A DNA stretch of 64,000 nucleotides from contig JAEILZ010000004.1 in the NCBI GenBank assembly GCA_018873225.1, positions 1,736,001 to 1,800,000 of the forward strand. The letters are read 5' to 3'. The notes under the pieces are model-generated. The model did no database searches. It worked only from the letters and a program-made list of their open reading frames with translations, and was not told the DNA's origin. The position numbers were made by a program, and so were the translations under genes. The stretch comes from [Phialemoniopsis] sp. UDSM-2020 (Eukaryota; Ascomycota; Sordariomycetes; Thyridiales; Thyridiaceae). Of the stretch, positions 1-64,000 are shown piece by piece; within the stretch, counting starts at the first letter, position 1; the number at the start of each line of letters is the position of its first letter.

Positions 1-3000
1 ACCCCTTCTTCAGGATGTTATGCCGTGGAGCATCCAATCATCATGACTGTAAAAGGACGCCGTTCCTTCCATCCCAGGCCACAGCTCTTGCACCATGAAG
101 CTAGTAGTCAACCCGGCACGCTGTTTGGCGAGTCATAAGAGCTAAACTCACACGCTGAGACGGACTCCGCGGTCCGTCATGAATATGAGGGCAGAAAACC
201 CTGATGGCTCCTGGGCTGTTCAACACCTCGAGGAACTCTGTTTTTGCCATTTTCAACACCCGGGATCAAGAGACGGCACTGGAGAGCAGCTTGGCCGGCA
301 AACCCGGTCGGCAGCCGGAACGCGACGACTGAGTTACACATTTCCCGCCCCCTACTCTCAGTCAGCGACCAGGGGCCTTTCCCGCCTTTTGTCCGAGGTC
401 GCAGAGACAAGTGCTTGGCTTGTGGAAGACCGGCTCCGCGCGTTAGGCACACTAACATGCCACCGCGCCAATTACCTAACAACGCTGTCAAAGTCCGTAA
501 GATCGGAAGCTTTCGGGATCTTGGTACAGGAGTGGACTAAGGGAAATAGTACGGATCCCAGTCGGTTTGTGGGTCAATGACAGCCGCAGACAGACTTCAA
601 ATCCAGCAACGCGCGCACATTGGCACTGCCTTTTGCGTGCGTGCAGCTGCTCTTGACATTGATGACAGCAAACAAAACGACCCTGAGCGAGCAGGGAATC
701 GGAGATCGTGATCGCGACAACTTGCCTAGGGTGGTTCCGGCTTTGATATGCGGCAGCGCCCTTTCAACTTTTCGATTCTCGAAGACCGCACAGAAACATT
801 CCCGGAACTCAGAACAATGCCCGACCTGCCATGGAACCGTTTCGACTACACAAAACACATTCGCCGCCTCTGACGGGTCCAGCACTGATCGAAAAACTTA
901 GTCCTGGAAGCCAAAGCCCTCATCGTGAAGCGAAGAGGGTCCTTGAAAGTTTGTCACGAGGTCTTGTATCGGGGGTGTTAGCGCTGAGAGAGATGCTGGG
1001 ATGCAGCAGTCATAAATTTCTCGAGGCTCCATCGGCGACCCACACAACTCAAAGGTACTCCATAGATTGAACTGTCTCCCTTTCCGGCATGGCTTGGGCA
1101 GGAATTGCGTGCAGTCGAAACTCCTTCAGGAGCTCAAACAGGCAAGGCACCTTTCAAGGGTTGCGCACAGCCGTCGCTCTTCTGGTGCTTTCTGACTGGT
1201 CTCGCTCGACTGCCAGTCGTATGTACGACCTCCGGCTCGGAGTCACGATCCCCTGGCCGCCCTGGCCGCTGGCGGATGTCTTCTCCAGCCTGCTCCCGCA
1301 ATTCCCACCCTTGCGCCGAGCTCCAGGTCGGGTAACACGTTCCCCGCTTGAGGCCGTGACCTCCTTTTCGCGATCCCCACCTCCGCGTCGCCGTCTCGCA
1401 TTGACTCCGATTACGATTGCCTCTCTCAGCACACGATCTCCGTGTCTTCCCGGAGACAACGGTGCCAGAGACATTCCCATTGGCTACCCTCCCGATGGCC
1501 ATGCATTCCTGGTCCTCGCGGTGTGTCGCAATTCTATTCTGGTAAAGTATCTTTGAATGTATTTGAAGGTTTGCAGGAGCAAGATCTGCATCCCTTTGTT
1601 GCAGCTTGGATCGCTGGACGGCCGTTGATACGGCTGGAGGGTCAACTAGACTGGCCACTTTTACCCCGATCAAGAACTGGGTGACTTGACTGGCGCAAGC
1701 TGTCCTTGGCTTGGGTCCAGATCTTTCGACAAGAATAATGCGTATCGCCCGGGCCAAAGGGGCCTGCGCTTGTGTACGAAGTACAAAGGAGTCAAGTCGA
1801 TGTTTCGTAGACCCTGATGATATGTCCACTCCTAGGGGTTCCCCGTCTCGTGGTGCCCATCCCTGTAGCGGGAAAATATTTAACACACACTCACACACGC
1901 TTGTGCCAAGTACGTAGTTAACGCGTCTTTTTGGATTGGTGTGGGCCTCTTAGCTCGTCACATCTCCAACACTCAACACTGGGCTCTCCTTCGATCTCCT
2001 CATCAAGCACCTGATGGGCTTGGTGGGGATAGGTATTCTTCGACCTACCAACAGTGGCTTGTTCAACACCTGCCAGGGTTGTGTTCGCGAATTCGTGAGG
2101 GGGTGGCACTATGGCGGCGGTCTCGTCCCCAGCCCATGGCTCCCAGATCTGGGGTTTGGCCGCTTCTACCCCAAGAATATCAGGCCACTTGCTTGCCACC
2201 AGCTTGAAAGCCGCTTGCGACTTGGCTAGCGATTGGAATCTGGGGGCGACATCGTCCACGATCGACTGTAGAAGTCGTCCAAATCCTGATCGCCGGGTGG
2301 CTAGCTGCCGTAGAGTTGACTTGGCTGGAGACACCCAAATTGCCAATGAAGCGGCCTCCATTGGTTGCGCCTCTCGCCCGCCAGCTCCCGGAGCATGCGG
2401 ACGGCGGGCACGTACGGCGTCTCCACCCACACGCGAGCTCAGCCCTGACCACCACCGAATGTACTCCGTTGAAACAACGTTTAATTGTGATCAGGACATC
2501 AGAAAGGTTGTTTCCTTTTTCCCACCCCTGCTCTGGAATTTTTCTCCAGGTGTGAGTTGCATCATGTTTCTTGGGCAGCTGCAGGGTGTTGGAAACAGCC
2601 ATGATATGATCTAACAATGCTTGATGGTCGCATGCTTCTCAATACGCTATGCCCAAAAGATCTGTGCTGGCTTCCCAGGTCTGAGGATCGTTCATAGATT
2701 GACTTTACGAGGCCGTCATGTCAGTTTGACACCCGCTCCCCAATGATTTGACGGCATGATGGAACGCGTAGTACAGTACAAAGTACCAGCGACATGGTGT
2801 GATGTGACCCGTCTTGTCGCTGGCGGCGGCGTAGCCGGCTAGGGTTTCTACTGCTGCTGGGAAGGGATTCTTGGGAACGAATAATATTGGTTTGTTTCTT
2901 TTGCCCCTGTTCTCTATAAGACCATGAGGTTCGAGAAGAATGTTGAAGGTCTCAGTCATGCTGATTGCAGACTGCCGCTAGGTTGAGGTTGACATCTAAT

Positions 3001-6000
3001 CCGGCAATGGCAATGACGAACCTCACTGTCCGAATTGTATATACGTTCCTTCCTATTTGTAGGTGGTACGGAGTCTACAGTAAAGCACGCCCTTCGCACT
3101 TAACTTCTCGTTATAACAACCAATCCCGGTGCAAAGTGTTCACCACAGATGTACCATCTGTGGAGAGGACGGCCATTTGCCTTTTTGAGACAAGTTGTGA
3201 TCAGTTACGAACGCAGAGCACGGTCTCCCTCAAACCCATGAAGTCCACACACGCCTTTCCCAAGCTAACCTGACTCCAGTCATTCGTCCCGTATATCAAT
3301 ACCGAGAAAGGCGCGATGGTGCCGGCAGTTGTTCACAGCTGGGTGGGTCACACCTGTACAATGTTTGCAGGTTTCATTTTCAGCCCTCCTCTCAGGTATC
3401 GCATGTTGAAGAGAGAAATGCTCCAATACCTTCGTCCCGACACAGTGCCATGTAAGGGTATTCTACACGTACCACCTCTGTACTTGCACAACAAACCTCG
3501 TACTACAGTCCTTGGAACGACTAGCGTATCGCCGAGTCCGAGTTTAGAGCTATGCTTGAAAGTGCATTGACGATGTCGGTATTCGATTTCAAAGAGTACA
3601 CCTGGGATTTTCAAAGCAACGGCAGAGCTGCACGGCTTTTACACGAGGCAGATGTCAACCTTCGATATATTGGCAAACTGGAGACATCTACGTGTCCAGG
3701 CACTCCAAGATATATGTTCAGGAACTCAAACCGGTCTCCAGATCCTGATACACTCTGAACAGGCAAGGCTGGTACCCATTTGGCAGTGGTTTTGCCGAGA
3801 CTTGACTGCTAATCAGAGCATCAAAATTGAGGCCGAGCATTGAGCACAGGGCACCCCTTCGAGGAGGTAACCCCTTATAAGGAAGTTTAACAGTCATGAC
3901 CTTCAAGGAACGAAGAGATGGTGCAGCGGTGAGAGAAACGTCAAACTCTCATCAGAATCAGCTAAGATCACCATCCCCCTTCAGAAACGTCCGCAAGCCC
4001 CTGCCCAAAACCCCGAGTTCGATTCGCACCCCCTGAGTTTGACGCAGGGGACTTTTCGAACAGATGAAGGTCCGGGCGAGGCTTGTGCGAGGCGCACAAA
4101 CAAATACCGCAGTTAAGAACAAAACTGAACCCGAAAGGGACGGGGCGCAAAGTAGCTACAAAGGTGGGCTTGGGCCTAAAGGTAGTACCCGGGGCATTAC
4201 CTTTTTGCTATTTCCTACAGTGAGTTAATAAAAAGCGTTTTGAAGAACTATATAGTTTTACAACCAGTCTGCTACACTTACTTCAGCCCCGCTGAGATAT
4301 GCTTTGAAGGTATAGTTTAGGTGAGTTAAACTTAAATTAAGTAGGTCTCTTTAGGAGGATACCTTGCAGCTAGGATTCTAGAATGAAGATGTAGTCTGAG
4401 TTGGCTACCTCAAGCCGTTTCAGAGAGAAACAACTGTGGACAACATATCTTCACGCCTGAACCTGAGCTAGGTCGCTTCATGCGCTGTCTAACAGGGGGC
4501 GAGAACCAGATTCCTATACGCACATCCTATCTGGTCAAGATGCCATCATCCGTATGAATGGTTCGGGTCTATTGCAGTCCAAGGTGCGTTGCATTGAAGA
4601 CGAGTGTGTATCCAAATGTAAAATATCGTCGCAAAACTACGTCCTGGACATTTCGAACAGCTCTAGATAGACCAAAATAAATTAGACTAACAAGCCTCTT
4701 TTCAAAGTAGAAGCCTGCAAATGGGACCATCCTTGCAGCAGTTGTCAGGGGCCCTTGCACCTGGTCTGATACAGAACTGCAAGGTTGATGACATGCGTGA
4801 AAGAAGCAATGTGCGGAATCAATATGCATTCAAGATACAAGGCCCAACGCCACACAGAACGGTTATTCCAACGTCATAAAATCGTCCATCGGCAATTGTC
4901 TGTAGTGGTTGATACATCGTTCAGTTCGACTTGGTGATACTTCGTCATCATTAAAACTTGTCAAGACGGTTTCCTATGAGATGTTGACTTTCGAGATTGA
5001 TGTATCATAATACTGCTAAATAAACAATGGAAACGGCTTGAACAGCACGTAAGAACCGGGGTCTTCCTCAGACCTCAGACAGAGTTGAACAGCTTCCTCA
5101 ATGAGCTACCGTGCCAAGACGTCAGATGAGTTCGACATTCCTGAGCAGGGCGTTGAGAGACAATGGTGTGTAGAATTGAGTTTGAGACGTCACTAGAAGA
5201 GTGCTAGTGCGAGCTCTTGCCCTGGACTAAGACAGGTCGTTCCTCGAGGTCTCGAAGGGCTGGAGCAGAGTTAAGGGGACACAATGCTCAAGCCACAGAC
5301 TCGTTAGGCCAGAGTTTGCTATGTTGATTGCGCACAAAATACCACATTAGCTGGGACTCCAACAGATTTCCATGTTCAAGGATGCTGGGAGTGTTAACAG
5401 AGCCAATGGACGGGCCAAGCGAGGCATGGTGGCTTGGAGGGAAGAGAGACATGAAGAGGGAGCCTGAGCAGCGCCACTGTGGCGCCTGCATGTGATGCTC
5501 AGTGGTGGGCGTGCTGATTGGCTGACTCTTGGACCACAGCACCCAAAGGGGGAGTCTAGAGTGGAGTACACCAGCCCCACACACCCTTTGCCTGACGTCA
5601 CTGGCCGTCCCTCTTCAGCTCAGAACAGCACCAGAACAGCTCGAGAAGACACAGAGATGCACTCGTCATGTGTGCAGCCAGAGGTCTCAGAGCCCTGCAT
5701 CGACAACGGTAGTGCCGATGATCTGCCTCTCTGGCGATGCTAGATGCCGGGGGTTTAAACCACTTCAAGTTAAACACCGCCCCAGCTGCCAGGTAAGTTG
5801 TCTGGGAATGATGCCAGTGATGAAAGGTCCACGGGTGACGCAGCCCTTCATCAGCGGTTTTTACCTTTGGCAGTGCGACCCCCACCACTTAACATTCTTT
5901 CAATATTAAATCCCATCTCAGCCCCCAATCCATCCCCTCCATTCTTTCGAAGAACACTTCTCGAACCTAGTCATCCCATCAACTGCCGGCCTTTATCCTG

Positions 6001-6115
6001 CAGGGACTTCGCGTAGATTAGGACCCTGAAACCCCACCACTCCAATTCCGATTCTCGACACATCATTCCAAACTTGACGCCAAACAGTCATCACACGAGA
6101 CACAAGTCAGCAATC
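1..6115. other. Gene-poor region, no supported gene
   Basis: No open frame here combines an ATG start, a recognisable domain and fungal splice signals. The longest open frame (minus strand, 1134-1898) begins at a GTG and its translation resembles no family I know. Minus-strand frames at about 1.9-2.6 kb are open for 145-170 codons in two overlapping registers, but both lack a good ATG context. The stretch from about 4.2 to 5.1 kb is visibly richer in A and T than the rest. No terminal repeats, transposase or reverse-transcriptase motifs were seen. The last few hundred bases are CT-rich and probably carry the promoter and 5' leader of the membrane protein that starts at 6116. Confidence 0.6.
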
Positions 6116-7137
6116 ATGGGTGCCAAATCCGGCCTCAGCCTCAAGTTCCTCCAGTGGTTCATCCGGGGCATTCAGTTCTGCTGTGCCGCCGTCGTCCTCG
6201 CCCTCTACTCGTACTTCCTCGCCACCCTTCACAACCATGACCTGAACATTGCGACCTACATCCGCGCTGTCGAGGGCATCTCTGGCGCTGCTGTCCTCTA
6301 CACCCTCGTTGGCTTGCTGCTTCTGTGCTGCCTCGCCGGATTCGCCGTCACCTCCTTCATCGCCATCGTTCTCGATATCGCCTTTGCCGGCGCCTTCATC
6401 TACGTTGCTACTGCCAACCGTGGTGGAGCCAGCTCATGCTCCGGCTACGTCGACACCCCGTTTGGCTCGGGCGAGTCTGACGACCACGTCACCGACGATG
6501 GCCATGGTGGTTTCACCCACCTTCCCAGCCTTCACACCGCTTGCAAGATGGAGACTGCCTGCCTTGCCGTTTCTATTGCAGCTGTGTAAGTCCCCTTAAC
6601 AGGATTGCTTCTGTTATTGGATAAAGACGCTAACTTTTGACTTACAGTCTTTTCTTCCTCCTTTCCGCTGTCATGGAGATCCTCCTCGTCCGCCACCACC
6701 GCAAGGAGAAGCGCTTCGGCCCCGGTCCCCAGAACAACTACACCTCCGGCTACGGCAACCGCCGCAGGGGTCTTTTCGGCTGGCGCCGCAACCGCCGTGA
6801 CAAGGCCGCTCTTGCCAATGAGAACGCCCTCCCCGAGCACGCCCACCCGAACGCGATGCGCGATAGCTACGCCACCGAGACGACTGCTGTGGGTGACAGC
6901 CGCCTGAGCAGCACCTACCCCAAGCACGGCGAGGCTGGTTACGGCCACGCCGGCACTGGCGCTGGCCCGCTCCACCACGACCCCGCGTACGGACACACTG
7001 GCACTGCTGGCCTGCACAAAGAGCCGGCGTACGCACACACCGGCGCTGGTGGCCTGCATAATGAGCCGGCGACCTACCCCGCCGGTGGCAACTATCGCTA
7101 CGACGATGGAGTCTACACCCGCGGCACTGCTGTCTAA
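6116..7137 (+). CDS. MARVEL-type four-helix membrane protein with repeat tail
   Basis: Two exons, 6116-6585 and 6648-7137, give 319 residues. The 62-nt intron has GTAAGT at its 5' end, a GCTAAC branch site at about 6630 and TTACAG at its 3' end. Four hydrophobic segments are visible at roughly residues 15-37, 55-78, 82-102 and 147-170, the arrangement of fungal MARVEL-domain proteins of the plasma membrane. The loop before the last helix is Gly/Ser/Asp-rich. The cytosolic tail is first basic (RRRGLFGWRRNRRDK) and then holds three degenerate repeats of 14-16 residues with the core GHTGTAGLHKEPAY. The start was chosen because MGAKSG follows a CT-rich leader and leads directly into the first helix; an upstream in-frame ATG at 6074 would add 14 polar residues. 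MARVEL proteins act in membrane apposition and trafficking, but the specific role here is unknown. The assignment rests on topology, not a diagnostic motif. Confidence 0.75.
6940..7071 (+). repeat. Intragenic tandem repeat (3 units, 14-16 codons)
   Basis: Three consecutive in-frame units in the tail of the MARVEL-type protein, each starting at a Tyr codon: 6940-6987 (16 codons), 6988-7029 (14) and 7030-7071 (14). Each reads roughly Y-(G/A)-H-x-G-x-G-x-L-H-x-(D/E)-P-A. The units differ at several bases, so the array is old or under amino-acid-level constraint. Confidence 0.8.
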
Positions 7138-10100
7138 ATCGGAAAATTGTGAAATGCAGAATATGTACGACTAGGGAAAGGAAGGGAATGATACCAGGAG
7201 TTGCGAGTTGTATAACAGGTGCTAGACGCCATTTTGCTCTGATCGGCCTAGGAGAGTTCTCCAGCCGTTTGTGTTATCGTAGGATCGAATATCCATAGTG
7301 TATTTTATTCCAATCTAATAATGTGTAATCTCGAACTTCTATCACTTCCAACAGTTTGGTGAAACTGATCTATCTCGCGTAACGCCTCATATCGTTATTT
7401 GGCTTCCATTGGTCAATGTCCAGCCTATGGTTGTCAAGACACACTCCTGTTATGCAGTCTCGCCGTTGGAATTAGGTTTGGGAATCACAGTTACACTGTG
7501 CACTCACGTGTACTGTTTTTCGTGTGTTTCCGTGCAGGCGTTCGAACGACTGGCTCGCCAGGCCGCACCTCATCGCCTCCCGGTCCCTCCCGCTCATTCG
7601 GCACGAAGCGAGAGCGCCCAACCATACACAAACAGTGAACATGACGGTTCGGAGAGTCTGACCGCTTTGCAAATACAAAGGGGGGAAGAACAAAAACAAA
7701 AAGATAACGTACAACATCAGGAATTCGCTGGTCGTCACCGACCCAACTACTACTCTGACGGTCAGTGGCTTATCGAGGGCAGAGCGGACGGGATGCCGAG
7801 TTTTCCACTACCTATGGTCGTACATGCTTTGGCAGTGCTGCTCGTCCTGATCATGAGGGTGAGACGCGTCCCGGGCCACCCCCTTTGTCCGCCTGTCCTC
7901 AAGCCAAGACCGCGGTGTAAGCTCATAAGAGCTCATGTGGAAAGTACCCGGCAAACAATGATGGGCGGAGTGGGGGTTGATGTGTAGAAGAGACGTCGGA
8001 GCGTACATGGGACTTTCTCACCGTCTCAAGGCGAAGTACTTTGCATTCAAAGTGCAGTTTCATGCGCCCGTCGGCGTCGACCTTTGATATCAGGTACCCA
8101 CCCACCCAGAAGGCGCGGGCACAACGAAGGCTGAGAAGCAGTGCCGGAGGTTAAACGAGCCAGGCTCTCAGGTCAACCCGGTCCTTGGAAGATGGAGTAA
8201 ACGATGGGTGGGTGGGAACCTTGATGCATAGGCTGAAGTGGAGGGCACGCGGGATAATCATGAATACTCAACCGAATCGGATTGGTAGGCAAACAGCATG
8301 ATCTGGTCCAGGCGACCGATTGCTTTCTTTTGGGGAGAACTCTTCATACGAAGTTGCAGGGGCAGAGATTCTGCAGCTTGCCGGGCGGTAGCATCACGAC
8401 GCGCCACCGTGCAGATGACATGCTGCGAAGTGACTGCAGGGCGCGCAACAAAATTTGACATGGACGGAACAAGCTCCGGCACAGGCGTATTGGACCGGGC
8501 CTTTTATTCAAGGTACAATCATTACAAAAATTATAGCGCCCAACAATACAGGTACGACGACGCCAATATGCAGCCTGCCGTGATCACCCCAGTGACACCT
8601 CCGGGGCAGTGTTGACAGCTCCCCGGACACGGGAACCCGCGTCGCTAGAAAGCAAAAGGACCTCGAGCCCTCCCTCCTCGACTCAAGCTCCATTGTCAGA
8701 CCGCCTTTTATCCAGTGCCAGGTGGCCGTGTAACTGAGGGTATAAATCGGTGATCTCGTGTGACGGTGGCGCTGAGGGGCGAGAGACGGGACGGTATCAT
8801 GCCATGTTGTTGTACATTTTTCCCAGTGAATCTTGGTCTGGCAATCTCGCCCTGCGACAGTGCTTTTGTGTTGGGTGCTGATGAACGCGCATGAGCGGTG
8901 TAGGAAGGAGAAATGAATGTTGAAGCGGCAAGGGGCCATGAAGGATAGAGCAGAGGTTGGTGTCGGAAGAAGTCGAGACAAAGGCGTCAACTAGTCTATG
9001 CTGTCAGTATATCCCATCCTAGTCGTTTGCACAGTGCTTTACGGTGGGTGTCTTACCGCCGACTCCTGAAACTTGCGAGCATATCACAAGCTATCATTAG
9101 GGTATGTTATTCGTGTTCATTTTTTCGTCGACTGTCTTCATCACTCCCTTAACCTCGGCCATGCGATCATCAGCCGTCGCCGGGGATGTCGAGTCGTCAG
9201 TCCTGAAGATGACAAAAGGGCCATTGTGTGGTGGTTGTCCACGGAATTGGCTCAACTGCTGTTTTTCTAGGGATTGCTGTTCTTTACGGGGTGCTTGAGG
9301 CTCCGTGTCTTGCCTAGACGTGCCTCAGCAAGAACGATAGGAGGCAACAGGACGAAAGAAAGTCCTTTAGTGACGGTTGTAGGAAGATCTTGACCTACCC
9401 ATTCTGTAATGAGATGTTCGAAGACGTGGTCATGGCTGCGGGAGGCTTTGGAGGCCAAAGTCCAGGGTGTCGAGGGCGCGATGGCTCGTTTTCTCAGGGG
9501 GAGAGTTCGCGATTCGTGTGTCGGAATGTGTCGCACCATCAACTCTGCTCGGAGGGACAAGACACCATGCTTTTATACATCCTTCTCCAGGAGATACGAA
9601 GCTGCATTCGAAAAGCCCTCATCCTTGCCGTGGTCAAGGATTATTTTGATATTGATTCGCGTGGCGGTCCTCAGGGTGACCGCGTCGATATGCACCTAGT
9701 CAAATGTGATCAGTGTAGCTTGCGAGGACAAGCGCATAATGCTTATTGCCACGGACGCCAAGTGCAATGAGTTGTCAAAAAAGGGGAAGGGGTCATGGCG
9801 ATGTAGAGGAAAAAGCAAAGGAGGAAGTGCCCAAAACAGTGACATTGGGCAGCCCGACGAATAGGAGTGCATGCTGGAAATTTGCGATCCTGAGGGAAAC
9901 AAGGTGGCCGTCGTGAATGTGTCATTTTGACTTGTCGGATTAGCTGATGCTGTGCGACTACACGAGACAGATCCTTCTCCTGTGTACATCTCCGGCGTGG
10001 TTAGGATCGAGGACTGTCTTGTTGTGTGGCTCACCGGATGAACAGGCTTGCAGCCGAGGCGGCGGGTACGGACAGATCCCCCTTGGCCATAGTAATACTC

Positions 10101-13100
10101 TAGGACCGGGCGGAAACAATGGCAAGGTCAGTCAGTAGCGCGGTGCAGAGCAGCTATTGTCATGCAATGCAGTAAGATCATCTAAGTTTGATGTCGAGAT
10201 ATGGAAGGAATTGTTGGCTAGTATCCCAGCTCATGCAAATCGACGAACCGGGATAGATCACCACGGTTCTAACAATACCCTTGTATGGGCCCGGCAAGTA
10301 GTGCCGACTCTGGAGCCCGCAGAAGACGTGTGGGATCCAAATTCTGATATCTATGTCTCGCGCAGAGCGCTGTTGGTATCTGCTATTTCCGAGCTAGGCG
10401 GTCGACGTCAGGCTTGTTTCCAGTTGGGAGCTGGGGAAGCTCTTGGTATCTTCCGTCTGGTGCCTCCAAGCGATAGAGGTAGGCGGACAACGATGATGTG
10501 TGGTAGGGGCGTGTGGTAGGGATGTGTGGTAGGGATGGCAGAGGATACATGGGAACTCCCACCGTCTCCAAGGCAAAGAAGCTTGCATTTGGGACTAGAA
10601 GGCGTGTCAATTTCAGGGGCAAATCGGCCTGTGTATCGACGATCGGTCCAGATCAAATAGCTTAGGAGTATGGCAGGTGTCTTGAGATTGCATCATCTGA
10701 AGGAGAAAAGTGTGGTGAGGTTGAAGCGATCGGGAGGAGACTGCTGTTGGCGATGCCAAGGAAGAAGAAGTCGATACTGGAGGATGCAAAATACAGCCAC
10801 CCAGCCGTGGAACGATGAGAAAAGCCGTATGACACTCTCCTCTAGATGGAAAATCTCCTCCTTGTCATGCATGCCATTGTTTCTTGGGTCGAACCCGTTG
10901 GTCTCGATGTAACATGTCTCAGAAACCCGATGATAGTGACCCAGTGTCGTACTTGTCTCCCTAGGTAGGCCTCCAGGGCTGCAAGACTAGATTTTAGTGG
11001 CGCGTAATTCAAGTCATTGTCATCGAGCTGAGGTCTAGGACCGGTCACATCATAGTAGCTGCAAAAGTAGGCAAGGCCGTGGGCGAGGGCCGCCTGACCG
11101 GTGTACACGATTAGGAACCCGGGCGAGCCTTGTAGTAGTGCGGAGCCCATTCTGTGAGTCTTGGGAGGGACAATATAGGCGCCGCGAAGGTAGTAGGTAG
11201 GTCAGCGACCGTCTGGTTGTCTACACCTGTGTCAAGAACGACTTCTCCTTGTGTCACTGATCGCTGCACGCCCTGGAGAATGAAGTGAGGTCTACATCGT
11301 TCGATCCGGATAGCTGGGCCAGGACTGCAAACTTGGCCTGCGTGACGACGGCCACCCGCTCATGTAGGCGATGAGAAAGAACCTGCAGGTGATGATCTGT
11401 CAGGTGGTTTCTATTCAAAGAAACCTTGTATCTTGCTGTCAAACTCTGCAGGCTGAGGCAGAAAGGCCGCGGCCGGGCATGAGGCGTTGGCACCCCTGAC
11501 CAACGTACACGGCCGCAAACACGGCCAGCTTCGAATGTGAAAATTAGTAATTGGATGCAAAGATGCTGTAGGATTATTCAAGCTCTCTAGGCATTCACTT
11601 CTCAGCTGGTTGCTACAGATATGATGTTTGTCTCGAGGCAGCACCCCTATGCTTGCTTACCCGAACGTCACAGCCGTTCATTTCGCATGCATGTATGTAA
11701 AGATGAAGAAAGTTGGAGAGGCTCGGCATGACTTGAATGCGGGCTGCAGGACTTGGTACCACCGTCGGGAAATTAGGGTGTGGTCGTGGAATGAATGTCT
11801 TAGCCACTCCCATAAGAGACTAGATGTGGACGATGGCGGCTTCTGAAGATCAACTAATCCTGACCTTTTCCAGCTCAGCAAAAACGGGATGGGTTGTTTA
11901 CGGAGAGACGAGCGGACGGGAAGCGTGTAAGGCAATCCAGGTGCCACTACCATGTTGCATCGTCCATGTTCCCAGATAGAGTGGGTGGGTAGAGCATCAC
12001 CACGTCCTCAGTCACCCCTGTCTAAGGCAACCCCCAGGCTTCCTGCAGCTGTCTGCTTTTTGATGGATGCGGGGACCTCATTAGAAAATTCTTCTCGTCT
12101 GTGAACACGTCACTACTTTACAGGCGTTTCATTGTGGTCGACAGAGGCCGCTTCCTGCTCCAAACCCCTGGGGGCTGGTATGCCTGAGGAGTGGTGTGCG
12201 AGCGGTAACGCACAAAGAGACATCCATCAAATACCGAGCCTGCCATAGTATCGTTGAGTTCTTCTTGAATACATAAAGATACAAACAGTGAGGTCGGCTA
12301 AAAGTCGATAGTTGTTGGCCTCCGACAGGTGACTTTATGCAAAATCTGGAGTCTAGTTGTTGGGTGCGTATTTACGCTTTCTGAAAGGTCATCCATGAGC
12401 ATAATCATGTCGGCCGGCCAGCGCGCATTAGGTTGGAAAGGTCTGACGAGAACATTCTCCGGCATTGCGCCCTGGTGTCGTCTTGCGATATGATGCAACG
12501 CCGAGCTGTCTGCCTTGACCATCTAGCGAGGGAGACTCCACTGTCTGAGAAACGCGACTTCATGAGCCCGCGGCAAGCGTTGATTCGATCGCATGAGTGG
12601 CGTGAAGGTCTATCAACCCCAGGCCACGATCCATCGGGCCCATTTCATCGACCTTTCGCCGAATGTCTCGTATTGTGTGCAGTAGTGTTAAAGAAATAAA
12701 GCAATGACCGATCCAGTGACAGGAGTTTAAGCGCCGGGCTTGGGAAAGTTCCTTAGGGTGTCCACCGGTGGTGGTACTTGAAATTTGACAAGCGCGACCC
12801 TCAGTGACTTCCCCTGGCGCCCGGCAGCTAAAGAATGGGTCGATATCCACTGTGAAGTACACCTGACAGCACAGGTACCCACAGGTAAACGTTGGAGTTA
12901 ACATCGACTTCACCTCGGAGAGAATCTTGATCTCATCTCGTCTGGAAGATACCAATCTCGTCGGCGACGGCAGCACGCACTAAACAGCTGCTCAGATGCA
13001 GTTGTGCCATCCACTGCTTTCTCATTGGGTGTGCCATTTGAGGGATAGCCTCTCTCGCAATGCTGCAAGCAATCAGAGGCGAGCCGGGGCAAAACCCGGT

Positions 13101-13734
13101 GGCACATCCATCTGTATCTGTCCCGCGAGTTCAAGGTACGCTGACCTTGATCCTTTTCAGCCCCCTCTAGACTGTCACTCACCTTGGCGGTCAATTGCTG
13201 CTCATCGTTCGCCTGACTCCCGTACCCCAACCAACATCATTCCTCTCCTCGGTCAACTCGAGGAACTAGTTTCTGGACTCACGGTCTGTTACCAGGGGAG
13301 AGGTATCCACCTGTTACGCCCAGCTACTGTGCAACCGCGCAAGAACAGGGTAGCGAAAAGTAAAAGTCGCATGCGCACGGACAGAAGCAACCCTCGTCGG
13401 ACAACAGACATTGTTGATCACAGCCCACAAGATGTAGACGCCATTTCTGATAAACGATTCGTAATATTAACTAAAGCAGCTTCTTTTTGAGGCTGACTAG
13501 ATTCGCGGGGACTACGGATGTGCCCGCTCGAAACAACGCCAGAATGCAGCCACCTGCTTCCCATCACCCATCCAACTAACCCAACGCAGATACCTGGTCA
13601 AGCGGCACAGATCGAGATCTAAATCTGGACAGACACCACATCGAAGTGTGGGCAAAAAGGCCCACGACCCTGGACCCGCCCGTTTAGGGAAGACTCCGTA
13701 AAATCGCCAAATAGCAAACATCGAAGCTGGGACT
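7138..13734. other. Long intergenic region, no supported gene
   Basis: About 6.6 kb without a convincing gene. It holds the 3' flank of the MARVEL-type gene and the 3' flank of the oxidoreductase gene, which converge on it. Short open frames on both strands lack ATG context, splice partners or recognisable domains. The stretch 10,842-11,493 on the minus strand has two protein-like open pieces that may be debris of a gene (see findings). One short minisatellite lies at 10,496-10,534. Confidence 0.55.
10496..10534. repeat. Minisatellite, 3 x 13 bp
   Basis: Three tandem copies of a 13-bp unit (ATGTGTGGTAGGG, with GC for AT at the start of the middle copy) at 10496-10508, 10509-10521 and 10522-10534. 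They lie in non-coding DNA. Confidence 0.85.
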
Positions 13735-14898
13735 CTACATCTTCGTACCCGCCGCGGCGTCCGCCGCCTGGTTAGTGCCCATGTGCTTGGACTTGACCAT
13801 GGCGACCAGCCACGACCACAGCTTCCACGTGCCCATCTGGCCGATGCCGTGGCTCTTGCCCAGCGTCACCGCGAACATGGGGCTGTTGTCCACCTTGAAA
13901 GCGGGCTCGGCCGACGCCTTCTGCCCGCTCAGGTAAGGGCCCAGCACCTTGACCAGGTGCGCCGTCTGGTCGGAGGCGTGCTTGGCCGTCGCCGTCTGCA
14001 GGTTGCCCACGTCGCCCAGCACAAAGATGTTGTCGAAGCCCTCGGCGCGCAGCGACGTCGTCTGCTTGAACCGGCCGTCGGCGGCCAGCATACTCGAGGG
14101 CGCAAAGTCGCTGTTGGGCACCACGCCGACGGTCGGCAGGTACAGGTCCGCCTCGAGGGTCTCTTGCTTCTTGCCGTCGCGGCTCGTGAGCTCGAGCACC
14201 GTCTTGTTGCCCTTCTCGGCCGCCGCCGTCGCCCTCGTCGACTTGACAATGCGCACCTTGAAGCTCTCGAGGCGGCTGGCGACGGCCTGCCGCACGTCGT
14301 TGCGGGCGTCGGGGTTCAGGGGGAGGTGGTCGTCGATGACAAAAGTGATCTGCTTGAGACCCTTGGCCGAGTACTCTGAGCCGAGCTCGCCGGCCAGCTC
14401 GGAGCCGGTCTGACCTCCGCCGGCGACGACGATGTGCTTGGCGGCGGCGATCTCCTTGCGGAGCTTCTCGAGCGCCTGCTTTGTGTCTTGTGTAGTTCCG
14501 ACGTTCTTCCAGGGCATGCTTGCCTTCGCCGCCGAGCCGGTGGCGATGATGAGGGTATCGTAGTGGATGTTGCGGTGGGCGCCGCTCGAGATTTCGGCAA
14601 CAGCCACGGTCTGGGCCACGCTGTCGAGGCCTTCTGCCTTGCCGAGGACAAATTCGAACTGGTTCTTCTGCGGGTACTTGCTGAAGTTTGCCGTGATGGG
14701 GTAGAACACCTTGTCGTCGCTCAGGGTCTTGGGGAGGACGGCTCTCGGGGAGGCGATGTTCCAGAAGAAGTCACTCGTAGGGCTGACGAGTACGACCTTG
14801 AGGTCCTTGTTCGTCGGCACCTGGTGCTTCATGAGCCAGTGGGCGATGGGCAGGCCGCCGAAGCCAGCGCCCAGGATGACGACCGTGTGAGGAGCCAT
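13735..14898 (-). CDS. AMID/FSP1-like FAD-dependent NAD(P)H oxidoreductase
   Basis: Single exon of 387 residues, ATG at 14898-14896, stop TAG at 13737-13735. The N-terminus has a dinucleotide-binding fold with the FAD motif GAGFGG (residues about 10-15). A second Rossmann motif, VVAGGGQTGSELAGELG (about 157-173), would bind NAD(P)H, and a late motif FVLGDVGNL is the usual FAD-contacting GD element. This order matches pyridine nucleotide-disulphide oxidoreductases of the AIF-like/AMID (FSP1, NDH-2-related) group. No redox-active CxxxxC pair is present, so it is not a disulphide reductase. Family members pass electrons from NAD(P)H to quinones at membrane surfaces; no signal peptide or transmembrane helix is visible here, and the C-terminus is Ala/Lys-rich. 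The neighbouring PEBP-type gene on the same strand shows no functional link. Confidence 0.85.
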   Translation of the reverse strand: MAPHTVVILGAGFGGLPIAHWLMKHQVPTNKDLKVVLVSPTSDFFWNIASPRAVLPKTLSDDKVFYPITANFSKYPQKNQFEFVLGKAEGLDSVAQTVAVAEISSGAHRNIHYDTLIIATGSAAKASMPWKNVGTTQDTKQALEKLRKEIAAAKHIVVAGGGQTGSELAGELGSEYSAKGLKQITFVIDDHLPLNPDARNDVRQAVASRLESFKVRIVKSTRATAAAEKGNKTVLELTSRDGKKQETLEADLYLPTVGVVPNSDFAPSSMLAADGRFKQTTSLRAEGFDNIFVLGDVGNLQTATAKHASDQTAHLVKVLGPYLSGQKASAEPAFKVDNSPMFAVTLGKSHGIGQMGTWKLWSWLVAMVKSKHMGTNQAADAAAGTKM

Positions 14899-16000
14899 TG
14901 TGTGTCTAATGTCGGTGATTTGTTGAAGTACTAGGGTAAGTTGACGTCTCTCCTTTTCACGGATGATTATGAACGGGGAGGCAGATGAGAAAGAAGAGAG
15001 ACAAGAAGAGCAAGAAAAGTCTGGGTATCAAGTACGGGGTATCAAAAAGCTCGTTGTTCCTGTCCGAGAACCTAAGCTGGACCTCCATGACTGCTCTAGC
15101 CCCTGATATATACTCATTGTGCGAGACAGTGGCTACTGTGCAGTCCGAGCTACAGCCTAGCCTGTCTTACAAAGCCCGAATCTCGCTCCTCTCTCATTGA
15201 TAATCCATCAGACAACGGGCTGTTGGAATGTCTCCGACTCGGACTAAAGCCCTGTCCGTCAAATCCACTCCTTTGGAAGAGCTTGGCTATATCTTGGGCG
15301 ATGCTGCGCAGGGAGATGCCTCTTCATGACAAGACGCGCGCGGGAGATGCGAGGCCCTGAGAGACCCATACGCGCATTCGGGTGGGAAGCCCATATTAAA
15401 CAGCCTGCCGCCCTCGGATACGTGCCAGAGGTGTTAGATATTGGCTTACAAATTTTGTTACCGCGCGCGGTCGTCCGTGGGCCCTCCGCGCCAGGCTAAC
15501 GAGTAAGGGAACCCGCGCGCGCCATCCGGGCGGAGCTGCATCTGCCAGACCCGGGGCACGAATCAGATCTGCTCTCCATCCCAAAAGGGAAATAGGGCTG
15601 CTTCCCGCTAGTATGGCACAATTGCCGGCGTCGAAGGGTGGTTGGTTGGACCCCCATCAATCAACCTTAATCCTATTCTTGAAGCCCGCATCCGTGTCCG
15701 TGTCCATGCATGCCTACCTATCAACACTTGTCGGTGTGTATAAGCAGGGCTCCGCCTGATGTGTAATACTTCCCACGAGTGTTCATTCTAACTCTTGATC
15801 TCGAGACTCGATAGTTTCAAAGTGACCAAGCCATGATGCAGCGTTGCCAGGTCACTTATTGTTAGGTGCAAGGTTTTGGTTTTTTGCGTATATACACTAA
15901 CTAAATTGCTCTCGAATTGTTTAACAAAGTCACAATAGCTGCATATTACTCCAAGCCACCGAACTGAAAAGCAAGACAATCACTGTGCTGTCGAAGTCAA
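14899..16000. other. Intergenic, promoter of oxidoreductase and 3' flank of PEBP gene
   Basis: No gene seen. The stretch contains short purine-rich runs just upstream of the oxidoreductase (about 14,985-15,015), GC-rich blocks near 15.33-15.55 kb and an AT-richer part at 15.8-16.0 kb that is probably the 3' flank of the PEBP-type gene. Confidence 0.6.
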
Positions 16001-16841
16001 TTACAGTCCCAAAAACACAGCTGCTACAGTGACCAGACCAAGTACCAAAGCAGGCTGCGCCCCGCCGATGGTAGCAGCGTTGATGAGGGTGCTGCTCGAA
16101 TTGGGTCCCGCAGAAGTGGTCGTGCCGCTACCGCTACCGTTGCTACCGCCGCCAGTGCTAGTCGTGTTGGAGGTGCCGCCGTTGGCCGGGCCCGGGTTGG
16201 TCACGTTGAAGAAGTTGCCGGCGACGACCTTCTCCGCGAGCCCGGCCTTCATGAGGACCTCCATGGCGTTGAAGCCGAGACGGGTCTGTGCGGCCGTGGT
16301 CAGCGCGCTCATCGACTCGGCCTCCAGGTCGTCGACGTTGACGAGGATCTCAGTGTAGCGGTGACTGAGCGGGTTGCGCGCCGGAGGGTTGGGTCCGATG
16401 TACTCGGCCGCCGCGGGCGTGTTTTGCTTGTTCTCGAGCATAAAGGCCATGGACTGGCCCATGGTGGTGTTGAGCATGGTGGCCTTGTCGGCCGAGGTGA
16501 GACCCATCTGCATCCAGTGGAGCAGCGTGTTGGTCTGCGACGTGTTGCTGGGGATGTCGAGGTCGATCATGATGACGGCGTAGGTGCCCGTGAGCTTCTC
16601 GGCGGTCGCCAGTGTGGGCGCCTTTGATGATGCTTTTGAATGTCTGTAAGCGACCCGACGTCGGTCAATTGTCGGTGACGGAGAAATCCTTACCTTCTTT
16701 TGTGATCATCATGCCGTTCATGGCCGCGATGTTGCTGTACTCGACAATGAGCTGGGTGTTGCTCGACGGCTCAAAGCCTGCTGGTGTCCGGGCCAGCACG
16801 CCCGCCACGGTGGCCAGGATGACCAACGACTGAGAATACAT
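16001..16841 (-). CDS. Secreted PEBP-family protein, probably GPI-anchored
   Basis: Two exons on the minus strand, 16841-16694 and 16632-16001, give 259 residues. The N-terminus (MYSQSLVILATVAGVLA) is a signal peptide. The core has the features of phosphatidylethanolamine-binding proteins: a YAVIMIDLDIPS strand with the DxDxP-like motif, LLHWMQMGL after it, and a following EYIGPNPP...HRYTEIL segment matching the PEBP 'GPxPPxGxHRY' signature. The C-terminus is a Ser/Gly/Thr/Asn-rich linker followed by a hydrophobic end (ALVLGLVTVAAVFLGL), as in GPI-anchored wall or membrane proteins. The function of secreted fungal PEBPs is not established. The intron is unusual: the strong acceptor CTTACAG is out of frame, and the frame is kept only by an AAAAG acceptor 11 nt further on. 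Exon 1 and exon 2 read well individually, so the gene is probably functional. Confidence 0.75.
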
Positions 16842-18054
16842 TATGGTATATTTGAGTATTGAAGGTCTTCAATATGTTCAATGAGTTGCCAAAGAGATGA
16901 GAGGAAATCGCAAGGCTAGCCAGAGCTCACGCGTAGAGTCTATTGAGACTTCTCAGATAGGACAAGTCGACGGTGATCGGACAAGGAAAGATCAGATGTG
17001 CAAAAACAACGAAGAGATAACCTCCTAATAAAGACGCAGACTTTGCGCATACAAACCTGGACGCAGAGGGCACCGGGCCGTGGTGTCTCAGTGGCGATCT
17101 CCATCAAGCAGAAACGATGACGACGCTGAAACAGCAGGCGGACGGGCTTTGTAACGCGACAGAGCATGAAGCATGGGAGGCCGATCAGACTCGACACACC
17201 CTGGGAGCTGCGCACCCGCCATTGGCTGCGGCGTCTGTTCGTCTGTGAGAGAGAAAACCTTCGAAGGGCTTGGCATCGCACTTGCAATGCGTCTGGGATC
17301 CGGGCATCATCCAGTTGGATTGGGATCGCGGCGGGCGTGGGCTCTGGCGCCAGCGAGCGATCGCCCGAACTATTTGCATTTAGCCAGCCACGGCTCCTGG
17401 CCTGGCCGTGGCTTGCAGTTGCGTCATTCTGTTCTGACTTTGAGCTAGGCTTGGAGGGCAGGCATGAACCTGGCAACGCAGAAATCTTGATGACTTGCGA
17501 CAATGAAGTCTTGTCAGTCAAGTTGTGGAAAATGGTGATGTTGATGTTTGGGGGTCTGTTGAGATCAGAGATCGGTTCCTAAAACTCAGTGGAGGGCACA
17601 GGGGCATATGCAGTATAGTGACTCCACTGAAATTGATCATTCGTGCAGCGTTGTACCACGTTGAACAAGGCTTCCAGAAGAGCCTCGAATTCAAGCCTGC
17701 CAATTGTCGGCTGTCATGTCTTTGGCATTTAATCAATGACAAAGTATTGATCTGTGATAGGCACTGTCATCTGGGGATGTCCTCCGCTTCTAATGGCGGA
17801 GTACAGACATGGCGCTAGCGACTTGGGCGTGCACCCTTGTCGGGACCCACTAAAAAGATTGTGCTGATGATGATTTCGGCATCGTCTTCTGGACCCTGCA
17901 ACATCACGAACCTCATCCACCAACAGCGAGACACCTTACAGTGCCCTCAAACTACAAATCTACTCCTTGTAATGAGGTCATAACCGAGGACGACCTCCCA
18001 TCCTCCTCTCCCCACAGCCTTTTAGGCTTGAAATCCACAGACAAACCCATCAGA
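16842..18054. other. Divergent intergenic region
   Basis: Upstream DNA of the PEBP-type gene (minus) and of the small membrane-protein gene (plus). A minus-strand open frame at 16,940-17,521 has no family resemblance and overlaps the likely PEBP promoter, so I do not call it. No other feature seen. Confidence 0.55.
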
Positions 18055-18738
18055 ATGGCAACGCCGCCCCCCTCCGCCCCGGGCGGCCCGACCTCCCCCT
18101 CCGTGCCCGCGACCGCCGAGACGGCCGAGGCCCTCCCCTACTACGGCACGCCGCCCTGGCTGCACAACTTCGCCCTCGCCGCCATCGTCCTCGGCCCCGT
18201 GGGCATGCTGCTCCCGCCGCGCCGCGCCGACTTCAAGCTCGTCATCCTGACCTCGGGCACCTTCTGGGGCACGTCGCAGCTCGCCTACGACTTCACGGGC
18301 CGCAGCATCAACCAGCGCTTCACCGACCGCTTCGCCCGGTGGACCGACGGCGGCCTGCCCGAGGCCGCGCGCAAGAACCAGGCCCTCATGCAGGCCGAGA
18401 AGGCGCGCCGGGCGGCGGCGGCAAGGGCGGCGCAACAACCGCAGCAGGTGCAACAACAAGAAGGGGCTTCTTCAACGTCTTCTCCGGTGACGGATGCCGT
18501 GTTGCAGCAGGGGCAGGAGGAGAAGCAGGGCGCGCTAACGAGGCTGTGGATGGGCGGCGAGAAGCCCGGTTGGAAGGAGGCGCGGTTAGCCAAGGAGCGG
18601 GAGGCGCTCGACGACGGTAGGGGGTACTGGGGTCTGATCTTGGAACAGGTGTCGGACGTTGTCAATTGGAAGGGTAACGACGGGAAGAAGAGAGACGAGG
18701 CTGCCGCTGAAAAGCCCGAGGACAAGTCCTCTAGTTGA
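18055..18738 (+). CDS. Fungal membrane protein, uncharacterised family
   Basis: Single exon, 227 residues, starting at MATPPPSAPG. After a Pro/Ser-rich start comes the segment LPYYGTPPWLHNFALAAIVL leading into one or two hydrophobic helices (about residues 38-60 and 65-80), then a charged, Gln/Ala-rich region and a lysine-rich acidic end. The 'YYGTPPWxHN...LGPxxMLLPPRR' pattern is, to my knowledge, shared by a set of filamentous-fungal proteins that databases often label 'rhomboid family membrane protein'. I see no rhomboid catalytic GxSG or His motif and the protein is too short for the fold, so that label would be misleading. It may sit in a mitochondrial or endomembrane. It faces the basic-protein gene at 19,045-19,671 tail to tail, with 306 bp between the stops. 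Confidence 0.65.
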   Translation: MATPPPSAPGGPTSPSVPATAETAEALPYYGTPPWLHNFALAAIVLGPVGMLLPPRRADFKLVILTSGTFWGTSQLAYDFTGRSINQRFTDRFARWTDGGLPEAARKNQALMQAEKARRAAAARAAQQPQQVQQQEGASSTSSPVTDAVLQQGQEEKQGALTRLWMGGEKPGWKEARLAKEREALDDGRGYWGLILEQVSDVVNWKGNDGKKRDEAAAEKPEDKSSS

Positions 18739-19044
18739 GGTGGTACGAATATTGCTGCACGACGCTCATTGATGATTATCGCATAGAAGGGTCTCGGGAT
18801 ATGAATATAGGGTGGACCGACAGGAACATGTATATAATAGCCGCACTCAGGCGCTTTGTATAACAATTGTACGAATTCAACTCGCCGCTCCCTGACATGT
18901 GGTAGTCTCAGTAAGATTTACATACATATACGTGTGTGGTACATGCAAGACCTCCAGTCCATCGAAGCAACATGAACGCCCGGTAACGATTCCTGAGCAA
19001 CCTCGATGCCGCCCATGCACGCATTCATAACATCCCCTTCCCCC
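18739..19044. other. Convergent intergenic, shared 3' flanks
   Basis: 306 bp between the stops of two convergent genes. It contains only AT-rich 3'-flank sequence on both sides; no gene or RNA was seen. Confidence 0.7.
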
Positions 19045-19671
19045 TCACGCCTTCGCTCCGAAAGACGACCTCTTGGTCTTGCCTCTCTTCCCATCCTTGA
19101 GAGCCCGCTCAGCTTCTTTCCTCTTCGCCTTCCTCTCCACCTGCCTCATGTTCTTCGCCTTCTTCTTGGCCACTCTCTCCCCGACCCTGGCGTCCGTCTT
19201 GACGATCCACGCCTGCAGCAGCGCCTCGACCTGCTCCTCGAACGCGGCCGACCCGGGCTGCGGCGGGTTCTCCTCCGGCGCGCCGCCCGCGGCCTTGCGC
19301 AGCTGCTCGATGATGACCTCGCGCTGGCGGGCGATAAGCTTCACGCGTCGCCGGGCGACCCGGTTGCCGCCGGCGTCATCTCGCCCCTTTGCATTTTTGG
19401 CGGCGGCCGTTGTCGTCGTCGTCGCCGGAGCTTGAGTACTTGCAGATGCAGCGGCGCTCGCGGCCTGGTTCACGGCGGCCACGGCCTTGGCAGCGGCGGC
19501 GCTGAGCTCGGCGGTCTGCGGCGTGGGCTGCGTCTTGGCCTTCTTGGACCGCGCAGCCGGCTTTTTGACCTTGTCGTCCAAGACCTTCTTCTCCTTGGGC
19601 TTGGACTTGGAGGCGGTCTTTGCGCCAGCTGCTGCTGGCTCTTCTGCTTTTACAGCGCGCTGTCTTGCCAT
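19045..19671 (-). CDS. Small Lys/Ala-rich basic protein, function unknown
   Basis: Single exon of 208 residues, ATG at 19671-19669 (MARQRAVKAEE). The open frame continues upstream to a TTG, but no earlier ATG exists. The N-terminal half is low-complexity Lys/Ala/Thr-rich with several KKP and KSKPKEKK patches. The centre (GNRVARRRVKLIARQREVIIEQLRKA) is a charged helix followed by a short conserved-looking helical piece (FEEQVEALLQAWIVKTDARVGERVAKKKAKNMRQ). The C-terminus is again very basic (KRKEAERALKDGKRGKTKRSSF). The composition suggests a nuclear or nucleolar, RNA- or ribosome-associated protein. I do not recognise the family, and location is inferred from composition only. Confidence 0.65.
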   Translation of the reverse strand: MARQRAVKAEEPAAAGAKTASKSKPKEKKVLDDKVKKPAARSKKAKTQPTPQTAELSAAAAKAVAAVNQAASAAASASTQAPATTTTTAAAKNAKGRDDAGGNRVARRRVKLIARQREVIIEQLRKAAGGAPEENPPQPGSAAFEEQVEALLQAWIVKTDARVGERVAKKKAKNMRQVERKAKRKEAERALKDGKRGKTKRSSFGAKA

Positions 19672-21167
19672 GGCGGGCTGGACTGTGTTGTTCAAAGAGC
19701 TGGGAAGGTCCTGATTGGAACGGCGTGGCGTTATCAAGATGGCTTGAATGTTCGATGGTCACCCAATTGGCCTGCTGACTACAAGCTTGGTATCATAAGG
19801 TGCATGCTAGGGACTATATGCAAGAGTTGTGGGGGGTGGCATCAAAAAGATCGTGGATCTATTGATAGCTTCCTCTTGTTTGAATTGGAGTAGTCAAAAT
19901 TTGCTTTTTGGCAGGAGGGTCCCGCGGGCTTGGTTTCTGGGCTAATTTCGTGCCTGGCCCCTTCCATTTTTGTTGCAGAATCAAAGACACGCCAGCTTCA
20001 GTAAAAAGGAAGGAGGAAAGAACTATACTGGCACTGGCTTATTTTCTCTTTTCTCAATGAGATCTGGAATCTGTATCATAATTCTATAGGCACTTTACAA
20101 AACGTACCGTTCGTGCCCAAATGCTATCACACAACGCGCTCTTTTCCACTACTTACAGAATGGCAATTGGGCGCGCGATTATCCCGCTAACCCATTGGCC
20201 TTCTCTGCAGCCTCAAGTCGTGTACCTGTTCACAATGCAAGACAAGAGACAGTTAGCAAACTTATCCGTCTGAGAAGGCATGCGATTATGGACTTTAGAA
20301 GACTTCATAAGAAATCAGACATGTTGACTCCAGGAGAGGAGTTGGCATCATGCACGGTCCGGTGTCAGCGGACAATCAGATAAGCCATGCAATTGTATGT
20401 TCATCACGTAGAAGAGGCTGGGTATGTGAAAACGAGGGGAAGAGAAACCTACTGTTTCAGAGCCAAGAAGGCATCATGTTGCATTCTCGGAGAGCCTTCT
20501 CTCAAGAAGTCACTGAAGGAGAACCAGAATGGATTGTGAGGAACGAAGCGCAGGGAAGGCAAAGGGCCAAGAACACGCAAAACAAATAGGACAACCAGGC
20601 TTCTTTAAGGGCAGAGTAATTTGATCTCTCATTTACTATTACGAATCTTGAGTTTCTATTATCAAATACTGGGGTCAAATCAGCCGGGGTAGCTGCAGCC
20701 AACATGCCCCAGGACACCGGAATACGGCAGACAAATCACCAATGCCAACCTCTGTATGCAAGGCCATTTTCTTGGCTGTCTCCACGTCATCAGCCGGCTT
20801 GCCGTTTTCCAACAAACATCCTGAAGGCAAGATACTCTTGTGCATCACCAAAGTCCACTACCAGTGGTATTCCTGTATGCGAATCCCGATATCCTCCATG
20901 ATCTGGTGTACAGTCTCGTTGTCGTCTCGTCGTGCCTGGCGCTCCGAACTTCGAGAGTCGTCACCACTTAAAATAAGATCGTTTGCCCATAAAAACGCCA
21001 TCGCTGTGCAGTAGACCGTCATCATTATGGAAAGAGCCCATTTGGCCCTCCTGGTCGTCATGTGCCGTTCGTGTTTAAATGCAAAGACCTAAAGCAACAA
21101 TGCCAGAAAGAAACGTGGAACATTCCAATCTCGACAACAGCCTCTATTAAGCAATGTGCTTGCTCAT
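19672..21167. other. Intergenic with one small candidate ORF
   Basis: Upstream region of the basic-protein gene and 3' flank of the rhomboid protease. The only item worth noting is the small single-helix open frame at 20,858-21,061 on the minus strand, listed separately. Confidence 0.5.
20858..21061 (-). CDS. Candidate small single-pass membrane protein
   Basis: A 67-residue open frame with a true ATG (21061-21059). It has one strongly hydrophobic segment near the N-terminus (WALSIMMTVYCTAMAFLW) followed by a polar, acidic/basic helix rich in Arg, Asp and Glu. Composition looks coding rather than random. After the TAG stop the same frame stays open for over 50 more codons with a protein-like composition. 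A 41-nt intron (GT at about 20,863 to a CTTCAG) could remove the stop and end in another frame, but that is shorter than typical fungal introns. It could be a small gene, a degraded gene or chance. No family recognised. Confidence 0.3.
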   Translation of the reverse strand: MTTRRAKWALSIMMTVYCTAMAFLWANDLILSGDDSRSSERQARRDDNETVHQIMEDIGIRIQEYHW

Positions 21168-22902
21168 CTACTCGGCTCCAGACATCAGCAGATCAAGAGC
21201 CCGCTTGCTGGCATCATTTCTGAACTGCAGTCTGTCCATGTCGCACCAGTTGTTGACATTCTGAAACATATTGTTAGCGATATTGCGTTGGAGACAAAAA
21301 TAGTCCAAGATGACTTACAATGCAACTGAGATACTTGCACCAGCTGCAAGTGTGGCGGTAAAAGTAAAAGTTGTTCAACAGCAGAATGAAGACAACCACC
21401 ACCAGCACGACAGCGCCAGCTCGGACAAGCCACCATGCCCACCACAAAGGCTTTCGTCCCTTGAAAAAGCCCATCGGGTTGCGCATGAAGTTCGGTGCCT
21501 CCCGGCTGAGATAGCCGGCATTGACAGAGGCATAAGAAGCGTCCTCGCCGATTCTCCGTCTCAGTGCGTTGGGCGAGTGCAGGACACTAATCCCTAGGGC
21601 CAGGCCCATGAAGAAACCACCTATGTGCGCAAAGTTGTCCAGGCCCGGAAGCAGGCCCAGGACAAAGGAGATGACGATTTCAAGAGCGATGAAGAGTAGG
21701 TCCTTCAGAGGGTTTCGTCGGTCTTTCCACGAGTACAACAAGTCGAGCAGGGTCAAAGCGATGATGCCAAAGAGCGAGCCTGAGGCACCTGTCGAGGCGA
21801 GGCCGTCGCCGGCGAAATTTCCACCCAGTACATTTCCAAAGATGCCCGCCGAGACGTACACTAAGAAGAAGCGAATGGAGCCAATTGCCTTTTCCATATC
21901 TCGACCAAGGGTCAGTTGCAGTACCAGGTTGAAACCGATATGGATAAGACCGGCATGCATGACCATAGGGATGATGAAGCGGAACCACTGATTAGGCTCA
22001 GGCTTTTGGTCCTTGTTGTTGTATAGCGGGTTGGGTACGCCACCAAAGCCACAAAGCTCGGACAGCGTGCACCTGTTGTTCGGGTCGTCTGTGTCGTCGG
22101 TCGTCGAGTTGGGGCAGTGCCAGTCGATGGGGCCCTGGCCGCCCTGGAGCTCGGGGATGTTGTGCATGCAGGGAGTAAACCTGGCGCCCATATTGATCAT
22201 CACGTAACTAGAGGGACCGATCATAGGGTTGAACTGAGGCTTGATCATGATGGGCGAGCCCGTCAGTTGTGCTGTATATTTAGTTAGCTTGCGGCAGGAT
22301 CATACACCAGAGGACAACTCACCATTCCTGACAACCTCGGCGATGAAGACAGCGACCTGTACGAGCGTGAAGAAGTAGACCACGAAAGTGATTTTCTTCT
22401 GTCCTGCACCAAACATGCCCAGCTCGCCAAAACGGACCTTGCCCTTATGTGTCCTGTTGCGCTTGGGCACCTCATAGACGTGATCGTTGCCCTCGATGTC
22501 CTTGTTAGGGCGGTTCTGGAGAGGGATGCCATCCTGGTTCGCCATCATTTGGTCCTCGGAGGGCGTCCTGCCAAGACCGTGGTAGCCAGTGTCATGAGGT
22601 AGCTTCTGCCCGGTCACGCCCTGTTGCTGTTGTGAATTGGTCGGGTAAACGTGGTCGTCAAAGGGCGTCTCGAAGGGCGACACGGGCGACACGCTCTGCG
22701 GCGGCCGTTGAGGGGCACTGGTCAGATGCTGCTGGGATGAATATGGCGCGTATGACGGAGGATATGAAGAGAGGGTCGAAGCTGCGTCATAAGGGGTGTA
22801 GTAGGGTGCGGAAGACGACTGAGCTCCGGGCTGCTGGGAGTTGGGGACACCGTAGCCCTGGTGCTGAGGCGGCGGCGTGCCGTAGTAGTCGTGCGAGGCC
22901 AT
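21168..22902 (-). CDS. Rhomboid-family intramembrane serine protease
   Basis: Three exons on the minus strand (22902-22323, 22271-21319, 21260-21168) give 541 residues; introns are 51 and 58 nt with GTGAGT/ACAG and GTAAGT/TTCAG ends. The first ~170 residues are a Pro/Gln/Ser-rich cytosolic domain starting MASHDYYGTPPP. One helix (FVVYFFTLVQVAVFIAEVV) precedes a luminal loop with several Cys, then the six-helix rhomboid core. The catalytic serine is in GASGSLFG (Ser357) and the catalytic His is in NFAHIGGFFMG (His409), with the helper motif HIGFN in an earlier helix (HAGLIHIGFNLVLQ). A last helix (RAGAVVLVVVVFILLLNNF) and a Cys-rich tail follow. This is the architecture of eukaryotic secretase-type rhomboids (MEROPS S54) of the Golgi or plasma membrane, which cleave single-pass proteins inside the membrane. 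The substrate is unknown. Confidence 0.92.
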
Positions 22903-24494
22903 ATTGCCCGGGCTTGAGGAGATCAAACTCCGGGTCTATTAAATGACGATATTGGGAGGCAAGCCGCAAACGCGGGTTCGTGGACTGGTTTGATTGCAGC
23001 GATCGGTATCTCAGCGAAGGAAAGAGATGAATGAGGGGATAATGCCTCTCTCGACTTTCGCCAGGGTGGTTCCTGGCACGGGTATTGGTTGGTGTTGGAT
23101 TCGAAGGGGTAAAGTGAGTGTTTCGTCGTCAAAGCGCGGCTCGAGATTAAAAGCTGCCCTTTGGCTGGTACTTTGGATCCTCCCTTGCCAGCACCGGCAA
23201 TTAAAGTACTTTTGCTGGTGGGAGAGATGAAGCAGTCTTGCCACGCGAAGGAAAGACGGCCTTTCAAACTTTCTATATCTCGTCAAATGTGAGCAGAGGG
23301 ATAGAAGCAAACTCCTGAGCAGGTCGAAACGGGTTGAAAAAGGTGTTTGGAGTGGAATAGAGGCTGGGGTGCAGGGTCCTTCAAGTTTGGGATTTTGGTG
23401 GGAAGAAGAAGCGGACAAAGACAAGACGTGACCAATGCTGGGCGCGCGCTGTCGTCACACTAGAGAAAACCGGCTGACGTTGGTGTGGGCGGGTGGAGCG
23501 CCCTGTCGTCTCTGCTAATGGCTGAGCCTTCAACAGCGCCCCTGGACCTTGGGCTGTTTCAGTGGGTTAGCTGCCTCCAAAGTGCTCCTGTGTCCCCACG
23601 AGACCTCCCAGAACCTCCCAAACCTCACTCAGCTCGGGTAGCTAGTGGCCAGAGCCTCCCGGCACCCGTTGTCGATCTGCACCGTCAAAGACTCGTTTCA
23701 GGCTTGGTATGTGCGCCATGTACGCCACTCTCTAACAATTACCCACGCATGGCGCCACGTATTTGTCATATCGCTCTGGGTACCCTCCGTCGACTCCTGC
23801 GTGGAGGAGGGTGACGCGGGTCGATCAATCTGTCTGTTCTAAGTTTGGAAATTCAATGTCGTCGTGTGCAGCCCGAACCGTACCTCGACACGGCAACAGC
23901 TGCGCAATGCTGTGGAAACATCAAAGCGTCCAGACCTGACTCCAGTACCGTATCACCAAGCCGAACGTCGGCCATCAGTAAGATGATACATATCCTGCCA
24001 AGTCTCGCAGACACCGCGGCGATCGCACCGGTCGCTCTTTTGGTGGTCTAGCTACTACACCTATTCGTACTGCGAGTTTCATCTGTCACTACCTGCTTCT
24101 CTACATTGACCAAATATACATCTCAAACCCGATACAATTGACGATGACATCTGAAATGAACAACCTCGAGTGCCGATTTCGTTTCTCGATAACCTCATTC
24201 CCCTACCCCATCACGGAGGCCGCCGAACCTGGCCGCGTGGTGGTGAGGCGGGTTTTCATCGGAGCTCCGTGGCTGTGTTGCCAGGGTGGATTCCGCCATC
24301 GGCCAGTGCCTCGTCAACTCAAAACGCTGCATTCACACTTGCAAGGCTTGCTTCCTACAGCCTCGTCGTCGTCATCAAATCATGCAACAAGGATTCTAGT
24401 GCTCATTCGTAATTAAATCCTCTATTGAAAAGTTGGTATCGTGTAAACTGCTATCCAAAATGCTACGCTCCGCGCACGACTGGCCCCCCAGCTC
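22903..24494. other. Intergenic: rhomboid promoter, Zn2Cys6 gene 3' flank
   Basis: No gene seen. The part just upstream of the rhomboid start (about 22.9-23.4 kb) has pyrimidine-rich stretches on the minus strand, as in fungal 5' leaders. The remaining short open frames lack domains. Confidence 0.6.
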
Positions 24495-26077
24495 TCACAG
24501 CTTGTACTCCACAAACAGAGGATCGAGCTTGGACTTCCACTCCGGCGGCAGCGCCTCGTAGATGCCCCGGACCTGCCTCTCCCCCGTCTTGCGGATCATC
24601 CAGAGGTGCTGGTACGGAATCCAGAGCGCGAAGAAGTAAGCCATCACCACCAGGGCCCGGGGCCGCCTCTGCGCCATAAAGTCGGCCAGGATCTCGGGCG
24701 ACCAGACGGAAAACGCCGCGAACCGCCGGCAGATGAGCACGTCGGCCTCGGTACCGCTGCGCACGGCGGCCTCGCACCACCCGACGTAGCTCAGCGTGCG
24801 CAGGTAGTAGTGCTTGGTCACCTTGTCCTCCATCTCGCGGTTGTCCGCCGCCTCGGGCAGGCTGTCGGGCCTGTCGAGCACCCACTCCAGGTGGGCGCGG
24901 TGCTTGGGGTCGAAGATCTCGTCCGGGTCAAAGTGCGGCGGCGAGTTGAGGAACCGCGTCATGCGGTCGCCGTGGCCGCCGGGCCCCGTGTTGGCGCCCA
25001 GGTGTCCCCGCGCGACCATGAAGACCTGGCCCACGCCGCGGCCCATTTGCATGAATTCCGACGGCGGCTCCCACGGGCTGACCGGCACGGTCTGGACCAG
25101 CGCAAAGATGTGGTTGAGCAGCTGTAGACTAGCAATAACGACGTGATCTGTCCGCTCGCTCGATAGTTGAGACACCGCGCGGCGCTGTTCGCGAAGAGCC
25201 ATGGCCAGGTATTGCTGCTGCAAGTTCCGATAGTGCTCCGCCCGGTCGTCTCCAGCCTCCACGTACTCAATCCATTGACTCAGGGCCGAGTGTGCCAGAA
25301 GTCCGTAGAGGATGCAATCGTTCTCAAAGGCCATATTGACCGTCTCCACGGCCCAGAGGTACTCGTTTGGGTTGGGCCGCGTGAAATACTCCTCGGGGAC
25401 CAGAGATCGTCGAAACGTCTTCGCTTGGTAAAGCAGGTAATGATGTAGCAGTCTCATCTCGGTGATGCGCCGTTCGCGTGTTTCTGGCAGGTCCAGCACG
25501 TCGACACTGCCGCCGGTATGGGCCGATGCCCCTGATGCACTACCTTCACCAATGATGGTTTCTACCTCCATTTCGCTGCCATGCGTCGTGTGCGCGCGAG
25601 ACGAAGCCGGAGTGGCTGCACCGTGCTGCGAGCCCTCTGGAGGAGAAATGGCCATGCCCATACTTTCAGAGCGAGAGTCCGTATTTGACTCATGAGGACT
25701 GTTGCTCGCTGCCGGCGACACGTCGTTGGGCGTGTGCGCCAAGCCTTGAGCGCCTCCCCTCGCCGATCGAGAACTTCGAGCGGCCGGTCTAGAACCACCA
25801 TCTCCATCGCCATTGGGATAGACGCACTCAACCAGGTGGCGGCTGCAGCCACTACAGGACGGCCGCTTCTCATCGCACTGGACGCGTCATTAGTCAGCTG
25901 AACACGATGGTAGAGGGCTTGCGGCAATAAGACGAAGGTCTACACCCGGCACTACACACTTACCTTGACGCGTCTTGCTTTACACCTTAGACAGCCAGTC
26001 CGAGACTTGCGATGGTAGAGTCTAGGGCCCGTTGGCCGTTGTGGCCCTTCGGGGTCGAGTGAGGCATTGCTTGCCAT
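24495..26077 (-). CDS. Zn2Cys6 binuclear-cluster transcription factor
   Basis: Two exons on the minus strand, 26077-25964 and 25877-24495, give 498 residues. The 86-nt intron (GTAAGT...TCCAG) splits the DNA-binding motif just before its third cysteine. The complete cluster reads C29-L-R-C32-x6-C39-x6-C46-x2-C49-x6-C56, the classical GAL4-type spacing, preceded by a basic run (HRKSRTG). A Ser/Pro-rich linker follows, then a helical C-terminal domain starting about residue 145 (LLHHYLLYQAKTFRRSL) that resembles the 'fungal-specific transcription factor domain 2' found in sterol-uptake-type (Upc2-like) and many other regulators. It acts in the nucleus. The target genes cannot be inferred, and the neighbours are not a metabolic cluster. 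The gene lies 561 bp downstream of the DUF2011 gene on the same strand. Confidence 0.92.
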
Positions 26078-26638
26078 GATTGCGAGTCTGAGAAAGGACG
26101 GACCCCGCCTTGCCTAAATTGAGCGTCTACTGTGTCGTTTCGAGGTGTCTTTCTCGAATATGCAGCTCTCTGAATATACACACGAGAGCCTTATCTCCGG
26201 ATCGCACACACAAGTACAGAAGGGGGGTAAAATTGATGGGCTAGGCATCAAATGTCAGACGGGGGATCAGCCCTATGAAATCCTGTCGCAGGGCTGCCTC
26301 TAGCCGGAGATCGACCCCACACCCGGAAAGTCGACCGTCAACTCCGCCCGCCGTCTGCTCAACGCCTGGCCTCCTTCATGCCCCTGGACTACGAAACGGC
26401 CCCCAATGCTTAGCTTCGGCCTGTCACACCCCGACTTTGATTCGGTCCCGAGCCGACTCGTCCGAAATGCCGCATTTTGCAGGACCAGGACCGGGCTTGG
26501 AAACGTGACACTGACTGTCTCTACAACACTTATCTGAGTGGACAAAGCATGGTATAGAAAGACAAGCCAGCATACTAGTGCTCATCGTCATAAATAGTCG
26601 TAAAGTGTTATGTACAGCTCCCTTCCTCGCGAAGGTCC
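26078..26638. other. Intergenic: promoter of Zn2Cys6 gene
   Basis: 561 bp between two same-strand genes. It holds the 3' flank of the DUF2011 gene and the promoter of the Zn2Cys6 regulator. No separate gene or motif was recognised. Confidence 0.65.
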
Positions 26639-27534
26639 TCACTCGCCATCCGACCCGGAGCTCTGATCTTCTGCTCCAGCGTCATCGCCATCCTTCCCGG
26701 CAAGTTTCTGCTCCTTGGCCTTTTGTCTCCTCTTCAACTTCTTCTCCCGGTTCAGGCGTTTCTTCTTCTCCCGCAGGTGCTCTTCCTTACTGATCTTGGA
26801 TTTCTCTGCGGCTGCAGCTTTCTCCTTCTTGGCCTTGTCCTTGGTTCTCAATGCTATCCTTCGCTTCTTCCCCGGCCGTCGCTTCTTCTTATCGGAGTCT
26901 CCGACAGGTTCACCTCCAGCAACAAGGTAATGCGATACCAGACCCTCCGTAGACCCCCAACCATGCTCCCCCAGAGCGCGCAGCTGCTTTGCAGAGAGTA
27001 CTACCCTCCTCACTCTCCACGGTACCTCCAGACCCCAGTTCCTCCGGCTAGCCCCCTTGATCACGTCCTCGCCGCTCACAGCCGCGAAGTCAAAGGCGTC
27101 CTTGCGCTCTCCTGTGGGCTCTCCTATGACGTAGTACTCCAGCGGCCTGTCCGCCACCAGCGAGCCAGCGTTGCCGTCCGCCATTGCCGCGTCTTCGTCG
27201 GCCAGAATCACAACTTTGGGCGCCGGCGCATCGCCTGCAGGTGCAGAGAAAAGGCGAAACTCGAACTCCTCCTCTGCGGCGGGCGCCTCGGCATCGTCCT
27301 CGACGGGCGGCGCTGGTGCGGCCACGTCGGGGCCGACACTCACATCGAGTCCTAACAGGCGGGCTAGTTGCGCCCGTGCTTCGGCATCCTCCGCCTCGTC
27401 GTGACTGCGGTCGTCCTCACCAGACGACTCGCCGTAGAGCTCCTCGCGCCTCACTCTGTGGCTCATGTCAGTGGACCGGGAAGTGTTGCTTTCGTGATCG
27501 CGTCATACCTCTTGGCATCCGGTACTTCGAACAT
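26639..27534 (-). CDS. DUF2011-family nuclear protein
   Basis: Two exons on the minus strand, 27534-27509 and 27455-26639, give 280 residues. The first exon is only 26 nt and encodes MFEVPDAKR; splicing (GTATGA...CCACAG, 53 nt) produces MFEVPDAKRVRREELYG, which matches the conserved start I know for fungal DUF2011 proteins. The alternative ATG inside the intron (MSHRVRREEL) is in frame but would lose this motif. After an acidic Ala/Pro/Glu-rich part comes the conserved middle (EFEFRLFSAP, PLEYYVIGEP, ASRRNWGLEVPWRVRRVVLS), and the last 80 residues are a long Lys/Arg-rich helix with several nuclear or nucleolar localisation-like clusters. The molecular role is unknown; composition suggests a nuclear, possibly ribosome-biogenesis protein. 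Confidence 0.82.
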
Positions 27535-29535
27535 GTTTAGTTGCTAGGTTGCTTTTGGGAAACGACAGGCGCTGCTTGCTCCCCAAATCCAGATATGTGA
27601 GGTCCTCGATGAAGCTCGCCTAGATTTTGGCGACAATCCTCAGGCGGTCCGAATGGAAACCCCCTTCGTTTCGATAATATTATGGCCGTGTATATGTGGA
27701 GTAATAGTGATGTCAATTGAGGAGTTGTACTGAGGAAGGGTTGGTATCTCCACCGCCTTGTTGCTGAGCATGCAATGCATTCAATTATGAATTTCACATA
27801 CGCAGCGGGTGAGAAAGTCTGCAGCGAGGGTGCAGCACAGCGATTGTCAGCTGCAATCAGCTGGCTTGTAATAGCGTGGCTTTTGATAAGATTGGGCCGG
27901 CACAGCACTTGAGATTGGCATGTTTCGGCCAGATTAGTAGCGCACATTAATTGACCCAGTTAGCCGCCCCGGGTCCCGTAATCAAGTGCAAGAGGCCCGA
28001 AAACCTGGTTACACAGCGCCAAAGGGCGTAAGCCGCATCATCTCAGCCTGCACGTCATGACCCTTTGGGCAAGAGCCCAGTGCGAATGAGAGCAAACAGC
28101 GGAAAAACACCCAACAAACAGTCCCGACGGTGCGGTTCGAGTGATCCATGTTCCTGTTGGAACCAACAGGAAAATGACAAGGAGGGTGTGAACCGAAGAA
28201 GTCTCCATGCTCCATGTCACACATACCCGTACGTACATGGAGACAAGTCCCTTTTCCGACATGCCGGGAAGCACAACCCGGCCGAGACTGGATTGAGGAA
28301 TAAAAAGAGGGAGGGTGGCACTGCTAACGAAAAAGCCCCCCGGGAAACACCAACCAAAGAGTCTCCAGCGAAAGAATCCCACCTCCCCGGTCACATTCGC
28401 TGGCAAGTGGACAAGCCTTTTTTTTTTTGGTGCTCAGCCGCACGCCGGCGTTCGTTTTTTCCCCATTGAGCAAATATAGACGAGAACGCAAGGCACTTGT
28501 ATGTCCATCTAAGGTTTCAGCTGCCGGTGCTACTGTAGCCTTGATCTACCTAAAGTACTTCAGCTTGCGTGCAGATGCGGCCCCCGTGTGTGGAGAGAGC
28601 TTTTTAAAAAGTGGCTTGCCCTGCCGCCCCCGTTTTGTTGATCTGGGAAACTTTAACCTGACTTCATACTCGTCACTTTCTGTTGTGAAACGTGGGTTTA
28701 AAGATCACCAGGCTGATGTCTATGTGTCATGCTGGCATAAGCCAATGGGGAAATGACTAAAGCCAACGCCTTGTCTCACGGAATCTCTCTTGCTCTCTAT
28801 TCTGAACTTCTCCCCTTTCTCTCGAACTGCTCCAAGCTATCACTTTTACATCTTTCCTTCAAATCCTGCTTTGCAATCGTAAATGAAGCACTAGTTGCCG
28901 CAAGCCAATAGTCTTTCATCGTGTCCGTCACACAGACCACCCTTCGATATGAGCACATATAAATCTCGGTCTTTTGTTATGCCAACTCGTTCTGCTCCAA
29001 CCGCAAGGACCTTCCTACGATGATTTACTTATACGGAATGGAAAATGTTCGTGTCCAGCGCGCAAAACGGTGCTATCAGGATGCGATGCTCGTCGTCAGT
29101 GAAAAACAGTGCTAAAGAAAGCCGCCCAAACACCCAACACCTCCAGCGCCTTGCTGTCTTGGACAACTGATCTGTCGTCATGCTCGCGTTGCCCGAAAGG
29201 CCAAAGCACCATGCCACCCCAAAACCTCAAAGACTCAGTTTCTTCCATGTCGAGGGGAATGGTACCCAGAGACCACTTGGGTGCTCAGACACTGGAAGAC
29301 GGTCTCCACCCGACTGGATATTGTTACAGGTATCGTGCAGTTCCGACAGATCCAGAGTCTTGCCGGAACTTATTGCCTTGCACCCGCTGACTGATGTGTG
29401 GTCTTGCCACCTGAATCTTGCGTTGATGCCTCAACAAATGCTGCTCTCGTGCCCAATGGTTCTAGAGAGGCGTATACTCCGGCTGGCTAATCTCTTTCAG
29501 TGAGTTTGTAATCCGTTCTAGCGCCCGGAATCTGT
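27535..29535. other. Intergenic, no supported gene
   Basis: Two kilobases between the DUF2011 start and the 3' end of the NDT80/VIB-1-like gene. It includes a run of T at about 28,421-28,432 and CT-rich blocks near 28.78-28.87 kb. Short open frames have no family resemblance. Confidence 0.6.
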
Positions 29536-31708
29536 CTAGTTCGCACTCCACGAGTAGTGGCTCATGGCATCGAATCCTCCTCTCTGAGCAGGATAAGTCT
29601 GGGGCGGAGACTGATGCTCTCCTTTTGCCCCGCCGCCCGACTTGTATTGATCATGGAAAGCGTAAGGCCTGTTCTCGCCGTTTGCATACGTCGTGGCAGT
29701 GGCCTCGCCTGCCGTCGTCGTCCAGGAGTTCGGAGACGGGAAATAGTCCCTCGGTGGCGGCGCCGGACCGGTCGCAGAGGACGGATTCGACATGTTGCCC
29801 TCAGACGCAGCAGCACCATACGCTGGTGGCTGTGACTGTTGTGGGCTGATCTCGCTAGAGTTGCCGCCCACGCCGCCGTATGGCGGACCATAGCGATACT
29901 CGCCCGGACCATCATTATTCGCAATCGAACTACTGCTGTGGATGGATTGGTGGCTCGCATGCCGTGGACTCTTTGAAGGTCTGGGGTTGCTGTCGACGTA
30001 CCGTGGAACGCTCAGGCTGTTGTCCGACGTCGTGGGGATTGACACTTGCGACGGTGCCGAGGTTCCATGGATGTAGGCATATTGCGTCCGGATTGGCGCT
30101 GACTGCTGGTCGTTTGTTGCGAGCGACAGCTGCATCGATGGCATAGATGTCTGCAGAGACAGGTCCTGAGGCTCGGAACTGAACGTTTGCGCCCCGGACA
30201 ACGGCATTTTCTGGTACGGATCGGCTGCAATGGTTGTCGTTGGGTAACTACCGGTACCGGATACCGGAGCCGGCATTTGTGATGGGTTCCATGTCGTCGG
30301 GTATGAACTGCTACTCCTGTCAGCTTTTGATCCTCAACCCCAGATTTCCCCTCAATCAATATTTGAAGAACTGACAACCCCCAGCTTCAAGTTTCCAGGC
30401 ACTTACTTTGATCTCATCGCAATGGGGCTTGTTGGCAGCTTGGGACCAGACGTGAAGGTGAAAGCCGACCTGGGTACTTCCATATTCAGAGCTCTCGCCT
30501 TGTCGTGTGGTTTGATTGCCAAAGGTCCAGCAACAATCCCGAGTCCAGTCTCGACCAGCGCCTGTCCCCTGGACCCAGCACTTGAACCCAAAAGTGGGAT
30601 CTCTTTCCTTGCCTGGAAGTTCCTTGGACTTCGTCCTCGGACAACAATGGGCGCCGTCGTCGATTCGGTGAGGACAATCTTCGTTCCGCTAGCCAACGTC
30701 CCTACCACCTTGAGATGGAGCACAAAGTGCTGCTGGAGTTCTTTCCGCCTCCCATTATTCGCGGTGGCTCTGAGTTCAAGGATTAGCACACCACGGGGAG
30801 AGAATGGAGTTGGGCTGTGAGAATGCTTACATTCGAAATTGCAATCGCCGCCAACCTATAGGGTATACCGCATACTCTCCGTCGCTGTCCGTGCCGTCAT
30901 CTTGGAAAGGGATCAGCGGCAACGATGGTGGCTCCTGGTCAGGCCCTTGATTGATCTCGGGAGAGTTTGGCGGCGGGGTTTTCCAGGGGATAACAATGAG
31001 TCGGACTGGATGTCCATCCACAGATTCGATTGCCGAGATGGTCACCTCGGTATTGTTGACGGGGACTGTTTCTCCTGCCTCAGTCATGATCGAAAGTTGG
31101 CCACGCGGTGTGATCAACGAGCCACTGATCTGAAAGAGGTTCCTTCGGTAACACGTCAATTCCGGCTGCAGTATGGATCCGTCGTTGGAATTGGACGGCA
31201 TTTCCGAGAGAAAGAACATGCCGTGCAGTTGGGCAGATAGCTCAAGCTGCTGAATCCGGCCATGCTGATCGAGAATCGTGTGCTTGTCCTGCACCCTCCT
31301 AAACGAAAGCAGTTTGTGGTCATGGTTAACCCCTAGTTTGGAGCCATCGTCCCTTAGATCCTGGACAATTTCGGTGTATGGTGGCTGTTCGGTTTGTGAA
31401 TAGGGCCTCTTCAGGTTGGGAAAGCTGTGATGCGCCCCTAGAGACGGGTGGTTCTGCCTCTCGTACGCGTCTGCCTCTTCCTGGGAGTAACGACTATAGG
31501 GGTACGCGTGATGATCCATGCTTGGGTGGCTACTTCTCGGCCGCCCGAGATGATGCGCTGTGGCCGAAGTGTTTGGGACGCCTGGGTCTAAGCCGTGGTT
31601 GAATCGACCTGCAGGCATTTGCATCTGTCCACCATAGTTGGACCAGAGATTGTTATGGCCAGGCTCCTTCAGCTCTGCCATGGTTACTGAGTAAGTGGCA
31701 GCCGACAT
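29536..31708 (-). CDS. vib-1: NDT80/PhoG-family transcription factor, VIB-1/XprG-like
   Basis: Three exons on the minus strand (31708-30831, 30769-30407, 30316-29536) give 673 residues; introns are 61 and 90 nt with GTAAGC/CTCAG and GTAAGT/GACAG ends. The NDT80 DNA-binding domain (p53-like immunoglobulin fold) runs from about residue 150 to 350. It contains ELSAQLHGMFF, ELTCYRRNLFQISGS, the PWKTPP turn, GWRRLQFRIATANNGRRKEL across the first splice junction, and IVVRGRSPRNFQ. The tail is a disordered Ser/Pro/Tyr-rich activation-like region. In Neurospora, VIB-1 controls secreted proteases and cellulases, glucose de-repression and heterokaryon incompatibility; XprG/PhoG has similar protease and starvation roles in Aspergillus. 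These roles are inferred from family membership. The downstream ATG at 31681 (ACCATGG) is an alternative start that would remove nine residues. Confidence 0.88.
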
Positions 31709-31716
31709 GTGAACAT
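31684..31716 (-). promoter_or_regulatory. Possible overlapping upstream ORF before vib-1-like start
   Basis: An ATG at 31716-31714 opens an 11-codon frame that overlaps the first main ATG (31708) out of frame and stops with TAA two bases before the second in-frame main ATG (31681, context ACCATGG). If this is in the mRNA, ribosomes that translate it would end right beside the second start. The transcription start is unknown, so this is a suggestion only. Confidence 0.35.
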
Positions 31717-34700
31717 GTCTGCCCTCGCTGAGACAAGAAACGTTGCCAGATGTCGACCGTTCACAGAACGAACAGGGCTGATAGCTGCCAGGTTGTCGAG
31801 TAGTGCGAAGACAAACAACAATTCGCAACTTCCCTCGGTGTTTCCTTTACAACCCTTTGCGAGCCTAGCCAAATCCAAAGGAAGAGAAACCACGATATCC
31901 GATTGACAACAGCCGCGACTGGATCCAGAGATACCAAAAAAATAAGGTGATAGTGAAAGGTGGTGTTGGCAGACGGGTAGAGATGTATACTTGTATGTGA
32001 TACGGTAGATGCTGGAGGGGTGTATTTTATGAAAGACCTCCGGCAGTGACCTGGGGGTGGACCAGAGCTAGACCACGCAGGGCTTTGCCAATGCAGTAGC
32101 AAGTCCAAGGCCACCTCAAGGTTGAGGATCAAGGCCAAGTGGGAAACTGGAGACAGGGCCGTTTTAGTACAAAGTCACACGCTGGAGCGCAGTGCATGTA
32201 ACCGTACAGGGAAGGAGATGGAGAAAACGGGGCGATCTCGCAGGCGGATGACAAGGTCAGTAAGTCGAGATGGGGGTACCATACGCGATGTCGCTCGAGG
32301 GAGGTCCCCCGTCAGAGCGGAACTAGGTACGAACCCCCTCCAGGTCCCTTCGCCCATACACCCTTTGCTAATGAACGGGATTGCAAAGAATGGCCGGGTG
32401 ACCCTTACAGAAGTCGACCCGGACTGGTGACTTCATGAGCATCGAGATGGGGTCCGAGCCGAAGGGGATGGACGGTCAACAAGTAGCGATCTGATTCGTC
32501 CCGTCTGGTGGAAATCAATGCCTGGAAGAACCGAGAAAACAAAAGCATACGGCGCAAAACGACATATGAGCAGTGTCTCAACAAATGATATGGCAGTACC
32601 TGTGGAACCAAGATGGAAGGAGCTCCTGCTAAGGTACAGATTCGAGAGGGCAGAGCGGCATGCCCGTCCCCTGGCTCGTTTTTGCCGAACACACACAAAT
32701 CATCACTGTGTATGTGTGTGTGTGTACGGAGCATGTACATACCCATGTCCCCTCGTTTCTCAGATGTTTGATCGAGTAGGTACCTACCGACCCTTGCGAG
32801 TGTGGCCATCTCGTTGCAAATGCGGATGTGCTTCCAGGAGGGACGGAGAGGGACAGCCAGGAATGACATGGGTCGTAGGTAGGGAGGGAGTCGCCGGGGG
32901 CTTCCCGCCGTCTAGACAAGAGAAGAATGGGGTAGGGGGCCTTGTCAAAAACACAGGACTGTGAGTGAGTGGTAAGTGGTCTGTAAGCACACCCCTCCGG
33001 CTGGTCCAATCCAAAGACAGTCAAGAAGCGTCTCCTCTCCCTCCCTCCATGACCCTTGTAGGTTCAGATCAGGGGCACCTGATTAGAGAATAATCCTCCG
33101 GTGACTCTGAATGGGTTAGAGGCCCGCATTTTCTAGAAGACCGTTGGGTGAACGCACCGATTCAGAGGCTGGAAAGGGAAAGGTGGGCAAGCAGGGGATA
33201 GGGAGAACAAAAGATGGTTCAGCAAATTGGTCTCTCTGGCCAACCGAGCTTACATTTGGGCTGGTGTCCACCGACATGGGTCTTCCCTCCCTCCTACTGA
33301 CCCCGGTCACTAGCAATTACACAACCCGGCAGCCAAAACGATCTGGTTCTCAAGCCGCCCGACCAAGACCAAAAGTAGTTGGAGGTACCGCCTAACGGGT
33401 TATTACTTATAGAAGCCGTTATATATATCCACATGTGCTGTGGTTTTTCTTTTCAAGCCTCTCTGTTTGCTCATTGTGGCCGTCGAGGAGATACATTGGT
33501 GGTCCGCGACTATCAAGGCCTCTCGCAAACAGTCCTGACAAAATCATTCCGCCCCAGAAAAGGTGGAGAGCAGTGCAATCGGGGAATAGCACAAGTATTA
33601 AAATTCTCGTGCAGACTAGACTGTAGACACACGCTCATCCAGGAACGGCGTTCATATCCGTGGCCAAGGCGGATCGGCAGTCGTCGATGGGCGGAAAAGA
33701 GAGGTCAACCAACACAAGATGCGATTGGTGACAACAGGTAGCAAAGATGAAAAACTACGCGACTGAAGTCGTGTAAGTGTCCAGGGGGGATGCCTCGAAC
33801 GTGCTATTGCACTTGAAGGCACTACTTGAAAAGAAGAACAAGGACAGGCGAAATAGAATAATAATGGAAATAATAATGAAAAAACACCCCAATCATAAGC
33901 GTCCAGCATTCCTGGAGCCTTGCCTCTTGGGGCGATCATACATTGGTTAATGGCAAGCATGTGGCAGCCGTTCACGCCGTGAGGCATTGAACCCACCGGA
34001 TTGGCAATGCCACCGGATCCTGGTCGTCCTGCCATGTACATGTATGTGTGCGCTTTCGATATCGGCCGAGAGCGAAAGGTCGGTCTGTGTCCCGGAGCAC
34101 TTCGCACATGGCTTGAAAGAACCACGATTCGCTCATCGTCGTCAAGGGCTCATGGTTGGGGGCATGTATCTTCGCATGCAAGTGAGCAGCAAGGTCCGCC
34201 AACTTTAGCGACAACGCTTGATCGTTGCTATGATGGATGTACACACATAGTAGGCCTGTGGGCATCAAATACACCAAAGGCTCCGTAGTGGGCAAAATAG
34301 TACGTACATAGGTATCTAGGCATGCGCCTGGTTCATGGTTGACAGGGTCATGACCAAGGCGTTTTTGACAAGACGTTGATCAATTAAACATTGACGACAG
34401 GTGGCCTTGAAAGTGGATGCGGGGATGGGGAAGAGAGAGAGAGAGGGAGAGAGCTCTTCAGAGAGGCTTTGACACTACGACCTGGAAGCGCGAGAAGGGA
34501 TGAAAAGTGCGGGAAGAGTAACTTTGTTTGGGCGAGAGGGTTGGGGTGGATGAGATGGTCGTGGTGGTAGTGGTGGGTGTGTGCATTGATGCTGGTGATG
34601 ATGATGGTGGTGGTGTGGGCGTTGAAAAGAGCGAGCAGTGAACTGAATGATGGACGGACTGTGGGCGCGATGGAGAGAGAAAGAGAGATGTGCATGTGCT

Positions 34701-37700
34701 AGGGGAGCTAATGTAAGGCAGGTGCTTTCCCGGGCCTATTATGGTAGGCGTGGAGGTCGAGGAAGCCGTGGGAGGGCACTTGTGGCAGGGATATTCGAGC
34801 CGGGCCCCAGTGTTTTTGCCCCGACTCGACCACCCCCCCGTGGCCGCCCCAGGCCAGACAGAGCCTTGAAGGGCGACCAAGGCGTTGTGGGCATCGAGTC
34901 TGTGGACGGGGGTCTCGGGCGGATGTGCAGTGTTAGCTCCCTTGTCGGTGAGCTAAGCTCCCTAGCTCCCCATTTAGCAGCGCCCTAAGGTACCTTGCTT
35001 TAGCACATCAAGGTGCGCTAGCTCGCTAACAACCGGTCTCTCCACGAGGGGAGAAAGGCATGCGCCTAAAGTAGCGTGGGAACATTTGAACCCTCTGGTT
35101 CACTAGTCGTGCTAGTCAAGCCTCGACTAACGGGCGCGTTTTGACGACATGCCAGGATGGGCAATACAACAGCCGATAGCAGACTTGAACCATCTTTAAC
35201 ACTTAATCCACCGAGGCACTTGGCTTTTGAAGGAGCTGCTTTGCCCAGCGAGGAGTCTTGCTTTTTTGTGGGCGTCTAATTTGCCAGAGTGGCGCTTATC
35301 GAACGATGCCGTACAGACCAGTTGACATGGAGGTGAGCACTTTTGCGTGTGGATGTGATCAAGATGCTGCAGCATAGCGACTCGATGCCTTGTCGACGGA
35401 AACGGTTCCGTGAACCTTGGCCTGTCTCCCTGTTCACTAGTGTCACCATCCCAATTCGACCGCTTCGCTTCGCTCAACATAGCAAGCAAGAAATGAGATC
35501 TTTCTTTCCTCCCCTCTTTCTCTCTGGATCGCGTGTTGATTTTTCGCCACCGATTACTAGAGACCTTACTCATGCGAGAGGAGAGCATGTCCTAGGGTTG
35601 GATGGAGATCAGGAGCGATCGCTGTCACGTAGTCATCCCATCGACAATTGAGCACACACCTACACAAGTGGCCCACGATCTGCATACGCGAACGGGAGTG
35701 CAGCTTTGAACACCATTGCATATCGTCGATAAGGGTGGTTACATCACCGAGGCAGCTCGCCCAACGGACCCCGGTACTTCGCCATTGGCGCGCAGCATGT
35801 GCTCCCAGGATGGGATCAGCCGCCGCAGAGCGTGCCGGAAGCATCGCCTGGTGGTCAGGGCTCTCTGGTGGTAACTTAAAAGAACCGTGACGTGCATTTC
35901 TCTAGGTAAGAGGGACATATTTTAGGCAGGCCTACGAGTACGAAAGATCAGAGTCTGCATCTCCCCCTCCTTCACGGTGGCGATCACTCCCTACAGGGGA
36001 GGGACGGAGGCAAGACGACGTTGGGTGCATCTGGACTGCATGCCACCCGAACTGCAAGGCCAGGGGTAAAGCTGTGATTGGAAGAACGGCGCAGGAGGGG
36101 GAGAGAAATTGGACAAGACGGATTCTGCATCATTCAGCAACGGTAGAGCCCGGTAGAGAATCGCCAATGAACTGTGACTTGGGGACGGGAATGCATTCAT
36201 GAGTTGCTCTAATCCATGTGTTCTGCCAGTCCGGTGGGTATTCCGGCAACTCAGCAGCGTCTTTAAGGTGCTCTTTAGCATCCTTGACTTCTAGGATGGC
36301 CCAAGTCTCCAGACTAGTCGTGGCCAGGTTCAATTGATCTTCCTTCGTGTTGCTCCGGGCCGAGTCGGGTTGTGCTTGTCGAGAAAAACGGCCGCGGCGG
36401 TCTTCGAGTCCTTGTCAAGAACAAATGCCCTGCTTAAGTCTCGTGCCTCACTCAATGTCCTGGTTAGCATTGTTACTTGCATCTTGCTGTCGACCGCTTC
36501 GTCTGATACCTAGGCATGCTGCTCTGACGATTCAAGATTCCCAGTCCCATGTTGAAGCCAAGGATGCTCGGCACCTCACCCCCAGCCACCGCTTTTTGTC
36601 CGTACACTGCATACCTACCTCTTACAACAGTCGTCCCATCAGCAAAAGACCCTCGTCCGGCATTTACAATCGTGAAGCTACCCACCATACCGACCAGCTC
36701 AGGCTACCGCACGGCGTCTAGCTCTACTCCGTACATGCGTCTGATGGTGCCATTCTGGGTCAGACAGCAAGTCAAGTGAGACAGGTACCTTGCCGCCTTC
36801 GCCAGTCATGGCAACCGCTCTCGTCTGCTTACCCACCCAAGTGTTCTGATAGGTATCAATTCTGATGTCAGCTTTCACAAGTATTGTACAGACGCGTCTG
36901 CACGGTGACAATGTGAGTGGGAATGTGCACTTGGGACCCCCACTGCGCTGAGCATCAGTACCTACTTTGCCTGCGCTTCGCGACGACAGCTTCAGTAGGT
37001 CACAACATCCTTCTTGCAGACCCACGCTCCTCCTTGCTTCACTCATGTCGCAACCAAGCCCATCCACTCGAGGCTTGTCAGGGAATGGGACAGGGATCCG
37101 CGATGCTAAGGTTTTCGACCTCTCCACAGGCTAGGTTTGCAGCCTCTTCACCATCCAGCCTCTAGGGGAGCAGACCGAGGAGTGGAGTCTGGTGGATGAT
37201 GCATCGTCGTGTTGGAGAACGTTGCAGCCACAAAGGTATTGGGAAAAGTCAGGGGCGCTGACCGGCGAATTTCTGTGAGATCTGCTCAGGGAATGGGACT
37301 TAGCCCCAGATGTGGTATGTGCACATGGCTTCCCACTCTCGCCAAGCTGTACGTAGTAGACTCACGACAGTCGACTGGATGGGCATTGACGAAATCGAGA
37401 CACTGCTGGCTCACAGGTCGGTGTTTTGTCAGGGAGGTGTTCTACAGGTTTGTTAAGCTTCTCTACCGGGTAGAGGTATTGAGTTGAGGACTAGTTATGC
37501 GTCATGGCTAACAATCTCTGATAGAGTGCACAGCGAGGTGAAAGAAGTACAGGGGTAGCAGTTTGAGCGGTTATATTCGATGTACTTGCAGCACTTATCT
37601 TTGACCTTGACTACTTTACCTACCCAAGGTAGCCAGCCGCGGGTTACTTCGTACGTGACAAGTCGGCAGACATGTCTGACAGATACTGTACCGTCATCCC

Positions 37701-40700
37701 CAGAGGATCCTGTCTGAAAGCTCAAGCCGAAATCACCTCTCTCCATCACAAGAGTCATTGGGGCGGGGATTATTGGCTATATGTGGCTGCTGATATAACC
37801 CACAACCACCAGAGCACCCCTGCAGCAGCACGCCGGGCACACCTTTTTTCAAGGCCGATCCACAGACAATCTGACGAATGTGAAGGGGACTGAGACGGAT
37901 ATTCCACTTGTCAAAGGGCACGACCTCACCCTCCTCCGAGCCAGATCCGATCTCAATAAAAGTGCCACCCTGTTCGCTCCCTGAAAAAGGACCATGTTCG
38001 GAAGGACGCCGGCAGACTCCCCAGGCGATCAAGGACTCGAAATAGGCGCATGCTCCGTACTCGAACGTCTCGCTTGGTGGAATGGGGCACTTAGCATTGT
38101 GCAGCCCAAGGCAATCATTTCGCTCACGACTTGTAGCTGTGCCTGCGGTCTTCGCCTCGATCGCTGGGAGACCACTTGGGGCTGCTATCATCAAAATCGC
38201 ACCGATGCAATGAGGTAACGGGCGATCGTCAATTTCAATCACACTCTAATGCGTGGTACAGACGATAGCCTCATGTTGATTGTTTTACCACGTTTCGACT
38301 TGCATACCGTTTTCCTTCTGCGCTGCCATCAGTGGGCACATCCTGCTCCTTTACAGGGTATATCCTTGTGATCAGCTACTGCGAGTGCAGTACCACCCTA
38401 GACCTGATCGAGATGTCTCTCCGGCACCCTTGTCTCATTGTACATACACATGAAGTACAGTGCCCAAGTATCTTACGGGCAATATGACCTCAAGTGCGTG
38501 GCTGCTCAATGTCTGCATCGGCGTGCCTGCAATTGGCTACGCGCCGTTGGTTCATTGAGCAAGATGTAGACACGTTTGTTCTCGCGACTGAATGTTTTCT
38601 TGAATTCTGCTGAGCATAAGCTCTTGACTACCAAGCGGGTGTCAGAAAGGTTGACGGTTCTGGATTCATACACTGTTGGGCAGTGGGTTAACTCGAGGTG
38701 ATCAGTTAAGAAGCGAGGTACCTCGAGAAGGCCAACCGTCAACTATTGACTACCTACCTACCTATACTCACTCGAACAGGACGGAGTCTAGCTTCGCCTT
38801 GCAGGTCATCATCTCTTGTACACAGTGCACGGATGCAGACACACACAATTAACAAACAGCCACAACATGAAAGATTTTGTCATGTGCGGGCCATCACCTT
38901 GATCTAGCCTGTCAAGATTGCGAACAATGAAAAAGGCTTGATAGAAATGAAATGAAATGATACGAGTTGACAGCGTCGATCATGTGGGCTGCATGTATGT
39001 ACACCAGACACTGGCTTTTTTTCCCCAGAGTCAATCAATCCTCCGTTGTCTTAATCGGCATGTGCCCGAAATGAGGTCAAACGCACCTGCCAGGCAGTCC
39101 CGCAGTCCCTCTAGCCGCGACAAAGGGATTCCATGGTTCCAGGTTGTCAAGCTCAAGCCGTCTCCGCGATCCTCTTCAACCCGGCAAATAGGCGGCTTGC
39201 AGATTTCCACTTTGAGAGCCATGCAGACTTTGTTGGCGTCGCCTTCGCCTGTTCATCAGAGGTTATCGTGGCTGCCGAGAGACCCTTCTTCTCCACCAAT
39301 CTCGAATAGCCCCCAACTTCCAAGGACATCATCCATGCCCCTATGGAGTGTCTCATTCGTGGTGGGAAGAACCCTTTTGGGGGAAATGCAGACACCCGAG
39401 AGACCCGCACCAGCAAAAGTGATTGATCAACAGGGGATTAGTGCCGTGCTATGTACGTACTCTGTTGGCTCGTAGGCTACTCCCACGACTTCTGTATGTA
39501 CTCCGTACACACGATTGCGGCCAAATGGGGCCTTACCTGCATGGGTTTTGGGCCGTCGTCGACAAACGTCTGAACACTTTCGTGGATCCGTGGATCCCGT
39601 ACGGAGCAGCTACCGAGTCGAACCCTGGGGTGGACCGGGCAGGCAGGCAAGCAAGCAAGGCAGACCAAGTCGTTCCTTGAGTTTCCCAGATTTCTTCAAC
39701 AACATCATGCCACTTGACCTGACATCCGGAATGCTAGTTTGAAGCCGTCGACCATCTCCTCTAGCCGCGGGCGGGCACAGCGGCGGGCGGACTTTGTCCA
39801 GGTACGTCGCTGTTCCCGTTCTTGTTCCCGCCTGGCGAATAGACGGCATTGCGGTGGCACCCTGAGCCAAGGATCCAAAAGAGATTGCATTACCTACCTC
39901 GAGGTTGGGGGCCACAGCGATATTAACCCGATTTCTAAGTTAAGAAACAATGACTCTGCTTCCCGTGCCCTCCACTTTATGCCAACGACGACACCGGGAT
40001 GCAGCCCTATCCTCAATCTGAATGATACCTCGTTTTCAGCTCCTTCCCGTGACAAGCCCTGGGCTTGGTGAGCTCGACAATCTATGTGTTGCAGCGAACC
40101 TCATCTAACCAGAACATCAAAGACCGGGAAACCACCAGGACGAAACAAAGCAGGATTATTCTAGAAACCCGGGGTAAAGTTCCACGGCGTATCAGCAGCG
40201 GGAACATCAATATCACTATCACGAGCAATGCGCATGCCTGCCGCGAAGGTTATCTTTGCAAGAAATTGGACATGCCAGCTCCATTGCCGGTCTAATCTCG
40301 TCAACTCATGATACCCCGCAGACTCGCCTGCTGGATCAAATCCGGCACGATAGCAGCAGCATGATTCATCAATCCTACCGGTTCCATATCATTTCGGGTC
40401 CGACTACGTATGCGTATGTACATGCTCCGTACAAAGTCTCGACAGTCGACACTGGACCCTTCGGACCCTTCGTCTCCCATCCATCCCCTCCACCACCCAT
40501 TCTCGTCCTGCGGGTTCTCAAATGAAAGCCAGCCCACTTCGCGAGTTGGCATATTTGCTACTAGCGATGACAGTTCCGGGCTTTGGTCTACGGGGCCGCT
40601 CCTCTTCTTATTTGCTCCCCACTCTGGTCGAGCGAATAGACGGCCGCAGAGCGTGCAGGGGGGGCCTATATAAGACGGTATTAATGCATGCGTATTTTAG

Positions 40701-42766
40701 CCTGTGAAGGGCCGATTCTCACAACCGGGCACAGAGGGAGCAAACAAGGTGCGGCTGCGTGCCCTACGTGCACCGTGTGTGCGGCGCGCTTCAACGTCGA
40801 AAAGTAGGCAATGCTTTGCGACCAGGTCTCATCTGGTTTTTGTCTGTGGCAGATGAGCCAGGTGGCTCTCTGTTCTCGCTTCCACTAGCTCGCTCTACAA
40901 AAGAGGCAGCTCCAGTGGTGGGATTCTGCGCTTGACCAGGTCGCTGCAGGAGGCCCAAGGGGAGATGGCGTCTGCTGGCGTTAAAAGCGACGATCTAGAC
41001 TCCAGCCAACGGCCACTGGACATGGGAGTGATGTGGCCGCACGCAAACCTCTACCTACCTCCCTCGCCCGCACTACGACCACTTTCGTACCTACTGAGTA
41101 ACTAACTACATGGTCTGTGAGACCCTGGAGCGAGCGCCGCCCTGATGCGGGCAAGGCCAACGAAGGGCGCTGCAAGACACCACGGGCCCGTTGAGGGCTT
41201 GATGCAGGACAGGATGCCCGTGCCACGCAGACTAATAAGTCGCGAACCAGATCCTTTATTCGACCGTCAGAGATCTGTGGTCCGAACAAAACTCCCAAGC
41301 AGAGCAAAGCAAAGCAAAGCAACCCTCGATCACAACAGAATCAACCTCGGGGGTTGCATACGGCAGGCATGAGGCTGCCATTATCACCATGTTATTTCCT
41401 CAGCTGGGTCTTTATTTGTCCCATGCGACCTTGAAAGCGACATCCACCCCCGGGGGAAGAAGCGGACGAGATCGAAACGTTTACAGCCTTGGAACATCCG
41501 AAAGCCGCGACGCCAAGGGTCCTTGTGGGCTCCTCTGGACAAGCCCAGGTGGACCAAACAGAAGGAGGCAACGTCATGCTCAGCGGGGGTCGAATGAAAT
41601 TTTCTTTTCTCTTTGGGCATCGTGCCAGCTCGGTACCAAAGTCTGGATTGCTAAAGCTGCTTTTGCTTTGTCCTTCGCGTCGATCCAGAGGTGCAGCAGA
41701 GAAGACATGCAGGCAATACAGATTGTGTTTCGATGGGGACCATCCTCTCCATCTCCATCGCCCCATCCACCCATATCAAAGTGTCACTCGCCCCCTTCCA
41801 AGGAACAAGACATCTCACAGCGGTCGTTTGCGCTTGCCTCACCTCCTTGACCTTGCTCGCGATGGATCACAATCAGGGTCTACGCGCATCCCATTTCAAC
41901 GGGGCTTTCGACCGGCGCAGAAACTAGAGGTAGATACGAGCACACGCGCCTTGCTTTTTTGCACCATTCCGAGATCCGATGCGACGTCGAGCCTGGTGGG
42001 TTTGTGGGTAAGTCTCGGGAAATAAAAGCCCTGTCTGGGCGGAGGCTGTCAATGCAACAGCACGATGGCAGCCCAGAGCCGGTAGGTAGACCGACCGGGC
42101 ATGCCTTTGCTCGATTAGGCCACCACCGGGTCCCAAACGGGAAGAGATGGCTTGATCATGACGGATTACGTTGGACCAAGACGGACTGTGGATGGCGCCT
42201 GGGCGAGCACGGTGGCACCAAAAGCACCTGGCGCGAGCAGCCCAATTTGTGATCATCACAATGTGGCCCCCCCCCGGCCCTCTGCTCTTTGGCACGCAAC
42301 GCTGCGAGACATGCGTCGAGAAGAGAGGGGGGAGAGAGAGCAAGGAGACACAAGCCTGACAAGGAGGCGCGGTTGGTCTCCTTGTTGGTAACGAGAATGT
42401 CACCCAGTGATTTGACACAGCAGGGAGCCAGCCCACAATCGGCACCAGTGTCACTACTACGCACCATGTCCAAGAAAGTACCAATGCTGAAAAGAAAGTC
42501 CCTTCCTTCCCATTGCCGGGCGAGGAGCGTTGCAACGCCGTGGATCTTTCCCGGCGGGTCAAGTGTTTTGAATGCTACCTCCATCTATTGATGCATGTCA
42601 CGGAAAACGCTATACCATCGCCCTAACTGGGGATATCACGCTGCAGGATGATTACACAGGTATCAAGAGAGGTATGAAAAAGAGGGAAAAAAGGAGTCGA
42701 CAAACACCCTGTCCATCATGAAGGGCGAGTGGCTCTGTCCAAGACACACGCCCCCCTACTTGCGAG
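31709..42766. other. 11-kb region with at most one small gene
   Basis: An exceptionally long gap for this window. It contains simple-sequence tracts (TG-rich at about 32,707-32,726; GA-rich at 34,432-34,453; CTAC repeats near 38,750; AGCAA-type repeats near 41,301-41,324; a C-run near 42,261), but no transposon domains or terminal repeats that I could recognise. The only protein-like frame is the small Cys-rich one at 37,733-38,242 (minus). Part of the left side is the upstream region of the vib-1-like gene; the right end is the 3' flank of the ubiquitin ligase. Confidence 0.5.
37733..38242 (-). CDS. Candidate small cysteine-rich secreted protein
   Basis: A 170-codon open frame with balanced amino-acid composition in otherwise empty DNA. 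A hydrophobic stretch ending in small residues (CIGAILMIAAPSGLPAIEA) resembles a signal peptide with a cleavage site after Ala. The rest carries seven cysteines, including the closing pattern IVCGSALKKGVPGVLLQGC. The frame has no ATG at its upstream end: it begins at a GTG after an in-frame TAG, so the true start must lie in an upstream exon (a CATTAG acceptor sits just before) or the gene is broken. No upstream exon could be joined in frame by eye. No family was recognised; small secreted cysteine-rich proteins are common in fungi. The coding call is tentative. Confidence 0.35.
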   Translation of the reverse strand: MIEIDDRPLPHCIGAILMIAAPSGLPAIEAKTAGTATSRERNDCLGLHNAKCPIPPSETFEYGACAYFESLIAWGVCRRPSEHGPFSGSEQGGTFIEIGSGSEEGEVVPFDKWNIRLSPLHIRQIVCGSALKKGVPGVLLQGCSGGCGLYQQPHIANNPRPNDSCDGER

Positions 42767-44983
42767 TCATTGGTCAAAGTCCTCATTCCAGAACAGGACA
42801 TCCTCCTCGTTCTCGTCGCTGTCGGAGTCGACGAGGTCCTCATTGTCGTTGAGAGCAAGCTGCACAAAGTGTCTGACCCATGCCTGTTGCGCCTCGTTGA
42901 GCTCCTGCACGCCGCCTCCTGGTGCCATATTAGCGCCCTGCTCGCCCCTGGCTCGGCCTGGCCCAGCTCCTCCTCTCCCAGCGGCGGCTCCTTGCCCGTT
43001 TCGAGCCTCGTTGACGTTGTGGTGGCGCTGGTTAATCTGTTGATTTTGGTTTTGATTTTGCCGGTGACCGCCTCCTCTCCCTCGACCAGCCTGGCCGGGT
43101 CCAGCGGCTCCTCCTGCTCCTCGTGCACCTCCTCGCCGTCCACCTGCTCCTGGCTGCTGCTGCTGCTGCTGCCGTGGTCCTCCTCGATTCGCGGCCGGTC
43201 CTCGCTGTCTCGCCCCTGCTCCCGGCGGGGCAGGCACTGCAGGAGGAGGAACAGCCTGATCACGACGCAGAGGCTGTTCTGCAGCGATCCGCAGGACCAG
43301 CGGCCCTTCGCGAGCGACCGCCGCCCTCCGAGCCTGCCCATCGTCTTGGCGTTGTCCATCCCCATTGTCCGCGACAACCTCCTGGACTGCGTCGTCATCG
43401 TGGTCGTGGGCGCCTTCCTCGTCCTCTGGCTCTTCGATCTCTATGACAACCGGAGGCTGGACTACCTGCTGAGCAGGAAGAGGAGGAGCAGCGGCCGGAC
43501 CCGGGCCTCCGCCAAAGTTGTACCCGACGTCGTCGCCGTCGCCGCCCTCGAGCTCCCACAAACGCATATAACAGCCGGTGACGCGGCCGTCGGGCGCTGC
43601 GTTGAAGTGCTGGTACGGGTTGCCCGGGTCGAGCCAGGCGGAACAGAGGTAGCAGAAGTGCGACTGGCAGCGGTAGCAGATCATGTGATTGCAGCCGTGC
43701 GTCTTCTGGGCCGGGGCGGCGCAGGTCGGGCACGGCGTCGTGTGCAGCTGCATGTACTCGAGCGAGGCCTTCTCCTCGGCCGTCAGCTCCTCCTTGTCGC
43801 GGCGAGGCATGCAGCGGAAGAACTCGCCGTGCCAGGTCTGGAAGCACCGGCTGCAGAAGGCGAAGCCGCAGTCCTCGCAGATGGCTAACAAGTCTGCTGT
43901 CTGAGGAGCCTTGTGCGCCTTTTTTGGTTTCGAGTCGTCACCCTGGCCGTCAGGACTGGGCTCATCTTCCGACTCATCATCACTGGGGGCGTCGGCCAGT
44001 TCGAAGCCGTCGGGTTTCTTGTGACGCTTGGATCTGGCAGCGCCGTTGCACCAGGACCGCGGGCAGTAGATCGTATTCTTATCTGACTCGAGCTCCGTCT
44101 TGTACTTGAGAGTTACGTAGCGAGTGACCACGTCTTGCTCGAGAGGGATTTGGAGCAGCTCACTAGGGCTGATGAAGGGTTTGACCTTCCGGCGTTTTTT
44201 ACCCGCCGCCGCTTCCCGCTCCTTGGCACAGGTAGGTTCTAGACATCTGACTGAAGCCAGATCTCCCTCAGTGATGGCGTTGTTGTAGAAGTCTTGTAGA
44301 CACTGTACGCAGAAGACGTGACCGCAGTCTAGCATACGATGGCATACTGCCCCTTTTTTGGGGTCTAAGACAGTGATCAGTATAAGAAACGCGGTAGAAC
44401 TCCTAGAAAGACACTCACCTAGACACACTCCACAGTCAAAAGTCTCTTTCTCAAAAGTCGCTCTTGTTGCCTTGATATCGTAATCCAAGATGGCGATCTT
44501 GTGCTGTGCATCAACCTCCAGATTGCCCTTCTCGCCTACCAAGCCAAAGACAGTCTCAGCTTCCTGTTGCACATGGTCGATGTACGTGAAGACGACGCTG
44601 TCCCGACCCATTTCTTCCCATAACCGGGCCGCATCGGCCTCTAACCTCTTGCTCACTTCGGCTGGAAGCCATGGCGGCGAGGTTGAGATGGTGACATCTG
44701 GGGGCTTTGCTTCGGGATATCCCTCGGGCAATGAGATACCCAGGCGGACGGCCGGTAAATGGGAGAGGCCATGAGAGTCTAACTGTCCTCCAAGAACTCC
44801 CACATCGGGATTATCGACTGGGGCATTCGTTGGTGCCGGGAAGTAGACAGTGACCAACTCAGACGGGTGGACTGGGACCTCAAGATGAAACCTATAAGGG
44901 TCTTGCGCGTCGAGTTGGATCTCTGGAAAGATGGCGGATAGAGACCCTAGCTCGGTGTCGCGCGGCTCATCCGACTCATCCAT
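42767..44983 (-). CDS. RWD-RBR E3 ubiquitin ligase, ITT1/RNF14-like
   Basis: Two exons on the minus strand, 44983-44419 and 44364-42767, give 720 residues. The 54-nt intron (GTGAGT...CTTAG) has no in-frame stop and interrupts RING1. The N-terminal ~165 residues form an RWD domain (start ELGSLSAIFPEI). RING1 reads CGVCLDPKKGAVCHRMLDCGHVFC, followed by an in-between-RING domain (CPRSWC...CEDCGFAFCSRC) and RING2 (PCPTCAAPAQKTHGCNHM), where the HGC cysteine is the expected catalytic residue that accepts ubiquitin, then CYRCQSHFCYLC. RWD plus RBR is the architecture of yeast Itt1 and human RNF14, which act on stalled ribosomes and translation termination. The long C-terminal tail is Pro/Gln/Gly-rich and acidic at its end, longer than usual. 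The gene diverges from the ham-2-like gene across 820 bp. Confidence 0.93.
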   Translation of the reverse strand: MDESDEPRDTELGSLSAIFPEIQLDAQDPYRFHLEVPVHPSELVTVYFPAPTNAPVDNPDVGVLGGQLDSHGLSHLPAVRLGISLPEGYPEAKPPDVTISTSPPWLPAEVSKRLEADAARLWEEMGRDSVVFTYIDHVQQEAETVFGLVGEKGNLEVDAQHKIAILDYDIKATRATFEKETFDCGVCLGECLSRSSTAFLILITVLDPKKGAVCHRMLDCGHVFCVQCLQDFYNNAITEGDLASVRCLEPTCAKEREAAAGKKRRKVKPFISPSELLQIPLEQDVVTRYVTLKYKTELESDKNTIYCPRSWCNGAARSKRHKKPDGFELADAPSDDESEDEPSPDGQGDDSKPKKAHKAPQTADLLAICEDCGFAFCSRCFQTWHGEFFRCMPRRDKEELTAEEKASLEYMQLHTTPCPTCAAPAQKTHGCNHMICYRCQSHFCYLCSAWLDPGNPYQHFNAAPDGRVTGCYMRLWELEGGDGDDVGYNFGGGPGPAAAPPLPAQQVVQPPVVIEIEEPEDEEGAHDHDDDAVQEVVADNGDGQRQDDGQARRAAVAREGPLVLRIAAEQPLRRDQAVPPPAVPAPPGAGARQRGPAANRGGPRQQQQQQPGAGGRRGGARGAGGAAGPGQAGRGRGGGHRQNQNQNQQINQRHHNVNEARNGQGAAAGRGGAGPGRARGEQGANMAPGGGVQELNEAQQAWVRHFVQLALNDNEDLVDSDSDENEEDVLFWNEDFDQ

Positions 44984-45803
44984 ACTATGAGATCAAGTCT
45001 CTAATGTGAGAAACCGGTGTTTCCTTCTTGCACTGCGCGCAGTGGCGTGGCGCTACCTGAGAATTCTGGCCATTTGCTGATGAGAGGCGGGCAGATAATG
45101 AGAGAATATCGTGGTCGATACGATATGGATTCGTTCGCCGTATTGGTGACTAAAGATATTGTTTGAAGACAGGCTCAGTACGCGACAATTACATAGGCGA
45201 CACCAGTTTGCTTCGTCCAAAAAAATAATATCTCTATGTGATTCTACAACATTTGTCATTGACAATCGGCGGCGATCTTGTGGCGGCGGGGTCCCGGTGG
45301 TGATGTAGTCTGGCCGCAGGCACAATTTAGTGGAGAAAGCCCAGCGGCTCCGTCCGGACTGAATGCCCGACTCTTTCGCCGCCGTGGTCGCCTAGAACTC
45401 TGGTGCCACAGAGCCAATTTGGACTGTTTCAGGCTTCCTGGTCCGCTGTCAAGAGTGCCGATTGGCTGCTAACGGGAAGGCTGACCACCTAAAAAAGTTC
45501 CAAGGGTCTTCCAGTACTTTAGTCTGGGTCAGCTTCATCACTTGGCGCCAGCCGCGTCAAAGCTTCCCTCACACACACGACATTGAGCACGAGCGCGCTT
45601 CACGACCTGGCTGATTGTTGCGACAGAGCCGGAATACCCCAGGGCTTTGCACGCGGCCTGATCTCAATTGTGCCCGGTCTCCATTGAATACTCTAGCTGG
45701 ACAATCATTCCTCATATCCTGTCAATGATGAGATACGACACCTCCTGAACATTGGGTCCCAGCTTCCCCCCCACCATCGCCATCATCGAGGCGTTCCGCG
45801 ACC
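44984..45803. other. Divergent promoter region
   Basis: 820 bp between the starts of the RBR ligase (minus) and the ham-2-like gene (plus), presumably holding both promoters. CT-rich and CACACA stretches near 45.56-45.59 kb probably belong to the plus-strand gene's leader. No gene seen inside. Confidence 0.65.
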
Positions 45804-48800
45804 ATGAACTCGCTCTGGTCTTCGAAGCCCGCGAGCGAGGCCCCGCCGGCGCCCAGCAAGCCGACAGAGGACGCGACCACTGCTGCCATCGCAGATGTTG
45901 GCCCCGATCCGAACCAGCCCAGTCAACCCACGTCCGGCCTGCCTTCCCGCCCCGCCCTCCAGCGCGGCCAACAGCCTCCTCCGCCCGCCGTCCCGCCTCC
46001 TCCCTCACAGCCTGCACCAGCGCCCGGCGGCCCGCAGCAGCCGCCGGACTCGCTATCTCTCGCGCAGCTACGTCGGATTGTCGCCGAGTTCCCTCGCTCC
46101 GAGCCCGTTGCCTATGACTTTGTCTACGAGGACCAAGGCCCGTTCGAGGAGGAAGTCGACGAGTGGTTCGTCTACCAGTTCTGGCAGTGGGTGCGATTGA
46201 ACTCGGTGCAGAAGACATTTGAGCATGAGTGGGAGCAGGTCTTTGGCACCGGCGTCGCCTGGGAGGACGCCAATGTGGACAAGAGAAACAAATTCGTCAC
46301 CGACACACTAGACGGTGTCGCGGCGTCGGATGCAAAAGAGCGGGCAAAGTTCATACCTGTCCTGCTGTATATCATTCTCGGAAGATGGGGTGCTACAGCT
46401 GGTGGCGCGTATGCCGGGGCGAGAAGAGATGAGAAGATCAAGTCTGTGGCGACGGCTGCCCAGCTCGAAGCCATGAAGGAGGCAGCCAGTATGATCGCGG
46501 ACCTCGGAGGGGTGCCGACCATCTGGGATGCACTGAGGAATGCGTTTGAGCCTATGTGGTATGCATTGACCCCGACTCTATCCTGCTTTGTTGGCCGACT
46601 GACCTTCTTTTAGGGGTGACTTGCAGCCCGTTCAAACAAGCCCACTTCAGGAATCACAAGATGAATGGACGAATCTAATGACTATTATGTACATGCTGAT
46701 ACAGCAAGCTGTGAGCAACCCGGAGGACATGAAGAATCTCCGGGATAAGCTTGGTACGTCCCAGACCCGATATATGCACGCTTGTTTGTATGCTAACGGG
46801 TACGAAGTCGGTCTCAACCCAAGTATACTCACTTTCATGATGGATACGACTGCTAGGCTACGATGGGACGAAGGAGGAATGATACCCCAAGGTCAGGTAT
46901 GTGTTATTTGTTTCCATAAAATCCTTTGCGCTCTCCCCAAATACGCAAGGCTAACCTGCCTAGGTGTTCTTACTCTTCTGGAAAGCGTTGTTACTGGTTT
47001 TCGGCGGTATTGAAGACGTGGCGGAAGTCAAGAGAGCGACTAGTGAATCGACTCTAGATGACAAGGAGAAGGATATCATCATGGCATCTCCGCTGGATTA
47101 TCACGTCTTCCGTCAGGAGATCACCTCCAAGTACCCCGCATACATACCGCCCCAGCCCCCGATACCCCTAGAGGCGGAGAACAATTCGATCTTGTTTCCG
47201 CTCCAGAACAACTCCTCTCGAAACAATGGTTCGAATGGCATTCTTCCTGGCCCGCCCAACGCACACGCAGGCGGTGCCTCCATCCTACACCAGCCAGTAC
47301 ACATCGCAACCCCAGCACCATCGCCACCGCCATCTCCAGGAGTCGGCGGCAAAGGCGGCAAGAAGCAGAACTACCAAACGAACCAAAACTTTCCGTTTAT
47401 GTATCCGCCACTGGATGCTACTAGTAACGGCGCAGGCGGGAAAGGCCTCGCAGGCCTGCAAGATCTTCTCGTTGGCCGCAAATGGGAAGGTAGCGATGTG
47501 CCAGCCTCCATCCTCGAAGCAGGCGAGCTTTTCTCTAGGCGAGTCCGGATGAATCGCGCAACTCGACAGCTGTGGGAAGAACGTGAAAGGTTCGTCCGGT
47601 TCGAACGAGGGTGGGACGAGGAGGTAGACGAGGATCTCATCGAGGAACTCGACTTGTCCTCACTCAGCCTCAGTGAGAAGGAAGAACTAGGATTGGTTAA
47701 ATCAAAGGAGTCAAGACCATCTGCACCGGAGATAGACTACGGACCGCACCCAGAGGAGGTTGATGTGAGGATCAAGAAGAAACTTGATGACCTCGAGAAG
47801 TTTTACGTGAGTCTCTGTGCACCTAGCGCTAAAGTGGTCACTTGCTAACTGTCTGTGGCAAGGGCGAGTCACTTCCGCAACTGCAATCCCTTGTGATTGT
47901 GTTGATGAAGGTAATGCTTGTCAATGTGGCTGTCGCCATGTCACAAGGCGCCGGTGTCCAACCACATCCGGGAATGGGCGGTCCCAATAATGGCGGGCGC
48001 CTGAACGGTATGAATATGGATGGTGCCAACGGCACAAACGGTCCCGGCAGTGGAGTGGAAAATGAGACATCTGCCGAGGAGCTGGATGCTGCTAGGACCA
48101 GGGAAATCAACTCTAAAGCAGTCTCTGGTATTCTACTACTACTGTTGAAATGGTTTAAGGTTTCACGTAAGTCTATGATCTTGAAGGACACAACCTTGGT
48201 CATAACTGACATGATGACGGCAGATGTGCTCAAGTTTGAGTACTTGACGCAGCTTTTGCTGGACTGCAACTACGTGCCTGTTCTTTTGAAGCTCTGGGCT
48301 CACCAGGATGTGCAACAACTGGTCGACAGCAGGACCGATCGCCTCGAGAATAGGTAAGACAACTCGTTACACCGCACAATCCGACGCATACTGACCTGGG
48401 AGCAGCTTCTTCTACTTCTGCAACGTTAGAGCCGGTGCTCCAGAGAAGCCTCAAGATGACACGGACGAACCGCCACAAGAAGCGCAACAGGACGAGGAGG
48501 AAAGCGAAGACGAGGCAGCTCCACCGCCTATTAAGAGGCGACGGTCTCCTCCTCGGCCGCAAGCCCAGAAGCCAAACAACTTCAATCCTAATAATGGAGA
48601 ACAGGCCGGCCCGATACGCCCAGAGGTCGATGAGCTCGGCTATCCGCTTAACGACCTGCCTAACGAGCCAATCACGGACTTTTCGCGCCGCAACTTTTTC
48701 AGCCTCATCAACCTGTTGCGTGTGATGCAAAAGATCTGCAAGAACAAGGCGCACCGTAACCTGCTGCTCGTCCACTACAAGTCGTCTAACTTTTTGCGGC

Positions 48801-49198
48801 GGATGCTCAAGGTACCGCAACAGGAGCTGCGGCTGTACACGCTAAAGCTGTTCAAAAATCAAGTACCTTATTGCGGACGTAAGTGGCGACAGGGCAACAT
48901 GCGTGTCATCACGGCCGTGTACCTGCACTGCAGACCCGAGTTGCGGGATGAATGGCTGGCCGGTTCGGATGTCGACGCCGAGGTCGAGGAGGCTCTCCCG
49001 TTGGAACAGGCCTTGCGGAGCCTGACGCACTGGTTCAACGTGCGGCGCTATCCAGACAAGATGGCGGCCGAGGTACGAGCAGCACTCAGGGAGGAGCAGG
49101 ATTTCTTTGTTCGCGAGCTGGATTCGCTGGACCTTCAGTGGGGGGAGGTTGGAGATGGGGATAGCATTATGAGCGAGTGGGAGGGTATGCCAGGTTGA
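45804..49198 (+). CDS. ham-2: STRIPAK complex subunit, STRIP1/2 (HAM-2/PRO22) homologue
   Basis: Seven exons (45804-46558, 46614-46753, 46808-46896, 46964-47806, 47863-48166, 48224-48353, 48406-49198) give 1017 residues. All six introns are 52-70 nt with GTA/GTG donors, and several show clear GCTAAC branch sites. After a Pro-rich start, the N1221 domain begins near residue 90 (LRRIVAEFPRSEPVAYDFVYE) and includes WGDLQPVQTS and VGLNPSILTFMMD. The C-terminal Far11/STRP domain (DUF3402) includes KVMLVNVAVAMSQG, WFKVSHVLKFEYLTQLLLD, LINLLRVMQKICKNK and LYTLKLFKNQVPYCGRKWRQ. This protein is the scaffold partner of striatin and PP2A in the STRIPAK complex at the nuclear envelope and ER. In Neurospora and Sordaria its loss blocks hyphal fusion and fruiting-body formation. 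The last intron has a tandem acceptor (GAGCAG) that could add one Ser. Confidence 0.93.
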
Positions 49199-49788
49199 GC
49201 TGGACACGGTCTGGCAGATAACGGACACTAGGCCTACTACCTCCGTGTAAGCCAGACAGCGCAGATCACGGTTTGGTCAATAGCGCATCATAACAGTCGT
49301 ACCAGCCAACATGGTCAATCTGACGCCAGGATCAGTTGTCATCATTATTGTGTCGTTTTTAAATTCCCCAAAAAGCATCAAGACAAATGTTCATTGACGT
49401 GTCCCCCCCCCGAAAGCCCCAGCTGGCGCCACAGGCAGTTGCAATTGAGCGGCACCAGCCACAAGGCACCTCCCGCCCGCACGCATATGCGAGTTTAGTG
49501 CCAAAACGGGCAAGCATAGGTACACCACCACCACCCGAGATGCACATGTGACGTCCTCTCTTTTTCTCTCTTTTCTCCCCCCTCCCTTGATCTTCCTCCG
49601 TACGAAGACAATTGCCTATTGTGCCATTTTGACCGCCAACCATATACCAAGGCCTCAAGGCCTCCTCCGTCAGCGCAGCTCCTCTGCGGACCTCTCATCA
49701 CCAAGACCACGGGCACCCATTGCAACAGATTGAGGCACTTTCACCCTTCCTGCCTCGGAGCCCGAGCTCGTCTGCCACCATACCTACC
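49199..49788. other. Intergenic, promoter of dolichyl-diphosphatase gene
   Basis: 590 bp between two plus-strand genes. It contains a C-run at about 49,404-49,412 and a CT-rich block at 49,555-49,590 that is a plausible leader or promoter for the next gene. No gene seen. Confidence 0.65.
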
Positions 49789-50713
49789 ATGTTCCCCAAA
49801 CCGACCATGGACGACACAGCACCGCTGGCGTCACTGTCCCTGACGCACGTCTACTATGTACAATCTCCCGCTTTTTCCTGCTGCCCAATCCCACCACAGA
49901 CACACAAACTAACCCCCCGTCGTCACACAGGACCCCTCCGACCCCATCTCCTACCTCTGCGCCTGGCTCGCCCTCGTGCCCCAGGCCCTCTGCATAGTCT
50001 ACGTCACGCTGATATGGTCCTCGCGCGAGGCGGAAGTCGCCCTCATGTTCGCCGGCCAGCTCGCCTGCGAGGCCGCCAACTTTGCCCTGAAACGCCTCAT
50101 CAAGGAGGAAAGGCCGCAGCACCGCGCCGCGCTGTCGCACAAGGGCTACGGCATGCCGAGCAGCCACGCCCAGTTCGTCGCCTTCTGGGCCGTCGCGCTC
50201 GCGCTCTTCCTGCTCGCGCGCCACAAGCCCCGCCCCTTTGCGCACCGGAGCTCGAGGCCCGCCGCCGCCAATGGTAACGGCGGGGCTCGAGGAGTGACGA
50301 GGATGACGGGGGCGGCGGGGAGGACGATGAGCGCGCTGCAGCAGGCCGGGCTGGACGCGTATCTCGACCCGGAGGCCTACGCGCACCGGCCCTGGTCGTT
50401 CCTCGAGAGGGCGCTCGCCAGCCTCGCGGCGTTTGTGCTGGCGGCGCTGGTGGCGTGGAGTCGCACATACTTGGGCTACCACACCACGAAGCAGGTACTA
50501 GTCGGGACAGCGGCAGGAGTAGTTTGTGCACTGGCCTGGTTCGCCGTGACGGCGGTGGTGCGGCAGATCGGACTCTTGTCGTGGGCGCTCGACCTGCCCG
50601 TTGCGCGGTGGTTCCGCCTCCGGGACCTGGTGGTGGAGGAGGACCTGTGTCATGCTGGCTGGGAGAAGTGGGAGGACAAGAAGATTGCCATGCAGGAGAA
50701 CAAGTCCAAGTGA
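49789..50713 (+). CDS. CAX4: Dolichyl-diphosphatase (PAP2 superfamily)
   Basis: Two exons, 49789-49857 and 49931-50713, give 283 residues (277 if the second ATG at 49807, MDDTAPLASL, is used; this is the conserved start I know from relatives). The 73-nt intron ends CACACAG. The splice joins LTHVYY to DPSDPISYLCAWLALVPQ, typical of the family. The three phosphatase motifs are present: KRLIKEERP, GMPSSHAQF and SRTYLGYHTTKQ, with the catalytic His residues in the second and third. Four to five membrane helices are visible. The enzyme removes a phosphate from dolichyl diphosphate on the luminal side of the ER so that the carrier lipid can be reused in N-glycosylation. A Gly/Arg-rich loop between motifs two and three (about residues 165-185) is longer than in yeast. 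Confidence 0.92.
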
Positions 50714-51587
50714 GAGAAGAGGGGGTCTCGTAGCGGAATCGTCTTGCGCGGAGCTTGTGCTGCATTTGTAAGAACTGTGTGCAAATACCCCGGATAGATA
50801 CAATGTTCAAGGAAGCATAGGCGAGTTGACAATCACGGAAAGAGTCATTTCGAACTTTTTAATGAAGGTCATACATCATGTGTTGATATTTTCCTATGTC
50901 CTAGCTACTGAAAGCACCGTGTAACGACGGTATATCCAACCATTCACCCATCATCCCACATTCGACAAAAGTCCACCCTGGTGGAGTGTCGCCAATCTGC
51001 CCTGCATATCGTCTACTTCGTTTTGTCCCAAGCTTGAATGTCCAAGGCATATAAAACTTAAAATCGAGGGGGAAGAATTCCAAACATGACGTAGGCAGGA
51101 AAGAAAAAGGGAAAAAAAACTCCGGAGTGCATGCTCAAAGGGCAAAGGTATCATCTCTGCTCGCTGAGTGTATGACTTTGCCTCTCTTGCTCTCTCGACG
51201 CCGGGAAAAAACAGGATATGCAATACAAAGAAAGGAAAATAAAGTAGGTCTCTACCCATACGCAGTCTTATTCAAAAGGAGAACAACCAACGTCAAGTCA
51301 GGGTGTATATGAATTGAACGAAGGACATGAAGTAGAGAGGTGTCGTCGCCATGTGGACAGAGCACCCATGATAATTGTTGGCCCCCAGGGGTCGGAAAGA
51401 ATAAAACGCCTCCAGTATGGTGGTAGTAGAACAGGTGATGTTGCGTTTGCGGTCCGCAATCAGATGAATCGTCAATGAAAGTGAGTCAGTGCGACGCAGC
51501 CGCGTCGTCTAATGTGTTCCCCGTTCAAAAACGCCGCAAGCAATGCCAATATGAAGAGCGCACTCGAACAGTGAAGAGGCTGTAGCC
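50714..51587. other. Convergent intergenic region
   Basis: 874 bp between the stops of the dolichyl-diphosphatase (plus) and the seven-helix protein (minus). AT-rich 3' flanks; no gene seen. Confidence 0.65.
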
Positions 51588-53754
51588 TCATATCCAGTCG
51601 CTGCCATTATTGACAGTTCGGCTGGCATTTGAGTTTGACCTCATAGGGGGTGGACTTCGGGCCGTTGGACTGGGCCTGCCCGTGGTAGTGGCAAATCCAA
51701 CTCCCTTTGGGCTCGTCAGCTTGACCTTCGTTGGGCTTTGAGGGTTGTAGACGCCGGCCCCAAGCGTTGGTTGCTGCGGCTGTTCCACTGGCGTTCGAGG
51801 CACCGGCGGCAGAGTCTTCATCCTCGCATCCTTGACAGGGTCCCTGAAAGGCGATCCATCGTCATATTCCTCCCCATAATCCGACTCTGAGGCAGCTTCT
51901 GAGGCGGCCGCAACCTCTGAGCTCGCCAGAGGGCTTGGCCTCTTTGCTTCCGCGCCGTTATTCTCGTTCGGGCAGCCAAGGGTATAAACCTGGCGGTCCA
52001 GAGTCTGTGGAGGCTCGGGTTGGATGTCTTCGACATTAGAGAGACGTAGGCCAATCTGAACTGTCGCAGAAGACACCATAGATGAGTCTCTTCGGTGGCG
52101 GCCAGCCAGGTTGTTCAGGGACGGCGGTGGCTTCAGTGTGCTGAAGTCTATGCGACCCTTGGGTCCTGATTGTGGGTTGTATGTTGTGGCAGGAAGAAGA
52201 GTGAATGACTTGATGGATTCGGCACCACTAGCAGGGAACAAGGAGTACGACTGCTTGTGGGAGTGTGATGTCGAAGGTCGCGCCAGCTGCGCAGGTTCCG
52301 GAGCTTGTATCGCCTCAGCGGCATACACGGCATTGGACCTGAGGGGGTTCGGCTTCTGCGCTACGCTGTATATTGAAGAGCGCCGCCGACCAGCTGGGTG
52401 TGCCTCGTAGTCCTTGTCAGTACCACTGATCAGACTCGCGTCGCTGAGCATGCGGCGCAGCATTTCTGATCCATTGGCATCTTGCCTCACGCGATCCTCA
52501 TAGCCAGGATCGCCCGGACCAGGCCTTGAGATCTGATACTTGATTCTCTTTTGTCTATCATAGTCACCCGATTTATGTCGAGGCCCGATAGTCGAGATGG
52601 TGTTTGATCTCAGGAACAGGTGTAGCCCACCTGTCATGAGACCGGAGACATTGGCCACCACAGCAGCGACCATTGACATTGTAAGTGCCTGGTTGTTGGG
52701 ATCGTTTTGGTCATAAAAAGCAAGGTTGAAAAAGAATGGAATCATGAGAACCTGGCAGACGAGTCAGTTTTTGATTTTACAAGTCAAGAGCTTGCAGCAG
52801 ACTTACGTTAGAAAGAATAGCCAGTGCAAGATAGTACACCATTCTGGAGGCGCCAACCCTCTCACAAGTCTCGATATTGGTGCTTCGGCTCAGCCTGAGG
52901 AATATCGCGACAGTGGCAATGAGAAGAATGACGGAAATGCCCGTCAGAAGCGCAAAGCAGCCAGCTGCATACTTTGACACATACCAAAACAAAGAAGCGA
53001 AGCAGAAGTCCGGAGATCGAATGAAGTCCGCGACAAGGAAATTGGCCAACAGCAACATAAGGATGATGACGAGGCAGATCGTCACAACCCATTTGCCTCG
53101 ATGTGGAAAGGGCTTACGACGCAAGCCTCGAAGAGTGACCTCCAGTCCAAACACCAGTTGGATGTATGGAGCAATGAAGACCGCTAATAAAGAGTCAGCT
53201 TCTTACATCTTTCCAACCACCAGTGATCATTGTGCTTACCAGGAAGCATTGCCTGCGAAACCAGAGTGCATCCTCGTGTCAACAAGCTTTCCAGGCCATT
53301 GGCTTGTGCGGTAGCAAAGATGGTGCCCTGGATAGCGATGCCTATCGACAGTACGAGGGGATAGACCTCTGCTGATTGAACAAAATTGAAACCGTTCCGG
53401 CTATCTCAGAGTCAGTATTTCGGTCTACAGTCCTCGTACAGACGAAAGTCCAGCCTTTCGGTCGGCATACCTAAACTTGAAGTTCCTATCGTTCCTCCTC
53501 TTGGTGGTGTAGTTGTCGTACAAGATCCCGGCCGCCGTCGTAAAGGCCGCAATGGCGTTAAATGCGGCCAGAATAATGGTCGACGTCCTTATCGACTTTG
53601 CGGCCGCGAACCTGAATTCATTGATGAGCATTGCCGTCGTCTGGTTGTTGCCCGCCTGGAAGATGCCATTCGACCCATTCGGCCGAGGGAACTGCTGGTC
53701 CCGGGCCTGCAGCCAGCCGTCCATCTGGTAGCTGTCCATCTCGAAGAAGGACAT
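51588..53754 (-). CDS. Seven-transmembrane receptor-like protein
   Basis: Four exons on the minus strand (53754-53471, 53400-53240, 53183-52807, 52751-51588) give 661 residues. Introns are 70, 56 and 55 nt, and every junction preserves the frame. Seven hydrophobic segments are visible: around TIILAAFNAIAAFTTAAGIL, YPLVLSIGIAIQGTIFA, LPAVFIAPYIQLVFGLEV, WVVTICLVIILMLLLANFLV, GCFALLTGISVILLIATVAI, YYLALAILSNVLMIPFFF and MVAAVVANVSGLMTGGLHLF. A cytosolic tail of over 300 residues follows, rich in Ser, Pro and Arg with many possible phosphorylation sites. This is the layout of a G-protein-coupled-receptor-like protein. There is no CFEM domain as in many Pth11 receptors, and no pheromone-, cAMP- or nutrient-receptor signature that I can identify. 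Ligand and pathway are unknown. Confidence 0.82.
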
Positions 53755-56700
53755 CGTGGGCTCTCGTCGTCGATGCGGTGGACGGTGGCGACGAGCCGTA
53801 CCAGATGCCTCGTTCCTGTCCTTAACTCATCTATAAACCGGTCGAATATGGTGATACTTTCGTCGATGTGGGATGAAAGAAGGGAAGGGGGAGGGATAGT
53901 AGAGAGGAGCAAAGGAAAGAAGAGAGTGTAATGGCGGAGAGCTATGGGGATTGGTCGGCAGGGGTGGCACACCAACCAGCCAAACCACGGACCGGACGAA
54001 ACAGTGCCTGAACCTGCACTAGGAGGACCCTTGATGATTGCGGATACGTACACACACAGAGGACATTCATAGAGAAGAAACGAAGAGATACTCGAGACCA
54101 GGCGGCGTGTGGGGCGGGAACGGCAGTAGGTGCACGTTCCAAGCACGATTGCGAACCGTCCCTGACCCAAGAGAATAGACTTGGTGGCGGGAGGCCTGGT
54201 GTGGTGGGGACGAGGTGCATGAAGTTCGAGACAAGAGAACTGGGAGATCCTGGTCGCAGAAGAATCCGACGAAGGGACCTTGGGACAAAATACCTTGGGT
54301 ACCCTCCCTGATCACGTCCCGTCACCACGCGGACGAGAATCAATCCGGCCCAGATAGTGCGACTGAGGCTTCCTCTAGTGCGTGATAGCTACAAGTGACA
54401 GATGACAGCGGAGTTTTCATGGGTCCCAAGGATATCGTACATGGCCATGACTGTCTGAGAAAGAAGCAGACAGGGAGGAGACGACACGAGGAGAGATGGG
54501 CAACGATGATGCAATGAGCTGCATACAACTTGTACCAGTCTCGACCAGCCTGACATTCGGGCATGGACGCCTTTTGCCACTGCATCTAAGGCTCACGTAG
54601 TCGTGATGCCCTCTCACTTGAGATCAATATCATGCCGCGAGTTTGCTTGGTGACGGGAGAAATCAGAGAGTCCACCAAGCAGGACGGCATCGCCGTGTGG
54701 CTCTCCTCCTCCTCGGGCTGGGCAAAGTCTCATGGCGGCGGCCGAGCCACGACGAACGGCACGAGGCCGCAGCAGTCAGTCGACAATAGCAAAAAGAAAC
54801 AAACGAAGCGCAATGACCTCGTCAGCCGCAGCGACGAGTAGCGTGAGGTGGATGGGAAGGCATTGATCCGGTTGAGGATGTCGAAGGGTTTGAGGCACAG
54901 ATGACACACGCCTTGGTTTCGCAGGCCTGCATTTTGGCACCTGCCCAGACAGGGGGTTGTCTTAGAGTTCTTGCGGCGGTACCTGTGGGGGCGCCCTAAC
55001 AGCCCGCACCCGCGCCCGTACCTGCCATGTCTCGGGCCATTTTTGAGCCCCAGAATCTCAAGATCTACGCCATTCCTATCGCGGCCTAGGCTCTTGTGGC
55101 TTCAAATGGACCCCTGGAACGTCCTCTTCAATTCTTCTTGCTTGCAGGCATTCAAGCCCACCATCCCCCGTCACACACTTGGGTCTGTCAAACATGCCGA
55201 TCAATGCCAAGACATCTGTAAGCCCTCTCCCGCCCTCGAGACGGGTCAAGAGGCTATTTTCACTTCTGGACGTTGCTATGACGCTGCTGCCCACTGTATG
55301 ATGTGCCTGCCTCTATGCAGAAGGGACAGCTGGCCATCAAGGTATATCAAATCATTGAGAGAGAGATGCCGAATATCCTCGGAACCACCAATCTTCTATC
55401 GTTCGAGTTTGGCTCGAGGATGGGATTGCTGTGAGGATTTCGACGGGGGCAACAAGCCACGCCTACGACAGCTTATCTCCAAGCATACAAAATTCACACG
55501 AGATCCAGGGAAAAGTGGAATATCTGACTTACACCTTGTTTTGTCTCATTGCTGGGAGTTACCCGTAGCTAGAACAGGCTGGCTTGGGTAAGGGCTCCAT
55601 TGAGAGGCTTGCAGCTTTCGTTCCCCACTGTTCAATAGGACAAGAACATCTTTACATTCATTGCAGGACTTGAACACCACACAGTAGGTACTATTCGACA
55701 TCCACATTCAAACTCCAACCCCTGATACAGGCTCTCGTCTCAGATCGACGGGCCGTGCAGCATCACTTGTTCTGAAAGCCAAGCCTCGACCTGTTTCTTC
55801 TCATGTAGTACTCGAAAACAACTCAGGCCAAACAATATTTCTCAACGCGTCCTAGGATGTTCATCTCACAGGGTACAAGTTGGAACTGCTGTGTACGTGA
55901 TTTGTACTTGTTGACTCTTCTCTTCACGACACAGTCCATTATTCAGTCGGTCCAAGAGAGAAATCTCGACAGTTGGGCACCCGGGATCGCTTATCAATGG
56001 ATTGGTGGGGGACTGAACAGCCTTGGCCGTTCGAGAAGCCCACGATCATTCAAGCTTCTCGGAAACGTTCACCAGCAAGAGATTAGCCGTGAGGCTGGAC
56101 CACAGTCGCTGGTCCGATGGGCCGGAGCCCACCCAGTGAAAACGCGTCTAGAAGCTGTCCTGCTAGGCTAACTCTGTTCGGAGATTTTCTGTATCATAGC
56201 CCCATCCCCTACAGGAAGGAAACTCCTCCATCCGAGATGGCAAGGCACATCACGGGCTTGGTGGCGTCCCCATCGCAGCCCCTCATGAGTTATTTGTCAA
56301 CTCCTTTTCCTCCCACCTTACCCCCCACGCTGAAGCAAGCTAGCAAGCATTGTTCAGTCCAGAGGCCAAGGTAGCAGCAAGGTGGCCAATCTCGAAACCA
56401 GTCACGACCACCGGGACGCACTGCGGGGAATCGTAGACCATGCCTGCTGGCCGGAAGCCCATCCACTAGCCCGGTCTTAATACCTGGACCTTGTCTCCCA
56501 CTTCGTCGTCTGTGCTCATCAAGTGCGGTCTTCGTCATTGCACTGAAGCTGTACGGAGTAACCCATGCCTAGAATGGTGATACCTAGTTGGAATGACGCT
56601 TTGATTTGAGGGGCTGCTGGGGATGAATGATAGCAAACACCATATCCACGAAACACAAGATGAGCTTGGTCGACGCCACCAACGGGCACATATCCAAGTT

Positions 56701-57074
56701 GGGCAGAATCCCGAGGTTATGTTATGAAGGGGCTTGTAGTAGTGAAAGCACATTACAGAAGACAGGAGTCGGGGAGATTAAGGTACATCGTCTCTTCGAG
56801 TGCCACAGCAAAACGCGCGAAATTAGCTAGGTGAGATATACAGGCATATGAGCCACGAAGAGAATCCTCTGCTCTTACAAGAGGTCTTTCAAAATGTCAA
56901 CATTCGCTGCTCTTGGAAGGGTATCAGAAAAACCAACGACGCACCCGCGCAACAAGGTTGAGTCTGCCTCAACACATCCCAAATTCATCTGAAACCTGCA
57001 ATTTTACCTCCACATATCAGTCCGTCTCTTTGCCTCCCTGCTGCACGAACACCATATCGAGTACAACAGTAGAT
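53755..57074. other. Intergenic, no supported gene
   Basis: 3.3 kb upstream of the seven-helix gene and downstream of the EXPERA gene. A plus-strand open frame at 54,971-55,591 starts at TTG and resembles no family; minus-strand frames at 53.6-54.6 kb overlap the likely promoter. Nothing else recognised. Confidence 0.55.
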
Positions 57075-57981
57075 TTATTTCGTCTTCCTGCCCTTGACCG
57101 TGGCGTTCCGCGCCGCAAACGCAGCAGAGATATCCTGGACGGCGACGTAGATGGCGTAGGCGGGGATGAAGACCCAGAGCATGTTGAAGAAGACCAGGTA
57201 CACCCACATGTACATGAAGTTGCTGGTGTCGAGGTTCACGCTGCCAACGAGCCACTCGGGGCAGAAGGTCATGAAGCCTGTGCAAGAACAACCAGTTAGC
57301 CGGGCATGAAAATGTTATAGCACACCGAGAAAGCATTCCACGGGCCGTGCACTTACCACCGTAGATCTCGGCCGTCGCAATGACGAGCATCGTGATGTTG
57401 GCGCGAGGGTTCTTCTTAGCAATGTCGTAGCACACCCAGCACGCGAGAGGACCGACAACGAATACGGTCAGGAGCTCCAGGCTGATAACACCCTGCAAGT
57501 CCACACAGATTAGTACATGTTCCAACTACGCTACAAGCATCTTTTCTGTCGCGAATCAACTTACCAGGTCCGCACCAGCCCAGCGCTTGTCCGCCTTGGC
57601 GTACACCATCCAGAGCTGCGCGAGAGGGTTGTCCCCGCCCGCCTGAGAGCCGTATATGCGATCCGCGTGGCCCAGAAAGGCCGGCGTCGTCATGTGGTAC
57701 TTGCCCGTCTGGAGGTCCTTGAGAGTGACGTCGGCAGTGGGGATCCACGAGAAGAAGCAGTGGTAGAGGAAGCTGCCCTCGAGGCAGAAGTGGATGAGGG
57801 CGTCAAAGGCATGCCAGATGAAGAGAAACCGCAGCGGGCCGGGCGTGGTAGAAGAGAGCGCCTTGAGGGACACGCCGTACGCGATCGCGAGGATGGCGAC
57901 AGTCGATGCCAGCGAGACAAGCGTCGTCTGGTCAAACAGGTCGGGAGGGAGCGTCGACATGGTGGCGTTGATAGCGGCCAT
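57075..57981 (-). CDS. EXPERA/emopamil-binding (EBP-like) membrane protein
   Basis: Three exons on the minus strand (57981-57565, 57492-57357, 57277-57075) give 251 residues; introns are 72 and 79 nt with GTAAGT donors and GCAG/ACAG acceptors. Five hydrophobic helices are visible. The second contains the family's key motif, FLFIWHAFDALIHFCLEGSF, with the His...Glu pair that in mammalian EBP serves sterol delta8-delta7 isomerisation; further acidic and aromatic positions follow (LWMVYAKADKRW, LELLTVFVVGPLACWVCYD, EIYGGFMTFCPEW). The C-terminus ends RKTK, a dilysine-like ER-retrieval signal. Filamentous fungi use the unrelated Erg2 for ergosterol isomerisation, so these EBP-like proteins may act on other sterols or be non-catalytic. 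ER location is inferred. Confidence 0.85.
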
Positions 57982-58598
57982 GGTTGATAGTAAGGCGCAA
58001 AAGGAGTGTACGAAGTAAGAAGATACGGAATGTTTGAAGGTAAGGGAATGATGATGGAAGATTCAAGTCGCGGCAAGCAATCAACACCAGCATTCCAGCC
58101 CCCTTTTCCCTGTTCTCTTTGTCCGTCGGCCGGTGTGGGGAAGAACCGCTTCTGGAAGCCCGTCAGCATGGTGGGTCCGTGCGCGCGCACACGAGCTTTC
58201 AATGATCGACATGACCACTTTCCACATCTGCAATGATCTCTGATTACTTTCTCTTGTCACAGTCTGCATTTATCATCGCGAACTTACACTCTCAAGAGTC
58301 CTGAGTTCTGCATACAAGAGATGATACCAGGCGACATGAAAACTGGTAGTGCACAAGTGTGACAAAGCGAAGTACAGGAAAGGATCACAGGGGCAAAGGA
58401 ACGTCAAGTTTCAGGCAAAGCCTTTCAATTCATCTAAGCTATGATGAACTCAATCTCTCCTCAGGGGTATGAAGCACCGAATCCCTTCCTCCTCAGACCA
58501 ACGAGAAAACCAAACGCCTTCCAAAACAATTACAGGCGTTCTTTACCGACGCATCATACGCGGTGGGGTATTTCCGTCGTCAAACAACAAGAGCGCAC
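57982..58598. other. Intergenic: EXPERA gene promoter, grg-1 3' flank
   Basis: 617 bp between two minus-strand genes. No gene or RNA was recognised. Confidence 0.65.
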
Positions 58599-58949
58599 TT
58601 AGTGGGTGGCAGCCTGCTTGTTGGCCTCAGCAGAAGCCTCGTGGCCGTGCTGCTGGGACTTGTCCTTCAGAGCATCGACACCAGCCTCAGCACTGCGAAG
58701 AGAAGACAAGTTAGTAAACTGTTGACGGACCGAGCAGGTCATCGTAGATGAGGGATGAGACATACCGGGTGCCGAGGGGGGCGTTGGAGTCCTTGGCGGT
58801 CTCCTTGTTGGCCTCCTTGGAAGCTTGGTTGGTGGCACCTTGATATAAGGTCAGTACGATTGCATACATGTGAGGGCGAGCTGAGAACGCGAAGACATAC
58901 CCTGAACCTTGTCAGAGACGTAGTTGCCGGCCTGCTTGATGGTATCCAT
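58599..58949 (-). CDS. grg-1: Glucose-repressible / clock-controlled protein GRG-1 (CCG-1)
   Basis: Three small exons on the minus strand (58949-58901, 58838-58766, 58692-58599) give 71 residues, the normal length of the family. Introns are 62 and 73 nt with GTATGT donors; the second has a TACTAAC branch site. The protein starts MDTIKQAGNYVSDKVQG, continues with the Ala/Asn/Lys repeats (NQASKEANKETAKDSNAPLG) and ends EANKQAATH. All of this is characteristic of Neurospora grg-1/ccg-1 and its homologues. It is a small, hydrophilic, probably disordered stress protein that is among the most abundant fungal transcripts on glucose starvation. A TATA-like element and a long CT-rich leader upstream fit strong expression. 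Molecular function is unknown. Confidence 0.95.
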
Positions 58950-61296
58950 GGTGATTGATGTGTGGTTGGAAGTTGAACTTCAAGTGTTTGATTGTATTGG
59001 ATTGTGTGTTGATTGGAGAGTGTGAAGATTGTTTGATGATGGAAAAAGGAAGACGAGTTGGAGGTGAGGGTGGGAAGAGGACGTCTTAAATAAAAGAAAT
59101 GATCCAAACCTTGGGTCACAGGCAGGAGAGCAGCAAGCAGCCAGTGCCTTCCACAAGCACAGACGCCTGCCTTGTGAAGAGGGCTATTGTTGCCTTTCCA
59201 TCATGTGAAGATGGATATTGCGTCATGGAAACTGGCCTCGCGGGCAGCAGTTGGGGAAAGCTCACCTACCATTTCCCACATCCGCAGCCACAACCATGTA
59301 CATTACGGCGAAAGTGCCTCTTACACCCCGCAGAAAGGTGCGCACCCAGACGGAGCTTGTGAGCTACGGAGCTTTTGCAGGTGGGAAATACTTAATTATG
59401 ACGTACAACCGGTCGCCAAGCCGTGCCTTGCTAGTGGTTGCCGTATCTACATGCTCTTTTCCACTTGCCGCAGCAAGCTCTCATGTACCTACCTGCGACG
59501 ACATGTGGGAGGGTGCGGCGGCGTACGTATGCTCCCAACTTGCTCACGGGCAACAAATGATGTTGAGGAGGAGCTCGTGCCACAGGAGACCCTGACGCAA
59601 GATTGCGTAGGATGCTCGTGAAGTGTGGCGTATGACCCGGTGTAAATGGTGGGGATACAAGGAACGCAATGATCTCCATCCAAGGTACGGAGTATGACGG
59701 GTAAAGAAGTGTGGCGATGCATAGGTCGGCTTGATCCTGTACTTCCGCTAATCCTGATGAATGCACTGCGTGAAGAGGTACCTCGATAGTGAGCTTTTCA
59801 ATCAGCGAGGTTCTTATGCAGAGGCTGGATCTAGACTCTGATGACGATACAGGCTCGTTTACGCTTTAGCCGAAAGCGGAAAGGTGCCGATCACTTGAAG
59901 AAGGTTCCAACAATTCGGCACCGCTTTTGCTGGTTGTTTTGCAGGCTTGACAGCGGGTCCTGTGGCTGCCCTTTGCTCCGGTTGGCCACTCTATTCTAGC
60001 TCCCCCTGTGCAGTGACGACACGACTTTCTGTGCTATCAACCTGCATCATCCCACGGTCACTGTAAGACAGCCACAAACCTTTACCTGCTCCTCTTTCAA
60101 GTGCAGAAAGCAAACAATCCCATTGGCAACTTCCGATGCTCTTTCGGTCAGATGATCGCCCAGCGGATACCTACCAAAGGTATGGTAGGTAGGCGGTACC
60201 ATCAGCCGGGCAATCGCTCAATCCCGGCATATTCTCTCAAGAGAAGCTACCCGGAGGCAAAGGTCCGGCCAGCGACTGCTTTCAATCAGGCAAGCAATTC
60301 TCCCTGTTTTCGAATCTCGATTCGATGCCTTTTCCACCAAAGGACCTCTCTTGCCTATCAGACTTATCATGGGATGGTGCGCTGCCTGGCTCCATCTTAT
60401 CAGCTGGGACTACTTCGGCCCGCTCCTAGCCTAGCGACGAGACCTCGACCCGATTCAAACACACCCTGAAATCGACAGCCGGGTATCTTAACAGTAGGAT
60501 CAAGAGCCCATGATAGGTACGATTGCATGGAGGTTATGTCGGTACATGTCATGACCGAAAGTGCATCGTGATATCGATCGATAGCCCCCTCACCCGAGGT
60601 TGCCGCCGTTGAAATGCAAAAGAAATGCAAAAGTCCCCTCCAAGACCACGTGTGAGGTTGCATGTTTCAAGCTTGTGACCGCCGGAGCTGCCCCCTTGCA
60701 TTCCAGTAAGTTTAAGTCTACGCTGGCGTGTTCCATGAGGCTCGACTAGCCCGAGGTTGTGCTGTGTTTCGATTTACTGTATGGATTCTCCGATGGCCGA
60801 GGAAGCTCAGGGTCCCTTTCGTTTAGCAAACACTTGGACTTGCTCCCAGCATCTCTTGAGTTGAAATCTACCCAGAAACACCCGGGGCTTCTAGTTAGCC
60901 CCTTGACCCAGCAATATCATACTAGACTGAGGGTGGGCTGCCAGTCTTCGAGTCTAACTTCCTAGGACGCTGCAGCATGGCACATGGTGATCAAGTCTGT
61001 TTTCAAGGTCGCCATAATCATTCTCCAGATTAGCGGGGGGCCAGAGGTCTGAACAATCATCAAGATAGGCTTGTTGCTCACGCATGCACAAAGCTGTGGT
61101 GATGATGGTGGCTTGAGAGCGGTGCTGTTAGTCCTTAGCACCCATGGGAGCCTCGCCCCCGATATCGTGGGCCGCCCTTTCCTACTCTCAGTCCTTACCA
61201 GACAGCACCTACACCTACACCTGCCCTTGTACCACCTCCCCTATTGCCTTCTTTTATTACAATAGTTTGATCTTGCCTCAACAACAAAGAACACCA
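58950..61296. other. Intergenic, grg-1 upstream region
   Basis: 2.3 kb without a supported gene. The part nearest grg-1 is its promoter. Short plus-strand frames at 59.2-59.6 and 60.1-60.5 kb have no family resemblance. An AT-rich patch (TTTTATTACAATAG) lies about 45 nt upstream of the tRNA gene. Confidence 0.55.
59084..59096 (-). promoter_or_regulatory. TATA-like element of grg-1
   Basis: On the minus strand the sequence reads CTTTTATTTAAG, about 140 nt upstream of the grg-1 ATG. It is followed by a C/T/A-rich leader without G runs, as in strongly expressed fungal genes. Confidence 0.5.
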
Positions 61297-61311
61297 TCCG
61301 ATGTGGTGTAG

Positions 61312-61366
61312 GTTAGTACAGTCCACAGTCCTTGTACGACTCTTCCAACACTAACCTCCCTTGCAG
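61312..61366 (+). other. Spliceosomal-like intron inside the tRNA D-loop
   Basis: 55 nt beginning GTTAGT and ending TTGCAG, with a branch-site consensus ACACTAAC at 61348-61355 placing the branch A 12 nt from the acceptor. Length, branch motif and spacing match the protein-gene introns in this window (51-90 nt, GCTAAC or ACTAAC near the 3' end). It lies between tRNA positions 15 and 16. The alternative is a non-canonical tRNA intron cut by the tRNA endonuclease. Confidence 0.7.
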
Positions 61367-61390
61367 TGGTCAACATCCTGGATTCTCAAG

Positions 61391-61398
61391 AGTCTCTT
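61391..61398 (+). other. Canonical short anticodon-loop intron
   Basis: Eight extra bases lie between position 37 and the base before the 3' strand of the anticodon stem. The approximate boundary is 61389/61391 to 61396/61398, because repeated bases blur it. The insertion contains GAG, able to pair with the CTC anticodon as in usual tRNA precursors removed by the tRNA splicing endonuclease. Confidence 0.65.
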
Positions 61399-61409
61399 CC
61401 AGGGCCCGG

Positions 61410-61420
61410 AGTTCGATTCT
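61410..61420 (+). promoter_or_regulatory. Pol III B box of the tRNA gene
   Basis: AGTTCGATTCT fits the B-box consensus GGTTCGANNCC with mismatches at the first and last positions. The matching A box (TGGTGTAG plus TGG) is split by the 55-nt insertion, with halves at 61304-61311 and 61367-61369. Confidence 0.75.
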
Positions 61421-61431
61421 CCGCATCGGAG

Positions 61432-61996
61432 TCTTCTTTTTGTCATTTCATTCTACTTGTCCTGTACTTTTTGCTGTTGCTCAAGGAGTGTTTGTGTGTC
61501 ACAAGGGTGGTGGTGGTGCTCAGAGAACCAAGTTTGATAGGACAGCATTGAAATACAGTAGACGGCTATCACTGTCAGTCCCCGAAATCCGCAAAGGCCT
61601 TCCCCTCCCTTTCGGGTGACAATCACAAGTCTAACGCAAACTTTCAATATTCGTCCAAGCCCTCTTGCAAGGCGTGCAGTACAGTCACGACTGTCCCCTG
61701 ATTCGTAAGGTGCCACTACATAAGTACACTTGACAAAATACCATACCAACTAGCATCAGGGTCACACGAAGGGCACTCAATCAAACAGCCCGAGGAAGTG
61801 TCAAAATGGGGTATTTTATTTCATTGCAATGTTTAGTAGTTGGGTCGTATAATTGCCGAGCCTCAAAAGCCATAGATGAATAGCTCATCATCATAGTCCT
61901 TACATCGTACAAGACGGCCTGTCAAATCAGACAACCATTGACATTGATCGTTCCAATAGAAAGAGAATCTTGGATCACCTTCCAAAGTGAAGCAAA
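61432..61996. other. Intergenic between tRNA and POT1-like gene
   Basis: Apart from the T5 terminator, this holds only the AT-rich 3' flank of the minus-strand gene. No gene seen. Confidence 0.65.
61437..61441 (+). terminator. Pol III terminator (T5)
   Basis: Five T residues starting six bases after the discriminator base of the tRNA, the normal place and form of a Pol III stop signal. Confidence 0.75.
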
Positions 61997-64000
61997 TCAC
62001 TTAGACTTGCCCGCTCCTACATCTGCAAATTTCTGATTGGCCTTGGCAAGCTTGTCCTTCGCTGTACCATCCAGTAGCCCGTACCACTCCTTCAGTGATT
62101 CCGCGTAAGCCGACTCGGTACCAATGTCCTCCACGGGCGGGCCATTAACCTGCGGCTCGCCTGATCCCTCCTGCTCAAACACGGCGTACCCGGACGCCTC
62201 GTCGCTGCGCAGGCCAAAGTCTTTGCCCGTCAGTGCCACTACCTGAAACCCGCGCAGTAGGACGCCGTCGCCAGGCTTGACGGTAGGCAGAGAGTCCTTG
62301 TGGGCGCGGTACACTTGCACCTCGACGACATGAAGGGGCGCCAAGGTGGGGTCGGTGACATTGAACGAGAGCGCGTACTGTCGCGTCTTCAGCCGGTTAG
62401 GCTTCGAAGATGCTGTTGTCGCGATTGCGAGCACGTCTAGCTTGCGATTCATATGCGACTTGATTGTCTTTAGGGCTACGCATTCCTGCAGATCGGTCCG
62501 CAAACGCTTGGCTAGGTCGAGTTTAAGTGATGCAGCAGAGACCGCGGCCGTTTTGGCTGTCGTCACAGCAGGTGGTGGCGGTAGTGGCGGCTGTTGTGTC
62601 TTGCGAGAAGGGGACTGGTGCGCCGCTTTCGCTAGGTGGATGCTGGTGTCTGGCAGCTCGGGAGTTGCGCTCGGCTGAATACTCTTGGAACGGGCTCTCG
62701 TAGTGACCGTAGGGCTTTCAGGTTCTGGCAGGCGTTTGCCTCTTCGCGAGCCTCGCGCGAGTTCGATACTCGGGTCAATTGGGACAGGCTTTGCCTTGGT
62801 TCGAGTCGTGGCTTTGGCTGGCGCCTGCTCCTTGGTGTCTTTTGTTCTGCTTCGTGTATGGACGGCGGGCCCCTCAGAGGGCGTTGATGTTGCCGGTTCT
62901 TCGTCTCTCTTAGATTCTTCTTGTTGTTTCGTAGAGTCCTTTTCGACAGAGCTCTTATCCGGGAGCTTGGAATCGTGCTTGAGTTCCGCCTCCTCTTTCT
63001 CTTCACCCTCTTCATTCGGAACCGTTTGTTCTTCCGCCGGCCCACTTGATTGTTCCTTTTCAGCCAAATCATTGCTGACATTGATAGTCTCTTCACTGCG
63101 CGTATTCACTTCTGCTTGCTCCTGCTCCTGCTCAGTGACCAATTCTTTGTCTTCTGGTATGGGCGACGAGGCCGCAGGTTGCCCGGGTGTTTCTACCGAT
63201 ACTTCCTCTATCGTCGCGACTTGTGAGATACGGTGTATCTCATCGGCCATGGATACATCTTCCTCTTTGTCCCCTGATTTCGGCCGTGCAGACACAAGCT
63301 CCACTTCTTCCTCCACCTCGTCAGTCGAACCCAACTTGGGAAGGGCGTCTGATTCATGAACGGGGCTGGACTCGGCCTCCGGCGTTTGACCATCTTGGTC
63401 GATGAGCATGTCATTCCCATGCTGTGAACTAGGCTCTTCGTTTGCTTGGGTTTCAAGCGGGGTCGGTAGCTGATCGGCCTGTGTTTGTGACGGAGGTAAT
63501 GGTGACGACAAGATGAATGGCTGGTCCCCAAAGACCTGAGACTTGAACTGCTGGCTCTGAGGAGGCGACGAGGGGGCCACATGTCTATGACCATTGCCCT
63601 CAAGTCCTTCGTTGTCGCTAATGCCGGCGGGTGCTGTTGGGAGAATTTGCGGCTCTGAGCTCCGAACTGGTGATGACCTCGTGTCAACGACAGTCTCAAC
63701 AATCTCCATCTCCACGTCGGCTTCGACCGCTGCAGTCGATATCGTCTTGGAGACTGTGTGGGAGATTTGGTCTCCGTGTTGATTGAGCCGAACAGTTTCA
63801 CTGATCTCGACACGCTGCTCCTCGACCATCTCTTCGTCCGCTAGGGGTTCATCCTCGTCGACGTTCTGGGGGCTTGAAGGCTGAGCTGGCTCGAGGGTGT
63901 CACTCTCACCATCGACGCCCTCCTCCTCGGATTCTTCTTCGCTTTCGCCCATGGCGTCCTCTTCGGAGTCCTCGTCATCTTCGTCCACCTGCACCTCGTA
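61997..64000 (-). CDS. POT1/Cdc13-type OB-fold protein with acidic disordered region (5' partial)
   Basis: The frame is open from the window edge (64000) to the stop at 61997-61999, so at least 667 residues are encoded and the N-terminus lies outside. The visible part begins with a strongly acidic run (DEDDEDSEED), then about 450 residues of disordered Glu/Ser/Pro/Gln-rich sequence and a basic Lys/Arg stretch (TRSRTKDTKEQAPAKATTRTKAKP). The last ~165 residues form a compact domain: LRTDLQECVALKTIKSH, LDVLAIATTASSKPNRLKTRQYALSFNVTD, VEVQVYRAHKDSLPTVKPGDGVLLRGFQV, DFGLRSDEASGYAVFE. This matches the OB-fold of telomere single-strand binding proteins of the POT1/Cdc13 (Telo_bind) type. A nuclear, single-stranded-DNA-binding role is inferred. 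Whether it is the main telomere-capping protein or a paralogue cannot be told from this part. Confidence 0.8.
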   Translation of the reverse strand, partial: YEVQVDEDDEDSEEDAMGESEEESEEEGVDGESDTLEPAQPSSPQNVDEDEPLADEEMVEEQRVEISETVRLNQHGDQISHTVSKTISTAAVEADVEMEIVETVVDTRSSPVRSSEPQILPTAPAGISDNEGLEGNGHRHVAPSSPPQSQQFKSQVFGDQPFILSSPLPPSQTQADQLPTPLETQANEEPSSQHGNDMLIDQDGQTPEAESSPVHESDALPKLGSTDEVEEEVELVSARPKSGDKEEDVSMADEIHRISQVATIEEVSVETPGQPAASSPIPEDKELVTEQEQEQAEVNTRSEETINVSNDLAEKEQSSGPAEEQTVPNEEGEEKEEAELKHDSKLPDKSSVEKDSTKQQEESKRDEEPATSTPSEGPAVHTRSRTKDTKEQAPAKATTRTKAKPVPIDPSIELARGSRRGKRLPEPESPTVTTRARSKSIQPSATPELPDTSIHLAKAAHQSPSRKTQQPPLPPPPAVTTAKTAAVSAASLKLDLAKRLRTDLQECVALKTIKSHMNRKLDVLAIATTASSKPNRLKTRQYALSFNVTDPTLAPLHVVEVQVYRAHKDSLPTVKPGDGVLLRGFQVVALTGKDFGLRSDEASGYAVFEQEGSGEPQVNGPPVEDIGTESAYAESLKEWYGLLDGTAKDKLAKANQKFADVGAGKSK

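Follow-up and report, generated by a model that had tools for sequence, protein, structure and literature searches.

At least 13 nuclear tRNA genes of this fungus very probably carry GT-AG spliceosomal introns, so that their Pol III pre-tRNAs would be processed by the spliceosome and then by the tRNA endonuclease. Introns of tRNAs and introns of mRNAs are treated as separate worlds with separate machines; if our reading is true, genes that need both machines in turn link the capacity of the spliceosome to tRNA supply. The direct evidence consists of the anatomy of the sequences, the restoration of tRNAs upon removal of the inserts, the presence or absence of the insert relative to two unsplit paralogs, and structural conservation.

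A tRNA-Glu(CTC) gene with two introns

In the window, the whole 64,000-nt stretch of DNA that was analysed, a tRNA-Glu(CTC) gene on the + strand (61297-61431) is interrupted between tRNA positions 15 and 16 by 55 nt (61312..61366, +); a sequence-only reading of the window had described this insert, and its coordinates and motifs were confirmed. The insert begins with the 5′ splice site GTTAGT (61312..61317, +), holds a CTAAC branch site (61351..61355, +) with the branch A at 61354, 12 nt before the 3′ end, and finishes with TTGCAG, whose CAG (61364..61366, +) forms the 3′ splice site. We assigned it to the spliceosomal type from this anatomy and from 12 comparable genes elsewhere in the genome. 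Exon 1 (61297..61311, +), delimited by ARAGORN on the joined sequence and by an A-box check, comprises positions 1-15 with the acceptor 5′ strand and the first half of the A box, TGGTGTAG. The downstream parts were placed by ARAGORN: exon 2 (61367..61388, +), which contains the remainder of the D arm up to position 37 and the anticodon CTC at 61385-61387; a canonical 8-nt intron of the tRNA endonuclease type, AGAGTCTC, after position 37 (61389..61396, +); and exon 3 (61397..61431, +), with position 38, the anticodon 3′ strand, the T arm, the acceptor 3′ strand and the discriminator G. The B box, GTTCGATTC, is intact (61411..61419, +), and a T5 run at 61437..61441 (+) is the likely Pol III terminator. 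The gene thus has two introns of two types, of which the sequence-only reading had recognised the 55-nt insert correctly and overlooked the canonical one.

Once the 55 nt were taken out, ARAGORN with introns allowed read a 72-base tRNA-Glu(CTC), which bears out the earlier proposal that removal of the insert restores the D arm; the joined gene measures 80 nt because the canonical 8-nt intron after position 37 is also present. With both inserts removed, all stems pair and the anticodon loop, B box and terminator are in place, and shifting the exon/insert junction by as much as 2 nt leaves the product unchanged. The unmodified genomic stretch was misread by ARAGORN as tRNA-Asp(GTC) when anticodon introns were allowed. 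ARAGORN without introns found no tRNA anywhere in the window, and Rfam yielded no tRNA-family match in the window at gathering scores, nor in 61000-61800 up to an E value of 10. Among 2,000,000 random segments of 48-72 nt from both strands of the window, 7658 had GT..AG ends, and 41 combined these ends with CTAAC and a branch A 10-15 nt from the end. The D arm was restored, by criteria that we set ourselves, in 16 of 1922 tested deletions, which clustered at this junction, and one of the 16 was GT-AG. Elsewhere in the window, a 5S rRNA gene (7706-7825, − strand) matched the whole Rfam model with 83 bits and contained no insert.

Split tRNA genes across the genome

We searched the genome (44.2 Mb in 11 contigs, including one of 28.9 kb that is mitochondrial by its genes) using Rfam tRNA matches, a B-box pattern, a splice-motif-plus-B-box pattern (26 places) and 5′-half patterns as sources of candidates, and examined these candidates with structural scans and ARAGORN. 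The genome is fungal: one protein of the window finds its closest named matches in Sordariomycetes (Cytospora at 73%, Colletotrichum and Hypoxylon at about 69%), and the mitochondrial ND6 is nearest, among named matches, to Sporothrix (83%), followed by Niveomyces and by further fungi including Ceratocystiopsis, Leptographium and Diaporthe, with a metagenome protein matching at 96%. Twelve further split nuclear tRNA genes were found, giving at least 13 with the window gene, and three of them encode elongator Met. The split lies between positions 18 and 19 in Glu(TTC) (L017), Arg(CCT) (L096), Gly(TCC) (L108) and Gly(CCC) (L125), the last having one acceptor mismatch; at 19/20 in Leu(CAG) (L101); at 25/26 in Arg(CCG) (L097); at 32/33 in Met(CAT) (L085) and Leu(CAA) (L084; G000:C1, near 2349 kb); and at 34/35 in two Met(CAT) genes (L095, G000:C6, near 3954.8-3955.1 kb; L114), Ser(GCT) (L047) and Gln(CTG) (L045). 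With at least 12 more such genes in the genome, a spliceosomal intron in a tRNA gene, as first suggested for the window gene, is the best-supported reading. Five candidates (L021, L110, L123, L143 and L150) were half-recognised by ARAGORN or by the scan and were dropped, their arms giving no tRNA.

Of the 13 split genes, 10 came from lists built without any splice motif (Rfam, B-box and 5′-half patterns), and these inserts start with GT in 10 of 10 cases, end with AG in 9 of 10 and contain CTAAC with its A at 10-15 nt in 9 of 10. The B-box pattern matched 88 nuclear places, 27 of which scored as tRNA genes by their acceptor and T stems; split genes made up 8 of 26 in this set, the ambiguous L021 being left out. 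At least 52 distinct unsplit nuclear tRNA genes were counted, with 63 of 930 Rfam candidates scored.

After splicing, all 13 split genes were read by ARAGORN as the expected tRNA. Run with introns allowed on the unspliced DNA, the program misnamed ten of them (L009, L017, L045, L047, L085, L096, L097, L101, L108 and L114) as genes for Asp, Phe, Thr, Tyr, Asn, Lys, Pro or Gln. Such genes are misnamed or overlooked by standard tRNA annotation, and they may therefore sit under wrong names in other fungal annotations.

Anatomy and origin of the inserts

The 5′ ends of the 13 inserts read GTTAGT, GTGCGT, GTACGT (three), GTAAGC (two), GTAAGT (two), GTGAGT (three) and GTGGGT. GT-AG ends were found in 12 of 13; the exception, Leu(CAA) L084, has GTGAGT and CTAAC, but its 3′ end as defined by the tRNA is GG, which may be a splice site changed by mutation or one of a rare non-AG kind. 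The fungal-type branch site is CTRAY. CTAAC is present in 12 inserts and CTAAT in that of Gly(CCC). In every one of the 13 the distance from the branch A to the 3′ end is 10-15 nt, where the splice-motif-plus-B-box pattern would have admitted 7 to 27 nt. Eleven inserts are 48-59 nt long, and the others measure 72 and 189 nt. The 189-nt intron of L095 folds very strongly, with -126 kcal/mol for the unspliced gene and -34 for the joined one. The same plan was seen in the two introns of an EBP-like protein gene in the window, which have GTAAGT, CTAAT or CTAAC, and CAG; this is a very small mRNA-intron sample, of two introns from one gene placed by homology to one protein, and its branch distances are slightly longer than those of the tRNA inserts.

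Two of the split genes could be aligned with unsplit paralogs. Spliced Gln(CTG) L045 is identical to unsplit L073 at 69 of 72 positions without gaps, and spliced Leu(CAG) L101 has exons identical to those of unsplit L051, the differences being confined to the canonical intron, so that in these two genes a paralog and the tRNA structure both define the junctions. These Gln(CTG) and Leu(CAG) genes are natural presence/absence pairs for the study of intron gain.

A canonical intron near position 37 is also present in 11 of the 13 split genes, and the new inserts differ from it in lying elsewhere and in being GT-AG with a branch site. None of the canonical introns of 10 unsplit genes combined a GT start with an AG end, and none contained CTAAC (the intron of L046 was misplaced by ARAGORN). 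Canonical introns were counted by hand in 11 of 13 split against 12 of 52 unsplit genes (p 7e-5), the 52 being biased to high-scoring genes, and in the B-box set in 6 of 8 split against 8 of 18 unsplit genes (p 0.22); because of this bias and of the result in the B-box set we make no claim of enrichment.

In an all-against-all BLAST of the 13 introns, matches between different introns did not exceed 9 nt, and a search with the 55-nt insert of the window found no further copy of it. Since the introns share no sequence beyond the splice signals, we rejected a recent introner family as their source; one possible route of gain is reverse splicing into tRNA loops that lie exposed. Degenerate group I introns of 56-81 nt have been reported (PMC3160393) and are not called for by the GT/CTAAC/AG plan.

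Promoter and terminator elements

The inserts occupy several tRNA positions and lie at or past 18/19 in 12 of 13 genes. The A box (TRGYNNAR..GG) is intact in the unspliced DNA of 12 split genes, including the four cut at 18/19, where the first G of the intron serves as the second G of the A box; the window gene, cut at 15/16, is the only one whose A box is broken. All 13 genes keep the B box, and 12 have T-runs of at least 4 within 34 nt downstream, the exception being Glu(TTC). These boxes and T-runs fit transcription by Pol III, and the Pol II transcript that the sequence-only reading had offered as a way to mature such a gene is not favoured by them. Owing to its broken A box, the window gene is the one for which transcription by Pol III is least certain, and its expression by this route may be weak or absent.

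Alternative explanations

Insertions outside position 37 are described for red algae and nucleomorphs, and the present inserts might likewise be non-canonical tRNA introns cut by the tRNA endonuclease at a bulge-helix-bulge, as in those lineages and in archaea. We consider this very unlikely, even though C. merolae and G. theta are described as having non-canonical introns in the D arm (PMC4090602) and the window gene itself could form a 4-bp central helix, without an inner helix, at its −1 junction. Such a helix, sought together with a 3-nt bulge on either side, appeared in one of the 13 genes over 37 junctions, with a chance rate of 1.7% per junction; the bulge-helix-bulge that the sequence-only reading had named as counter-evidence is thus at chance level across the set, yet the single case is the very gene in question. 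Excision by the endonuclease would moreover give no reason for GT, for CTAAC at 10-15 nt, or for AG.

The split genes could instead be pseudogenes that took up introns by chance or by retro-insertion and yield no tRNA. Short insertions in the D or T arm, mostly in one of many synonymous genes, have been taken for pseudogenes (PMC4090602), and unsplit copies do exist here for Glu(CTC), Ser(GCT), Gln(CTG) and Leu(CAG). What decay looks like in this genome can be seen in L115 (G000:C11:577600-578000), where the split Met(CAT) gene L114 recurs in two copies, both decayed and inverted: the first has a damaged B box and a branch site that reads CTAAT instead of CTAAC, and the second consists of a 5′ fragment. 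The promoter boxes of the split genes, by comparison, are intact in nearly all and T-runs follow 12 of 13, and three pattern searches found no unsplit gene for elongator Met. The window gene was compared with the three unsplit Glu(CTC) genes (L010, L011 and L012, all of the same sequence): with both introns out it is identical to them at 57 of 72 positions and differs at 15, and among 21 stem pairs we counted four two-sided changes that still pair (one acceptor pair, two anticodon-stem pairs and one T-stem pair), no one-sided change and no broken pair. The sequence-only reading had taken intact copies elsewhere, together with stem-breaking changes at the locus, as the signs of decay; the former exist, but the changes at the locus are compensated, a pattern that speaks for use of the window gene and not for its decay. 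We therefore give the pseudogene explanation only a slight chance of being right.

Least credible of all is that the four genes split at 34/35 are tRNA-Thr(CGT or GGT) genes, each with one long canonical intron, although ARAGORN does call L045, L047 and L114 Thr with a long intron near position 38. Spliced L045 matches Gln(CTG) as noted above, L047 is Ser-like with a long variable arm, and L095 and L114 have a T31/T39 mismatch, a feature characteristic of elongator Met tRNA in yeast. An unsplit Thr(CGT) gene was called in L054. A Thr assignment would combine Thr anticodons with the bodies of Gln, Ser and Met tRNAs, and it leaves the D-loop cases unexplained.

Proposed pathway and known parallels

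Under the spliceosomal reading, Pol III would transcribe a split gene from its internal A and B boxes, and the nuclear spliceosome would excise the GT-AG intron, recognising GTNNGY, CTAAC and AG. The tRNA body would fold only afterwards, after which the tRNA endonuclease and ligase would take out the intron at position 37, and the resulting tRNAs would be used in the cell. We would place the spliceosomal step first because the eukaryotic tRNA endonuclease is described as measuring from the tRNA body by a ruler mechanism (PMC4090602), and the D arm or anticodon loop would be unformed before the spliceosomal step.

The closest parallel is the U6 snRNA of Schizosaccharomyces pombe, a Pol III transcript whose mRNA-type intron is described as removed by the spliceosome (PMC8917221). 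There the host is itself a spliceosomal RNA, whereas here many tRNA genes are split, at several positions, and usually contain a second intron of another type. No U6 intron was found in the present genome, where the three matches above the cut-off each cover the full model within 92-102 nt. In lichen-forming ascomycetes, spliceosomal introns of rDNA are described as removed from a Pol I transcript (PMC8527467), which resembles our case in placing such introns outside mRNA and in a non-Pol II transcript, and differs in that the host there is Pol I rRNA and here Pol III tRNA. The genes of red algae and nucleomorphs resemble ours in having introns at sites other than position 37, in some cases several in one gene (PMC4090602). 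The insertions reported there measure 3-24 nt in G. theta, and the C. merolae introns lie at bulge-helix-bulge sites (PMC4090602); the present inserts are at least 48 nt long, and their bulge-helix-bulge potential does not go beyond chance.

Spliceosomal introns are thus known in non-coding genes and are apparently new in tRNA genes. The sequence-only reading had known of no described case, and we likewise saw no report of spliceosomal introns in tRNA genes among the titles and abstract openings listed by a search of open-licence PMC, a collection that leaves subscription journals uncovered. If our reading is true, the spliceosome acts on short Pol III transcripts besides U6.

Search for unsplit counterparts

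Translation in this fungus is probably directly dependent on the spliceosome, in that all elongator Met tRNA, and perhaps all Glu(TTC) and Gly(TCC) tRNA, would need both splicings; intron gain would have been nearly confined to sites that spare the A box. Judged from the genomic patterns, the case for tRNAs made from split genes only appears firmest for Met and weakest for Glu(TTC) and Gly(TCC), and the absence of unsplit genes rests on the patterns used, because the count of tRNA genes is not exhaustive.

Three pattern searches of the genome brought up no unsplit gene for elongator Met. CTCATA plus a B box occurred at 4 places, none of them a Met tRNA, and TCTCATA plus any B box at 9 places, with no tRNA in any. 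The 5′ half of the Met gene, allowing as many as 3 mismatches, matched 33 places: five are split Met genes or decayed copies (L085, L095, L114 and two in L115), four are Leu(AAG) (L034, L052, L131 and a truncated copy in L172), one is Leu(TAA) (L053), and the sequences of the remaining 23 were scanned and contained no tRNA. The copy in L172 (G000:C7:1448950-1449300) is broken in its T arm. The only unsplit Met(CAT) gene seen was L059, which we take from its sequence to be of the initiator type. As all the elongator Met genes seen are split, the cell would be unable to make this tRNA without the spliceosome.

For Glu, the exact 5′ half gave 4 matches, the three unsplit CTC genes and the split TTC gene, with 100 of 125 places listed. 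Among the matches listed, all six two-mismatch places lacked a tRNA, and of at least 90 three-mismatch places four were scanned and had no tRNA, a fifth being the ambiguous L021. A single pattern for Gly(TCC) matched 15 places, among which no unsplit Gly(TCC) gene was found: 13 were without a tRNA, one was the split gene, and one lay inside the gene at L152. The latter (G000:C11:947970-948350) is of the Gly(GCC) type; its canonical intron site is occupied by 62 nt in which a GCACAGTTCT-like motif recurs.
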